From contig CAMWGV010000017.1 of assembly GCA_947173945.1 (NCBI GenBank), positions 1-46,003 on the forward strand: 46,003 nt of DNA. The letters are read 5' to 3'. The stretch is from an uncultured Lachnospiraceae bacterium. Lineage in GTDB: Bacteria > Bacillota > Clostridia > Lachnospirales > Lachnospiraceae. The position numbers and the translations under genes are program-made. Below the pieces are notes generated by a model. The model did not search any database. It was not told where the DNA came from and saw only the letters and a program-made list of their open reading frames with translations. Positions 1 to 46,003 of the stretch are shown one piece after another; the stretch's first letter is position 1; every line of letters begins with the position of its first letter.

Positions 1-1
1 G

Positions 2-2134
2 GAATGCACAAACTTGACAAGTATAAAAATTCCGTCAGGCGTAACGAGTATAGGGTGGGGTGCATTTGAAGGTTGTAGAAGTTTGACGAATATAGAAATC
101 CCAGAGAGTGTAACGAGCATAGAGGCTTATGCATTTGATGGTTGTGCGTTGCAGTTTGCAATATATGGAGAGGAAGGCTCCTTTGCCCAAGAGTATGCAA
201 TAGAAAATAATATAAAATTTGTTGCAGGGGTTACATTTGAAGAAGGGAAAACAGAAGAATACGAATATATTGGATTTAGCGATGGAAGTCTGTATATTAC
301 AAAATATATAGGAAGTGCAGAAGAGGTAATTATACCAAGTGCGATAGAAGGAAAGACAGTAACTGTTATCGCGAATTTTGCATTTGCGGGATGTGATAGC
401 CTGATGACAATAGAAATTCCGTCAGGCGTAACGAGTATAGGGCGGGGTGCATTTTGTTATTGCACAGGCTTGACAAGTATAAAAATTCCGTCAAGCGTAA
501 CGAGTATAGGGGATTCTGCATTTAAGGAATGCAAAGGCTTGACAAGTATAAAAATTCCGTCAGGTGTAACGAGTATAGAGGATTATGCATTTCATTATTG
601 TAGTAGCTTAACAAGTATAGAAATCCCAGAAAGTGTAACGAGTATAGGGCAGGGCGCATTTTGTTATTGCACAGGCTTGACAAGTATAGAAATCCCAGAG
701 AGTGTAACGAGTATAGGGGATTCTGCATTTCATCGTTGTAGTTTGACAAGTATAAAAATTCCGTCAGGTGTAATGAGTATAGAGGATTATGCATTTGAAG
801 GTTGCACTAGCTTAACAAGTATAGAAATCCCAGAGAGTGTAACGAGCATAGGGACTTATGCATTTGATGGTTGTGCATTGCAGTTTGCAATATATGGAGA
901 GGAAAGTTCTTTTGCCCAAGAGTATGCAATAGAAAATAATATAAAATTTGTTGCAGGGGTTGCATTTGAAGAAGGGAAAACAGAAGAATACAAATATATT
1001 GGATTTAGCGATGGAAGCCTGTATATTACAAAATATATAGGAAGTGCAGAAGAGGTAATTATACCAAGTGCGATAGAAGGAAAGACAGTAACTGTTATCG
1101 CGAATTTTGCATTTGCGGGATGTGATAGCCTGATGACAATAGAAATTCCGTCAGGCGTAACGAGTATAGGGAGGGATGCATTTTATGGTTGTAGAAGCTT
1201 AACAAGTATAGAAATACCAAAGAGTGTAACGAGTATAGGAACTTCTGCATTTTATGGTTGTGCATCGCAGTTTACAATATATGGAGAGGAAGGTTCCTTT
1301 GCCCAACAGTATGCAAGTCAAAACAATAAAAAATTTGTTGTCGGAAGTATGCCTGAACAACCAACAACCGAAGAACCAACAACTGAAAAGCCAACAACCG
1401 AGAAACCGGGAACAACTGTGAGCACTCCTCTTGTTGGAGAGTCATTTAAAGATACAAAGTCAAAAGGACAGTACAAGGTTACGAGTAAGCAGGCAGTTTC
1501 CTACATAAAGACAACTGCAACATCAGGAAAGGTAACAATACCTGCAACTGTAACTTTTAAAGGTAAAACATTCAAGGTAACAGCGATAAACAAGGGAGCA
1601 TTTAAGGACAAGACAGGTATTACAGCGATTACTCTTGGTAAGAACATCACATCAATCGGAAACGAAGCCTTTAGCGGATGTAAAAAGCTTAAGAAGGTAA
1701 CACTGAATGCTAATCTTACAAAGATAGGTGACAAGGCATTTTATAACTGTAAGGCACTTACTGAGATAAAGCTTGGTAGTAAAGTCACGACTATTGGCAA
1801 GTCAGCATTTGCAGGCTGTACCAAGCTGAAAAAGGTAACTCTTGATGCCAAGCTTACAACAATAGGAGATACAGCATTTAACAAGTGTACAGCATTGACA
1901 AGTATCACAATTCCTAAGAACGTGAAGAAGATAGGCAAGCAGGCGTTCTATGGATGTAAGAAGCTAAAGAGTATAACGATAAGTACAACAAAGCTTAAAA
2001 GTTCTAATGTTGGCTCAAATGCATTCAAAGGAATATATTCTAAGGCAACCATAAAGGTGCCTAAGAGTAAAAAAGTAGCATACAAGAAGCTTATAAAGAG
2101 TAAGGGAGCTGGTAAGAATATAAAGTATAAATAA
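2..2134 (+). CDS. BspA-like leucine-rich repeat surface protein (5' end missing)
   Basis: This is the C-terminal 710 residues of a protein made of LRR_5 (BspA/TpLRR) repeats. The reading frame is open from base 2, and the first visible residues (ECTNLTSIKIP) are already inside a repeat, so the start lies before the window. Repeats of about 23 residues follow the pattern LTSIxIPxxVTSIGxxAFxxC. A block including the non-LRR stretch YIGFSDGSLYITKYIG occurs twice, 729 bp apart. A Thr/Pro/Glu linker (PTTEEPTTEKPTTEKP) separates these from a lysine-rich C-terminal LRR block (KLKKVTLNANLTKIG type) that ends in a basic tail. No sortase motif is visible. Such proteins are usually secreted and bind host or matrix molecules; the role here is inferred from the family only. 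A terminator follows. Confidence 0.9.
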   Translation, partial: ECTNLTSIKIPSGVTSIGWGAFEGCRSLTNIEIPESVTSIEAYAFDGCALQFAIYGEEGSFAQEYAIENNIKFVAGVTFEEGKTEEYEYIGFSDGSLYITKYIGSAEEVIIPSAIEGKTVTVIANFAFAGCDSLMTIEIPSGVTSIGRGAFCYCTGLTSIKIPSSVTSIGDSAFKECKGLTSIKIPSGVTSIEDYAFHYCSSLTSIEIPESVTSIGQGAFCYCTGLTSIEIPESVTSIGDSAFHRCSLTSIKIPSGVMSIEDYAFEGCTSLTSIEIPESVTSIGTYAFDGCALQFAIYGEESSFAQEYAIENNIKFVAGVAFEEGKTEEYKYIGFSDGSLYITKYIGSAEEVIIPSAIEGKTVTVIANFAFAGCDSLMTIEIPSGVTSIGRDAFYGCRSLTSIEIPKSVTSIGTSAFYGCASQFTIYGEEGSFAQQYASQNNKKFVVGSMPEQPTTEEPTTEKPTTEKPGTTVSTPLVGESFKDTKSKGQYKVTSKQAVSYIKTTATSGKVTIPATVTFKGKTFKVTAINKGAFKDKTGITAITLGKNITSIGNEAFSGCKKLKKVTLNANLTKIGDKAFYNCKALTEIKLGSKVTTIGKSAFAGCTKLKKVTLDAKLTTIGDTAFNKCTALTSITIPKNVKKIGKQAFYGCKKLKSITISTTKLKSSNVGSNAFKGIYSKATIKVPKSKKVAYKKLIKSKGAGKNIKYK
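92..1172 (+). repeat. Long in-frame direct repeat inside the LRR gene
   Basis: About 350 bp at 92-443 recur at 821-1172, exactly 729 bp (243 codons) later, with very few differences. The repeated unit encodes LRRs plus the non-LRR linker YIGFSDGSLYITKYIG. Near-identity at DNA level points to recent duplication or gene conversion, and the pair is a likely site of recombinational length change. Confidence 0.9.
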
Positions 2135-2185
2135 GGCTATTTAAAGATATCTATTAAAATCGTAAGATTTCATTGCTATAATAAA

Positions 2186-2233
2186 AAACAATAGGCGGCT
2201 ACGAACTTAGGAGAATGTAGCCGCCTGTTATTT
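2186..2233 (+). terminator. Rho-independent terminator after the LRR gene
   Basis: A 10-bp perfect stem (AGGCGGCTAC at 2193-2202 with GTAGCCGCCT at 2217-2226) has an A-rich upstream side and is followed by GTTATTT. Confidence 0.8.
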
Positions 2234-2300
2234 GAAGCAAATAAAAATTTTAGATTTTATCAATATCCTCTTTTCAGCTCCCTAGGGAGACACCTTAAAA

Positions 2301-2520
2301 TTATTTATAAGTGTTTCTGTAATTATATTGTATGAGAACCCATTTTTTTTTTAGAAATGAAATCATAGTAGTAATTGATTTGGCAATACCTTTAGTCTGC
2401 CTCTTCTCATAACCAATCTCCATAAGTGTTTTTCGTGAAGTTCAGTATCATATTCATCTATACCCATAGCGATAACCTCCCGTTTGTTTTTTCTCAAAAA
2501 ATCAGCAAGTATGTTTTCCT
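2301..2520 (-). pseudogene. C-terminal remnant of a Rpn / PD-(D/E)XK nuclease-transposase family protein
   Basis: Reading the minus strand from about 2520 gives ENILADFLRKNKREVIAMG followed by IDEYDTELHEK. Then, after a one-base frame change in an A-run near 2442, the frame continues as TLMEIGYEKRQTKGIAKSI to a TAA at 2301-2303. The combination KNKxEVxxM, EYDxELHEKxLxEIGYE and a GIAKSI tail resembles the C-terminus of Rpn-type recombination-promoting nucleases, which are abundant in Lachnospiraceae. The N-terminal catalytic part is not readable upstream (2521-2670), so this is a decayed fragment. Restoring one A in the run would rejoin the two frames. The family assignment comes from pattern memory and is moderately certain. 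Confidence 0.5.
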
Positions 2521-2671
2521 TGATATATTTTCATTTTCTCCTTTATGTGTGGCAGGAAGAAGTGAAATGGATAGCAATTAATCCTTTCCCCTTCGGTTCA
2601 GACAATATCCAAAACAATCCTTTTGTTGCCAATATTTGTTGTGAAATAAAGCATTGAAGTAACTTGTTTTG

Positions 2672-2872
2672 TTAGACTTGAATTACAGCACAGATGCGCC
2701 CTTTTCTTTGAATATCTGAAATTATACTTCTGGCAATAAGAAATGCTACAAATACAAATTTTCCTATATTCCACGCAACACTCTCGTTCAAATCAGTAAT
2801 TATTGCAAGATAAAAAACAACAAACAGAAGAAATAAAACAACAAATATCCTTTTAAATATTTTCTTTATCAT
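2672..2872 (-). CDS. Small membrane protein, unknown
   Basis: This 66-residue ORF starts MIKKIFKRIFVVLFLLFVV and has two hydrophobic segments (about residues 5-25 and 36-52), with positively charged residues at the N-terminus and near the C-terminus. The upstream GGGA lies only about 3 nt from the ATG, which is a weak ribosome binding site. It sits in a region of broken genes. I do not recognise a family, and it may be a real small membrane peptide or a chance ORF. Confidence 0.35.
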   Translation of the reverse strand: MIKKIFKRIFVVLFLLFVVFYLAIITDLNESVAWNIGKFVFVAFLIARSIISDIQRKGRICAVIQV

Positions 2873-2915
2873 TTTCCCGTCTTGTTTCTTTAAAGGAAAA
2901 ACTTCGACTATTTAA

Positions 2916-2944
2916 TTGATAGTTGGACAATGTTTTGATATTAT
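2916..2944 (+). promoter_or_regulatory. Sigma-A promoter for the small-peptide locus
   Basis: TTGATA (2916-2921), a 17-nt spacer, then TATTAT (2939-2944). Transcription would start around 2950-2952, exactly where the 11-nt inverted repeat AATGATGGCGG begins. Confidence 0.5.
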
Positions 2945-2950
2945 AAAAAT

Positions 2951-3226
2951 AATGATGGCGGACTTACATCCGAAAGGAGTGAGTTTATGGACGCTATCAT
3001 TGGATTAGTTGTTAGTTTTTTGGGATATATGTGCTATGATATTGATTTCTGCACTTTGTTTACATGTGTTAGTATTGCACTTTCCCTTTACGACTACATC
3101 AATGATGAAGCTGCCAATCGGTAGATAAGGTACTTAAGAGAATCCATTGTCCCCGTAATGGACAAAATACTTGTGATAAATTACTTTAGATATCCTCAAT
3201 GTAGCCTGTCAACTGCCGCCATCATT
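2951..3226. repeat. 11-bp inverted repeat bounding the small-peptide locus
   Basis: AATGATGGCGG at 2951-2961 and its perfect complement CCGCCATCATT at 3216-3226 enclose the 45-residue ORF. A TATAAT on the minus strand (3230-3235) lies just outside the right copy. An antisense transcript starting there would therefore begin with the same sequence as the sense transcript. The minus-strand -35 box is poor. Confidence 0.6.
2987..3124 (+). CDS. 45-residue hydrophobic peptide, candidate type I toxin-like
   Basis: The ORF encodes MDAIIGLVVSFLGYMCYDID and continues through a second hydrophobic stretch to a polar end DYINDEAANR. An AAAGGAG ribosome binding site sits 6 nt before the ATG. The first 15-20 residues form a membrane segment beginning with an acidic residue, a build seen in small toxic peptides of Firmicutes. 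The locus is bounded by an 11-bp inverted repeat (2951-2961 and 3216-3226) whose left copy coincides with the predicted transcript start. Long-range 5'-3' pairing of this kind occurs in type I toxin mRNAs. No family is firmly recognised, and the toxin role is an inference from architecture. Confidence 0.5.
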   Translation: MDAIIGLVVSFLGYMCYDIDFCTLFTCVSIALSLYDYINDEAANR

Positions 3227-3332
3227 TGTATTATATTAACGGCGAATATAAAAAAAATCAATCGCAAATATCGACATCAAAATTCGACATTTAATTATCT
3301 TAGTATTTGTTTTTCAATGTACTGTGTTAAAA

Positions 3333-3540
3333 TCCTCCTTGAAAGGAGGTGTATTCCCCTGAAAGACTTCAATGGTTTTAGAGAGTATATGAAAATTAAT
3401 GGTTTTGACATTCTTGATGAAATCAGTCAAAAACTGACAAATTTATTGACGAAAATAAAGTTGACGATATAATGAAAGTCGATAACACATATACTCAAAT
3501 AGCAATTTTGAAAATATTAGAAGATACCATAACTGGTTAA
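3333..3540 (+). pseudogene. Small hypothetical protein, start-codon and frameshift damaged
   Basis: A perfect AGGAGG (3344-3349) is followed 9 nt later by CTG (3359-3361) instead of ATG. The frame then reads KDFNGFREYMKINGFDIL and DEISQK. After an A-run near 3431 it changes to an adjacent frame giving FIDENKVDDIMKVDNTYTQI and AILKILEDTITG, ending at the TAA 3538-3540. Inserting one A rejoins the halves into one 60-residue protein. The original frame stops at 3470-3472. It resembles short uncharacterised Lachnospiraceae proteins of the (N/D)F..FREYM type. The ribosome binding site is part of a CCTCCTT/AAGGAGG hairpin (3333-3349). Confidence 0.5.
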
Positions 3541-3550
3541 ACTACAAGAG

Positions 3551-3748
3551 CTAATTCCTTTCTGCATTTCTATACCTCCTATAGTTAGCTGCCTTTTTTA
3601 CTTTTTCAATATCTTTGCGAGCTTTAAATGCATTCGCATTTAATAAAAGTACAGCTCTGTCCTCTTTCGGGAGAATAAGTGTTGAAGCAGACTCCTTGAT
3701 TTTTTCTTACTCATCTTTTGGTATTGCTATTTCTAATATATCAGGCAT
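3551..3748 (-). pseudogene. Small hypothetical protein with an in-frame stop
   Basis: On the minus strand, AAAGGAGG is followed 7 nt later by ATG at 3748. The frame reads MPDILEIAIPKDE, a TAA at codon 14, then EKIKESASTLILPKEDRAV and a helical lysine/arginine-rich tail ending in NYRRYRNAERN before TAG (3551-3553). The continuity of a plausible 65-residue sequence on both sides of the stop argues for a single nonsense mutation. Family not recognised; the charged C-terminus and short length would suit a small regulatory protein, but this is a guess. Confidence 0.5.
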
Positions 3749-3805
3749 ATCAAAAACCTCCTTTCTGTGATATAATGTCCTTAAAAATACTAAGGGGAAA
3801 ACATT

Positions 3806-4126
3806 ATGTTATTAAAAATTGAAAGAAAAATACTTTATAAGTTATCAAAACAGCCACACGAAAATTAAATCAGTATTGGAAAATTCAAAAAATACTCTGG
3901 CATTGATATTTTTAATGCAATAAAAAGCCTTAAAGACAAAGGGTATCTCGACTTTGCCGATGCAAGTATTGATTATAAAACTTTTACTTATTCATTATCC
4001 ACAAAAGGCAGATATTATAAAGAATATCTTTTTAAGTTATTTATAAGCGATATTGTAATACCTATAATTGTATCCATTATTACTACATTAATTACTTTGT
4101 GTATAACATCATGTATATCAATATAG
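3806..4126 (+). pseudogene. Winged-helix-like protein with C-terminal membrane anchor, in-frame stop
   Basis: The frame begins MLLKIERKILYKLSKQPHEN, meets TAA at codon 21, and continues ISIGKFKKYSGIDIFNAIKS, LKDKGYLDFADASIDYKTFT, YSLSTKGRYYKEYLFKL and a C-terminal hydrophobic segment to TAG (4124-4126). The order (helix, helix, 'LxxKGYL', 'YSLSxKGR', membrane segment) matches small winged-helix proteins with a C-terminal anchor found in mobile-element regions of Clostridia. A GGGG-type ribosome binding site (3792-3796) precedes the ATG. Only the one stop interrupts it, so the lesion is recent or a sequencing error. Confidence 0.5.
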
Positions 4127-4226
4127 TAATAGTGCTTGCCGTTATGCTTATGAATATTTTTACTGCTTTCTTATGATTCATTTTCGCCATTGATTTGGAT
4201 TTTATTGAAAACTCGTTTTCACTCAT
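4092..4226 (-). CDS. Possible 44-residue membrane peptide
   Basis: The minus-strand ORF runs from ATG at 4226 and encodes MSENEFSIKSKSMAKMNHKK followed by one hydrophobic segment (AVKIFISITASTITILIYMM). The ribosome binding site is weak, and the end overlaps the preceding pseudogene on the other strand. It has a sensible topology with a basic N-terminus, but no family is recognised and it could be chance. Confidence 0.25.
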   Translation of the reverse strand: MSENEFSIKSKSMAKMNHKKAVKIFISITASTITILIYMMLYTK

Positions 4227-4607
4227 TTTTATAATTCGCTTCTGTCTTCACTTAATTTTGTAAGAAAAAACATATTATCACATAGAATGAGTATTTCTAC
4301 TCATGAACGTAAGTAGTGTTTTTCTCTTTTGTTGTTATATTTATTTATACAATATAAAGGGAGAATAAATGGAAAAACACAATATTTATGGGAACATTAT
4401 AATAAAAATATTAAAAAAATTAATTAGAACAAAAAAATATATGGTTTGACGAATTTTGATATGACTGAAAAGTGTGAGCTGTCCATGTTGGAATATGATA
4501 GGTTTTATCTATGAAAGAAATATTATAATAATGCTTTAAGAAAATACTGCCATATGCGTGCATAAAATGCAAAGGCTTTGAGGGGAATTATTCAGGAACT
4601 TTGTATC
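4227..4607. other. AT-rich intergenic stretch, no convincing gene
   Basis: It contains a perfect 7-bp hairpin (ATGAGTA 4287-4293 with TACTCAT 4298-4304). It also has a 26-codon ORF at 4369-4449 (MEKHNIYGNIIIKILKKLI...) with a GGGAG ribosome binding site that runs into a stop. Further remnants in several frames (4450-4570) have no family signature. It is probably decayed sequence like the preceding 2 kb. Confidence 0.5.
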
Positions 4608-4636
4608 TTGAATTGTGTTTGTTTAAATGGTATAAT
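4608..4636 (+). promoter_or_regulatory. Sigma-A promoter of pnp
   Basis: TTGAAT (4608-4613), 17-nt spacer, TATAAT (4631-4636). Transcription from about 4643 would give a leader of roughly 110 nt containing the long hairpin at 4661-4719. Confidence 0.7.
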
Positions 4637-4660
4637 TTAGAAGATTGTATTGAAGAAGCG

Positions 4661-4719
4661 CCGAGACAACTGAAAATGTTTTTTTTGTGGGGTAAAAACT
4701 GCATTTTCAGTCGTTTCGG
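4661..4719 (+). promoter_or_regulatory. Long hairpin in the pnp leader
   Basis: The arm 4661-4678 (CCGAGACAACTGAAAATG) pairs with 4702-4719 (CATTTTCAGTCGTTTCGG). This gives 18 positions with one mismatch and one G-U pair, around a 23-nt loop containing a run of nine T. It lies 36 nt before the pnp start codon. In E. coli a comparable leader stem is cut by RNase III and then attacked by PNPase for autoregulation; a similar role here is inference. Confidence 0.75.
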
Positions 4720-4755
4720 AATCTTAATACAAAATAATAATAAGGAGTAAATTTT

Positions 4756-6840
4756 ATGTACAAGAAGTTTGAGATGGAGCTTGCAGGAAGAACTTTGCGT
4801 GTTGATGTAGGCAGAGTTGCAAAGCAGGCAAACGGTGCAGCACTTATGCACTATGGTGACACAGTAGTTTTATCAACTGCTACGGCTTCAGAAAAGCCTA
4901 GAGAAGGTATTGATTTTTTCCCGCTTTCTGTTGAATATGAGGAGAAGCTTTATTCTGTAGGAAAAATCCCTGGAGGTTTTAATAAGAGAGAGGGTAAGGC
5001 AAGTGAAAATGCCATTCTTACATCAAGAGTTATTGATCGTCCTATGAGACCTCTTTTCCCAAAGGATTATAGAAATGATGTTACACTTAACAATCTTGTT
5101 CTTTCTGTTGACCCAGAGTGTTCACCGGAGCTTACTGCAATGCTTGGTTCAGCCATAGCAACTGCTATCTCCGATATTCCTTTTGATGGACCATGTGCAA
5201 CAACTCAGGTTGGCATGATTGACGGAGTTCTGGTATTTAATCCAAATGCAACACAAAATCTTATATCAGACCTTAAGCTGACAGTTGCTTCAACAAGGGA
5301 CAAGGTTATTATGATAGAGGCTGGAGCAAATGAGATTCCAGAGGACAAAATGATAGAAGCTATCTATGCTGCTCATGAAGTAAACCAGAAGGTTATTGCT
5401 TTCATTGACAAGATAGTAGCTGAGTGTGGAAAGACGAAGCATGAATATACAAGCTGTGCAGTTCCGGCAGAGCTGTTTGATGCAATCAAGAGTATTGTAA
5501 CTCCTGAACAGATGGAGGAAGCAGTATTTACTGATGAAAAGCAGGTTAGGGAAGAAAATATCAGACAGATAAAGGACAAGCTTGAGGAAGCATTTGCCGA
5601 TAAGGAAGAATGGCTTGAGGTATTGGATGAGGCTGTTTACCAGTATCAGAAGAAGACAGTAAGAAAGATGATATTAAAGGATCATAAGCGTCCGGATGGA
5701 AGACAGATAACACAGATAAGACCTCTTGCTGCTGAGGTTGATACCATCCCAAGAGTGCATGGTTCTGCGATGTTTACAAGAGGACAGACCCAGATATGTA
5801 ACATTGTAACGCTTGCACCTTTGTCAGAGGCACAGAAGATTGACGGACTTGATGAGAATGTCGTATCAAAGAGATATATGCATCATTATAATTTCCCATC
5901 ATACTCTGTTGGTGAGACAAAGCCTTCAAGGGGACCGGGACGTCGTGAAATAGGACATGGAGCATTGGCAGAGAGAGCATTGATTCCTGTACTGCCAAGC
6001 GAGGAGGAATTCCCATATGCCATTCGTTCAGTGTCAGAGACATTTGAATCAAATGGTTCTACATCAATGGCATCAACATGTTCATCCTGTATGGCACTTA
6101 TGGCAGCAGGTGTTCCAATCAAAAAGATGGTTGCAGGAATATCATGCGGACTTGTGACTGGAGATACGGATGATGAGTATGTTCTCTTAACAGATATACA
6201 GGGACTTGAAGATTTCTTTGGAGATATGGATTTCAAGGTAACCGGTACAACTGAGGGTATCACTGCAATCCAGATGGATATAAAGATTCATGGACTGACA
6301 AGACCTATCGTTGAGGGTGCAATTGAAAGATGTCGTGAGGCAAGGCTTTTCATTATGGATACATGTATGAAGCCGGCAATAAGTGAGCCAAGACCAACAG
6401 TAGGTGAGTTTGCACCAAAGATTATCCAGACAGTTGTAGACCCTGAAAAGATTGGCGAGATTATCGGTCAGAGAGGAAAGACGATTAATTCCATCATAGA
6501 GGAGACTGGCGTAAAGATAGACATTGATGATGAGGGTCGTGTTTCAATTTGTGGTGTTGAGCAGGAGGGAATGGACAAGGCATTAAAGATTATACGTTCC
6601 ATTGTTGACCCTATTGAGGTTGGAAAGACATACGAGGGTAAGGTTGTAAGAATAATGAACTTCGGAGCTTTCGTGGAGCTTTCACCAAACAAGGATGGAC
6701 TCATTCACATTTCAAAGCTTGCTGACCGCAGGGTTGAGAAGGTAGAGGATGTAGTAAATATCGGCGATGAGGTAAGGGTAAAGGTTCTTGATATTGACAG
6801 AATGGGCAAGATAAGCCTTAGCCTTAAGGATGCTGAGTAA
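4756..6840 (+). CDS. pnp: Polyribonucleotide nucleotidyltransferase (PNPase)
   Basis: PNPase degrades RNA 3' to 5' by phosphorolysis and can also add nucleotides; it acts in the cytoplasm as a trimer. The 694-residue length is normal. Two RNase PH-like domains are visible: the first includes RPLFPKDYRNDV near residues 98-109, and the second begins around RPDGRQITQIRPL (residue 313). They are followed by a KH domain with IGQRGKTINSII and a C-terminal S1 domain (YEGKVVRIMNFGAFVEL ... GKISLSLKD). TAAGGAG precedes the ATG by 8 nt. It is a single-gene unit between a strong promoter and a terminator, with a long leader hairpin suggesting post-transcriptional control. The usual upstream rpsO is not visible. 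Confidence 0.98.
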   Translation: MYKKFEMELAGRTLRVDVGRVAKQANGAALMHYGDTVVLSTATASEKPREGIDFFPLSVEYEEKLYSVGKIPGGFNKREGKASENAILTSRVIDRPMRPLFPKDYRNDVTLNNLVLSVDPECSPELTAMLGSAIATAISDIPFDGPCATTQVGMIDGVLVFNPNATQNLISDLKLTVASTRDKVIMIEAGANEIPEDKMIEAIYAAHEVNQKVIAFIDKIVAECGKTKHEYTSCAVPAELFDAIKSIVTPEQMEEAVFTDEKQVREENIRQIKDKLEEAFADKEEWLEVLDEAVYQYQKKTVRKMILKDHKRPDGRQITQIRPLAAEVDTIPRVHGSAMFTRGQTQICNIVTLAPLSEAQKIDGLDENVVSKRYMHHYNFPSYSVGETKPSRGPGRREIGHGALAERALIPVLPSEEEFPYAIRSVSETFESNGSTSMASTCSSCMALMAAGVPIKKMVAGISCGLVTGDTDDEYVLLTDIQGLEDFFGDMDFKVTGTTEGITAIQMDIKIHGLTRPIVEGAIERCREARLFIMDTCMKPAISEPRPTVGEFAPKIIQTVVDPEKIGEIIGQRGKTINSIIEETGVKIDIDDEGRVSICGVEQEGMDKALKIIRSIVDPIEVGKTYEGKVVRIMNFGAFVELSPNKDGLIHISKLADRRVEKVEDVVNIGDEVRVKVLDIDRMGKISLSLKDAE

Positions 6841-6868
6841 AATAATAGAAAATGTAAAAGCTGTAAAT

Positions 6869-6898
6869 GCCCCGTTTACTCTTATGCGGGGCTTTTAC
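6869..6898 (+). terminator. Terminator after pnp
   Basis: GCCCCG (6869-6874) and CGGGGC (6887-6892) form a stem followed by TTTTACT. An outer GTAAAAGC/GCTTTTAC pair (6855-6862 and 6891-6898) offers an alternative extension. Confidence 0.75.
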
Positions 6899-6921
6899 TA
6901 AATATGGATAGTTTATATAAT
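6894..6921 (+). promoter_or_regulatory. Possible promoter of the cellobiose phosphorylase gene
   Basis: TATAAT at 6916-6921 with a weak -35 TTTACT at 6894-6899 (16-nt spacer) overlapping the pnp terminator tail. The -10 is good and the -35 matches four of six. Confidence 0.4.
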
Positions 6922-6957
6922 ATCCGTTTTATAAATTTAAAGTATGGAGGATAAACT

Positions 6958-9360
6958 ATGAGATATGGCTACTTTGATGATGCAAACAAGGAGTATGTAA
7001 TAGACAGACCGGATACACCTGCTCCTTGGGCAAACTATTTGGGTTCACCGGAATATGGTGCTATTATTTCCAACAATGCGGGCGGTTACAGCTTCGTAAA
7101 ATCCGGTGCTAACGGAAGAATATTGAGATATGTATTTAACGGATTTGACCAACCCGGAAGATACATATATATAAGGGACAATGCTTCAAAGGATTTTTGG
7201 TCAGCATCATGGCAGCCGGTTGGAAAGTCTCTTGATACATATGAAAGCAGATGCCATCATGGTACGGGCTATACAAACATAAAGGCATCTTATACCGGAA
7301 TAGATACAGAGGCACTTTATTATGTTCCACTGGATAAGACACATGAGGTATGGAGGCTTAAGATTACAAATAACTCAGACAGTACCAGAGAGTTGTCTGT
7401 TATGGGGTATTGTGAATTTACAAATGATAATAATTATGAGCAGGATCAGGTCAATCTTCAATATACACAGTTTATCACAAGGACATATTTTAAAGGAAAC
7501 AGAATTAAGCAGATAATAAATGAAAATGTAAATAAGGGTGCTGACGTAGACGGAAATGTATCATTTATGAGGTTTTTCGGTCTTGCAGGTGGCGAGGTTG
7601 CAAGCTACTGCGGAGACAAGGAGGAATTTATTGGAAGATATCACAGCTACGCAAATCCGAAAGCTGTGATAGATGGAGATTGTGGAAATAAGCTGAATTA
7701 TAACTCCAATGCCTGTGGTGCACTTGAGACAAAGCTTACTCTTGCACCGGGAGAATCAAAGGAAATTGCATTTATACTTGGTATGAAAAATGATGCTGAG
7801 GCAGAAGAGGTTATTAAGGGTTACAGTGATGTTGCAAAAGCAACACAGGATGAACTTGATGAGCTTAAGAAATACTGGCATGGAAAGCTCAACAATTTAC
7901 AGGTTAAAACACCGAGTGCGTCATTTAACGCTATGATAAATACGTGGAATGCATATCAGTGTTTTATGACATTTATATGGTCAAGAGCTGCCTCTTTCTC
8001 ATATTGTGGATTGCGGAACGGATATGGCTACAGAGATACGGTTCAGGATATACAGGGAATTATTCATCTGGCACCTGAAATGGCACTTGATAAAATACGC
8101 TTTATGCTGTCGGCACAGGTGGACAATGGCGGCGGACTTCCGCTTGTTAAGTTTGATCACAATGCAGGACATGAGGATACACCGGATGATGAGTCGTATG
8201 TGAGAGCAACAGGACATCCGGCATACAGGGCAGATGATGCACTTTGGCTGTTTCCTACAATATACAAATATATTTCTGAGTCGGGAAATGTTGATTTCAT
8301 AGATGAGGTTATTGTATTTGCAAATGGAGGAGAGGGAACTGTTTATGAGCATTTAAAGAGAGCGATAGACTTTTCCATGAACAGGCTTGGAAATAATAAC
8401 ATGCCTGCAGGACTTCATGCAGACTGGAATGATTGTCTGCGACTTGGTAAGAAGGGTGAGTCTACATTTGTTGCAATGCAGCTTTACTATGCAATGACTG
8501 TACTTCGTGGATTTGCTGAAAGGAAAAATGATAGTGAGTATATAGCATATCTCGATAAGGTACAAAAGGAGCTTGGTGATACAATTCAGTCTAAATGCTG
8601 GGAAGATGACAGATACATACGTGGCTATAAGGAAGATGGAATGATAATCGGTTCAAAGCATGACCCGGAGGCAAATATGTGGCTTAACCCACAGTCATGG
8701 TCAGTTATCAGTGGTCTTGCAACAAAAGAACAGGCAGAGAAAGCACTTGAGTCAGTACATAGAGAGCTTAATACTCCGTATGGTGTAAGGCTTATGGCAC
8801 CGTCCTATGTTGACCATGCCTTTGAGGGGGCATTGATGCTGCTGTTTAATCCGTCAACAAAGGAAAACGGAGGTATATTCTCACAGCCACAGGGTTGGAT
8901 TATACTTGCTGAGTCACTTATGGGACATGGAGACAGGGCTTTTGAATACTTTGAGGAGAGTTCACCTGCATCTATGAATGATAAGGCTGAAATAAGAAAG
9001 CTTGAACCATATTGTCATGGACAGTTTACGGAAAGTACGGAAAGTCCTTTTGAAGGAAGGTCCCATGTACACTGGCTTACAGGAACAGCATCAACGGTTA
9101 TGGTTGGCTGTGTTGAGGGTATTCTGGGTATGAGACCTGATTTTGAAGGCTTAAAAATAGCTCCGTCAATTCCTTCTGAGTGGAAAGAATTTGAGATTTC
9201 AAAGGTATTCAGAGGAAAGAAGTTAAATATTAAGGTTACTAACCCTGACGGGGCGCAGAGTGGATATAAAACACTTACATTAAATGGTGAAGCTATGGCA
9301 GACAATTATATTCCGTTTGACAAGCTTGCTGATGTAAATGAGATATCTCTTGTGATGTAA
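6958..9360 (+). CDS. GH94 cellobiose phosphorylase
   Basis: The product is predicted to phosphorolyse cellobiose to glucose 1-phosphate and glucose in the cytoplasm, saving ATP during growth on cellulose or beta-glucan oligosaccharides. The 800-residue length and N-terminus (MRYGYFDDANKEYVIDRPDT ... SNNAGGYSF) match cellobiose phosphorylases. An N-terminal beta-sandwich domain is followed by an (alpha/alpha)6 barrel carrying the general-acid motif HADWNDCLRLG (Asp at about 489-492). Near the C-terminus, ILGMRPDFEGLKIAPSIP is typical of GH94. A GGAGG lies 7 nt before the ATG. No transporter or regulator is adjacent, so it appears monocistronic. Related GH94 enzymes act on cellodextrin or chitobiose; length and N-terminus favour cellobiose. 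Confidence 0.93.
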   Translation: MRYGYFDDANKEYVIDRPDTPAPWANYLGSPEYGAIISNNAGGYSFVKSGANGRILRYVFNGFDQPGRYIYIRDNASKDFWSASWQPVGKSLDTYESRCHHGTGYTNIKASYTGIDTEALYYVPLDKTHEVWRLKITNNSDSTRELSVMGYCEFTNDNNYEQDQVNLQYTQFITRTYFKGNRIKQIINENVNKGADVDGNVSFMRFFGLAGGEVASYCGDKEEFIGRYHSYANPKAVIDGDCGNKLNYNSNACGALETKLTLAPGESKEIAFILGMKNDAEAEEVIKGYSDVAKATQDELDELKKYWHGKLNNLQVKTPSASFNAMINTWNAYQCFMTFIWSRAASFSYCGLRNGYGYRDTVQDIQGIIHLAPEMALDKIRFMLSAQVDNGGGLPLVKFDHNAGHEDTPDDESYVRATGHPAYRADDALWLFPTIYKYISESGNVDFIDEVIVFANGGEGTVYEHLKRAIDFSMNRLGNNNMPAGLHADWNDCLRLGKKGESTFVAMQLYYAMTVLRGFAERKNDSEYIAYLDKVQKELGDTIQSKCWEDDRYIRGYKEDGMIIGSKHDPEANMWLNPQSWSVISGLATKEQAEKALESVHRELNTPYGVRLMAPSYVDHAFEGALMLLFNPSTKENGGIFSQPQGWIILAESLMGHGDRAFEYFEESSPASMNDKAEIRKLEPYCHGQFTESTESPFEGRSHVHWLTGTASTVMVGCVEGILGMRPDFEGLKIAPSIPSEWKEFEISKVFRGKKLNIKVTNPDGAQSGYKTLTLNGEAMADNYIPFDKLADVNEISLVM

Positions 9361-9399
9361 CATAGAAGTAGACATTTGTGGCAACAGAGTAAGAAAAGC

Positions 9400-9848
9400 G
9401 GCTGTCGCACGAAGCATATTTAATAACATAAACATGTTTTTTATCTGTCAGTTGCTTATGGGTTGTCCACACGATACAGCTATACTGTAAACTAAAAACC
9501 GTTTGAAGACGTTGGTACTTGAGTTGGTGCTTGGGTATATTAGTATAGGTGGTTGAAAAACTCGCTCCCGCTCGTCTCAGACGTAACAGTACTAAAAATT
9601 GCCGGCTTAAGATATCCTTATATAAAATGGGGATACTTTGAGCCGGCAATTTAAGTACCGACGTCTTCAAACGGTTTTTCAGCCACCTATACTAATATAC
9701 CCAAGCACCAACTCTTAGTACCGTTACGTCTGAAACGAACGAAAGTGAGTTTTTAGTTACAGTATACGCTGTATCGTGTGGGCAACCCATGCTGTAAAAT
9801 ACCAATAAAAACATGTTTATGTTATAAGTATGCTTCGTGCGACAGTCC
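9400..9848. repeat. 449-bp multilayer palindromic element between convergent genes
   Basis: This 3'-3' intergenic element has at least six pairs of complementary arms. Outer layers nest: 9400-9444 with 9805-9848, and 9458-9498 with 9750-9790. The core nests: 9594-9617 with 9629-9652 (ATTGCCGGCT type). Three inner arms are crossed: A 9499-9519 with 9654-9674 (20 of 21), B 9521-9560 with 9675-9714 (39 of 40), and C 9556-9593 with 9717-9754. In a simple palindrome the right side would read C'-B'-A'; here it reads A'-B'-C'. The outermost arms (GGCTGTCGCAC / GTGCGACAGTCC) resemble terminators elsewhere in this window. No protein-coding content. It may be a MITE-like insertion, layered terminators, or a structured RNA. 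Confidence 0.85.
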
Positions 9849-9856
9849 CATATAAG

Positions 9857-10588
9857 TTATTCTGAACTATCATCCAAGGTGTTAGTCAGAAAGCGCCCAT
9901 CGTAAAAATATGTAACTGCCACAACCCTGTTAGAGTTTCCATTGACGGTTACAGCAAGCAGTTCATTTGTTTTTGTATTTTGATAGTAGGTACTCATTGA
10001 ACGTGTATCCATAAGGTCATTCAAAATGCTGAATTCATTGTCATATGGAAATGTAATATTGTCAGCAACATCATATTCAGGGTCGCCTATTTTAACGCCA
10101 AATACCTTATAGTTCTTACCGTCTATGGCTATGCCGAATTGCTTATTATTTTTATAAATAATGCCTATGCCGCTATTGGATTTAACCGTAATGCCGCCAC
10201 TTAAATTGCTGAAAATAGGGAGGCGGCTGCACCATGCACTGTCAGGTTCAAAGCTTCCGCTTAGCTTAAGCTGCTTCACGATTGTTGACTCATCAGATTT
10301 TACATAATCCGTAATATCCGTTGTAGTGAAGTTTGGTTTGATTACATTTTTATAAACAGTCATTAAAATAGTAGCGAAAATAATGAATACGAATACTCTG
10401 ATAATTATCCCTACATGTGTATTCTTTCGGGATTCTACAGGTATAGGAACCTCGTCAAATCTAATCACAACGGGCTTTGGGGTAGTTGTATTCTGCATTC
10501 TGCCGTAAACATCATTTTGGATAAATTGCGCATCACTTTGGTTATCTCTGCTTTCATTTTTTGTGTCATCCTTAAGCTTTAATTCCAT
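9857..10588 (-). CDS. Single-pass membrane protein, unknown, downstream of a TetR regulator
   Basis: The 243-residue protein has a polar N-terminal tail of about 58 residues, one membrane segment (about 59-80, VGIIIRVFVFIIFATILMTV), and an outer domain of about 160 residues with no recognised fold. The ATG at 10588 is preferred because AGGACAGG lies just upstream; a TTG at 10642 would add 18 residues with no clear ribosome binding site. It begins 80 bp after the TetR gene on the same strand, so the two are probably cotranscribed, and the regulator may control it. Its stop is next to the palindromic element, which may terminate it. Function not known. Confidence 0.75.
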   Translation of the reverse strand: MELKLKDDTKNESRDNQSDAQFIQNDVYGRMQNTTTPKPVVIRFDEVPIPVESRKNTHVGIIIRVFVFIIFATILMTVYKNVIKPNFTTTDITDYVKSDESTIVKQLKLSGSFEPDSAWCSRLPIFSNLSGGITVKSNSGIGIIYKNNKQFGIAIDGKNYKVFGVKIGDPEYDVADNITFPYDNEFSILNDLMDTRSMSTYYQNTKTNELLAVTVNGNSNRVVAVTYFYDGRFLTNTLDDSSE

Positions 10589-10667
10589 AATGTCCTGTCC
10601 TTTGCTTTTTGTTAGAATACCATTATTAAGGTCAAGCTGCAAGCATAAGATTTATAGTGCTTACTTG

Positions 10668-11228
10668 TTATTCCTCCTTTGATGCATACATCATGCTGGT
10701 AAACATACGCTTTAAATCTTTTGAAATAATTTCTTCATCATATTCCAGTGAATTGTTTGCAAACATACTTGCATACCCATGAACAAAGATAAACAAGGAA
10801 CTGAAAAGTTTTTTTGCCTGTGTAACATTGACATTTGCCGCTTCACCGAGAACTTTGATAATAGGTGCAAGCTCTTCGGCGTCAATCAATTCATAAATGC
10901 TTTTTCCATCAAATTCATTTGATTGGAATAGTAACCGAAAAAGATGCTTTTCTGTTTTAGCAAACCGGATATAGGCAAGCCCGATGGAAAGCATTGGATT
11001 GTCACCTTGAATATCAGTAATGTATGACGAGTGATATTTGTCTGCCTTCTGATAAATCTTTTTTTTAATTTGTTCGATTGTCTTAAAGTGGTACATAACA
11101 GGCTGTGTAGAGCAATTAAGCTTTTTAGAAATAGTCCGGGCGTTTACATGCTCCATACCATATTCCCTTACTAATTCAAAGCCTGCGTCTATAATCATTT
11201 CTCTTGTTATTTTAGCTATTGGTGGCAT
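10668..11228 (-). CDS. TetR/AcrR-family transcriptional regulator
   Basis: The 186-residue protein has an N-terminal helix-turn-helix (about residues 10-50: ITREMIIDAGFELVREYG ... ISKKLNCSTQPVMYHFKT), placing it in the TetR family, with an all-helical ligand-binding C-terminal domain. The ATG at 11228 follows AAAGGAGGG at 6 nt spacing; an upstream start at 11252 (TTG) is not needed. Such proteins usually repress their own promoter and neighbours until a small ligand binds. AT-rich inverted repeats at 11253-11282 are candidate operators. The membrane protein behind it is the likely target gene; the ligand is unknown. Confidence 0.88.
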   Translation of the reverse strand: MPPIAKITREMIIDAGFELVREYGMEHVNARTISKKLNCSTQPVMYHFKTIEQIKKKIYQKADKYHSSYITDIQGDNPMLSIGLAYIRFAKTEKHLFRLLFQSNEFDGKSIYELIDAEELAPIIKVLGEAANVNVTQAKKLFSSLFIFVHGYASMFANNSLEYDEEIISKDLKRMFTSMMYASKEE

Positions 11229-11242
11229 AACGACCCTCCTTT

Positions 11243-11286
11243 TATAACACAAGTTATATAACGGTAACTATATAATGAAAGTTATG
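11243..11286. promoter_or_regulatory. Candidate TetR operator / promoter region
   Basis: The self-complementary GTTATATAAC (11253-11262) is followed by related AACTATATAATG and GTTAT motifs, with another GTTAT-like element (TTATAAC) at 11242-11248. Clustered short palindromes just upstream of a TetR gene are the usual place for its operator. Confidence 0.4.
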
Positions 11287-11426
11287 ATTTGTAAATAGTC
11301 GTAGTGCATGGTGATGTAAAATTTTGGTGCAACAGTCTCCACTTTATTTGTTTTTGGAATAAAAAACCCTCCGACGTACAAAATAATAACAGAAAACTGA
11401 AAATACAAAGACGGAGGTTACCTGGT

Positions 11427-12146
11427 ATGTGTAGCGTAAATGAAAAAAATAAAGAAGAAGAAAAAAATGCACCTGAAAAGTATGAAAATGGACTTGTTAA
11501 GGAACTTGGACATTATATTTTGGAGTCAAAAAATCAGGGAAAGGGGATTGTTTTGTTAAATATAGCGGGGGAGATTGAGGGACATGAGAAGCTTGGGAGT
11601 AACTCAAAGGTAAGTAAGTATGAGCTTATATTGCCATTGCTTGCATTAGTTGAAAATGATGATAGCATAGAGGGACTTCTTGTCCTGCTCAATACAGTTG
11701 GTGGAGATGTTGAGGCAGGGCTTGCCATAGCGGAAATGATTGCGTCTATAGATAAGCCTAAGGTTTGTCTTGTACTCGGAGGAGGTCATTCAATAGGAGT
11801 ACCGCTTGCAGTTTCCGGAGATGTTACGTATATAGTTCCAACGGCGACAATGGTTGTTCATCCTATAAGAATAAATGGTACGGTGCTTGGTGTAAGGCAA
11901 AATTACGAGTATATTGAAAGGATGCAGGACAGAATAATAAAATTTACGGCAAGTCACAGTAAGGTGAAGGAGGATGAGCTTAGAAACATAATGTTTAACA
12001 CAGAGGAGCTTATAAAAGATATTGGCTCCGTACTCATTGGAGAACAGGCCGTAAGCAAGGGAATCATAGACAATATAGGTGGAATCAGTGACGCTATGAA
12101 TTGTTTATATGACTTGATAAATAAATCGAAAAATAGTACAATATAA
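11427..12146 (+). CDS. tepA: ClpP-class serine protease, TepA family
   Basis: The 239-residue protein is ClpP/crotonase-fold. GGGHSIGVPLAVSGD (Ser near residue 122) carries the nucleophile, MVVHPIRINGTVLGV carries the His (near 145), and DNIGG is near the end. The sequence follows B. subtilis TepA (YmfB), described as translocation-enhancing and linked to degradation of spore small acid-soluble proteins or signal peptides. The ATG at 11427 has GGAGG upstream; the frame is open back to 11304 but that extension has no ribosome binding site. As in Bacillus, the next gene is ftsK/spoIIIE, which supports the identification. A CCTCCG at 11368-11373 could pair with the ribosome binding site. Confidence 0.88.
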   Translation: MCSVNEKNKEEEKNAPEKYENGLVKELGHYILESKNQGKGIVLLNIAGEIEGHEKLGSNSKVSKYELILPLLALVENDDSIEGLLVLLNTVGGDVEAGLAIAEMIASIDKPKVCLVLGGGHSIGVPLAVSGDVTYIVPTATMVVHPIRINGTVLGVRQNYEYIERMQDRIIKFTASHSKVKEDELRNIMFNTEELIKDIGSVLIGEQAVSKGIIDNIGGISDAMNCLYDLINKSKNSTI

Positions 12147-12150
12147 AGGC

Positions 12151-12248
12151 GTGGGCATTTGTCCCAAGGCATTTACAAGGCAGGCGTAATCCTTGGGACA
12201 ACAGCACTTATTAAGGGATAAAGAACGGGTGCATGAACAAATGCCTGT
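12151..12248 (+). terminator. Overlapping hairpins between tepA and ftsK
   Basis: TTGTCCCAAGG (12159-12169) pairs with CCTTGGGACAA (12191-12201). Alternatively GGGCATTTGT (12153-12162) can pair with ACAAATGCC (12237-12245). The two share bases 12159-12162 and so compete. Neither is followed by a strong T-run. It could be a weak terminator or attenuator, or an RNA processing site. Confidence 0.5.
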
Positions 12249-12276
12249 AAAGATATAAATGATAAGGAGACAGACA

Positions 12277-14877
12277 ATGGCTGGTCAAAAAACAAGTTCT
12301 AAATCTGGTTCGGGTAAGGTTAAGAATGGGAAAATAGACAGTACATATACAAGGAAGCGGAAGGAATCGGCAGTTAAGGCTTTAAACGAGAATAACAGTT
12401 CAAGAAGAAATGAAATATATCTTTTTATTTATCTGGCTGTTGCATTATTTCTTTTGCTCAGCAACTTTGGACTTTGTGGGGTGGCAGGAAAGTTTGTATC
12501 TAAGATATTCTTTGGCCTTTTGGGAACTATATCTTTTATACTTCCATTTTATATTTTTTTCACGGCAGCTTTTTTACTTTCAAATGGAGCACAGAAAAAA
12601 ATTGTTAAAAGGGTACTTTGTGCGGCAATATTTCTTGTTGCACTTGCCTTTGTGTGCCAGCTTATAAGCGGTGCTGAGGATGTGACAATAAAGGGTCTGT
12701 ACGTTGATGGAGCAACACACAAAAGAGGCGGAGGTGTTATTTTGGGAGGCCTTTTTGCGTTGCTTTATAAGCTGATTGGTATGTCAGGTTCTGTTATACT
12801 TATAGCTCTGCTTACTGTCATAGGTGTCATTATTGTTATGGATGTGTCAATTGTTGGTATGATCAAGGACAGCATTGACAAAGATTACGATGATGAGGAT
12901 GACGAAGATGATGAAATCAGTATGTCAAACCGTAACAAAAATAAAAATATGATAAATAACATAATGGTTCTTGAATCAACGGAAAGCAAGAAGAAAAAGG
13001 AAAAAAAGAAAAAGGTTAAGGTGAATCAGGAAGAGGTACATGAATTAAAGCCGCTTCCTCCGAAGGACTTCTTTGAGCTTGATGATCTTACATATGAAGA
13101 AAAACCAATCAACGAACAAATAACAAGGGAAGAAACACGAAGCAAAGTCGGTGTTGGCAAAAAGCAGAAAAAGGCAGCAGATATAACTGACTTGCCTGTT
13201 AAGACGGAGGAGCTTCCTGCTGTAAAAGTGGAGGACCTTCCGGCAGTAGAAGATGAGTCGGAGGAGCCTGTAAAGAGAAAGCGGAAAAAGACAAAAGAAT
13301 CCTATAATGAAATGGTTGAGGCAAGAGACAGCGTTGCAAATGATATAACCGCAGGTACGGAGGTTACTGCAAAGCAGCAACAGACAGGCACTGACGCATC
13401 ACCGGAAAGCTATGTATTTCCACCACTTGAGCTGCTTAAGCGGGGCAATGGAAAAAATGCCTCAGGAAATGATGCTTCTGTGAGGGAAACTGCAATAAAG
13501 CTGAAAAGTACATTGGAAAACTTTGGAGTTAATGTGTCAGTTACGGATTATAGCTGTGGACCTTCCGTAACAAGATATGAGATTCAGCCTGAGCAGGGAG
13601 TTAAAGTTAGCAAGATTGTTAATTTGGCGGATGACATTAAGCTTAATCTTGCTGCGGAGGATATAAGAATAGAGGCTCCGATACCGGGAAAGGCGGCTGT
13701 CGGAATAGAGGTTCCGAATAAGGAGAGCCAGCCGGTGTATTTTGGAGAGCTTTTAGAGTCAGACAGCTACCAGAAGTTCCCGTCAAAGATAGCATTTGCG
13801 GTAGGAAAGGACATAAGCGGACAGGTCGTTGTAGCTGACATAGCAAAGATGCCACACCTTCTTGTGGCAGGAGCAACGGGTTCCGGAAAATCAGTCTGTA
13901 TTAATACTCTTATTATGAGTATTCTTTACAAGGCAAGACCGGATGAAGTCAAGCTTATTATGGTGGACCCTAAGCAGGTTGAGCTTAGTATATATAATGG
14001 TATACCACACATGCTTATACCTGTTGTTACTGACCCTAAGCGGGCAGCAGGAGCCTTAAACTGGGCCGTTATGGAAATGACGAACCGATACCAGCTTTTT
14101 GCACAATACAATGTGCGTAATCTTCAAGGGTATAATGATAAAGTAAAAGCGGTTACAGGAAACGAAGAAGGTGATGAGGAGCTTAAAAAGCTTCCGCAGA
14201 TTGTCATTATCGTTGACGAGCTGGCAGACCTTATGATGGTTGCACACGGAGAGGTTGAGGATGCTATCGTGCGTTTGTCACAGCTTGCAAGGGCGGCAGG
14301 AATACATCTTGTAATAGCTACCCAGAGGCCGTCTGTTGATGTCATAACCGGACTTATAAAAGCAAATGTCCCATCACGTATAGCCATGACTGTTTCATCC
14401 GGTGTGGATTCAAGAACAATTCTTGATATGAATGGAGCAGAAAAGCTTTTAGGAAAGGGAGATATGCTGTTTTATCCTACAGGATATCCGAAACCTGTCA
14501 GAGTACAGGGAGCATTTTTATCTGATGACGAGATAGCAAATGTAGTAGACTTCATTAAGCAACAGTCAGGGGATGTCGAATATGACAGCAAAATATCGGA
14601 AGAGATAGTGAAGGCAAATGCAGGAGGCAGTTCGGCATCGGGAAGCAGCTCGGAATATGATGATTACTTTGTTGATGCTGGAAAATTTATTATAGGAAAG
14701 GATAAGGCATCCATCGGTATGTTGCAGAGAGTTTATAAGATAGGCTTCAACAGGGCAGCCAGAATCATGGATCAGCTTTCTGAGGCAGGGGTAGTTGGAC
14801 CTGAGGAGGGAACAAAACCGAGAAAGGTTTTGATGTCCTTGGAGGAATTTGAAAATTATGTTGAAGAATTCTTATAA
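12277..14877 (+). CDS. ftsK: DNA translocase FtsK/SpoIIIE
   Basis: This membrane-anchored ATP-driven DNA pump clears chromosomes from the division or sporulation septum. The 866-residue protein has a basic N-terminus, four hydrophobic segments within the first ~200 residues, a long charged linker, and a motor domain with Walker A GATGSGKSVC (residues 532-541) and Walker B IVIIVDELADLMM (about 641-653). It ends in a winged-helix gamma domain (IGMLQRVYKIGFNRAARIMD). ATG at 12277 follows AAGGAG; an ATG 18 nt upstream lies ahead of that site. In a spore former this single protein may also serve the SpoIIIE role. Confidence 0.97.
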   Translation: MAGQKTSSKSGSGKVKNGKIDSTYTRKRKESAVKALNENNSSRRNEIYLFIYLAVALFLLLSNFGLCGVAGKFVSKIFFGLLGTISFILPFYIFFTAAFLLSNGAQKKIVKRVLCAAIFLVALAFVCQLISGAEDVTIKGLYVDGATHKRGGGVILGGLFALLYKLIGMSGSVILIALLTVIGVIIVMDVSIVGMIKDSIDKDYDDEDDEDDEISMSNRNKNKNMINNIMVLESTESKKKKEKKKKVKVNQEEVHELKPLPPKDFFELDDLTYEEKPINEQITREETRSKVGVGKKQKKAADITDLPVKTEELPAVKVEDLPAVEDESEEPVKRKRKKTKESYNEMVEARDSVANDITAGTEVTAKQQQTGTDASPESYVFPPLELLKRGNGKNASGNDASVRETAIKLKSTLENFGVNVSVTDYSCGPSVTRYEIQPEQGVKVSKIVNLADDIKLNLAAEDIRIEAPIPGKAAVGIEVPNKESQPVYFGELLESDSYQKFPSKIAFAVGKDISGQVVVADIAKMPHLLVAGATGSGKSVCINTLIMSILYKARPDEVKLIMVDPKQVELSIYNGIPHMLIPVVTDPKRAAGALNWAVMEMTNRYQLFAQYNVRNLQGYNDKVKAVTGNEEGDEELKKLPQIVIIVDELADLMMVAHGEVEDAIVRLSQLARAAGIHLVIATQRPSVDVITGLIKANVPSRIAMTVSSGVDSRTILDMNGAEKLLGKGDMLFYPTGYPKPVRVQGAFLSDDEIANVVDFIKQQSGDVEYDSKISEEIVKANAGGSSASGSSSEYDDYFVDAGKFIIGKDKASIGMLQRVYKIGFNRAARIMDQLSEAGVVGPEEGTKPRKVLMSLEEFENYVEEFL

Positions 14878-14922
14878 TTATAATATATTGTTCTAAATGT
14901 ATGTGTAGAAGGAGAAATATGA

Positions 14923-16590
14923 ATGACTGATATTGAAATAGCACAAAAGGCGAAGCTTAAAAATATAAAGGATGTAGTCGCAGCCTTGGACATAACGGAG
15001 GATGACATAGAGCTTTACGGAAAGTACAAGGCAAAGCTGTCAGATGAGTATATAAGCTCAGTGGAAAAAAATGAGGATGGAAAGCTTATTCTTGTAACAG
15101 CTATCAATCCGACTCCTGCCGGAGAGGGAAAAACAACGGTTACGGTGGGACTTGGTCAGGCAATGGGAAAGCTTGGCAAGAGAGCTGTTATAGCTTTAAG
15201 GGAACCGTCGCTTGGTCCTTGTTTTGGAATCAAAGGCGGAGCAGCAGGCGGAGGATATTCTCAGGTTGTGCCTATGGAGGATTTAAATCTTCACTTTACA
15301 GGAGATTTTCATGCCATAACTTCAGCAAATAACCTTTTGGCAGCACTTATGGATAACCACATTCACCAGGGAAATTCACTCAGGATTGACACGAAAAGAA
15401 TTGTATTTAAACGCTGCCTGGATATGAATGACAGAGTGCTCAGAAACATTATCGTAGGTATGGGAAAAAAAGCTGACGGAGTTATGAGAGAGGACGGATT
15501 TGTTATTACCGTTGCATCTGAAATTATGGCGATACTTTGTCTCGCATCCGATATTGGAGACCTGCAGAAGCGTCTTTCAAAAATTATTGTGGCTTACAAT
15601 GTTGATAATGAACCGGTAACAGCAGGGGATCTTAATGCGGTAGGTTCTATGACAGCATTGCTCAAGGATGCCATTAAGCCTAATATTATCCAAACCCTTG
15701 AGCATACACCGGCACTTGTTCATGGTGGGCCATTTGCAAACATAGCACATGGATGTAATTCGGTCAGAGCTACAAAAACAGCACTTAAGATTGCGGATTA
15801 TGTAATAACGGAAGCAGGATTTGGTGCCGATCTGGGTGCAGAGAAGTTTTTTGACATTAAGTGCAGGATGGCAGGACTTAAGCCGGATGCAGTTGTGCTT
15901 GTCGCAACGGTGAGGGCTCTGAAATATAACGGTGGAGTGGCAAAGGATGTGCTTGGAAGCGAAAATATCCAAGCACTTGAAAAGGGTATCGTAAATCTTG
16001 AAAAGCATATAGAAAATCTGAAACTTTATGGTGTGCCTATCGTTGTCACATTGAACCGGTTTGTTTCAGATACAGAGGCAGAACTTGAATATGTCAAGAA
16101 ATTCTGTGAGGAAAGAGATTGTGATTTTGCTCTTGCGAATGTCTGGGAAAAGGGCGGAGAAGGTGGAATAGACCTTGCAAATGCTGTCTTAAATACAATA
16201 GAAACTAAACAGAGCAATTTTAAGCTTTTATATGATGACAGTCTTTCCATAAAGGAAAAAATTAAAACCGTGGCAACAAAAATATATGGAGCCGATGATG
16301 TTACATATAGTGCAGAGGCTTTACGTGCAATTGAAAAAATCGAGGACATGGGATTTTCAAATATGCCGGTATGTATGGCAAAGAATCAATATTCACTTTC
16401 GGATGATGCTAAGAAGCTGGGAAGACCGACAGGCTTCACGGTAAATATAAGAGAGGTGTACGTAAGTGCAGGTGCGGGCTTTGTGGTTGCAATTACGGGT
16501 CAGATTATGACAATGCCGGGACTTCCTAAGGTGCCTGCGGCAGAAAGAATATTTGTAGATGAAAACGGAGCGATTAACGGATTGTTTTAA
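14923..16590 (+). CDS. fhs: Formate-tetrahydrofolate ligase
   Basis: The enzyme makes 10-formyl-tetrahydrofolate from formate, THF and ATP, feeding purine synthesis and, in acetogens, the methyl branch of the Wood-Ljungdahl pathway. The 555-residue length is standard. The P-loop [15 protein letters not shown] is at residues 63-77, with family motifs [20 protein letters not shown] and FTGDFHAI following. The ATG at 14923 has GGAG 8 nt upstream; an overlapping ATG 3 nt earlier hits a stop after two codons. folD follows 11 bp later, so the two act as a one-carbon operon. Confidence 0.98.
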
Positions 16591-16601
16591 AGGAGATAGG
16601 T

Positions 16602-17447
16602 ATGGCAAATATAATTGATGGAAAGCTTATATCGAAGCAGATTAAGGATGAACTTAAGGAAAAGGTCTGTGAACTAAACAAAAAAGGTACGGAGGTCTGT
16701 CTGGCAGTTATACAGGTCGGAAATGACCCGGCATCCACGGTTTATGTTGGCAACAAGAAAAAAGCATGTGAGTATATTGGCATAAAATCACTGGCATATG
16801 AGCTTCCTGAAGAGACAACAGAGGAGGAGCTTATTCAGATTATAGAAAAGCTGAATCAGGACGACAGCGTTCATGGAATCCTTGTTCAGCTTCCAGTGCC
16901 AAAGCACATAAACGACGAAAATATTATAAATGCCATATCGCCTCTGAAGGATGTTGACGGTTTCCACCCTGCAAGTGTGGGGGCTCTTAGTATTGGGAAA
17001 AAAGGCTTTGTGTCATGTACACCGGCGGGAATTATACAGCTTTTAAAGCGTTCCCAGATAGAAATATCAGGAAAGGAATGTGTAGTCGTCGGAAGAAGCA
17101 ATATAGTAGGAAAGCCAATGGCTATGCTGCTTCTTCGTGAGAACGGAACAGTAACCGTCTGCCACTCTAAAACGAAGGATTTAAAAGCTGTGTGCAAGCG
17201 TGCAGATATACTTGTGGTTGCAATTGGAAAACCGAAAATGATAGATGCTTCTTATGTAAAGGAGGGGGCAACTGTCATAGATGTGGGAATTCACAGAAAT
17301 GAAAACGGAAAGCTTTGCGGAGATGTTGATTATGAATCTGTAGAGCCGGTTGCAGGAGCGATTACCCCTGTTCCGGGAGGTGTTGGACCTATGACCATAG
17401 CAATGCTTATGAATAACTGTGTAGAATCAGTTCTGCAGGAGATTTAG
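16602..17447 (+). CDS. folD: Bifunctional methylenetetrahydrofolate dehydrogenase/cyclohydrolase
   Basis: The protein interconverts methylene-, methenyl- and 10-formyl-THF. The 281 residues show the FolD signature HGILVQLPVPKHIN (about 92-105), the catalytic lysine in YVGNKKKACEYIGI (about 48-61), a Rossmann site VVGRSNIVGKPMA, and the C-terminal PVPGGVGPMTIAML. It has an AAAGGAG ribosome binding site and lies directly behind fhs, whose product it uses. The rimO ATG begins one base after its stop codon. Confidence 0.98.
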   Translation: MANIIDGKLISKQIKDELKEKVCELNKKGTEVCLAVIQVGNDPASTVYVGNKKKACEYIGIKSLAYELPEETTEEELIQIIEKLNQDDSVHGILVQLPVPKHINDENIINAISPLKDVDGFHPASVGALSIGKKGFVSCTPAGIIQLLKRSQIEISGKECVVVGRSNIVGKPMAMLLLRENGTVTVCHSKTKDLKAVCKRADILVVAIGKPKMIDASYVKEGATVIDVGIHRNENGKLCGDVDYESVEPVAGAITPVPGGVGPMTIAMLMNNCVESVLQEI

Positions 17448-17448
17448 T

Positions 17449-18822
17449 ATGGGTCAGTGTATGAACATTCTGATGGTATCACTTGGATGTGATAAAAACC
17501 GCTGCGACAGTGAGGCAATGCTGGGACTTATTTTGGCAGAAGGCTACAATATTACAAATGATGAACATGAGGCAGATATTATCGTTATAAATACGTGCAG
17601 CTTTATTCATGATGCCATGGAGGAAAGTATAAACACTATACTTGAAATGGCACAGCTAAAACAGGAAAGACTTAAATATCTCATAGTTACAGGCTGTCTT
17701 GCGGAAAGGTACAAGGAGAGTATATTAACAGAAATACCTGAAATAGATGCCTGCCTTGGAGTGGGAAGCATAGATAAAATTGCAGATGTCATAAACGAGC
17801 TTAAGCTTCGTGAAGCGGACGGTAACATTCAGGAAACAGGTCATGTGACTGTGTACGATGACATAAACCGTCTGCCACTTATAGATGAAAAAAGAGTAAT
17901 TACTTCGGGAACCTTTATGGGTTATCTGAAAATTGCAGAGGGCTGTAACAAACATTGCAGTTACTGTGTCATTCCCAGCATCAGAGGCAACTTCAGGAGT
18001 GTGCCGGAGGAACGTCTGATAAGTGAGGCAAACTATCTGGCATCAATGGGAATAAAAGAGCTTGTGCTTGTTGCTCAGGAGTGTACATGCTATGGAATAG
18101 ACCTGTACGGAAAAAAGACACTTCCCAGGCTGATACATAAGCTGTCAGAAATCGATGGTATAGAATGGATAAGACTTATGTATTGCTATCCGGAGGAGAT
18201 AACGGATGAGCTTATAGAAACATTTGTTACTGTTCCCAAACTGGTGCATTATATTGATATGCCGCTTCAGCATTGTGAGGACAGAATACTTGGAAGGATG
18301 GGACGGAAAACAGATAAAAAGTCCATCAGGATGGTTATTGAAAAGCTTCGTGCAAAGGTTCCGGACATAGCCATAAGGACAACACTTATAACCGGTTTCC
18401 CAGGTGAAACTGAGGAGGAACATCAGTCTTTGCTTTCTTTTATAGATGAGATGGAGTTTGACAGACTTGGCGTATTTACCTATTCGAGACAGGAAGGAAC
18501 TCCGGCTGACAAATTTACCGGACAGGTTGACAGTGAAACTGCAGAGCGAAGAAAAAAAGAAATCATGGAGCTGCAGCAGGAGATTTCACTGGATAAGAAT
18601 CTGAAGTTTGTAGGTCAGACAATGAAGGTCATAATTTATGGATATTCAAATGATGAGGATATATATGTTGGCAGAACATACAGGGATGCACCGGAGATTG
18701 ATGGACTTGTGTTTATAAGCTGTGACTATGAGCTTATGTCGGGAACTATAGTTGATGTAACGATAACCGAAGCAGCACCATATGATTTGATAGGAGAGAT
18801 AAGAGATGAATTTACCGAATAA
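17449..18822 (+). CDS. rimO: Ribosomal protein S12 methylthiotransferase
   Basis: This radical-SAM enzyme adds a methylthio group to an aspartate of ribosomal protein S12. The 457-residue protein opens with the UPF0004 domain (ILMVSLGCDKNRCDSEAMLG). It carries the radical-SAM cluster motif CNKHCSYC (Cys near 166, 170, 173) and ends with a TRAM domain. Its SLGCDKN start distinguishes RimO from MiaB. A second ATG at 17461 (MNILMVSLGCDKN) is an equally plausible start; the first has the better spacing to GGAG. It begins one base after folD and overlaps pgsA by 17 bp, indicating translational coupling. Confidence 0.96.
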   Translation: MGQCMNILMVSLGCDKNRCDSEAMLGLILAEGYNITNDEHEADIIVINTCSFIHDAMEESINTILEMAQLKQERLKYLIVTGCLAERYKESILTEIPEIDACLGVGSIDKIADVINELKLREADGNIQETGHVTVYDDINRLPLIDEKRVITSGTFMGYLKIAEGCNKHCSYCVIPSIRGNFRSVPEERLISEANYLASMGIKELVLVAQECTCYGIDLYGKKTLPRLIHKLSEIDGIEWIRLMYCYPEEITDELIETFVTVPKLVHYIDMPLQHCEDRILGRMGRKTDKKSIRMVIEKLRAKVPDIAIRTTLITGFPGETEEEHQSLLSFIDEMEFDRLGVFTYSRQEGTPADKFTGQVDSETAERRKKEIMELQQEISLDKNLKFVGQTMKVIIYGYSNDEDIYVGRTYRDAPEIDGLVFISCDYELMSGTIVDVTITEAAPYDLIGEIRDEFTE

Positions 18823-19345
18823 GCTGACAATAATGAGAGTTGTGCTAATACCGTTTTTTTTGGTGGCACTTATGGTTGAGGGAATTCCTTACGGAAAGTG
18901 GATAGCCCTTGCACTTTTTTGTATTGCCAGCCTTACGGATATGCTGGATGGTAAAATTGCAAGGAAATACAATCTGATAACAAACTTTGGCAAGTTCATG
19001 GACCCTCTTGCGGACAAGCTTTTAGTCTGCTCGGCAATGATAGCCCTTATAGAGATAGACAGAATACCTGCATGGGTTGTCATAGTCATTATTGCAAGAG
19101 AGTTTATAATAAGCGGTTTCAGGCTTATAGCGTCAGATAACGGCGTTGTTATAGCTGCAGGCTGGTGGGGCAAGGTAAAAACCGTTGTCCAGATGTTTAT
19201 GATAATTATTCTTATATGTGATTTTGGCGGTGATATAATTTCTGTTATAGAAAATATATTTATATATGCCGCACTTATCCTTACGGTTGTATCGCTGATT
19301 GATTACCTTGCAAAAAATAAATCAGTGCTTTCAGATGCAAAATAA
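18806..19345 (+). CDS. pgsA: CDP-diacylglycerol-glycerol-3-phosphate 3-phosphatidyltransferase
   Basis: This integral membrane enzyme makes phosphatidylglycerol phosphate, the first committed step to phosphatidylglycerol. The 179-residue protein has several hydrophobic segments and the CDP-alcohol phosphotransferase motif DxxDGxxARxxxxxTxFGxxxDxxxD, seen as DMLDGKIARKYN followed by TNFGKFMDPLAD. It overlaps the end of rimO with its own GGAG inside that gene. A terminator follows, closing the fhs-folD-rimO-pgsA run. Confidence 0.95.
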   Translation: MNLPNKLTIMRVVLIPFFLVALMVEGIPYGKWIALALFCIASLTDMLDGKIARKYNLITNFGKFMDPLADKLLVCSAMIALIEIDRIPAWVVIVIIAREFIISGFRLIASDNGVVIAAGWWGKVKTVVQMFMIIILICDFGGDIISVIENIFIYAALILTVVSLIDYLAKNKSVLSDAK

Positions 19346-19353
19346 AAGATGTC

Positions 19354-19387
19354 AGCCCATTTGCTTTCAGTAAATGGGCTGTTGTTT
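19354..19387 (+). terminator. Terminator after pgsA
   Basis: AGCCCATTT (19354-19362) pairs perfectly with AAATGGGCT (19372-19380), followed by GTTGTTT. Confidence 0.8.
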
Positions 19388-19405
19388 AAGAGAAGGAAAT
19401 AAAAT

Positions 19406-19885
19406 ATGAAAAATATTAAGGATAACTCAGAAAGACTTATAAATTTTTTGCGTGAAAAGGGCTACACAATAACAACAGCCGAATCCTGTACGGGAGGCCT
19501 TATTTCGGCAACGCTTGTAAATGTAGCGGGAGCTTCTTATGTTTTAAATGAGGCATATGTAACCTATGCAAATTCCGCAAAGGAAAAGCTTATTGGAGTA
19601 AGGCATGAAACACTTTGTGAGCACGGAGCGGTGTCAGAGCAGACTGCTTATGAAATGGCAAAAGGGGCGGCAAAGGCAGCATCGGCAGACTGTGCCATAG
19701 CAGTAACAGGTATAGCAGGTCCTGATGGTGGAACGGAAGATAAGCCCGTAGGAACGGTTTATGCGGGCTATTATGTGTGCGGCAGGATTGTTGTTGAAAG
19801 ATATCAGTTTGATGGTGACAGGTACGAGGTGAGGCAGCAGACTGCATTAAAGACGATTGATAGAATTTATGAATTGTTAATGTAG
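19406..19885 (+). CDS. pncC: CinA-family nicotinamide-nucleotide amidase
   Basis: The protein deamidates nicotinamide mononucleotide in the NAD salvage cycle. It consists of the C-terminal CinA domain alone (159 residues): TTAESCTGGLISATLVNVAG at about 22-41, then YANSAKEKLIGV and AVTGIAGPDGGTEDKPVGTV. The N-terminal ADP-ribose pyrophosphatase domain of full CinA is absent, as in PncC/YgaD. AAGGAAATAAAAT precedes the ATG. In many Firmicutes recA follows cinA; here two unknown membrane genes do. Confidence 0.93.
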   Translation: MKNIKDNSERLINFLREKGYTITTAESCTGGLISATLVNVAGASYVLNEAYVTYANSAKEKLIGVRHETLCEHGAVSEQTAYEMAKGAAKAASADCAIAVTGIAGPDGGTEDKPVGTVYAGYYVCGRIVVERYQFDGDRYEVRQQTALKTIDRIYELLM

Positions 19886-19929
19886 AAAAGATTATTTTAG
19901 AAAAATACCGGAAGCTATAATAAACACTT

Positions 19930-19957
19930 TAGACATAGTTTGCGCACCGCTTATAAG
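19930..19957 (+). promoter_or_regulatory. Possible promoter upstream of the membrane gene pair
   Basis: TAGACA (19930-19935), 16-nt spacer, TATAAG (19952-19957). The match is moderate and the predicted start would lie a few bases before the first ATG, so the leader would be very short. Confidence 0.3.
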
Positions 19958-19967
19958 CAGTGAAGCA

Positions 19968-20387
19968 ATGAATTTAGGTATGGTTAACGCGATTTATAAA
20001 ATAGCCTCAATTTTTATAAGCTTTATTACAATAATTATAATTTTTAAACTTATTGCAGAATGCAAAATAACAAAAGGTATATGGCTTGCTTTGGCTATAT
20101 GTATAGTTATATGTATAGTGGCTTGCATAATGCTGGGAATATATGAGGCGGAAATGTCGGAAATGTTATCAGCTAAATTGAGAAAAATAAATGAAGCGGA
20201 TTTATTTTTATGGTTATATCTTTATGATGTAGATGTAGATATGACTAAATTGAATATTATAAGCGATGTACTTATTATTAACAGATGTATACTTGTTATT
20301 TTGTCAACATGGAACGTGGTAAATCAATTATTAAAAAAGGATTTTTTGAAAAGTGAAGCAGAAACAGAGACGGAATCGTCTAATTAA
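19968..20387 (+). CDS. Unknown three-segment membrane protein
   Basis: The 139 residues contain hydrophobic segments at about 8-29, 36-58 and 97-117, with a short acidic, serine-rich tail (SEAETETESSN). No family is recognised. The ribosome binding site is weak; a second ATG at 19980 (MVNAIYKIAS) is possible. It is followed 46 bp later by another membrane protein gene and the two probably form one unit. Codon composition is AT-richer than the flanking housekeeping genes, consistent with a more recently acquired or fast-evolving pair. Confidence 0.65.
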   Translation: MNLGMVNAIYKIASIFISFITIIIIFKLIAECKITKGIWLALAICIVICIVACIMLGIYEAEMSEMLSAKLRKINEADLFLWLYLYDVDVDMTKLNIISDVLIINRCILVILSTWNVVNQLLKKDFLKSEAETETESSN

Positions 20388-20433
20388 AAAGACAGGGCTA
20401 TACGTATTATGGTGATAAGTAAGGTGACAAAGA

Positions 20434-21081
20434 ATGACGATATTACAGCTTGTATATATATTTACAATTATAATTGATTTAATATGGCTCGTTTTTGTAA
20501 TGTGCTTAAAGCCGCTTAACGCAATAAAATGCAAGATGGACAAAACGAAAAATTATGATGCGGATGACTGTATTAATCAAAATGGCTGTGAGCCGTCTTT
20601 AAGTGATGAGGAGCTTTACGATGTGAAAAAGAGAACATCAAACCATGTTGCCCTTTTGGGAGGTGTTTTGAGCGCATTTGGAATTATTGAGTTAGTTGTT
20701 TGGATAAATGCTGTTTTACCATTAAATGAGCCAATAATATTAAAAGCATTATACATAGTCTTAGTATTGCTATGGATTTTCACATGGGCAATTATTCTTG
20801 TAAAGAAGGGTAAGGTTTTTGACAATAAGGAAAATTTTTTAAAAAGGACAGGATACATACTTAAAAGAAAAAGAATTTTACTGCCTAATTCAAGTCCGGG
20901 CTTATCGTCGGAGGCGTATTTCATAAAGGTAAGGGTAAAGGATTTTAAAGGTAACAATGTATCGTTTAAGCTTCAGGTGGGATACGATTTATTTACTTAT
21001 CCAAATAATCTTTGCTATGTCGTTTTTTATAATAATCAGGTTTTATCTGTCATACCTTACAGTCGCCCTTATGGTCGGTAA
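20434..21081 (+). CDS. Unknown membrane protein with C-terminal soluble domain
   Basis: The 215-residue protein has hydrophobic segments at about 4-25, 71-95 and 102-123, an acidic loop between the first two, and a C-terminal domain of about 90 residues rich in beta-prone stretches (AYFIKVRVKDFKGNNVSFKL). The family is not recognised. AAGGTGA lies upstream of the ATG. Its stop runs into a hairpin that looks like a terminator. The pairing with the previous gene suggests a joint membrane function that cannot be named from sequence. Confidence 0.7.
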   Translation: MTILQLVYIFTIIIDLIWLVFVMCLKPLNAIKCKMDKTKNYDADDCINQNGCEPSLSDEELYDVKKRTSNHVALLGGVLSAFGIIELVVWINAVLPLNEPIILKALYIVLVLLWIFTWAIILVKKGKVFDNKENFLKRTGYILKRKRILLPNSSPGLSSEAYFIKVRVKDFKGNNVSFKLQVGYDLFTYPNNLCYVVFYNNQVLSVIPYSRPYGR

Positions 21082-21103
21082 AGGATTTTACCGCCCTTTT
21101 TCT
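21077..21103 (+). terminator. Terminator after the membrane gene pair
   Basis: The stem CGGTAAA/TTTACCG around GGAT begins in the last codon of the preceding gene and is followed by CCCTTTTTCT. Confidence 0.65.
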
Positions 21104-21161
21104 AATAAAGCTCTTGATTTAATATTCGAAAAAGTATACAATTACAATCGGAAGATTTTGG

Positions 21162-21192
21162 TTTCAATTTTGGTTGGAGCCTAAAGTATAAT
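21162..21192 (+). promoter_or_regulatory. Promoter of the carboxyltransferase cluster
   Basis: There is a strong -10 TATAAT (21187-21192). The best -35 is TTTCAA (21162-21167) at 19-nt spacing, so the upstream box is weak. The transcript would start about 15 nt before the ATG. Confidence 0.45.
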
Positions 21193-21213
21193 ACAAAAAA
21201 TGGAGGACTAAAA

Positions 21214-22620
21214 ATGAGTAACAAACTTAGTTTGTCAGCAAGCAATAGAATAGCCAAATTGCTTGATGACTCAAGCTTTGTTGAAGTCGGTGCTTATGTT
21301 ACTGCGAGAAGCACAGATTTTAACATGCAGGAAAATGATACTCCAAAAGATGGTGTTATAACCGGGTATGGTGTTATCAACGGAACGCTTGTATATGTTT
21401 ACAGTCAGGATGCAACAGTGCTTGGCGGTGCTGTAGGTGAGATGCATGCAAAGAAAATTGCAAACATATACGACATGGCTATGAAGGTAGGTGCACCTGT
21501 AATTGGTCTTATTGACTGTGCAGGACTCAGACTTCAGGAGGCTACGGATGCCATGAATGCTTTTGGGGAGCTTTACCTTAAGCAGTCACTTGCATGGGGA
21601 GTTGTTCCACAGATAACAGCAGTGTTCGGAACATGTGGAGGTGGTGCAGCACTGATTCCTGCACTTACTGATTTTACATTTATGACATCGTCTGACTCAA
21701 AAATATTTGTAAACAGTCCAAATGCGTTAGATGGCAATAATGCATCTAAGCTTGATACTGCTTCGGCTGAATATATCAGCAACAATACCTCACTGGTTGA
21801 CGGAGTGTTCGATAGTGAGGAAGAGCTTCTTGGACAGATAAGAGGACTTATAGATATACTGGAAGACACATCAGAGTGTACGGATGATTTAAATAGAATC
21901 ATTCCGAATCTTGACAATCTTTGTGACAATGCAAAGGAAGTGCTTCGAAATATTGCGGACAACAATGTATTTTTTGAGGCATACAAGGGATTCGCTAAGG
22001 ATATGGTACTTGGTTTCATAAAGCTGGACGGACAGGCTGTAGGCTGCGTGGCAAATCAAAAGGAGGCAGGCGGAGATTATCTGTCAACCTCAGGTGCTTA
22101 TGTGGCAGCAGATTTTGTTAAGTTTTGTGATGCATTTTCCATACCTGTACTTACCTTGGTAAATGTAAAGGGTTTTGTAGGAACCGTGGCAAATGAAAGA
22201 ACGATTGCAGATGCAGCAGGAAAGCTTACCTATGCATTTGCAAATTCAACAGTGCCAAAGGTTACTCTTGTTATGGGTGATGCTTTTGGAACAGCTTACA
22301 CTGTTATGAATTCAAAGGCTATAGGTGCAGATATGGTATATGCATGGCCAAATGCAAAGATAGGCACTATGGATCCTGAGATGGCAGTTAAGATTATGTA
22401 TGCAAAGGAAATTGAGGCGGCTGAGGATAAGGTTGCATGTGTTGCTGAGTACAAGGAGACTTATACGAAGCTTCAGTCAAGTGCAATGGCTGCTGCAAAG
22501 AGGGGCTATGTAGACGATATTATAGAGCCTGATGCAACAAGAAAGCGTCTTGTCGCTGCTTTTGATATGTTATATTCAAAGACAGAGGAAAGACCTTATA
22601 AGAAGCATGGAGCATTTTAA
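21214..22620 (+). CDS. 12S-type (MmdA-like) carboxyltransferase subunit
   Basis: This acyl-CoA carboxyltransferase of the crotonase fold transfers CO2 between biotin and an acyl-CoA. At 468 residues it is shorter than typical MmdA or transcarboxylase 12S (about 500-520). The N-terminal half has DGVITGYGVINGTLVYVYSQ and the oxyanion segment FGTCGGGAALIPALTDF; the C-terminal half has AYTVMNSKAIGADMVYAWPN. Where MmdA has a PGFLPGxxQE segment, this protein reads KGFVGTVANERT, so substrate choice may differ. It is the first gene of a five-gene unit with a biotin carrier, OadG, OadB and OadA homologues. The likely substrate is methylmalonyl-CoA or a related acyl-CoA, but this is not certain. Confidence 0.85.
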   Translation: MSNKLSLSASNRIAKLLDDSSFVEVGAYVTARSTDFNMQENDTPKDGVITGYGVINGTLVYVYSQDATVLGGAVGEMHAKKIANIYDMAMKVGAPVIGLIDCAGLRLQEATDAMNAFGELYLKQSLAWGVVPQITAVFGTCGGGAALIPALTDFTFMTSSDSKIFVNSPNALDGNNASKLDTASAEYISNNTSLVDGVFDSEEELLGQIRGLIDILEDTSECTDDLNRIIPNLDNLCDNAKEVLRNIADNNVFFEAYKGFAKDMVLGFIKLDGQAVGCVANQKEAGGDYLSTSGAYVAADFVKFCDAFSIPVLTLVNVKGFVGTVANERTIADAAGKLTYAFANSTVPKVTLVMGDAFGTAYTVMNSKAIGADMVYAWPNAKIGTMDPEMAVKIMYAKEIEAAEDKVACVAEYKETYTKLQSSAMAAAKRGYVDDIIEPDATRKRLVAAFDMLYSKTEERPYKKHGAF

Positions 22621-22638
22621 AAAAGAGGTGACAACTAA

Positions 22639-23616
22639 ATGAAAATTAAAAAAATATTAATCGTAATTTCCATGTTAGCTGTTATGTTCTCTTTATCAGG
22701 CTGTAGTGATGATGAAAAAGCTCCTTTTGAGTATGATGATTCTCAGATTGTTCTTGATACAATAACATGCTTTGACAATTACGTTGGTGTGTCAGAGGAA
22801 TATGCAGAATATTATATTGAAAATGGAACTGACTTTGAAAAGTCAGCTGTTAAAGGTATAAGACAGGCTGTAGAGAACGATAAGGTGGGAGCTTTTCAGG
22901 ATTACTCACTCATACTTTCCAATCAGCAGACTACAGGCATGTTTAGTCCTGAATCCGTTGATTATGAGATAGAGGAATCTGAAGATGCAGTTCTTGTAAC
23001 GGTTCTCAACAGAGCAGAGGAAAGAGATGTAAAGATAACAGTAAAATATGTAATTAACCCGGATTATTTTATTCAGTTAGATAAGGCTACACAATATTAT
23101 TCTCCGGCCAACCTTATGTCTATAACAGAGGCATATGGCTTGTCAATTGATGATATGTTGCAGCAGTACGACTGTGATAGTATCGAACAGCTTGGAAAAG
23201 TATTGGCTGCTGAGGAAATGAATTATCAAAATATCAAGCCATATACGGCAGAAGAGATGGTTGTATCGGCGGTTTATTCAAATAAAGAGCTTATGGCATC
23301 GGCAGGAAGAAACACGCTGATTGGTATGGGAACAGTGTTTGTCGTTCTTATATTTATTTCATTCATAATATCACTGTTTAAGTTTTTACCGGCTTTGTTT
23401 GCGCCAAAGCCAAAGCTTCCTGAACATAAGGAAGAACCGAAAAAGGCTTCTGCCCCTGTACCTGTGGCAGCACCGGCACAAGGTGAAAATCTTGTAAATG
23501 ATGAGGAACTTGTTGCCGTTATTACAGCAGCAATTTATGCAGCATCAGCAGGAGGAGCAAATGCAGTAAGTAAAGACAAGCTTGTTGTAAGGTCAATAAA
23601 GCGCGTGAGAAAATAG
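22639..23616 (+). CDS. OadG-family decarboxylase gamma subunit with lipoprotein N-terminus
   Basis: At 325 residues this is much longer than classical OadG (about 80-120). It starts with a lipoprotein signal (lipobox LSGC, Cys22). An outer domain of about 200 residues follows, then one membrane segment (about 226-253) and a cytoplasmic Pro/Ala linker. It ends in NDEELVAVITAAIYAASAG and KLVVRSIKRVRK, the tail motif of OadG/MmdD-type subunits. It should tether the carboxyltransferase and biotin carrier to the membrane beta subunit. If Cys22 is lipidated, the chain crosses the membrane once after an external domain. It lies 18 bp after the previous gene. Confidence 0.85.
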   Translation: MKIKKILIVISMLAVMFSLSGCSDDEKAPFEYDDSQIVLDTITCFDNYVGVSEEYAEYYIENGTDFEKSAVKGIRQAVENDKVGAFQDYSLILSNQQTTGMFSPESVDYEIEESEDAVLVTVLNRAEERDVKITVKYVINPDYFIQLDKATQYYSPANLMSITEAYGLSIDDMLQQYDCDSIEQLGKVLAAEEMNYQNIKPYTAEEMVVSAVYSNKELMASAGRNTLIGMGTVFVVLIFISFIISLFKFLPALFAPKPKLPEHKEEPKKASAPVPVAAPAQGENLVNDEELVAVITAAIYAASAGGANAVSKDKLVVRSIKRVRK

Positions 23617-23659
23617 CGATAACCATTATTCAATATAAAATATCTAGGAGGAATATTAA

Positions 23660-24028
23660 ATGAAAAATTATAGAATTACCGTAAACGGTACAGCATATGA
23701 CGTAGCAGTTGAGGAGATGGGAGCATCAGCATCTGCAGCACCGGCACCTGTAGCAGCCCCTGCGGCAGCGCCAGCACCTGCAGCAGCACCGGCACCTGCA
23801 TCAACAGGAGCAGGAAATATTAAGGTGGCAGCACCTATGCCTGGTAAAATCTTAAATGTTAAGACAAAAGTCGGAGCATCTGTTAAGAAGGGCGATGTTA
23901 TCCTTATACTTGAGGCAATGAAGATGGAAAATGAGGTTGTTGCACCTGAGGATGGTACAATAGCAAGCATTGATGTTTCAGAGGGCGCTTCTGTTGAGGC
24001 AGGAGATGTTCTTGCAACATTAAACTAA
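23660..24028 (+). CDS. Biotin carboxyl carrier protein of the decarboxylase complex
   Basis: The 122-residue protein carries CO2 on biotin between the carboxyltransferase and the membrane decarboxylase. A short N-terminal region is joined by an Ala/Pro-rich hinge (about 22-50) to a biotinyl domain with EAMKMENEVVAPEDG; Lys88 is the biotin attachment site. This is the usual 1.3S/MmdC design. A strong AGGAGG site precedes it, consistent with high expression. No biotin carboxylase gene is nearby, as expected for decarboxylase or transcarboxylase systems. Confidence 0.95.
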   Translation: MKNYRITVNGTAYDVAVEEMGASASAAPAPVAAPAAAPAPAAAPAPASTGAGNIKVAAPMPGKILNVKTKVGASVKKGDVILILEAMKMENEVVAPEDGTIASIDVSEGASVEAGDVLATLN

Positions 24029-24073
24029 TTTACGAAAAACTTTGTACCTAAAAAAACAGGAGGTAACAGCTAA

Positions 24074-25201
24074 ATGAATAGCTTTGGAGATATTTTAAAA
24101 AATCTGGCTATGCAGACTGGCTTCGCAAGTCTTACATGGAAGCATTACATTATGATTTTTGTAGCATGTTTCTTTATGTATCTTGCAATAGTCAAAGGCT
24201 TCGAGCCGTTGCTATTAGTTCCTATTTCCTTTGGTATGTTTCTGGTTAATATGTTTCCGGGAATTATAGAGGAAGGCGGACTTTTGCATTATTTCTATTT
24301 GTTGGATGAGTGGAGTATATTGCCATCACTTATTTTCCTTGGTGTTGGTGCGATGACCGACTTTGGACCGCTTATTGCAAATCCTAGCAGCTTTGTACTT
24401 GGAGCAGCGGCACAGTTTGGTATATATTCGGCATATTTTCTTGCATTCCTTATGGGCTTCAATGGCAGGGAGGCAGCAGCAATTTCAATTATAGGAGGAG
24501 CGGATGGTCCTACATCTATTTTCCTTGCCGGAAAGCTTGGTATGGGAGGCACGCTCATGGGACCTATCGCAGTTGCAGCATATTCCTATATGGCACTTGT
24601 GCCTGTAATACAGCCGCCGATTATGAAACTTCTTACAACGGAGAAGGAAAGAAAGATAAAGATGGGACAGCTTCGTCCTGTAACTAAGCTTGAGAAAATT
24701 CTTTTCCCAATCGTAGTTACACTTGTGGTTGTTCTTATTCTTCCGACTACAGCACCATTGGTTGGTATGCTGATGCTTGGAAATTTATTCAGAGAGTGTG
24801 GAGTTGTTAAGCAGCTTGCTGAGACTGCATCAAATGCTCTTATGTATATTGTAGTTATTTTACTTGGAACATCTGTAGGCGCAACAACAAGTGCGGACGC
24901 ATTCTTACAGATGAGTACTCTTAAGATAGTTGCTTTGGGACTTATTGCATTTATGTTTGGTACAGCGGCGGGAGTCGTGTTTGGTAAGATAATGTGTAAG
25001 GTGTCCAAAGGCAAGGTCAATCCGCTTATCGGTTCCGCAGGAGTTTCTGCAGTTCCTATGGCAGCAAGAGTTTCACAGAAGGTTGGTGCTGAGGCAGACC
25101 CTACAAACTTCCTGCTCATGAATGCTATGGGACCAAATGTTGCCGGAGTTATAGGTACAGCGGTTGCAGCAGGTACATTCCTTGCAATATTCGGTGTTTA
25201 A
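24074..25201 (+). CDS. oadB: Sodium-pumping decarboxylase beta subunit
   Basis: This integral membrane subunit decarboxylates carboxybiotin and exports Na+. The 375 residues include many hydrophobic segments, the conserved IIGGADGPTSIFLAGKLG (about 138-155) and the C-terminal NAMGPNVAGVIGTAVAAG. Length and motifs match OadB/MmdB/GcdB. It is preceded by AGGAGG at 8 nt. It sits in order after the carboxyltransferase, gamma and biotin subunits and before an OadA-type gene. The sequence alone does not fix which of the named substrates the complex uses. Confidence 0.96.
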   Translation: MNSFGDILKNLAMQTGFASLTWKHYIMIFVACFFMYLAIVKGFEPLLLVPISFGMFLVNMFPGIIEEGGLLHYFYLLDEWSILPSLIFLGVGAMTDFGPLIANPSSFVLGAAAQFGIYSAYFLAFLMGFNGREAAAISIIGGADGPTSIFLAGKLGMGGTLMGPIAVAAYSYMALVPVIQPPIMKLLTTEKERKIKMGQLRPVTKLEKILFPIVVTLVVVLILPTTAPLVGMLMLGNLFRECGVVKQLAETASNALMYIVVILLGTSVGATTSADAFLQMSTLKIVALGLIAFMFGTAAGVVFGKIMCKVSKGKVNPLIGSAGVSAVPMAARVSQKVGAEADPTNFLLMNAMGPNVAGVIGTAVAAGTFLAIFGV

Positions 25202-25204
25202 TAT

Positions 25205-25317
25205 ATCCTAAGGGTGAGTGTGTCATAAGGAGGGACCCACGAAGTGGGAGGATACCTTATGGCAGACCTACAGAGCAAGAGGATGCCTTAGGATGTGGCT
25301 CCACGCAAAGCGTGGAG
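25205..25317 (+). ncRNA. Multi-helix structured RNA between oadB and the OadA-type gene
   Basis: Four helices are readable. P1 is ATCCTAAGG (25205-25213) with CCTTAGGAT (25286-25294). Inside it, P2 is CATAAGG (25224-25230) with CCTTATG (25255-25261), capped by P3 CCCAC-GAA-GTGGG (25236-25248) across an asymmetric internal loop. Outside it, P4 is CTCCACGC-AAA-GCGTGGAG (25299-25317), which ends 16 nt before the AGGAGG of the next gene. There is no T-run, so it is not a plain terminator. It could be a riboswitch-like leader, a processing element, or a stoichiometry control; no known class is recognised. Confidence 0.6.
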
Positions 25318-25346
25318 TATAAATCAAATAATAGGAGGACATATAA

Positions 25347-26756
25347 ATGGCAGTAGAGAAAAAACCGGTAAAGATTACCGAAACCATATTACGTGATGCC
25401 CATCAGTCACTCATTGCAACAAGAATGACTACTGAGCAGATGCTTCCAATCATAGACAAGATGGATAAGGTTGGATATCACTCCGTTGAGTGTTGGGGTG
25501 GAGCTACATTTGATGCGTCACTTCGTTTCCTCAAGGAAGACCCATGGGAAAGACTTAGAAAGCTTAAGGCTGGTTTCAAAAACACAAAGCTTCAGATGCT
25601 TTTCAGAGGACAGAACATACTTGGATATCGTCACTATGCGGATGATGTTGTTGAATATTTTGTACAAAAGTCAATTGCAAACGGTATTGATATTATCCGT
25701 ATATTTGACTGTTTAAATGATATCAGAAATCTTCAGACAGCTGTTAAGGCTGCGAATAAGGAGAAAGGTCATGCACAGGTTGCCCTTTCCTATACATTAG
25801 GTGAGGCGTATACGCTTGATTACTGGAAGGACGTTGCAAAGAAGATTGAGGATATGGGTGCTGATTCTATCTGTATAAAGGATATGGCAGGACTTTTGGT
25901 TCCTGCAGCAGCAACTGAGCTTGTTACAGCCCTGAAAGAGAGCACAAAGCTTCCTATCCAGCTTCATACACATTATACATCAGGTGTTGCTTCAATGACT
26001 TACATGAAGGCTGTTGAAGCAGGCTGTGATATTATTGATACAGCAATGTCACCTCTTGCTCTTGGAACAAGCCAGCCTGCAACTGAGGTTATGGCAAAGG
26101 CATTTGAGGGAACAGAATTTGATCCTAAATTTGACCAGAACCTTCTTGCAGAGATAGCTGATTACTTCAAGCCAATGCGTGAGGAATGGCTTGCCAGTGG
26201 ACTACTCAATCCAAAGGTTATGGGTGTTAACATTAAAACGCTTCTTTATCAGGTACCGGGCGGTATGCTTTCAAACCTTGTATCACAGCTTAAGGAAATG
26301 AATGCTGAGGATAAGTTTGATGAAGTGCTTGAGGAGGTTCCAAGAGTTCGTAAGGATTACGGTGAACCACCACTTGTTACGCCATCCAGTCAGATTGTTG
26401 GAACACAGGCAGTATTAAATGTTGTTACAGGCGAGAGATATAAGATGTGCACAAAGGAGTCAAAGGCCTTAGTAGGCGGAGAGTACGGTCAGACTGTACT
26501 TCCTATATCGGATGAGGTCCGTAAAAAGGTTATTGGAGACAAGGAGCCGATTACCTGCAGACCTGCAGACCTGATTGAAAACGAGCTTGATAAGCTTGAA
26601 AAAGAAATGGCTCAGTATAAGCAGCAGGATGAGGATGTGCTTACGTATGCATTATTCCCTCAGGTAGCCGTTGATTTCTTCAAGTACAGGGAAGCTCAGC
26701 AGACGAAAATAGATGCTTCCGTAGCAGATACTGAAAACAAAACTTATCCGGTATAA
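25347..26756 (+). CDS. oadA: OadA / 5S-type carboxyltransferase
   Basis: This TIM-barrel carboxyltransferase moves CO2 between oxaloacetate/pyruvate and biotin. The 469-residue protein begins with KITETILRDAHQSLIATRMT and has GYHSVECWGGATFDASLRFL, LMxFRGQN-like MLFRGQNILGY, and the metal/lysine segment DSICIKDMAGLL (Lys near 178), followed by the PYC_OADA domain. The C-terminal biotin domain of many OadA proteins is missing; the separate carrier in this cluster supplies it. This resembles the 5S subunit of transcarboxylase. AGGAGG lies 8 nt before the ATG, behind a structured RNA. Confidence 0.95.
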   Translation: MAVEKKPVKITETILRDAHQSLIATRMTTEQMLPIIDKMDKVGYHSVECWGGATFDASLRFLKEDPWERLRKLKAGFKNTKLQMLFRGQNILGYRHYADDVVEYFVQKSIANGIDIIRIFDCLNDIRNLQTAVKAANKEKGHAQVALSYTLGEAYTLDYWKDVAKKIEDMGADSICIKDMAGLLVPAAATELVTALKESTKLPIQLHTHYTSGVASMTYMKAVEAGCDIIDTAMSPLALGTSQPATEVMAKAFEGTEFDPKFDQNLLAEIADYFKPMREEWLASGLLNPKVMGVNIKTLLYQVPGGMLSNLVSQLKEMNAEDKFDEVLEEVPRVRKDYGEPPLVTPSSQIVGTQAVLNVVTGERYKMCTKESKALVGGEYGQTVLPISDEVRKKVIGDKEPITCRPADLIENELDKLEKEMAQYKQQDEDVLTYALFPQVAVDFFKYREAQQTKIDASVADTENKTYPV

Positions 26757-26768
26757 TCCGGTGATTAT

Positions 26769-26810
26769 GGGGCTGTCCACACAGCTAGTGTGACAGTCCC
26801 ATGTTTTATT
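26769..26810 (+). terminator. Terminator after the carboxyltransferase cluster
   Basis: GGGGCTGTCCACAC pairs with GTGTGACAGTCCC around AGCTA, followed by ATGTTTTATTT. The stem sequence resembles the outer layers of the 9400-9848 element and the terminator at 34313. Confidence 0.75.
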
Positions 26811-26822
26811 TAATGGGATACT

Positions 26823-28085
26823 ATGAGTGAATATAACAAATATGATGTAATAATTATAGGGTGTGGTGCTGCTGGAATGATGGCAGGCATAACGCTTGCG
26901 GATAAAGGATATAAGGTCATTATTCTTGAAAAAAATGATAAGGCAGGAAAAAAGCTTTTTATTACGGGAAAAGGAAGATGTAACCTAACGAACAACTGTG
27001 ATGATGAACAGCTTTTTGCCAATATAGTTACAAATCCAAAGTTTATGTACAGTGCCATAACCAATTTTAATTCCGGAGACACAATGGAGTTTTTTCAGGA
27101 GCTTGGTCTGAATCTGAAAACGGAGAGGGGAGGCAGGGTTTTTCCTGCATCTGACCATTCCTCAGATGTGATAAGTGTACTTACCACAAAGCTGAAACGA
27201 CTTGGTGTAGGTGTAAGGTATAACAGTGAGGTTTGTGATATTCTTGTGGAGGACAGTGACCTCGGCAGGAAGGTAACAGGAATTACAGTCAAGGAGAACG
27301 AAAAAACCTTTGACATTTCATGCGAAAATGTTGTTGTGGCAACCGGCGGTCTTGGATATCCACGTACCGGCTCCACAGGAGACGGAATTAAGTGGGCAAG
27401 GGAACTGGGGCTTTCTGTGACAGAACCAAAGCCGGCACTTGTTCCCCTTGAAGTGGCAGGAGTCAATTGTGAGGAGCTGATGGGTCTTTCACTCAAAAAT
27501 ATTGAAGTGTCGTTCTGGACTACTGTAAAGGGGAAGCAGAAAATCGTTTACAAAGAGTTTGGCGAGATGTTATTTACACATTTTGGGGTAAGTGGACCTG
27601 TTATATTATCAGCATCATCACATTTACACAAATATGATGGACAGAATATAGAGCTTTTAATTGATTTAAAGCCGGCACTGTCAGAAAAGCAGCTTGACGA
27701 TAGGGTAGTGAGGGATTTTTCCGAAAATATAAATAAGCAGTTTCGGAATGCCATAGACTCTTTACTTCCAAGAAAGCTGATTCCTGTTATAATCGAAAGG
27801 TCAGGCATTGACCCTTATAAAAAGGTGAATGAGATAACAAGGCAGGAAAGGGAACATTTTGTCCATTGTATTAAGAAATTTAATCTTACCATAACACAAT
27901 ACAGAGGCTTTGATGAGGCAATTATAACGCAGGGAGGCTTAAGCGTTAAGGAGCTGAATCCAAAGAGCATGGAGGTTAAGAAGATAAAAGGTCTTAGGTA
28001 TATAGGCGAGGTTGTAGATTGTGATGCCCTTACAGGTGGATATAACCTGCAGCTTGCATGGAGTATGGCGAAAATTTTAAATTAA
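26823..28085 (+). CDS. HI0933/YhiN-family FAD-binding oxidoreductase
   Basis: The 420-residue flavoprotein has an N-terminal dinucleotide fold (YDVIIIGCGAAGMMAGITLA), then the family signature GKKLFITGKGRCNLTN and VVVATGGLGYPRTGSTGDG. Near the C-terminus are GGLSVKELNPKSMEVKKIKG and GEVVDCDALTGGYNLQLAWS, diagnostic of the HI0933 family, often annotated as aminoacetone oxidase family. The true substrate is unclear. The ribosome binding site is weak (GGGAT). It is followed 10 bp later by cmk, an arrangement common in Clostridia. Confidence 0.93.
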   Translation: MSEYNKYDVIIIGCGAAGMMAGITLADKGYKVIILEKNDKAGKKLFITGKGRCNLTNNCDDEQLFANIVTNPKFMYSAITNFNSGDTMEFFQELGLNLKTERGGRVFPASDHSSDVISVLTTKLKRLGVGVRYNSEVCDILVEDSDLGRKVTGITVKENEKTFDISCENVVVATGGLGYPRTGSTGDGIKWARELGLSVTEPKPALVPLEVAGVNCEELMGLSLKNIEVSFWTTVKGKQKIVYKEFGEMLFTHFGVSGPVILSASSHLHKYDGQNIELLIDLKPALSEKQLDDRVVRDFSENINKQFRNAIDSLLPRKLIPVIIERSGIDPYKKVNEITRQEREHFVHCIKKFNLTITQYRGFDEAIITQGGLSVKELNPKSMEVKKIKGLRYIGEVVDCDALTGGYNLQLAWSMAKILN

Positions 28086-28095
28086 GGAGGATATT

Positions 28096-28746
28096 ATGAA
28101 TATTGCAATAGACGGACCGGCAGGGGCCGGGAAAAGCACAATTGCTAAGGCGGTGGCAAAGGAATTAGGATATATATATGTGGATACAGGTGCCATGTAT
28201 AGGGCAATTGCATTGTATATTCTTGAGAATAAGATTGATGTAGAGGATGAGGAAAGCGTTTGCAGGGCATGCAATGAAATAGATATACAGATTAAGCATG
28301 AGGACGGCATACAGCAGGTATATCTAAACGGAAGAAATGTACAGGCAGACATAAGAAAAGAGGAAGTGGGAAATATGGCAAGCACTGCAGCGGCAAAGAA
28401 GCCGGTACGGGATAAGCTGCTGACATTGCAAAGGAATATTGCTGAGACAAATGATGTAGTTATGGATGGCAGGGATATTGGGACATTTGTACTTCCCAAT
28501 GCGGAATATAAATATTATCTCACAGCATCTGTAAAAACGAGGGCAATGAGACGATATAAAGAATTGACAGAGAAAGGTGAAACACCGGACATAGCCAGGA
28601 TAGAAGCTGATATCGAAAAGAGGGACTATCAGGATATGAACAGGGATATTGCACCGCTAAAGCAGGCTGAGGACGCAATATATGTTGACAGCTCAGACAT
28701 GACAATTGAGCAGGTTGTCAGGTTTATGTGTGACAGGGTAAAATAA
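28096..28746 (+). CDS. cmk: (d)CMP kinase
   Basis: The enzyme phosphorylates CMP and dCMP using ATP. The 216-residue protein opens with P-loop MNIAIDGPAGAGKSTIAKAV and then YVDTGAMYRAIALYI. DGRDIGTFVLPNA and the lid region RDYQDMNRDIAPLKQAEDAI are typical. TAAGGAGG lies 5 nt before the ATG. It sits between the flavoprotein and the ispH-rpsA fusion with short gaps, so the three are likely cotranscribed. Confidence 0.97.
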   Translation: MNIAIDGPAGAGKSTIAKAVAKELGYIYVDTGAMYRAIALYILENKIDVEDEESVCRACNEIDIQIKHEDGIQQVYLNGRNVQADIRKEEVGNMASTAAAKKPVRDKLLTLQRNIAETNDVVMDGRDIGTFVLPNAEYKYYLTASVKTRAMRRYKELTEKGETPDIARIEADIEKRDYQDMNRDIAPLKQAEDAIYVDSSDMTIEQVVRFMCDRVK

Positions 28747-28767
28747 AACAGAAAGAGAAGCTATTTT

Positions 28768-30738
28768 ATGAGAGAGGTTTTGCTTGCAAAAACAGCAGGA
28801 TTTTGTTTTGGAGTAAAGCGGGCTGTGGAAACGGTATATAACGAGATTGCAAATTCGGAAAATAAAAAGGTGTATACCTACGGCCCCATAATACACAATG
28901 AAGAGGTTGTGGCTGATTTAAAGTCAAAGGGTGTTACAATTTTAGAGGAGGAAGCCTTTGACAATATGAGCTCCGGCCTTTCCGGTAAGGTTATAATAAG
29001 GTCACACGGTGTTGGGCGTGATGTGTACAGAAAGCTTGATGAATCAGGACTTATTGTCATAGATGCAACATGTCCATTTGTTAAAAAAATTCACAAAATT
29101 GTCGATGAGGAAAGTGCAAAAGGAAACTGTATTGTCATAGTTGGTGACAAGAATCATCCGGAGGTTCAGGGGATCATAGGATGGTGTAATAATGAGCCCA
29201 TTGTGATTGATTCCATGGAAACTGCGTCGAAAATTGGCGAAATTATGGAAAAAAATGTGGTTTTGGTTGCACAAACAACATTTAATAGCATTAAATTTAA
29301 AGAATTAGTTGAATTTTTTCGAAAAAAATATTATAATGTCTGTGTTTATAATACCATTTGTAATGCTACTCATGATAGACAGGAGGAAGCGAGGGAACTT
29401 GCGGCTCGTGTTGATGCCATGATAATCATTGGTGGTAAAAAAAGCTCTAACACACAAAAGCTGTATGATATGAGCAAAAAACAATGCAAAAATACTTACT
29501 ATATTCAGACACTCGTTGACTTGGATTTAACTGTTATAGAATCCGCTAGGAGGGTAGGTATTACGGCTGGGGCATCTACCCCAAAAAACATAATTAAGGA
29601 GGTTTATGACAGTATGTCAGAATTAAGCTTTGAAGAACTGCTTAAGCAGTCGGAGGAAAATCAAACAAAAATAAAACCAGGTAGTGTGGTGGAAGGAAAG
29701 ATTATTGACGTTAAGCCTGATGAAATTGTTGTTGATATTCAGTATAAGGCAGACGGAATCATAACCAGAAATGAATACTCCAATACGCCTAATCTTGACC
29801 TTACGACTGTTGTCAATGTAGGAGATCCTATAAAAGTTAAGGTTGTAAAGACAAATGATGGTGAGGGACAGGTTCTTCTTTCCTACAAGAGAGTTGCGGC
29901 TGAAAAGTCATATGCAATGCTTGAGGAGGCATTTGAAAATGAAACTGTACTTAAGGCTAAGGTTACTCAGGTTGTTGAGGGTGGTGTAAGCGTATTGGTT
30001 GAGGAGTGTAAGGTATTTATACCTGCAAGCCTTGTTTCAGATGTTTATGAAAAGAATCTTAGCAAGTTTATGGATCAGGAGATTGAGTTCGTTATAACAG
30101 AGTTCAATCCAAAGAAGAGAAGAATTATAGGAAATAGAAAGAAACTCATTGTGGCAGCTAAGGCTGAGGCTGCAAAGAAGCTCTTTGATTCAATAAATGT
30201 TGGAGATGTTGTAGAAGGAACTGTTAAGAATGTAACATCATTTGGTGCATTTATTGATTTGGGTGGTGCAGACGGACTTCTCCATATTTCAGAGATGTCA
30301 TGGGGAAGAATTGACGATCCTAAGAGTGTTCTCAAGGTCGGAGATAAGGTTAAGACCTTTATTAAGGATATAAATGGCGAGAAGATTGCTTTAAGCTTAA
30401 AGTTTGAGGATGCAAATCCTTGGGTTAAGGCAGCAGAAAAATACACAGTTGGAAGTGAAGTTACCGGTAAGGTAGCAAGGATGACTGCATTTGGTGCATT
30501 TGTCGAGCTTGAGCCGGGTGTGGATGCACTTTTACATGTTTCTCAGATTTCAAATGAGCATGTTGAGAAACCAGAGGATGTATTTAAGATTGGTCAGGAG
30601 ATTACTGCTAAGGTTGTAGATTTCAAACAGGAAGAAAAGAAGATAAGCCTCAGCATAAAGGCAATGCTTAAGGCAGAGGAAGATGTTACCGAATCAGAGG
30701 AAGATGTTACCGAATCTGGAGAAGCAGTGGAGGAATAA
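28768..30738 (+). CDS. ispH: IspH / ribosomal protein S1 fusion
   Basis: Residues 1-282 are 4-hydroxy-3-methylbut-2-enyl diphosphate reductase, the last step of the MEP isoprenoid pathway, with the three [4Fe-4S] cysteines in GFCFG (13), ATCPF (102) and TICNA (198). From residue 303 on there are four S1 RNA-binding domains (about 303-374, 391-458, 477-545, 560-632); the third and fourth carry FGAFxxL motifs. The acidic tail repeats EEDVTES twice. IspH-S1 fusions are known in Clostridia. Inside the junction, AAGGAGG (29596-29602) precedes an in-frame ATG at 29614 (MSELSFEELLK), which could start a free 374-residue S1 protein. Confidence 0.96.
   Translation: MREVLLAKTAGFCFGVKRAVETVYNEIANSENKKVYTYGPIIHNEEVVADLKSKGVTILEEEAFDNMSSGLSGKVIIRSHGVGRDVYRKLDESGLIVIDATCPFVKKIHKIVDEESAKGNCIVIVGDKNHPEVQGIIGWCNNEPIVIDSMETASKIGEIMEKNVVLVAQTTFNSIKFKELVEFFRKKYYNVCVYNTICNATHDRQEEARELAARVDAMIIIGGKKSSNTQKLYDMSKKQCKNTYYIQTLVDLDLTVIESARRVGITAGASTPKNIIKEVYDSMSELSFEELLKQSEENQTKIKPGSVVEGKIIDVKPDEIVVDIQYKADGIITRNEYSNTPNLDLTTVVNVGDPIKVKVVKTNDGEGQVLLSYKRVAAEKSYAMLEEAFENETVLKAKVTQVVEGGVSVLVEECKVFIPASLVSDVYEKNLSKFMDQEIEFVITEFNPKKRRIIGNRKKLIVAAKAEAAKKLFDSINVGDVVEGTVKNVTSFGAFIDLGGADGLLHISEMSWGRIDDPKSVLKVGDKVKTFIKDINGEKIALSLKFEDANPWVKAAEKYTVGSEVTGKVARMTAFGAFVELEPGVDALLHVSQISNEHVEKPEDVFKIGQEITAKVVDFKQEEKKISLSIKAMLKAEEDVTESEEDVTESGEAVEE
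29596..29616 (+). promoter_or_regulatory. Internal ribosome binding site in the ispH-rpsA fusion
   Basis: A perfect AAGGAGG (29596-29602) lies 11 nt before an in-frame ATG (29614-29616), the exact point where the S1 part begins with MSELSFEELLK, a typical free-S1 N-terminus. It may just reflect the codons Lys-Glu-Val. Confidence 0.5.
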
Positions 30739-30744
30739 TTTAAT

Positions 30745-31524
30745 ATGGCATATGGGTACGAAGAATTCAAAAAAGATGTGTATAAGCTGACAGACATCAA
30801 TTTGGATATGTACAAGGAACGCCAGATGAAAAGAAGAATAGAATCCTTGATAGAAAGAAAAGGATTTAAAGGCTTCGAGGATTTTTACAAAGGTATGGAA
30901 CAGGACAAAGCTCTGCTTCGTACCTTTGTTAGTTATCTTACAATAAATGTGTCTCAGTTTTATCGCAACCCGATGCAGTGGGAGACTTTCGAAAAGGAAA
31001 TGATACCATACCTGAAAAAGCATTACGGAGATAAGATAACCATTTGGAGTGCGGCATGTTCAACAGGAGATGAGCCTTATACATTAGCCATGATTATGTC
31101 GAAGTACATACCAACAAGCAAAATAAAAATTATAGCGACAGACATTGATGAGGATGTTATTGCTTTTGCAAAGGATGGCATTTATTCGGAGAAAAGTCTC
31201 GTTGACCTTCCGGATGAATACAAAAAGAAATTTTTCAAAAGGGTTGATGACAATCACAGGCAGGTATTGAATGAAATAAAATCCTGCGTAACATTCCAAA
31301 AGCACAATCTTCTGAAGGACAGATATCTGACTGACGTGAGCATGATTGTATGTAGAAATGTTGTTATATACTTTACTGAGGAAGCAAAGGATGATGTATA
31401 TCGCAAATTCCACAGTGCATTATCCAGAGATGGTTTATTATTTATAGGCAACACAGAACAGATTTTACGTGCAAAGGAAATGGGATTTACCCCTGTTAAA
31501 ACATTCTTTTACAAAAAAATATAG
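30745..31524 (+). CDS. cheR: Chemotaxis protein methyltransferase CheR
   Basis: The protein methylates glutamates of chemoreceptors using S-adenosylmethionine. The 259-residue protein has the N-terminal helical CheR domain (MKRRIESLIERKG) and the catalytic domain with TINVSQFYRNPMQWETFE, the SAM loop WSAACSTGDEPYTLAMIM, ATDIDEDV and VCRNVVIYF. It has a GGAGG site overlapping the end of the fusion gene, so it is coupled to ispH-rpsA rather than to other chemotaxis genes. No other che genes are in the window. Confidence 0.95.
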   Translation: MAYGYEEFKKDVYKLTDINLDMYKERQMKRRIESLIERKGFKGFEDFYKGMEQDKALLRTFVSYLTINVSQFYRNPMQWETFEKEMIPYLKKHYGDKITIWSAACSTGDEPYTLAMIMSKYIPTSKIKIIATDIDEDVIAFAKDGIYSEKSLVDLPDEYKKKFFKRVDDNHRQVLNEIKSCVTFQKHNLLKDRYLTDVSMIVCRNVVIYFTEEAKDDVYRKFHSALSRDGLLFIGNTEQILRAKEMGFTPVKTFFYKKI

Positions 31525-31532
31525 GTCATGGC

Positions 31533-31561
31533 TTGATTTATTTTGTCAGGTGTGATATAGT
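31533..31561 (+). promoter_or_regulatory. Promoter of rplS
   Basis: TTGATT (31533-31538), 17-nt spacer, TATAGT (31556-31561), just after cheR. The leader to the rplS ATG is about 75 nt and contains a weak hairpin (TATC-TTGTAT-GGATA); an L19 leader-type control is possible but not established. Confidence 0.6.
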
Positions 31562-31642
31562 GTTTGAGTTGTGAAAAAAGGGATGGTCCTCTGTATCTTG
31601 TATGGATATAAGAACGTCTAAATTATTTAGGAGGTCACACAA

Positions 31643-31993
31643 ATGAGTGCAAACGAAATTATCAAGAACATTGAGACTGCCCAGCTTAAGGAAGTTACAG
31701 AATTTAATGTTGGTGATACCATAAAGGTATTCGCAAAGATTAAAGAGGGCGAGAGAGAAAGAGTACAGGCTTTTGAGGGAACTGTTCTTAAGAAGCAGGG
31801 AGGAAGCTGTAGAGAGACATTCACAGTTAGAAAGAATTCTAATGGTGTAGGTGTTGAAAAAACATGGCCACTTCATTCACCAACTATTGAGAAGATAGAG
31901 GTTATCAGAAGAGGTAAGGTTAGACGTGCTAAGCTTAATTACTTACGTGACAGAGTAGGTAAGAAGGCTAAGGTAAAAGAGCTTGTAAAATAA
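31643..31993 (+). CDS. rplS: 50S ribosomal protein L19
   Basis: The 116-residue protein matches L19 throughout: [54 protein letters not shown], and a basic C-terminus [18 protein letters not shown]19 sits at the 30S-50S interface. A strong AGGAGG precedes it. It has its own promoter and a terminator, and starts the conserved rplS-lepB-rbgA-rnhB run. Confidence 0.99.
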
Positions 31994-32001
31994 CGAATAG
32001 G

Positions 32002-32036
32002 ATGACTGGAGATAAAAAACTCCAGTCATTTTTAAA
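32002..32036 (+). terminator. Terminator after rplS
   Basis: ATGACTGGAG (32002-32011) pairs perfectly with CTCCAGTCAT (32020-32029), followed by TTTTTAAA. Confidence 0.85.
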
Positions 32037-32088
32037 ATAACAGGAAATGATAGATTTCTTAAAAAATAACTAAAACGGGTGACATGAT

Positions 32089-32691
32089 ATGAAACGTTCA
32101 TCAAATATGCTTGAAATAAAAATAAAAGATAAGTCAGTTAAAAAAACTGTTAAAAAAACGAAGAACAGGATTTTTAAAGGTATTTTCAACTGGATTATTC
32201 TTGTTTTTGTTGCCATAGTAATGGGATATGCTTTTGTTGTGTTTGGATTCCAGACTATCAATGTTGTAGGACCGTCAATGAATGACACCCTGAAGGATGG
32301 ACAGGTTGTTGTTGTAAATAAGCTGAGCTACAAGTTCGGAAGTGTGCAGAGATATGATATTGTTGCTTTTTCGTTAGTGGAAAATGATGATTACTACGAT
32401 ATAAAGAGGGTAATCGGTATGCCGGGAGAAACCGTGACAATTGATGATGGTGTTTTGTATATTGACGGACAGCCGCTTGGTACAAGTGTAGTTACCGACA
32501 GTATATTGACAGAGGGAATTGCAAAAAAAGGTGTGACGCTTGGCGACAATGAATATTTTCTACTTGGCGACAATGTAAATAACAGTGAGGATTCGAGATA
32601 TACAAATATAGGGAATGTAAGTAGTGCAGAAATACTTGGCAAGGTCGTTTATACGTGGAGTCCGAAGGAAAGCAGAGGAAAGGTTAAATGA
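32089..32691 (+). CDS. lepB: Signal peptidase I (first copy)
   Basis: The membrane protease removes signal peptides from exported proteins. The 200-residue protein has a basic cytoplasmic N-terminus, one membrane segment (about 32-54), the serine motif GPSMNDTL (Ser63) and the lysine motif DIKRVIGMPGE (Lys107), then the LLGDNVNNSEDSR box. Length is normal for a Firmicute type I peptidase. GGGTGAC lies 5 nt before the ATG. Its stop overlaps the rbgA ATG by 4 bp (ATGA), so the two are translationally coupled. Confidence 0.95.
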   Translation: MKRSSNMLEIKIKDKSVKKTVKKTKNRIFKGIFNWIILVFVAIVMGYAFVVFGFQTINVVGPSMNDTLKDGQVVVVNKLSYKFGSVQRYDIVAFSLVENDDYYDIKRVIGMPGETVTIDDGVLYIDGQPLGTSVVTDSILTEGIAKKGVTLGDNEYFLLGDNVNNSEDSRYTNIGNVSSAEILGKVVYTWSPKESRGKVK

Positions 32692-33530
32692 ATATTCAGT
32701 GGTATCCCGGTCATATGACAAAAGCGAAAAGAATGATGCAGGAGGATATTAAGCTAATTGATATTGTTGTGGAGCTTTTGGATGCCAGAGCACCAATGAG
32801 CAGCAAAAATCCTGATATTGATGCCCTTGCATTAAATAAATACCGTCTCATCATATTAAACAAATATGATCTTGCAGATAGTAAAGCTACGTCTATGTGG
32901 GAAAAATATTTCAAGGATAAAGGATATTTTGTCGCATGCCTTGACTCAAGAAAAAATACCGGAATGAAATCGATAACGGATACGATTATGGAGGCATGTC
33001 GGGAGAAAATCGAGCGTGACAGAAAAAGAGGAATTATTAACAGACCGATTCGTGCCATGGTTGTTGGAATTCCGAATGTTGGCAAGTCAACTTTTATTAA
33101 TTCCTATGCAAAAAAAGCATGTACAAAGGTAGGAAATAAGCCGGGCGTCACAAAGGGAAAGCAGTGGATTCGAATAAATAAAAATGTCGAGCTGTTAGAC
33201 ACACCGGGAATTTTATGGCCGAAATTTGAGGATGAAAGAGTTGGATTAAATCTTGCTTACATCGGCTCGATAAACGATAATATTATATCTATGAGTGAGC
33301 TTGCGTTGGGACTTATAACTTTTCTCAAAAAAAATTATTGTAATGTATTGCAGGATAGGTATAATATAGATATTGAGAAAAAGGATTTTGAAATACTTGC
33401 TGATATAGCTATAAGCAGACAATGTATTCAAAAAGGAAATGAACCGGATATTGAGAAGGCTTCTGCTTTATTGTTTGATGACTTCAGGAGTGGGAAGCTT
33501 GGAAGAATAAGTTTGGAGATTCCGGAATAA
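32688..33530 (+). CDS. rbgA: Ribosome biogenesis GTPase RbgA (YlqF)
   Basis: This circularly permuted GTPase is needed for late 50S assembly. The 280-residue protein begins MNIQWYPGHMTKAKRMM, typical of the family. The motifs come in permuted order: NKYD (G4) at about 58-61, then GIPNVGKSTFIN (G1), then LDTPGILWP (G3). A C-terminal helical domain binds the ribosome. It overlaps lepB by 4 bp and is followed by a second lepB. Confidence 0.97.
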   Translation: MNIQWYPGHMTKAKRMMQEDIKLIDIVVELLDARAPMSSKNPDIDALALNKYRLIILNKYDLADSKATSMWEKYFKDKGYFVACLDSRKNTGMKSITDTIMEACREKIERDRKRGIINRPIRAMVVGIPNVGKSTFINSYAKKACTKVGNKPGVTKGKQWIRINKNVELLDTPGILWPKFEDERVGLNLAYIGSINDNIISMSELALGLITFLKKNYCNVLQDRYNIDIEKKDFEILADIAISRQCIQKGNEPDIEKASALLFDDFRSGKLGRISLEIPE

Positions 33531-33550
33531 AAAATAGGAGTTGACCTATA

Positions 33551-34297
33551 ATGGGGTTTAAAAAGAAAAATAATGACAAAAAAATAGAGCACGAGGCTGA
33601 AAATCAAGAGACTTCTGTGGATGAAGAAAAGGTAGGGCAGGAGGAAGCTGCAACTTCGGAGCCAGACGATAACAAGGACGATGCTGCCGAGGCTGATGAA
33701 CCAAAATCCAAGCCTAGGAAGAAGTCTAAGAGGAAACAGAAAAAACAGGAAACAAAGCCGGAGGATGTTAACATTGTGAAAGAACTTTTAAGCCTTATTG
33801 TGTACATAGGGATAGTTGTTTTGCTGTGTTACTTTATTATTAACTTTGTCGGATGTCGTTCCAGAGTGGATGGAAACTCAATGAACCCTACTCTTTCGGA
33901 CAACGACAATCTTTGGGTTGATAAGCTTTCTTACACATTTGGTAAGCCTGACCGGTTTGATGTTATCATTTTTAATTATGATGAACAGACAACCTATGTA
34001 AAAAGAATTATAGGACTGCCGGGAGAAACCGTGAGAATTGACCAGCAAGGCCAGATTTTCATCAATGAGCAGCTACTTGTAGAAAATTATGGACTGGAGA
34101 CAATCCGTGCGAATAACCTTGGCAGGGCAAATCAGCCTGTTTTATTAGGTGAGGATGAGTATTTTGTATTGGGTGATAACAGAAATAACAGTTCTGACAG
34201 CAGATGGCCGGATGTTGGCAATGTAAATAAAGAAGACATAGTAGGAAAGGTTGTCTTAAGAATATATCCATTTAGTAGCTTTGGCATTGTAAAATAA
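33551..34297 (+). CDS. lepB: Signal peptidase I (second copy, long charged N-terminus)
   Basis: The 248-residue protein carries an unusual 75-residue N-terminal extension rich in Glu/Asp then Lys/Arg (SKPRKKSKRKQKKQE) before a membrane segment at about 79-101. The serine motif VDGNSMNPTL (Ser110), lysine motif YVKRIIGLPGE (Lys151) and VLGDNRNNSSDSR box are complete, so it should be active. The tail stays in the cytoplasm by charge and may localise or regulate the enzyme; this is inference. It follows rbgA by 20 bp. Confidence 0.94.
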   Translation: MGFKKKNNDKKIEHEAENQETSVDEEKVGQEEAATSEPDDNKDDAAEADEPKSKPRKKSKRKQKKQETKPEDVNIVKELLSLIVYIGIVVLLCYFIINFVGCRSRVDGNSMNPTLSDNDNLWVDKLSYTFGKPDRFDVIIFNYDEQTTYVKRIIGLPGETVRIDQQGQIFINEQLLVENYGLETIRANNLGRANQPVLLGEDEYFVLGDNRNNSSDSRWPDVGNVNKEDIVGKVVLRIYPFSSFGIVK

Positions 34298-34312
34298 TAT
34301 GAAAAACAGAGT

Positions 34313-34350
34313 GGGCTGTTGCACTACAGTGTGACAGCCCTATTTTAAAA
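34313..34350 (+). terminator. Terminator after the second lepB
   Basis: GGGCTGTTGCAC pairs with GTGTGACAGCCC, followed by TATTTTAAAA. It shares the GGGCTGT...ACAGCCC theme with 26769 and with the ends of the 9400-9848 element. Confidence 0.75.
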
Positions 34351-34378
34351 GGTTTAAAATCAGGAGTAAAATAACAGT

Positions 34379-35164
34379 ATGAACATAGGAGAAATCAAGA
34401 GTATATTTAAAAATATACACGAGGATGACAGGGACAGTTTTGAAAACTTTGTAAAGGATTTTGATGGTGATAGCCGGGGAGGTGTTGCGGCAGTTGTAAA
34501 TGCCGCCAGAAAGAAAATAGAGGCATATGATAAAGAGGTTTCAAGAACAAATAAAATGTACTCATTTGAAGATAAGTATGCTCACATGGGTATGAAATAT
34601 ATATGTGGAATTGATGAGGTCGGAAGGGGACCTTTGGCAGGACCGGTTGTCACATGTGCAGTGATTTTACCGCAGGATGAAAAAATTCTCCATCTGAATG
34701 ATTCCAAACAGCTGTCAGCCCGAAAAAGGGAGGAGCTTTATGACATTATAATTGAGCGTGCTGTTTCGTATGCCATAGGCATTTCAAATGAAAAAAGGAT
34801 TGATGAAATAAACATTTTACAGGCAACATATGAAGCTATGAGAATGTCTATCGAAAATTTAAAGGTAAAGCCGGACATTCTTTTAAATGATGCGGTTAAA
34901 ATACCTAATGTTAACATCACTCAGGTGCCGATAATAAAAGGGGATACATTATCTGCGTCCATAGCAGCTGCAAGTATAGTTGCAAAGGTGACAAGGGACA
35001 GGATGATGGCAGAATATGACAGAATCTATCCGGGATATGATTTTGGAAGTAATATGGGATACGGTTCTGCAAAGCACATAGCAGCAATAAAATCCATGGG
35101 GCTATGTGAGATACATAGAAAAAGTTTTACGGGGAATTTTGTTGATACGCAGAATCAGCCATAG
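34379..35164 (+). CDS. rnhB: Ribonuclease HII
   Basis: The enzyme cleaves RNA in RNA-DNA hybrids and removes misincorporated ribonucleotides. The 261-residue protein has an N-terminal extension of about 70 residues common in Firmicutes, then the catalytic start YICGIDEVGRGPLAGPVVTC and LHLNDSKQLSARKREELYD. DILLNDAVKIP and SIAAASIVAKVTRDRMM follow. AGGAG lies 12 nt before the ATG. Following rbgA and lepB it matches the Bacillus rbgA-rnhB-ylqG-ylqH order. Confidence 0.97.
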   Translation: MNIGEIKSIFKNIHEDDRDSFENFVKDFDGDSRGGVAAVVNAARKKIEAYDKEVSRTNKMYSFEDKYAHMGMKYICGIDEVGRGPLAGPVVTCAVILPQDEKILHLNDSKQLSARKREELYDIIIERAVSYAIGISNEKRIDEINILQATYEAMRMSIENLKVKPDILLNDAVKIPNVNITQVPIIKGDTLSASIAAASIVAKVTRDRMMAEYDRIYPGYDFGSNMGYGSAKHIAAIKSMGLCEIHRKSFTGNFVDTQNQP

Positions 35165-35207
35165 GTAGTTTTAATGATTCAAATTTCCAAGGGATTGGAG
35201 TGTTTAT

Positions 35208-36977
35208 ATGAATATATCTGACAGAGGAATAAATCAGGGTGTCAGTCGTGAACTGAATAACGTTTTTACCAAGGAGCAGGTAAATGCCGTAAAAAATGCT
35301 GATGGACAGTCTGCAAATGCTCAGATTGCAAAGGTTGCGGTAGGAGAATTGTTTCGTGGACAAATTCTTGATATAACAAACAATCAGGTAAGCATTGCAC
35401 TGGATGGACGAGGAATACTGAATGCGAGAATGTTGGATTCTGTGAATCTTAATATCGGTGACAATCTTGCTTTTCTTGTTCAGGAAAATGACGGTGTCAA
35501 TGTTATGATAAAACCACAGCCGGAGTCTGCCGGGGCAATGAAGGACAATGCAATATTTAAGATTTTAGAAGGTAATAATCTTATGCCTACCGAGAAAAAT
35601 TATCAGATTGCTGAGTCTCTCATGAATAGGGGTATGCCTGTTGATAAGGGACATATGCAGCAGATTATGCAACAGTCGTATAAATTTCCGGACACCTCCA
35701 TTGATACATTGATATCGCTGAATAAGCTTGGTATAGAGGTTAACGAAGCAAATATACAGCAGTATACAGATTATATGAATAATGCACATCAGCTTTCGGG
35801 AAACTTAAATGCCTTATCGACAGAGCTGGCTGACTTTTTTACTGCGGAAATACAAAGCGTGGGTACATCTGGCGAGGTGCAGAACACAGATGCCATGCTT
35901 GATAAGAACAATATGATTCTGGAAGTTATATCAGACCCTGTTGATATGCCTTCGGAAGCATTAAATGATATAGTAATAAATGTAAAGCCTGACATGAATG
36001 TGGTTCAGAATACAAATAATAATGGGACTACAGTGAATAATCAAACTGTTATAAACAGTGTGTCGCAGGAGATGGCAGGCGAAAAGCCGCTTTCTGGTAT
36101 ATCAAACACGCTTGTGGCAGATGAGGCTGATAAGCTGTCAGATAAATTAGGTGTTAAAAATGATACTGTCAGAGAAATTTTTCACAAGCTTTCCAACATG
36201 GGATTCAGCAGTGAAGATTTAGCAAGTTTGTCCAAGGAATCGGATTCGCCAACAAAGCTGCTGAACAATATAAATAAAATTCTGGAGAACAACAAGGAGC
36301 AGTTACCTGCTGATACAATTAAAGATCTCTTTGCCTCTCATGAATATAATAATATGCTGAACGAGGCAACAAATAAAAAGCTATCAATTAATCCGAGAGA
36401 AATGCAGGAGCCAAAGGAGCTTGATGACTTATATAACAAAATATATGATAAGACGAACAAGCTTATGAATATGCTGTCAAAGTCAGGAACCGGTGGACAG
36501 GGTGGAGAAAGCTTAAATAATACTGCAAAAAGTGTTCAGGAGAGAATTGACTTTATGCAGAACCTTAACAACATGTATGCATATGCACAAATACCGGTCA
36601 GGACGGCGGGGAATGAGATGAATTCAGAGCTGTTTGTATATATGAACAAGAGGGCAAAGAAGGATGTAAAGGATGAGGTGAGTGCTCTGCTGCATCTTGA
36701 TATGGAGCATCTGGGAGCAACCGATGTCCATGTAAGTCTGCATGGAAGTACAGTGCATACAAGGTTTTATGTTGAGGATGAGGAGAGTGCACGTATTATA
36801 GACGAACATATGACTATGTTGGAAAAGGCTATAAACGATAGTGGATACAGTCTGACAAACGAAGTCATTGCAAGAGAACCATCACTGGCAAAGCCGGTAA
36901 ATATGGTTGTTGACCAGATGCTGGGAAATGATCTTGAAAAAAGTGTAAAACGATATTCATTTGATATAAGAATGTAG
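35208..36977 (+). CDS. FliK-like (YlqG-type) protein
   Basis: The 589-residue protein has a soluble N-terminal region with a small beta-rich domain (about 45-105: VGELFRGQILDITNNQVSIA), a low-complexity Asn/Ser/Asp-rich middle, and a C-terminal region. In that region, LHLDMEHLGATDVHVSLHGS is followed by TRFYVEDEESARIIDEHM and a helical segment. This last part resembles the flagellar hook-length control (FliK) C-terminal domain. The gene precedes an FlhB-C-like gene and follows rnhB, the position of B. subtilis ylqG. A role as a partner of the export switch is inferred from this pairing; function is unproven. Confidence 0.7.
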   Translation: MNISDRGINQGVSRELNNVFTKEQVNAVKNADGQSANAQIAKVAVGELFRGQILDITNNQVSIALDGRGILNARMLDSVNLNIGDNLAFLVQENDGVNVMIKPQPESAGAMKDNAIFKILEGNNLMPTEKNYQIAESLMNRGMPVDKGHMQQIMQQSYKFPDTSIDTLISLNKLGIEVNEANIQQYTDYMNNAHQLSGNLNALSTELADFFTAEIQSVGTSGEVQNTDAMLDKNNMILEVISDPVDMPSEALNDIVINVKPDMNVVQNTNNNGTTVNNQTVINSVSQEMAGEKPLSGISNTLVADEADKLSDKLGVKNDTVREIFHKLSNMGFSSEDLASLSKESDSPTKLLNNINKILENNKEQLPADTIKDLFASHEYNNMLNEATNKKLSINPREMQEPKELDDLYNKIYDKTNKLMNMLSKSGTGGQGGESLNNTAKSVQERIDFMQNLNNMYAYAQIPVRTAGNEMNSELFVYMNKRAKKDVKDEVSALLHLDMEHLGATDVHVSLHGSTVHTRFYVEDEESARIIDEHMTMLEKAINDSGYSLTNEVIAREPSLAKPVNMVVDQMLGNDLEKSVKRYSFDIRM

Positions 36978-36985
36978 GTGATAAT

Positions 36986-37285
36986 ATGGCGTTATCGCAA
37001 AATAAAAATGAAGGTGAAAAAAAGAAAAAGGCAGTAGCCTTAGTGTATGATCCGGCTAATGAGGCACCTCAGGTTGTTGCATCGGGTAAAGGAGCACTGG
37101 CTGATAAAATAATTGACAAGGCGAAGGAAAGTGATGTGCCCTTGTATAAAGATACAAACCTTGCAGATACACTTTTAAAGCTGGATATCGGAGACTGTAT
37201 ACCACCGGAGCTTTATGGTGTTGTTGCAGAAATTCTGGTATATGTAGATAAGATGGATAAAATACGGGCTAAGATAAAGAGGTAG
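36986..37285 (+). CDS. FlhB C-terminal-like export switch protein (YlqH/FhlX type)
   Basis: The 99-residue protein corresponds to the cytoplasmic C-terminal domain of FlhB/EscU: KKKAVALVYDPANEAPQVVA, SGKGALADKIIDKAKESDVP, LYKDTNLADTLLKLDIGDCI and PPELYGVVAEIL. The autocleavage motif NPTH is replaced by DPAN, so it should not self-cleave. It has no membrane domain. GTAGGTGATA precedes the ATG, 8 bp after the FliK-like gene. Stand-alone FlhB-C homologues can partly substitute for the FlhB C-terminus in Bacillus and Salmonella-type systems; here the role is inferred. Confidence 0.85.
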   Translation: MALSQNKNEGEKKKKAVALVYDPANEAPQVVASGKGALADKIIDKAKESDVPLYKDTNLADTLLKLDIGDCIPPELYGVVAEILVYVDKMDKIRAKIKR

Positions 37286-37301
37286 TAAAACAGGTGGTGG
37301 T

Positions 37302-37661
37302 ATTATAAATAAAAGAGTGATAGGAGCTCATTATGAGGAGGCTGCCGCTGCTTATCTTGAGAAATGCGGATACAAAATTCTTCAAAGGAATTATAGAAAC
37401 AGGTATGGTGAGCTTGATATAATAGCACAAAAGGATGGAATTCTGGTTTATGCTGAGGTAAAGTACCGCAGCAATAAAAAATGCGGAGATCCCGTTGAGG
37501 CTGTTGACAGAAGAAAGCAGATGCAGATATGCAGGGTAGCGGCATGTCATTATGCAAAATATGGAGCAGAACAAAATAAGGCATGCAGGTTTGATGTCAT
37601 AGGTGTATATGGTGATGAAACAATAAAGCATATTGAAAATGCATTTCAATTTTATATGTGA
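37302..37661 (+). CDS. UPF0102 (YraN) family protein, apparent non-canonical start
   Basis: The 119-residue protein has the nuclease-like fold of the family: IGAHYEEAAAAYLEKCGYKI, NRYGELDIIAQKDGILVYAE and VKYRSNKKCGDPVEAV (G-E-L-D-I-I ... E-V-K). The exact role is unknown; a DNA-repair or recombination role is suspected. Family members usually start M-N-K-R-x-I-G. Here the matching codons (NKRVIG) are preceded by ATT-ATA, not ATG. AGGTGG at 37292-37297 is well placed for the ATT at 37302 or the ATA at 37305, while the first GTG (37317) lies 19 nt away. A start of AUU or AUA type is therefore likely. Confidence 0.88.
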   Translation: MINKRVIGAHYEEAAAAYLEKCGYKILQRNYRNRYGELDIIAQKDGILVYAEVKYRSNKKCGDPVEAVDRRKQMQICRVAACHYAKYGAEQNKACRFDVIGVYGDETIKHIENAFQFYM

Positions 37662-37712
37662 TTTAATGTTACATAATTATTTACAGCAAATTTTAAAAAG
37701 GAATAAGATTGT

Positions 37713-38669
37713 ATGGAGACAAAAAAATTTGATTTAAGACTTATGGATGGAGAAATTTTGAAAAGGCAGGAGGATAAGCTTACGTTTATACCTCCATTTT
37801 CATATGGTGAAAGAAGCACTCATATAGACTATAAGCTTGTCAAGGGATTTGGCGGGGATGCCCTTGTTCCGATTATTAAATATAATATTTTTTCTGAATA
37901 TCAGGATTTGGTACATGGGTTTTCAACGAGAATGGGAGGCACAAGTCACGCACATCTTGGCTCTATGAATTTAAGCTTTTCAAGAGGCGATGAGCACGAA
38001 AATGTGATTGTAAATCATAAAAGATTTGCAATGGCTGTAGGATACGACTGGGAGAGACTGGTGTTTTCGGATCAGGTTCACAAGGCGGAAATATATAAGG
38101 TGACACATGAGGATATTGGTAAGGGAATTACGAAGGAGAGCGATATAAAGGAAATAGACGCACTTATGACGAATGAGAGAGGGATACCTCTTATGACTTT
38201 TTATGCAGATTGTGTGCCTGTGTTTTTTTATGACCCGGTAAAAAAGGTAGTGGCGCTTGCACATTCGGGATGGAAGGGTACTGTCTTAAAAATAAGTGAA
38301 AAGGTTATAAAAGCTATGGGCGATACATACGGAAGCAGCGCTTCGGACATATTGTGTGCAATCAGTCCTTCTATATGCCAATCCTGCTATGAGGTAAGTG
38401 ATGATGTGATTAAACAGTTTCTAGATGCATTTGGGGAGAGCGCAAAGGATTTCTTCTATGAAAAGGGAAATGGAAAATATCAGTTGAACCTTCATGAGGC
38501 ATGCAAATACACAATGATTCTGGCTGGAATTACGGAGGAGCATATCGCTATGCCTGACCTATGTACATGCTGCAATCCGAATGTACTTTTTTCACACAGG
38601 GCATCGAATGGCAAGAGAGGAAATCTTGGCGCTGTAATTATGCTGGCAGAAGATAACGGCATAAATTAA
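37713..38669 (+). CDS. pgeF: Peptidoglycan editing factor / laccase-domain protein
   Basis: The 318-residue protein belongs to the YfiH (DUF152, multicopper polyphenol oxidase-like) family, linked to peptidoglycan proofreading or purine-nucleoside hydrolysis. Motifs are HGFSTRMGGTS, SDQVHKAEIY, ADCVPVFFYDPVKKVVALAH followed by SGWKGTV, and ISPSICQSCYEV; the C-terminus has FSHRASNGKRGNLGAVIML. The His and Cys residues of the zinc site are present. It begins about 50 bp after the UPF0102 gene with AAAAGGAATAAG upstream. Confidence 0.93.
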   Translation: METKKFDLRLMDGEILKRQEDKLTFIPPFSYGERSTHIDYKLVKGFGGDALVPIIKYNIFSEYQDLVHGFSTRMGGTSHAHLGSMNLSFSRGDEHENVIVNHKRFAMAVGYDWERLVFSDQVHKAEIYKVTHEDIGKGITKESDIKEIDALMTNERGIPLMTFYADCVPVFFYDPVKKVVALAHSGWKGTVLKISEKVIKAMGDTYGSSASDILCAISPSICQSCYEVSDDVIKQFLDAFGESAKDFFYEKGNGKYQLNLHEACKYTMILAGITEEHIAMPDLCTCCNPNVLFSHRASNGKRGNLGAVIMLAEDNGIN

Positions 38670-38687
38670 ATTGGAATTATAAATCAC

Positions 38688-38716
38688 TTTACAAGTCCAT
38701 AGGTTTATTGTACAAT
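38688..38716 (+). promoter_or_regulatory. Promoter of der
   Basis: TTTACA (38688-38693), 17-nt spacer, TACAAT (38711-38716), about 43 nt before the der ATG. Confidence 0.6.
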
Positions 38717-38759
38717 CAAGCGGAGTGGCGGAAATGCCGTTTTGAAATGGAGAAATAAA

Positions 38760-40082
38760 ATGGGTAGACCGGTAGTTGCCATAGTGGGAAGACCAAACGT
38801 TGGAAAATCAACATTGTTCAACACGCTGGCGGGAGATAAAATATCAATAGTTCAGGATACACCAGGAGTTACAAGAGATAGAATATATGCAGATGTGTCA
38901 TGGCTGAAGTACAATTTTACAATCGTTGATACAGGTGGTATTGAGCCGGACAGCAACGATATCATATTAAAAAGCATGAGAGAGCAGGCAGAGATAGCGA
39001 TATCTACTGCTGATGTTATTATGTTTATAACAGATGTGAGACAAGGACTTGTGGATGCAGACGGAAAGGTTGCAGATATGCTGAGACGTTCGGGCAAGCC
39101 TGTTATTCTTGTGGTGAATAAGGTTGACAGCTTTGAAAAGTTTATGCCTGATGTTTATGAGTTTTATAATCTTGGTATTGGTGATCCTATACCTATATCG
39201 GCGGCATCACAGCTTGGTCTGGGAGATATGCTTGATGAGGTGGTATCACACTTTGACATGCATGATACATCAGACGAAGAGGACGAAAGACCGAGAGTTG
39301 CAATTATCGGAAAACCAAATGTGGGTAAATCATCCATCATTAACAAACTTTTAGGAACAGACCGGGTTATTGTGTCTGACATTGCAGGAACAACAAGGGA
39401 TGCAATCGATACTGCTATTAAGCGGAATGGTACGGAATATGTATTTATTGACACGGCAGGTCTTAGAAGAAAAAGTAAAATCAAGGAAGAAATAGAGCGC
39501 TACAGCATCATACGTACTGTATCAGCAGTGGAAAGATGTAATGTGGCAGTTCTTGTAATAGATGCTGAAGAAGGCATAACAGAGCAGGATACCAAGATTG
39601 CCGGTATTGCCCATGAGCGTGGCAAGGGCATGATAATTGTTGTAAATAAATGGGATGCAGTAGAAAAGGACGATAAAACAATTTACAAGGTTACGAATGA
39701 GATCAGACAGAAGCTCTCCTACATGCCATATGCAGAGCTTTTGTTCGTGTCTGCAAAAACAGGGCAGAGGCTTAATAAGCTGTTTGAAGTTATTGATATG
39801 GTAATTGAAAATCATTCACTCAGAATTGCAACGGGTGTATTGAATGAAATTATGGCAGAGGCAGTGGCGCTAAATCAGCCTCCATCGGATAAGGGTAAGC
39901 GGCTGAGGTTATACTATATAACACAAGTGTCCGTAAAGCCACCTACATTTGTTATATTTGTAAATGACAAGGAGCTTATGCATTTCTCATATACAAGATA
40001 TATTGAAAACAAAATAAGAGAGGCGTTTGGCTTCAAAGGGACCCCTTTGAAATTTATTATACGTGAGAGGAAAGAAAAATAA
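38760..40082 (+). CDS. der: Double-domain GTPase Der (EngA)
   Basis: This essential GTPase is needed for 50S assembly. The 440-residue protein has two G domains: [13 protein letters not shown] with DTGGIEP near the start, and [13 protein letters not shown] with [10 protein letters not shown] in the second half, plus NKVD/NKWD boxes. It ends in a KH-like domain with the [16 protein letters not shown] tail. ATG at 38760 follows GGAGAAATAAA; an ATG 18 nt upstream is not needed. The plsY ATG overlaps its stop by one base. Confidence 0.98.
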
Positions 40083-40747
40083 TGATACTTGCCAGAATTC
40101 TTTGTCTTGCGGGAGGCTATGTATTTGGTCTTTTGCAGACATCATATATATATGGAAGATTAAATGGAATTGACATAAGAGAGCACGGAAGCGGTAATGC
40201 GGGAACTACAAATGCATTAAGAGTACTTGGAAAAAAGGCAGGGCTTGTAGTTTTTCTAGGTGACTTACTGAAAGCAGTGGCTGCTGCAGTAATTGTCAGG
40301 CTTATTATAAGTAACATATATCCGAATGAAGTATATATGTTTATTGCATACGCAGGAATCGGTGTTGTTTTAGGACACAATTTCCCATTTTATCTTAAAT
40401 TCAAGGGTGGAAAGGGAATTGCGGCAACAGCGGGTGTTGTGCTTGGATTTCTGGATCCTGTTATTATTCTATCCTGCCTCGTTATTTTTGTAATTGCAGT
40501 AGCAGTTACGCGATATGTTTCATTGGGTTCCATACTTATGGTGCTGACATTTGGAACAGAGTATGCAATGTTTGCAATTAAGGGAAAATATTCTTTTTTG
40601 ATGAATCAGAGTACATCAAAGAAATGCATGATTGAGAGCATTGTTGTTGTGGCTGTTATGGTTATTATGGCTATATACAGACACAAGGCTAATATAAAGA
40701 GACTTATAAATCACGAAGAAAACAAGCTGGGTAAGAAAGCAGAATAA
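40082..40747 (+). CDS. plsY: Acyl-phosphate glycerol-3-phosphate acyltransferase
   Basis: This membrane enzyme makes lysophosphatidate from acyl phosphate and glycerol 3-phosphate, the first step of phospholipid synthesis. The 221-residue protein has about six hydrophobic segments and the conserved loops GSGNAGTTNALRVLGKK, GHNFPFYLKFKGGKGIA and GTEYAMF. It overlaps der by one base and has GAGAGGAAAG upstream. The next gene, gpsA, supplies its substrate. Confidence 0.97.
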   Translation: MILARILCLAGGYVFGLLQTSYIYGRLNGIDIREHGSGNAGTTNALRVLGKKAGLVVFLGDLLKAVAAAVIVRLIISNIYPNEVYMFIAYAGIGVVLGHNFPFYLKFKGGKGIAATAGVVLGFLDPVIILSCLVIFVIAVAVTRYVSLGSILMVLTFGTEYAMFAIKGKYSFLMNQSTSKKCMIESIVVVAVMVIMAIYRHKANIKRLINHEENKLGKKAE

Positions 40748-40767
40748 TAAGGAAAGGTAAATTGTAT

Positions 40768-41784
40768 ATGAATATAGGTGTATTAGGAGCGGGAAGCTGG
40801 GGAATCGCATTGACAGTCCTTTTAAGTCAAAATGGTCATAATGTAAGGGTATGGTCCATAGATAAGGATGAGGTAGATATGTTAAATGAGCATAGAGAAC
40901 ATTTAACAAAGCTTCCGGGTGTAAAGATAAGTGATACGGTTGTATGTTCTACGGATATAAAAACTGTTGTGGAGGACACGGAGCTTATAGTTATGGTTGT
41001 TCCGTCTCCGTTTGTAAGAAGCACTGTAAAGGCGGTTGCTCCTTACATAAGCAATCAGATTATAGTAAATGCATCAAAGGGTATTGAGGAAGATACTCTT
41101 ATGATATTGACAGATGTAATAATGGAAGAGATACCGGGAATAAAGGTTGGTGTTTTGTCAGGACCAAGCCATGCTGAGGAAGTTGGAAAGCTTATGCCTA
41201 CAACCGTTGTGGCAGGAGCCGTTGACAAGGAATCAGCAATGCTTATACAGGATACATTTATGTCAGATAATTTCAGGGTATATACGAGTCCTGACGTAAT
41301 TGGAATAGAGCTGGGCGGTGCACTTAAGAATGTTATAGCTTTGGCAGCGGGTGTTGCAGATGGTCTTGGATGTGGAGATAATACCATGGCGGCAATTATT
41401 ACCAGAGGTATATCTGAAATAACAAGGCTTGGAATGGCTATGGGATGTTGTGCGGAAACCTTTGGTGGTCTTTCGGGAATCGGTGATTTGATAGTTACAT
41501 GTGCATCTAAGCACAGCAGGAATCGTAGAGCAGGCGTCCTTATAGGTCAGGGCAAATCCTATCAGGAGGCAATGGATGAAGTAAAGATGGTTGTTGAGGG
41601 TGTATACTCAGCAAAGGCTGCTCTTAAGCTTAGTAGAAAATATGATGTTGAGATGCCTATCGTCGAGATGGTAAACAGAGTATTGTTTGATGGATTAAGT
41701 GCACAGGATGCAATGGTGCTGCTTCTTAAAAGGAACCGCACAAGTGAGTCAGATAAGTTTGAATCCAATAAGCTTGACTGGTAA
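40768..41784 (+). CDS. gpsA: Glycerol-3-phosphate dehydrogenase [NAD(P)+]
   Basis: The enzyme makes sn-glycerol 3-phosphate from dihydroxyacetone phosphate for lipid synthesis. The 338-residue protein starts MNIGVLGAGSWGIALTVLLS with a Rossmann fold, then SGPSHAEEVGKLMPTTVV, GVELGGALKNVIALAAG-like (GIELGGALKNVIALAAGVAD) and GLSGIGDLIVTC, all family signatures. The ATG at 40768 follows GGAAAGG; a TTG two codons earlier is less likely. plsY-gpsA forms a logical pair, following der. Confidence 0.98.
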   Translation: MNIGVLGAGSWGIALTVLLSQNGHNVRVWSIDKDEVDMLNEHREHLTKLPGVKISDTVVCSTDIKTVVEDTELIVMVVPSPFVRSTVKAVAPYISNQIIVNASKGIEEDTLMILTDVIMEEIPGIKVGVLSGPSHAEEVGKLMPTTVVAGAVDKESAMLIQDTFMSDNFRVYTSPDVIGIELGGALKNVIALAAGVADGLGCGDNTMAAIITRGISEITRLGMAMGCCAETFGGLSGIGDLIVTCASKHSRNRRAGVLIGQGKSYQEAMDEVKMVVEGVYSAKAALKLSRKYDVEMPIVEMVNRVLFDGLSAQDAMVLLLKRNRTSESDKFESNKLDW

Positions 41785-41808
41785 TAGATTTTGAAAGGAT
41801 GTTTATTC

Positions 41809-42822
41809 ATGGGTAGCAAAAGGATAACTCGTGAGGAATTAAAACGTTTAAAAAGAAAAAGAAAACGACGTATAAATGCCATTGTAACCCTTGGAGTATC
41901 TGCATGTATGATTATCGTTCTTGCGGTAAGTGTGGTTGTCTTTAATGACAGGCCAAGTGATGTTGAGTATGGCGGACAAATGCATGTCGGAGTAAAAACT
42001 GATTTTGGAACAAGTGACCTGCCGGTGCCTGACATGTCTGCCGTAATGGCGACTCCGGTTGATGCAGTTGCAACAAGCGAAGAGGAAAAGACAACCGAAG
42101 AAACTACAGAAGATGAAAACACTACAGAGGAACAGGATTTTGAGGTTCCGGAAACTTCGTTGCCACCTGTGGAGGAGATTGTCGGTAATGACTGGTATCC
42201 AAGCAATTATGAAAAGCTTAAGGGTGTGGCTCCATTATCCTATTTTGACGATACAGTACTCATAGGCGATTCCAGAACGGAAGGAATCATCCTATATTCA
42301 GGATTGTCAAATTTAAATGGTTTTTGCTATAAGGGCTTAAATGTAAGTGAGCTTGATACTCAGGCATGTATAACACTTCCTGATTACGGAGGAAAATATA
42401 CATGTTATCAGGCTATAAGTTATACATCATTTGACAATTATTATTGTATGTTTGGTATAAACGAGCTCGGTTGGTATGATCTGGATATTTTTATAAAGGA
42501 TTTTGGTGCTCTGATTGATTATATCAGGTCTGTGAATCCGGATGCAAATGTATATGTGGAAAGTGTTATACCTGTATGTTATTCAAGAGAGGCAGGTGGA
42601 GATACAACTTTTACGAAAGCAAGGGTTGATGAGTTTAATTCACTTTTGCTTGCTATGTGCAAGAAGAGAAATGACTGTATCTATCTGGATGTTGCAGCAT
42701 CGGTGAGAGATGAAAACGGATATCTGCCGGAAGAAGGCTCGCCGGATGGTATTCATTGTAATGCAGATTACTGTAAGCGTGTGCTTCAATATATAAGATG
42801 CAACAGGTATCAAAAAAAATAA
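41809..42822 (+). CDS. SGNH/GDSL-hydrolase-like envelope protein
   Basis: The 337-residue protein has a highly basic cytoplasmic N-terminus (LKRLKRKRKRR), one membrane segment (about 23-45), a Thr/Glu-rich linker (about 88-110), and an outer domain. That domain shows SGNH-like blocks: VLIGDSRTEG (Ser155), MFGINELGWYD (Asn218) and SPDGIHCN (Asp313, His316), suggesting an esterase or O-acetyl transferase/hydrolase acting at the cell wall. Substrate unknown. AAAGGA precedes the ATG at 41809; an in-frame ATG at 41791 lacks one. It sits between gpsA and spoIVA and is probably a separate module. Confidence 0.8.
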   Translation: MGSKRITREELKRLKRKRKRRINAIVTLGVSACMIIVLAVSVVVFNDRPSDVEYGGQMHVGVKTDFGTSDLPVPDMSAVMATPVDAVATSEEEKTTEETTEDENTTEEQDFEVPETSLPPVEEIVGNDWYPSNYEKLKGVAPLSYFDDTVLIGDSRTEGIILYSGLSNLNGFCYKGLNVSELDTQACITLPDYGGKYTCYQAISYTSFDNYYCMFGINELGWYDLDIFIKDFGALIDYIRSVNPDANVYVESVIPVCYSREAGGDTTFTKARVDEFNSLLLAMCKKRNDCIYLDVAASVRDENGYLPEEGSPDGIHCNADYCKRVLQYIRCNRYQKK

Positions 42823-42840
42823 AAACAATATTTTAAAGGG

Positions 42841-42869
42841 TAATACCTCTGATTTTTATTACATATATA
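42841..42869 (+). promoter_or_regulatory. Candidate sigma-E promoter of spoIVA
   Basis: TAATACC (42841-42847), 14-nt gap, CATATATA (42862-42869). The pair resembles the SigE consensus (KMATATT, 13-15 nt, CATACAHT) and spoIVA is a SigE gene in Bacillus. The match is partial: five of seven and six of eight. Confidence 0.4.
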
Positions 42870-42901
42870 TTTAATAGTGTAATAGAAATTGGAGGTTTTT
42901 T

Positions 42902-44362
42902 ATGGATATTTATAAGGACATAGAAGCAAGAACCAACGGTGACATTTACATGGGTGTGGTAGGACCTGTGAGAACCGGAAAATCTACATTTATTAAAAGA
43001 TTCATGGAGCTTATGGTTCTTCCTGCCATAGGTGATGACAACAGCAGACAGAGGGCAAAGGATGAGCTCCCTCAGTCAGCAGGTGGAAAAACAATTATGA
43101 CGACGGAGCCTAAATTTATTCCTAAGGAGGCTGTAGAGGTAACAATAGGAGAGGGAATAAAGCTGAAATGCAGGCTGATTGACTGTGTGGGCTATATGAT
43201 TGAAGGGGCAGAAGGACATGAAGAGGATGGAGTAGAACGACTTGTCAAGACACCGTGGTATGATTATGATGTACCTTTTACAAAGGCAGCAGAGCTTGGA
43301 ACAAAGAAGGTTATATTTGACCATTCTACAGTTGGAATCGTTGTGAGCTGTGATGGCTCAATTACGGATATTCCGAGGGAATCGTACATAGAAGCAGAAA
43401 AACGTACAGTAACAGAGCTCAAGGAGATTGGAAAACCGTTTATTATGGTTCTGAATTCCCTCCGTCCGGCATCACCGGATACAAAAGAGCTTGCAGATAT
43501 GCTCAGCAGGGAGTACGGTGTTGATGTAGTGCCTGTAAACTGTGACCAGCTGAAAATGAAGGATGTCAACACAATATTTGAGTGCCTTTTGATGGATTTC
43601 CCTGTGACGGCAGTAAATTTCAACATACCAAAGTGGGTAGAGGCGATAGATCATGATAATCCTGTAAAGGCATACATGATAAAAGCAGCAGGGGAGTGCT
43701 TTAAGGATATTCAGCATATGAGGGATGTCTATAATCTTATGTGTGATGATGATGAGTACATCGAGAAGATAGAATTAAGCAATCTGAACATGGCGGATGG
43801 TACGGTTAATATAAGTGTTATGCTATATAACAAATATTATTATGATATGCTTTCCACAATGCTTGGAACGGAAATAAGAAGTGAATATGACTTTATAAGA
43901 GAAATAACGCAGATGGCAAAGACAAAGAGGCAATGTGAGAAGGTTAGTGAGGCATATTTACAGTCGTGTACAACCGGTTACGGTTCGGTAAGCCCTGACG
44001 AGGCAGACATAAAGCTTGATGCACCTGAGCTTATTCGTTCGGGAAATAAATATGGTGTAAAAATAAAGGCGGAGGCACCGTCAATCCATCTGATTAAAGC
44101 GAATATTACAACGGAGATTGCACCTATTGTGGGCTCAGAGGAGCAGGCCAAGGAGCTTATAAGCTACATAAACAGTGATAGTGATGATCAGAATAATATA
44201 TGGTCTGTCAATATTTTTGGCAAATCGGTTCAGCAGCTTGTTGAGGATGGGCTGAAATCCAAGATAAGTAAAATTAATCAGGATAGCCAGCAGAAGCTTC
44301 AGGATACAATGGAGAAGATTGTGAATGACTCGAATGGAGGAATGGTTTGCATTATAATTTAA
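42902..44362 (+). CDS. spoIVA: Stage IV sporulation protein A
   Basis: This ATPase polymerises on the forespore and forms the base of the spore coat. The 486-residue length is close to the usual 492. It opens MDIYKDIEARTNGDIYMGVV followed by Walker A GPVRTGKSTFIK; TTEPKFIPKEAVEV and RLIDCVGYMIEGAEGHEEDG are characteristic of the family, as is the C-terminal end (NGGMVCIII). GGAGG lies 7 nt before the ATG. It shows that the organism carries sporulation genes. The next promoter overlaps its end. Confidence 0.98.
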   Translation: MDIYKDIEARTNGDIYMGVVGPVRTGKSTFIKRFMELMVLPAIGDDNSRQRAKDELPQSAGGKTIMTTEPKFIPKEAVEVTIGEGIKLKCRLIDCVGYMIEGAEGHEEDGVERLVKTPWYDYDVPFTKAAELGTKKVIFDHSTVGIVVSCDGSITDIPRESYIEAEKRTVTELKEIGKPFIMVLNSLRPASPDTKELADMLSREYGVDVVPVNCDQLKMKDVNTIFECLLMDFPVTAVNFNIPKWVEAIDHDNPVKAYMIKAAGECFKDIQHMRDVYNLMCDDDEYIEKIELSNLNMADGTVNISVMLYNKYYYDMLSTMLGTEIRSEYDFIREITQMAKTKRQCEKVSEAYLQSCTTGYGSVSPDEADIKLDAPELIRSGNKYGVKIKAEAPSIHLIKANITTEIAPIVGSEEQAKELISYINSDSDDQNNIWSVNIFGKSVQQLVEDGLKSKISKINQDSQQKLQDTMEKIVNDSNGGMVCIII

Positions 44363-44375
44363 ATTATTATATAAT
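44347..44375 (+). promoter_or_regulatory. Promoter of scpA-scpB
   Basis: TTGCAT (44347-44352), 17-nt spacer, TATAAT (44370-44375), overlapping the 3' end of spoIVA. It separates vegetative scpAB from the sporulation gene. Confidence 0.65.
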
Positions 44376-44427
44376 GAATCGGATTTGATTTTAAGACAGA
44401 AAATGTGATACGGAGTTTTTGAAGTAC

Positions 44428-45171
44428 ATGAGTATTGAGGTAAAGTTGAATGTATTTGAGGGTCCTTTGGATTTGCTTTTACATTTGATAGAGAAAAACA
44501 AATTTAATATATTTGATATTCCCATAGTGGATATAACGGAGCAGTACCTCGAATATGTGAACCAGATGGATGGTTCCGATCTTGACCTTATGAGTGAATT
44601 TCTGGTCATGGCAGGAACGCTTCTGAGTATTAAGGCAAAAATGCTTCTTCCGAAAGAGGAGGAGCCTGAAGAGGAGGAGGACCCAAGAAGTGAGCTTGTG
44701 AGAAGACTCCTTGAGTACAAGATGTATAAGTACGCATCCTATGAGCTGAAGGACATGGAGCTTGATGCGGAAAAATCATATTATAAGCATGCCACGCTGC
44801 CGAAAGAGGTATTGGAGTATAAAGAGGACATAGATCCGGCTGAGGTTGTAGGTGATTTGACACTTGCCAGACTGAATGAAATATTTAATCAGGTGATTAA
44901 GCGGACGGTTGACAGGGTTGACCCTATACGAAGCAAGTTTGGAACTATAGAGAAAGATGAAGTTCGTGTTGAGGACAAAATGGAGGAAATACGAACAGGC
45001 ATAAAGGGTCTGCGGGGTATTAATTTCAGAACACTTTTGGAGACGCAGGCATCTAGAATAAATGTCATCGTTACATTTTTGGCAGTGCTTGAGCTGATGA
45101 AGGTAGGAAGTATAGTTATACGTCAGGATGATTTGTTCGGGGAAATAATGATAGATTCTCTCGAGATGTAA
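44428..45171 (+). CDS. scpA: Segregation and condensation protein A
   Basis: This kleisin subunit of the SMC-ScpAB condensin compacts and segregates chromosomes. The 247-residue protein begins MSIEVKLNVFEGPLDLLLHL, followed by IEKNKFNIFDIPIVDITEQY, the N-terminal kleisin signature. An acidic EEEPEEEEDPRSEL linker and a C-terminal winged helix (FLAVLELMKVGSIVIRQDDL) complete it. ATG at 44428 is chosen to match the family N-terminus although GGAG is 12 nt away; a TTG at 44419 is an alternative. scpB follows 15 bp later. Confidence 0.96.
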   Translation: MSIEVKLNVFEGPLDLLLHLIEKNKFNIFDIPIVDITEQYLEYVNQMDGSDLDLMSEFLVMAGTLLSIKAKMLLPKEEEPEEEEDPRSELVRRLLEYKMYKYASYELKDMELDAEKSYYKHATLPKEVLEYKEDIDPAEVVGDLTLARLNEIFNQVIKRTVDRVDPIRSKFGTIEKDEVRVEDKMEEIRTGIKGLRGINFRTLLETQASRINVIVTFLAVLELMKVGSIVIRQDDLFGEIMIDSLEM

Positions 45172-45186
45172 TGAAACGGAGGAAAT

Positions 45187-45762
45187 ATGGAAGATACAAA
45201 TAACAGCATTGCGGCAGCAATTGAGGCGATACTCTTTTCCATGGGGGAGGCTGTACCCAAAAAGGAGCTTTTAAATGTGCTTGAAATAGAAGAAAATGAG
45301 CTTAAGGAAGCAATCGATTTTTTGACAGCCGAATATGAGAGTGACAACAGGGGGATAAAGCTTGTAAAGCTGGAGGACTCATACCAGTTATGCACAAAGC
45401 ATAAGTATTACGAGTATCTCACTAAGCTTGTGAATATGCCGAAGAAGCATGTGCTTACGGATTCTTTGATGGAAACGTTATCCATAGTTGCATATAAACA
45501 GCCGATTACAAGGCAGGAAGTAGAGGCTATCCGTGGTGTTTCCTGTGTGCATGCAATAAATAAGCTTGTGGAATATAAGCTTGTGGCAGAGGTGGGGAGG
45601 CTGGATGCAGTCGGAAGACCCATACTTTTTGGTACAACAGAGGACTTTTTAAGAAGCTTTGGAGTTACGTCTATGGATGAGCTTCCTGTTATTACGCCTG
45701 ATAAAATAGAAGACTTCAGGCAGCAGGCGATGGAGGAAGTAAACATTAAGGTAGAAACGTAA
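45187..45762 (+). CDS. scpB: Segregation and condensation protein B
   Basis: This winged-helix partner dimerises and binds ScpA in the SMC complex. The 191-residue protein has the family features SIAAAIEAILFSMGEAVPKK, SLMETLSIVAYKQPITRQEV and AIRGVSCVHAINKLVEYKLV, then GRPILFGTTEDFLRSFGV. ACGGAGG lies 5 nt before the ATG. It is followed by a strong terminator that closes the scpAB unit. Confidence 0.97.
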   Translation: MEDTNNSIAAAIEAILFSMGEAVPKKELLNVLEIEENELKEAIDFLTAEYESDNRGIKLVKLEDSYQLCTKHKYYEYLTKLVNMPKKHVLTDSLMETLSIVAYKQPITRQEVEAIRGVSCVHAINKLVEYKLVAEVGRLDAVGRPILFGTTEDFLRSFGVTSMDELPVITPDKIEDFRQQAMEEVNIKVET

Positions 45763-45764
45763 AG

Positions 45765-45812
45765 ACACGCTTTCGCTATGTTTGAGACGAGCGAAAGCGT
45801 GTTTTATATTTC
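45765..45812 (+). terminator. Terminator after scpB
   Basis: ACACGCTTTCGCT (45765-45777) pairs with AGCGAAAGCGTGT (45790-45802), followed by TTTATATTT. Confidence 0.85.
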
Positions 45813-45828
45813 TAAAGATAAAAAACTC

Positions 45829-45857
45829 TTGAATTTATAATACGCATGTGGTACTAT
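45829..45857 (+). promoter_or_regulatory. Promoter of a gene beyond the window
   Basis: TTGAAT (45829-45834), 17-nt spacer, TACTAT (45852-45857). The remaining sequence to 46003 has no gene start I can defend and contains an AACTTCG/CGAAGTT inverted repeat (from 45927 and about 45961). Confidence 0.55.
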
Positions 45858-46003
45858 GTATACAAGGCATTGTATTCTAATTTAATTTGTGGCTTAGCCA
45901 TTCTTGACTAATCTGTAATCAAATAAAACTTCGATGCTTTATTTCACAAAAAAATAGGCAGCGAAGTTGCTGTTTGGAACATGAGAATATGTGAGTAATA
46001 TAG

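Follow-up and report, generated by a model that had tools for sequence, protein, structure and literature searches.

The palindromes described here make up a gut-bacterial repeat family that appears mobile. They resemble MITEs in being short and intergenic, in having terminal inverted repeats and a high copy number, in lacking a protein gene, and, in one genome (G134), in carrying 8-bp target duplications. Unlike MITEs, they possess a conserved folded core, hereafter module M, that is common to palindromes with dissimilar ends in three genomes, and they can hold several such modules arranged concentrically and in alternating orientation. Integron attC sites combine conserved boxes within variable paired stems with a strand asymmetry created by unpaired bases and, judged against that general description, M is similar, having conserved boxes in variable stems and strands that are not equivalent.

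The BOX elements of Streptococcus pneumoniae are likewise composite, containing an internal module in varying copy number and a predicted stem-loop, and like M elements they are over-represented between convergent genes; however, boxB copies lie in tandem between boxA and boxC, whereas M is concentric and alternating (PMC3049150, accessible portion; BOX is taken here from its description). REPs and BIMEs are also dispersed imperfect palindromes, and BIMEs alternate the orientation of their REPs (PMC3733652 and PMC2817692, accessible portions), but REPs measure 20-40 bp and stand side by side, whereas M spans ~80-120 nt and is nested (PMC3733652, accessible portion). The REP tag reads GTAG or CGTC. 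Next to its GGTACTTA stem, M has CGTC on one strand opposed by GTA(G or A), both of them variable, and the whole unit is far larger. The accessible portions of PMC3733652, PMC3049150, and PMC10969869 do not describe the M repeat, and literature searches in which subscription journals were thinly covered turned up no description of it, so that its unpublished status is unproven. By analogy, the element analyzed here is MITE-like in its working and BOX-like in its modular make-up.

Results

Architecture of the element

We analyzed a stretch of 46,003 nucleotides (the window) from an uncultured Lachnospiraceae bacterium (assembly GCA_947173945.1, contig CAMWGV010000017.1). The element, an outer palindrome with two nested modules, occupies positions 9400..9848 (449 bp, no strand assigned). 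It lies between two convergent genes, an upstream 800-aa ORF (6958..9360, plus strand), which we take to resemble a glycoside phosphorylase, and a downstream 261-aa ORF (9857..10642, minus strand). The left terminal inverted repeat, GGCTGTCGCACGAAG (9400..9414, plus strand), shows one mismatch to the family form GGCTGTCGCACTAAG and the right one (9833..9847, minus strand) shows two. Outer arms were delimited by inverted-repeat search and folding at 9402..9493 (plus) and 9755..9845 (minus). The outer module M consists of a 5' half, A (9494..9526, plus), and a 3' half, C' (9709..9754, minus), which is the partner of A in the nested fold. Arms B (9521..9561, plus) and B' (9674..9714, minus) form the variable stem that separates both modules. 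The inner module is M reversed in orientation, composed of C (9556..9601, plus) and its partner A' (9647..9679, minus), and contains a core hairpin found by inverted-repeat search (9596..9652, no strand assigned). Each module bears a GNRA mini-hairpin, GC-GGGA-GC in the inner one (9564..9571, read on the minus strand) and AC-GAAA-GT in the outer one (9739..9746, plus strand, identified by eye). The only ORF of at least 60 aa overlapping the element (125 aa, minus strand, 9293-9670) was judged to be a chance ORF; the element is thus short and without an internal transposase gene, as are MITEs. Terminator-like sites were absent from 9300-9950, and the window copy has no U-tract.

The crossed arms fold as a nested hairpin

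The original prediction described three inner arms in the order A-B-C and A'-B'-C' rather than mirrored, and for the best-matching arms this is correct. Arm A (9494-9526/9647-9679) reaches 91% complementarity across 33 nt, with 21/21 positions pairing in its core (9499-9519/9654-9674); arm B (9521-9561/9674-9714) is 98% complementary over 41 nt and arm C (9556-9601/9709-9754) 83% over 46 nt. The full order is A-B-C-core-A'-B'-C', while the outer arms (9402-9480/9768-9845) and the core (9596-9617/9631-9652) nest normally. What had been overlooked is that A is also complementary to C', and C to A'. A and C are one sequence in two lengths, short and long respectively, and the small GNRA hairpin lies in the portion that only the longer form (C) has. 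Either half thus finds a close match in crossed order and a bulged one in nested order. Since every M joins a short half (A) to a long half (C'), two opposite concentric M read A-B-C-core-A'-B'-C'.

The fold energy of the 449-base stretch was -268.6 kcal/mol, against a mean of -104.4 (sd 5.9; z -28) for 100 dinucleotide shuffles, none of which reached the native energy. The minimum-energy structure was entirely nested, paired 386/449 bases, and comprised the helices A:C' (9717-9754), B:B', and C:A'. The expectation that A-A' and C-C' could form only as pseudoknots or alternative folds beside B-B' missed this arrangement, in which A:C' and C:A' coexist with B-B'. Forcing A-A' incurred a penalty of ~50 kcal/mol with RNA parameters and 36 with DNA parameters; for C-C' (from 9561 on) the corresponding values were ~52 and 46.

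Covariation was scored in 34 nested elements at 22 positions, giving 747 cells with one set aside for a gap, and in 128 cells the four copies of a position were not all alike. Both nested pairs were kept and both crossed pairs broken in 78 cells, and the reverse held in five, so that crossed pairing was favored in 5/83 cells with both sides changed. Most nested-favoring cells fall in six junction positions belonging to adjacent stems; without these six, the count was 13 nested versus 2 crossed. By energy and covariation, the crossed appearance is that of one ordinary nested hairpin. More generally, inverted repeats that look crossed may be the nested fold of alternating asymmetric modules.

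A conserved asymmetric module

From the outside inward, the asymmetric hairpin M consists of an outer stem, a junction in which one strand forms a GNRA mini-hairpin, a GACGT/ACGTC stem, a 2-nt bulge, the GGTACTTA/TTAGTACC stem, and, innermost, a variable stem. A covariance model (R2) was built from 33 modules of many genera, whose consensus has 26 pairs, with two-sided changes at 21. R2 matched the inner module of the window element at 9554..9682 on the minus strand (70.2 bits) and gave 110 matches, 103 of them distinct, in 87 loci. A GNRA loop was present in 103/103 distinct modules (GAAA 49, GAGA 35, GGGA 8, GGAA 5, GCAA 3, and GCGA 3), a count to be read with the loop being part of R2 itself, so that loop-less copies may escape detection. 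The stems of the mini-hairpin varied too. The conserved asymmetry of M suggests that one strand is recognized as a folded hairpin, of DNA or RNA. In genome G036, five copies (L203-L207) shared an identical 84-nt module, and their outer arms differed with paired changes (by eye), as if replacement or correction acted faster on the arms than on the module.

Module number and alternating orientation

A similarity search with the element recovered two further full-length copies on other contigs of its own genome, giving three in all (100, 96, and 91% identity). The inner 260 bp had many copies on many contigs, with 101 matching pieces among the matches listed, both strands counted. Thirty loci of the same genome were inspected and contained zero, one, two (most), or three modules. 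The zero-module elements L028 and L030 have 64 and 52 bp between recognized ends, single-module elements include L033-L038, and L025 is a three-module element.

The unusual order also recurred in homologs. Half-sites were scanned in 49 loci (the window and L009-L056), and at least four were found in 34, of which the genome of the window contributed 20 and eight further genomes of the genus the remaining 14. Every one of the 34 had the order A-C-A'-C', either directly or as the reverse complement. The original prediction had named homologs that without exception keep the ordinary nested order as a result that would count against it, and the nested homologs instead showed the crossed order. The triples L025 and L042 read A-C-A-C'-A'-C', and L040 is an incomplete triple; this order means that the outer M is A...C', the next M its inverse, and so on. 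Doubles of the genus probably share few origins, and 34/34 therefore does not represent 34 independent events. Further loci of the genus, which may partly repeat copies already counted, yielded 12 complete doubles, one incomplete triple, 12 singles, and four fragments. Same-orientation nesting occurred neither among the 49 scanned loci nor among these further loci. Rearrangement of a plain palindrome at short homologies, proposed originally, does not fit an arrangement that is regular in nested members and that keeps alternating in triples. The words AGTACT and AGTACC, seen as borders of swapped pieces, are indeed present and belong to the repeated module (GGTACTT...TTAGTACC). The further idea of a recent origin or continued selection holds in a general sense only.

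Outside the genus, 80 clusters with at least two half-sites were all single M without nesting (in 26/80, a third label reflected an overlapping second match within one module), which marks nesting as a local feature. Side-by-side arrangements were observed in G076 (L141, L144, and L146) and G120 (L068 and L157), where two single M lie ~0.08-0.4 kb apart in opposite orientation, like REP pairs. In L188 of G320 (~890-1165), a stretch of ~105-120 bp covering the outer arm and an A-like module start recurs as about three tandem copies adjoining a complete module.

Taxonomic distribution

BLAST matches to the element were confined to 12/61 genomes, all of the same genus as the window. A covariance model (R1) built on the innermost module detected M in 35/37 genomes of the genus, with at least two matches in each of the 35. 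In the family draw (E up to 0.001, with rough E-values and strict filters), it matched 91/299 genomes, corresponding to 90/298 genera. Among 291 genomes drawn from the class, R2 (E up to 1e-5) matched seven, every one of them from Lachnospiraceae, while further members of the family in this draw gave no match. One exact M pattern was found in 34 stretches of named contigs, from MAGs titled Lachnospiraceae bacterium or Clostridium sp. The same pattern had no matches in viral contigs, which speaks against a phage origin as far as that pattern alone can test it. M matched no Rfam family. Rfam release 15 returned no match in the window at gathering score; at looser E-values there were seven, plus six in 19 loci, all below gathering score and mostly microRNA-type hairpins.

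Ends, target duplications, and the search for a transposase

In the genome of the window, GGCTGTCGCACTAAG ends occurred at 42 places at up to 2 mismatches, versus none for the reversed control. In G134, which belongs to another genus, the end GTAACAGTTCAGCCGT was present at at least 103 forward and at least 99 reverse places, versus 3 and 4 for the control. Twenty G134 sites were taken in which both ends were listed within ~220 bp: 16 measured 216-220 bp and contained M (by eye), and two of 110 bp and two of 61 bp had no full M. With three earlier loci these made 23 units, of which nine had perfect 8-bp target duplications and 18 matched at 6/8 or better, compared with 4/506 left-right pairs from different units at the latter threshold. 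The 8-bp duplications at both M-bearing and shortened palindromes indicate that the G134 elements move like MITEs. Across the 16 longer units, arms differed less within an element, on average, than left arms did between copies; 29 cells had changed identically on both arms and 95 on one arm or otherwise. The 110-bp versions (L219 and L220) seem to derive from the 216-bp unit by loss of an internal segment between short direct repeats. The 8-bp target duplication of L219 is nevertheless perfect, and shortened units may thus have kept the ability to move.

Seven loci were considered in G111: L071 matched at 8/8 with a one-base shift at each end, L147 and L149 at 6/8, and three others at 3-5/8, while the ends of L148 were not found. 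In the genus of the window, both ends were recognized in 21 of 60 loci and none of the 21 had a direct repeat of at least 5 bp, one having 4 bp. Target duplications were shown only in G134, from a genus other than that of the window, plus the single case L071 in G111. End sequences of three genomes were no more similar to one another than shuffles. In G261, the left palindrome end of L211 (~780-860), and likewise of L212 and L213, carries one or more GTAGTATCGCAAAACTACGG-like repeats, and the two palindrome ends are therefore not symmetric.

A transposase sharing the ends, or an autonomous relative, was not found. Y1 transposase (Pfam PF01797) was matched in four of eight M-bearing genomes searched and had no match in the other four (G000, G006, G036, and G347), the genome of the window included; this led us to reject it as the mover and sets the elements apart from the REP/RAYT system. 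UPF0236, presumably linked to ends of this kind and the sole DDE family tried, had no matches anywhere, its controls likewise giving none. An autonomous parent bracketed by M was sought between opposite-orientation M pairs 0.2-1.1 kb apart (12 loci fetched) and was also rejected; in four of the 12 (L185, L187, L188, and L189), ORF lists inspected by eye showed ordinary genes or none between the M copies. No M was caught inserting into another M, and how nesting arose is therefore something that we infer.

Placement between convergent genes

With neighbors called from ORFs of at least 70 aa in the loci other than the window, 27 of the 34 nested elements lay between convergent genes, five did not, and two were unclassifiable (27/32). 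Background frequencies of convergent pairs were 17/214 adjacent pairs and 7/106 for gaps of at least 60 bp, drawn from the window and 34 loci of the genus using ORFs of ~100 aa or more and excluding gaps with the M motif, where a few loci may overlap. With loci treated as independent, Fisher p was ~1e-19. Single-M loci (55, of which 54 were from other genera and one from the genus of the window) were not clearly enriched, with 7/49 classified loci convergent. In G021, the same two convergent genes as in the window are ~150 bp apart and the element is absent; the gap holds an apparent ordinary terminator hairpin with a U-tract (by eye).

Discussion

The window element is probably a composite, non-autonomous MITE-like palindrome with M at its core and a second M nested in opposite orientation. 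Its full membership among MITEs is plausible, but target duplications were found only in another genus. A cut-and-paste (DDE) transposase encoded elsewhere would move the palindromes via their terminal repeats, and a second M would be added at the hairpin apex; in this copy the second M sits in the inner stem of the first with its orientation reversed. Nesting in the same orientation would put direct repeats near each other, inviting deletion, and this may be why only opposite nesting survives. Between convergent genes, nested copies might be retained as barriers to transcription from both sides, whether tolerated or useful.

The structural switch or pseudoknot suggested by the original prediction is very improbable. 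A-A' and C-C' are highly complementary and five cells do covary for crossed pairing, but the nested fold is ~50 kcal/mol better than a fold containing either crossed helix with RNA parameters, and 78 cells favor nesting; on fold energy and covariation together we reject it. Palindromes are hard to assemble, and the arm order might reflect misassembly or else a single rearrangement event in a simple palindrome. That explanation is scarcely credible for an order kept in 34/34 nested elements (49 loci scanned, nine genomes), the more so because two more full-length copies at 91-96% identity lie on other contigs, and it too was discarded. Quite unlikely, in our estimation, is that M serves above all as a structured RNA, a motif not yet described that acts in transcripts and has the palindromes as its expression platform or dispersal form. 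Such a role would suit the constant GNRA loop (103/103 with a loop-containing model, N being A, G, or C, on stems whose pairs change) and the covariation at 21/26 pairs. d(GCGAAAGC) is, however, a very stable DNA mini-hairpin, so that a GNRA loop alone cannot decide between RNA and DNA. Wobble pairs were rare and their one-sidedness inconsistent: on the M strand, G-U exceeded A-C in the model-fitted alignment, which is biased towards the model (38 versus 11), but not in 55 outer stems (50 versus 62), the inner stems (3 versus 10), or the genus doubles (13 versus 25), and one M position was C-A 31 times and never U-G. This mixed picture decides neither for RNA nor for DNA. Against a role in transcripts stand also the orientation of M, which is independent of co-directional neighbors (17 same and 18 opposite among the 55 single-M loci), and the location of inner and outer M on opposite strands.

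Nested copies could instead be selected mainly as two-way terminators or insulators between convergent genes, mobility being only their route of arrival. This is compatible with the composite palindrome favored here, and as the main explanation it strikes us as somewhat unlikely. It draws on the 27/32 nested copies between convergent genes, on the U-tract hairpin that takes the place of the element in G021, and on A- and T-tracts just outside the tips of some copies (for example L012, L015, and L020, by eye). Yet the window copy has neither a U-tract nor a terminator-like site nearby, and of the 49 classified single-M loci, which come almost entirely from other genera, seven are convergent. 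Moreover, purifying selection against palindromes elsewhere would yield the same pattern, and pneumococcal BOX, RUP, SPRITE, and IS elements also prefer convergent genes (PMC3049150, accessible portion).

Returning to the composite palindrome, we tentatively propose, with a little less than even confidence, that M represents a so far undescribed structural motif of nucleic acids that is widespread across Lachnospiraceae and works as a folded single-strand core. Palindromic mobile elements whose ends are unrelated would reuse this core, and in one genus it would be self-nesting, its polarity strictly alternating, which would leave one functional M per DNA strand of a double. The conserved core was found in 90/298 sampled genera of the family while arms and ends change, which we judge to be unusual for bacterial MITEs. 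The covariance model R2 can be used to annotate this abundant intergenic repeat of Lachnospiraceae. M elements also offer a test bed for the persistence of long palindromes in bacteria, whose arms drift yet stay paired, and for the question of why nesting occurs only in alternating orientation.
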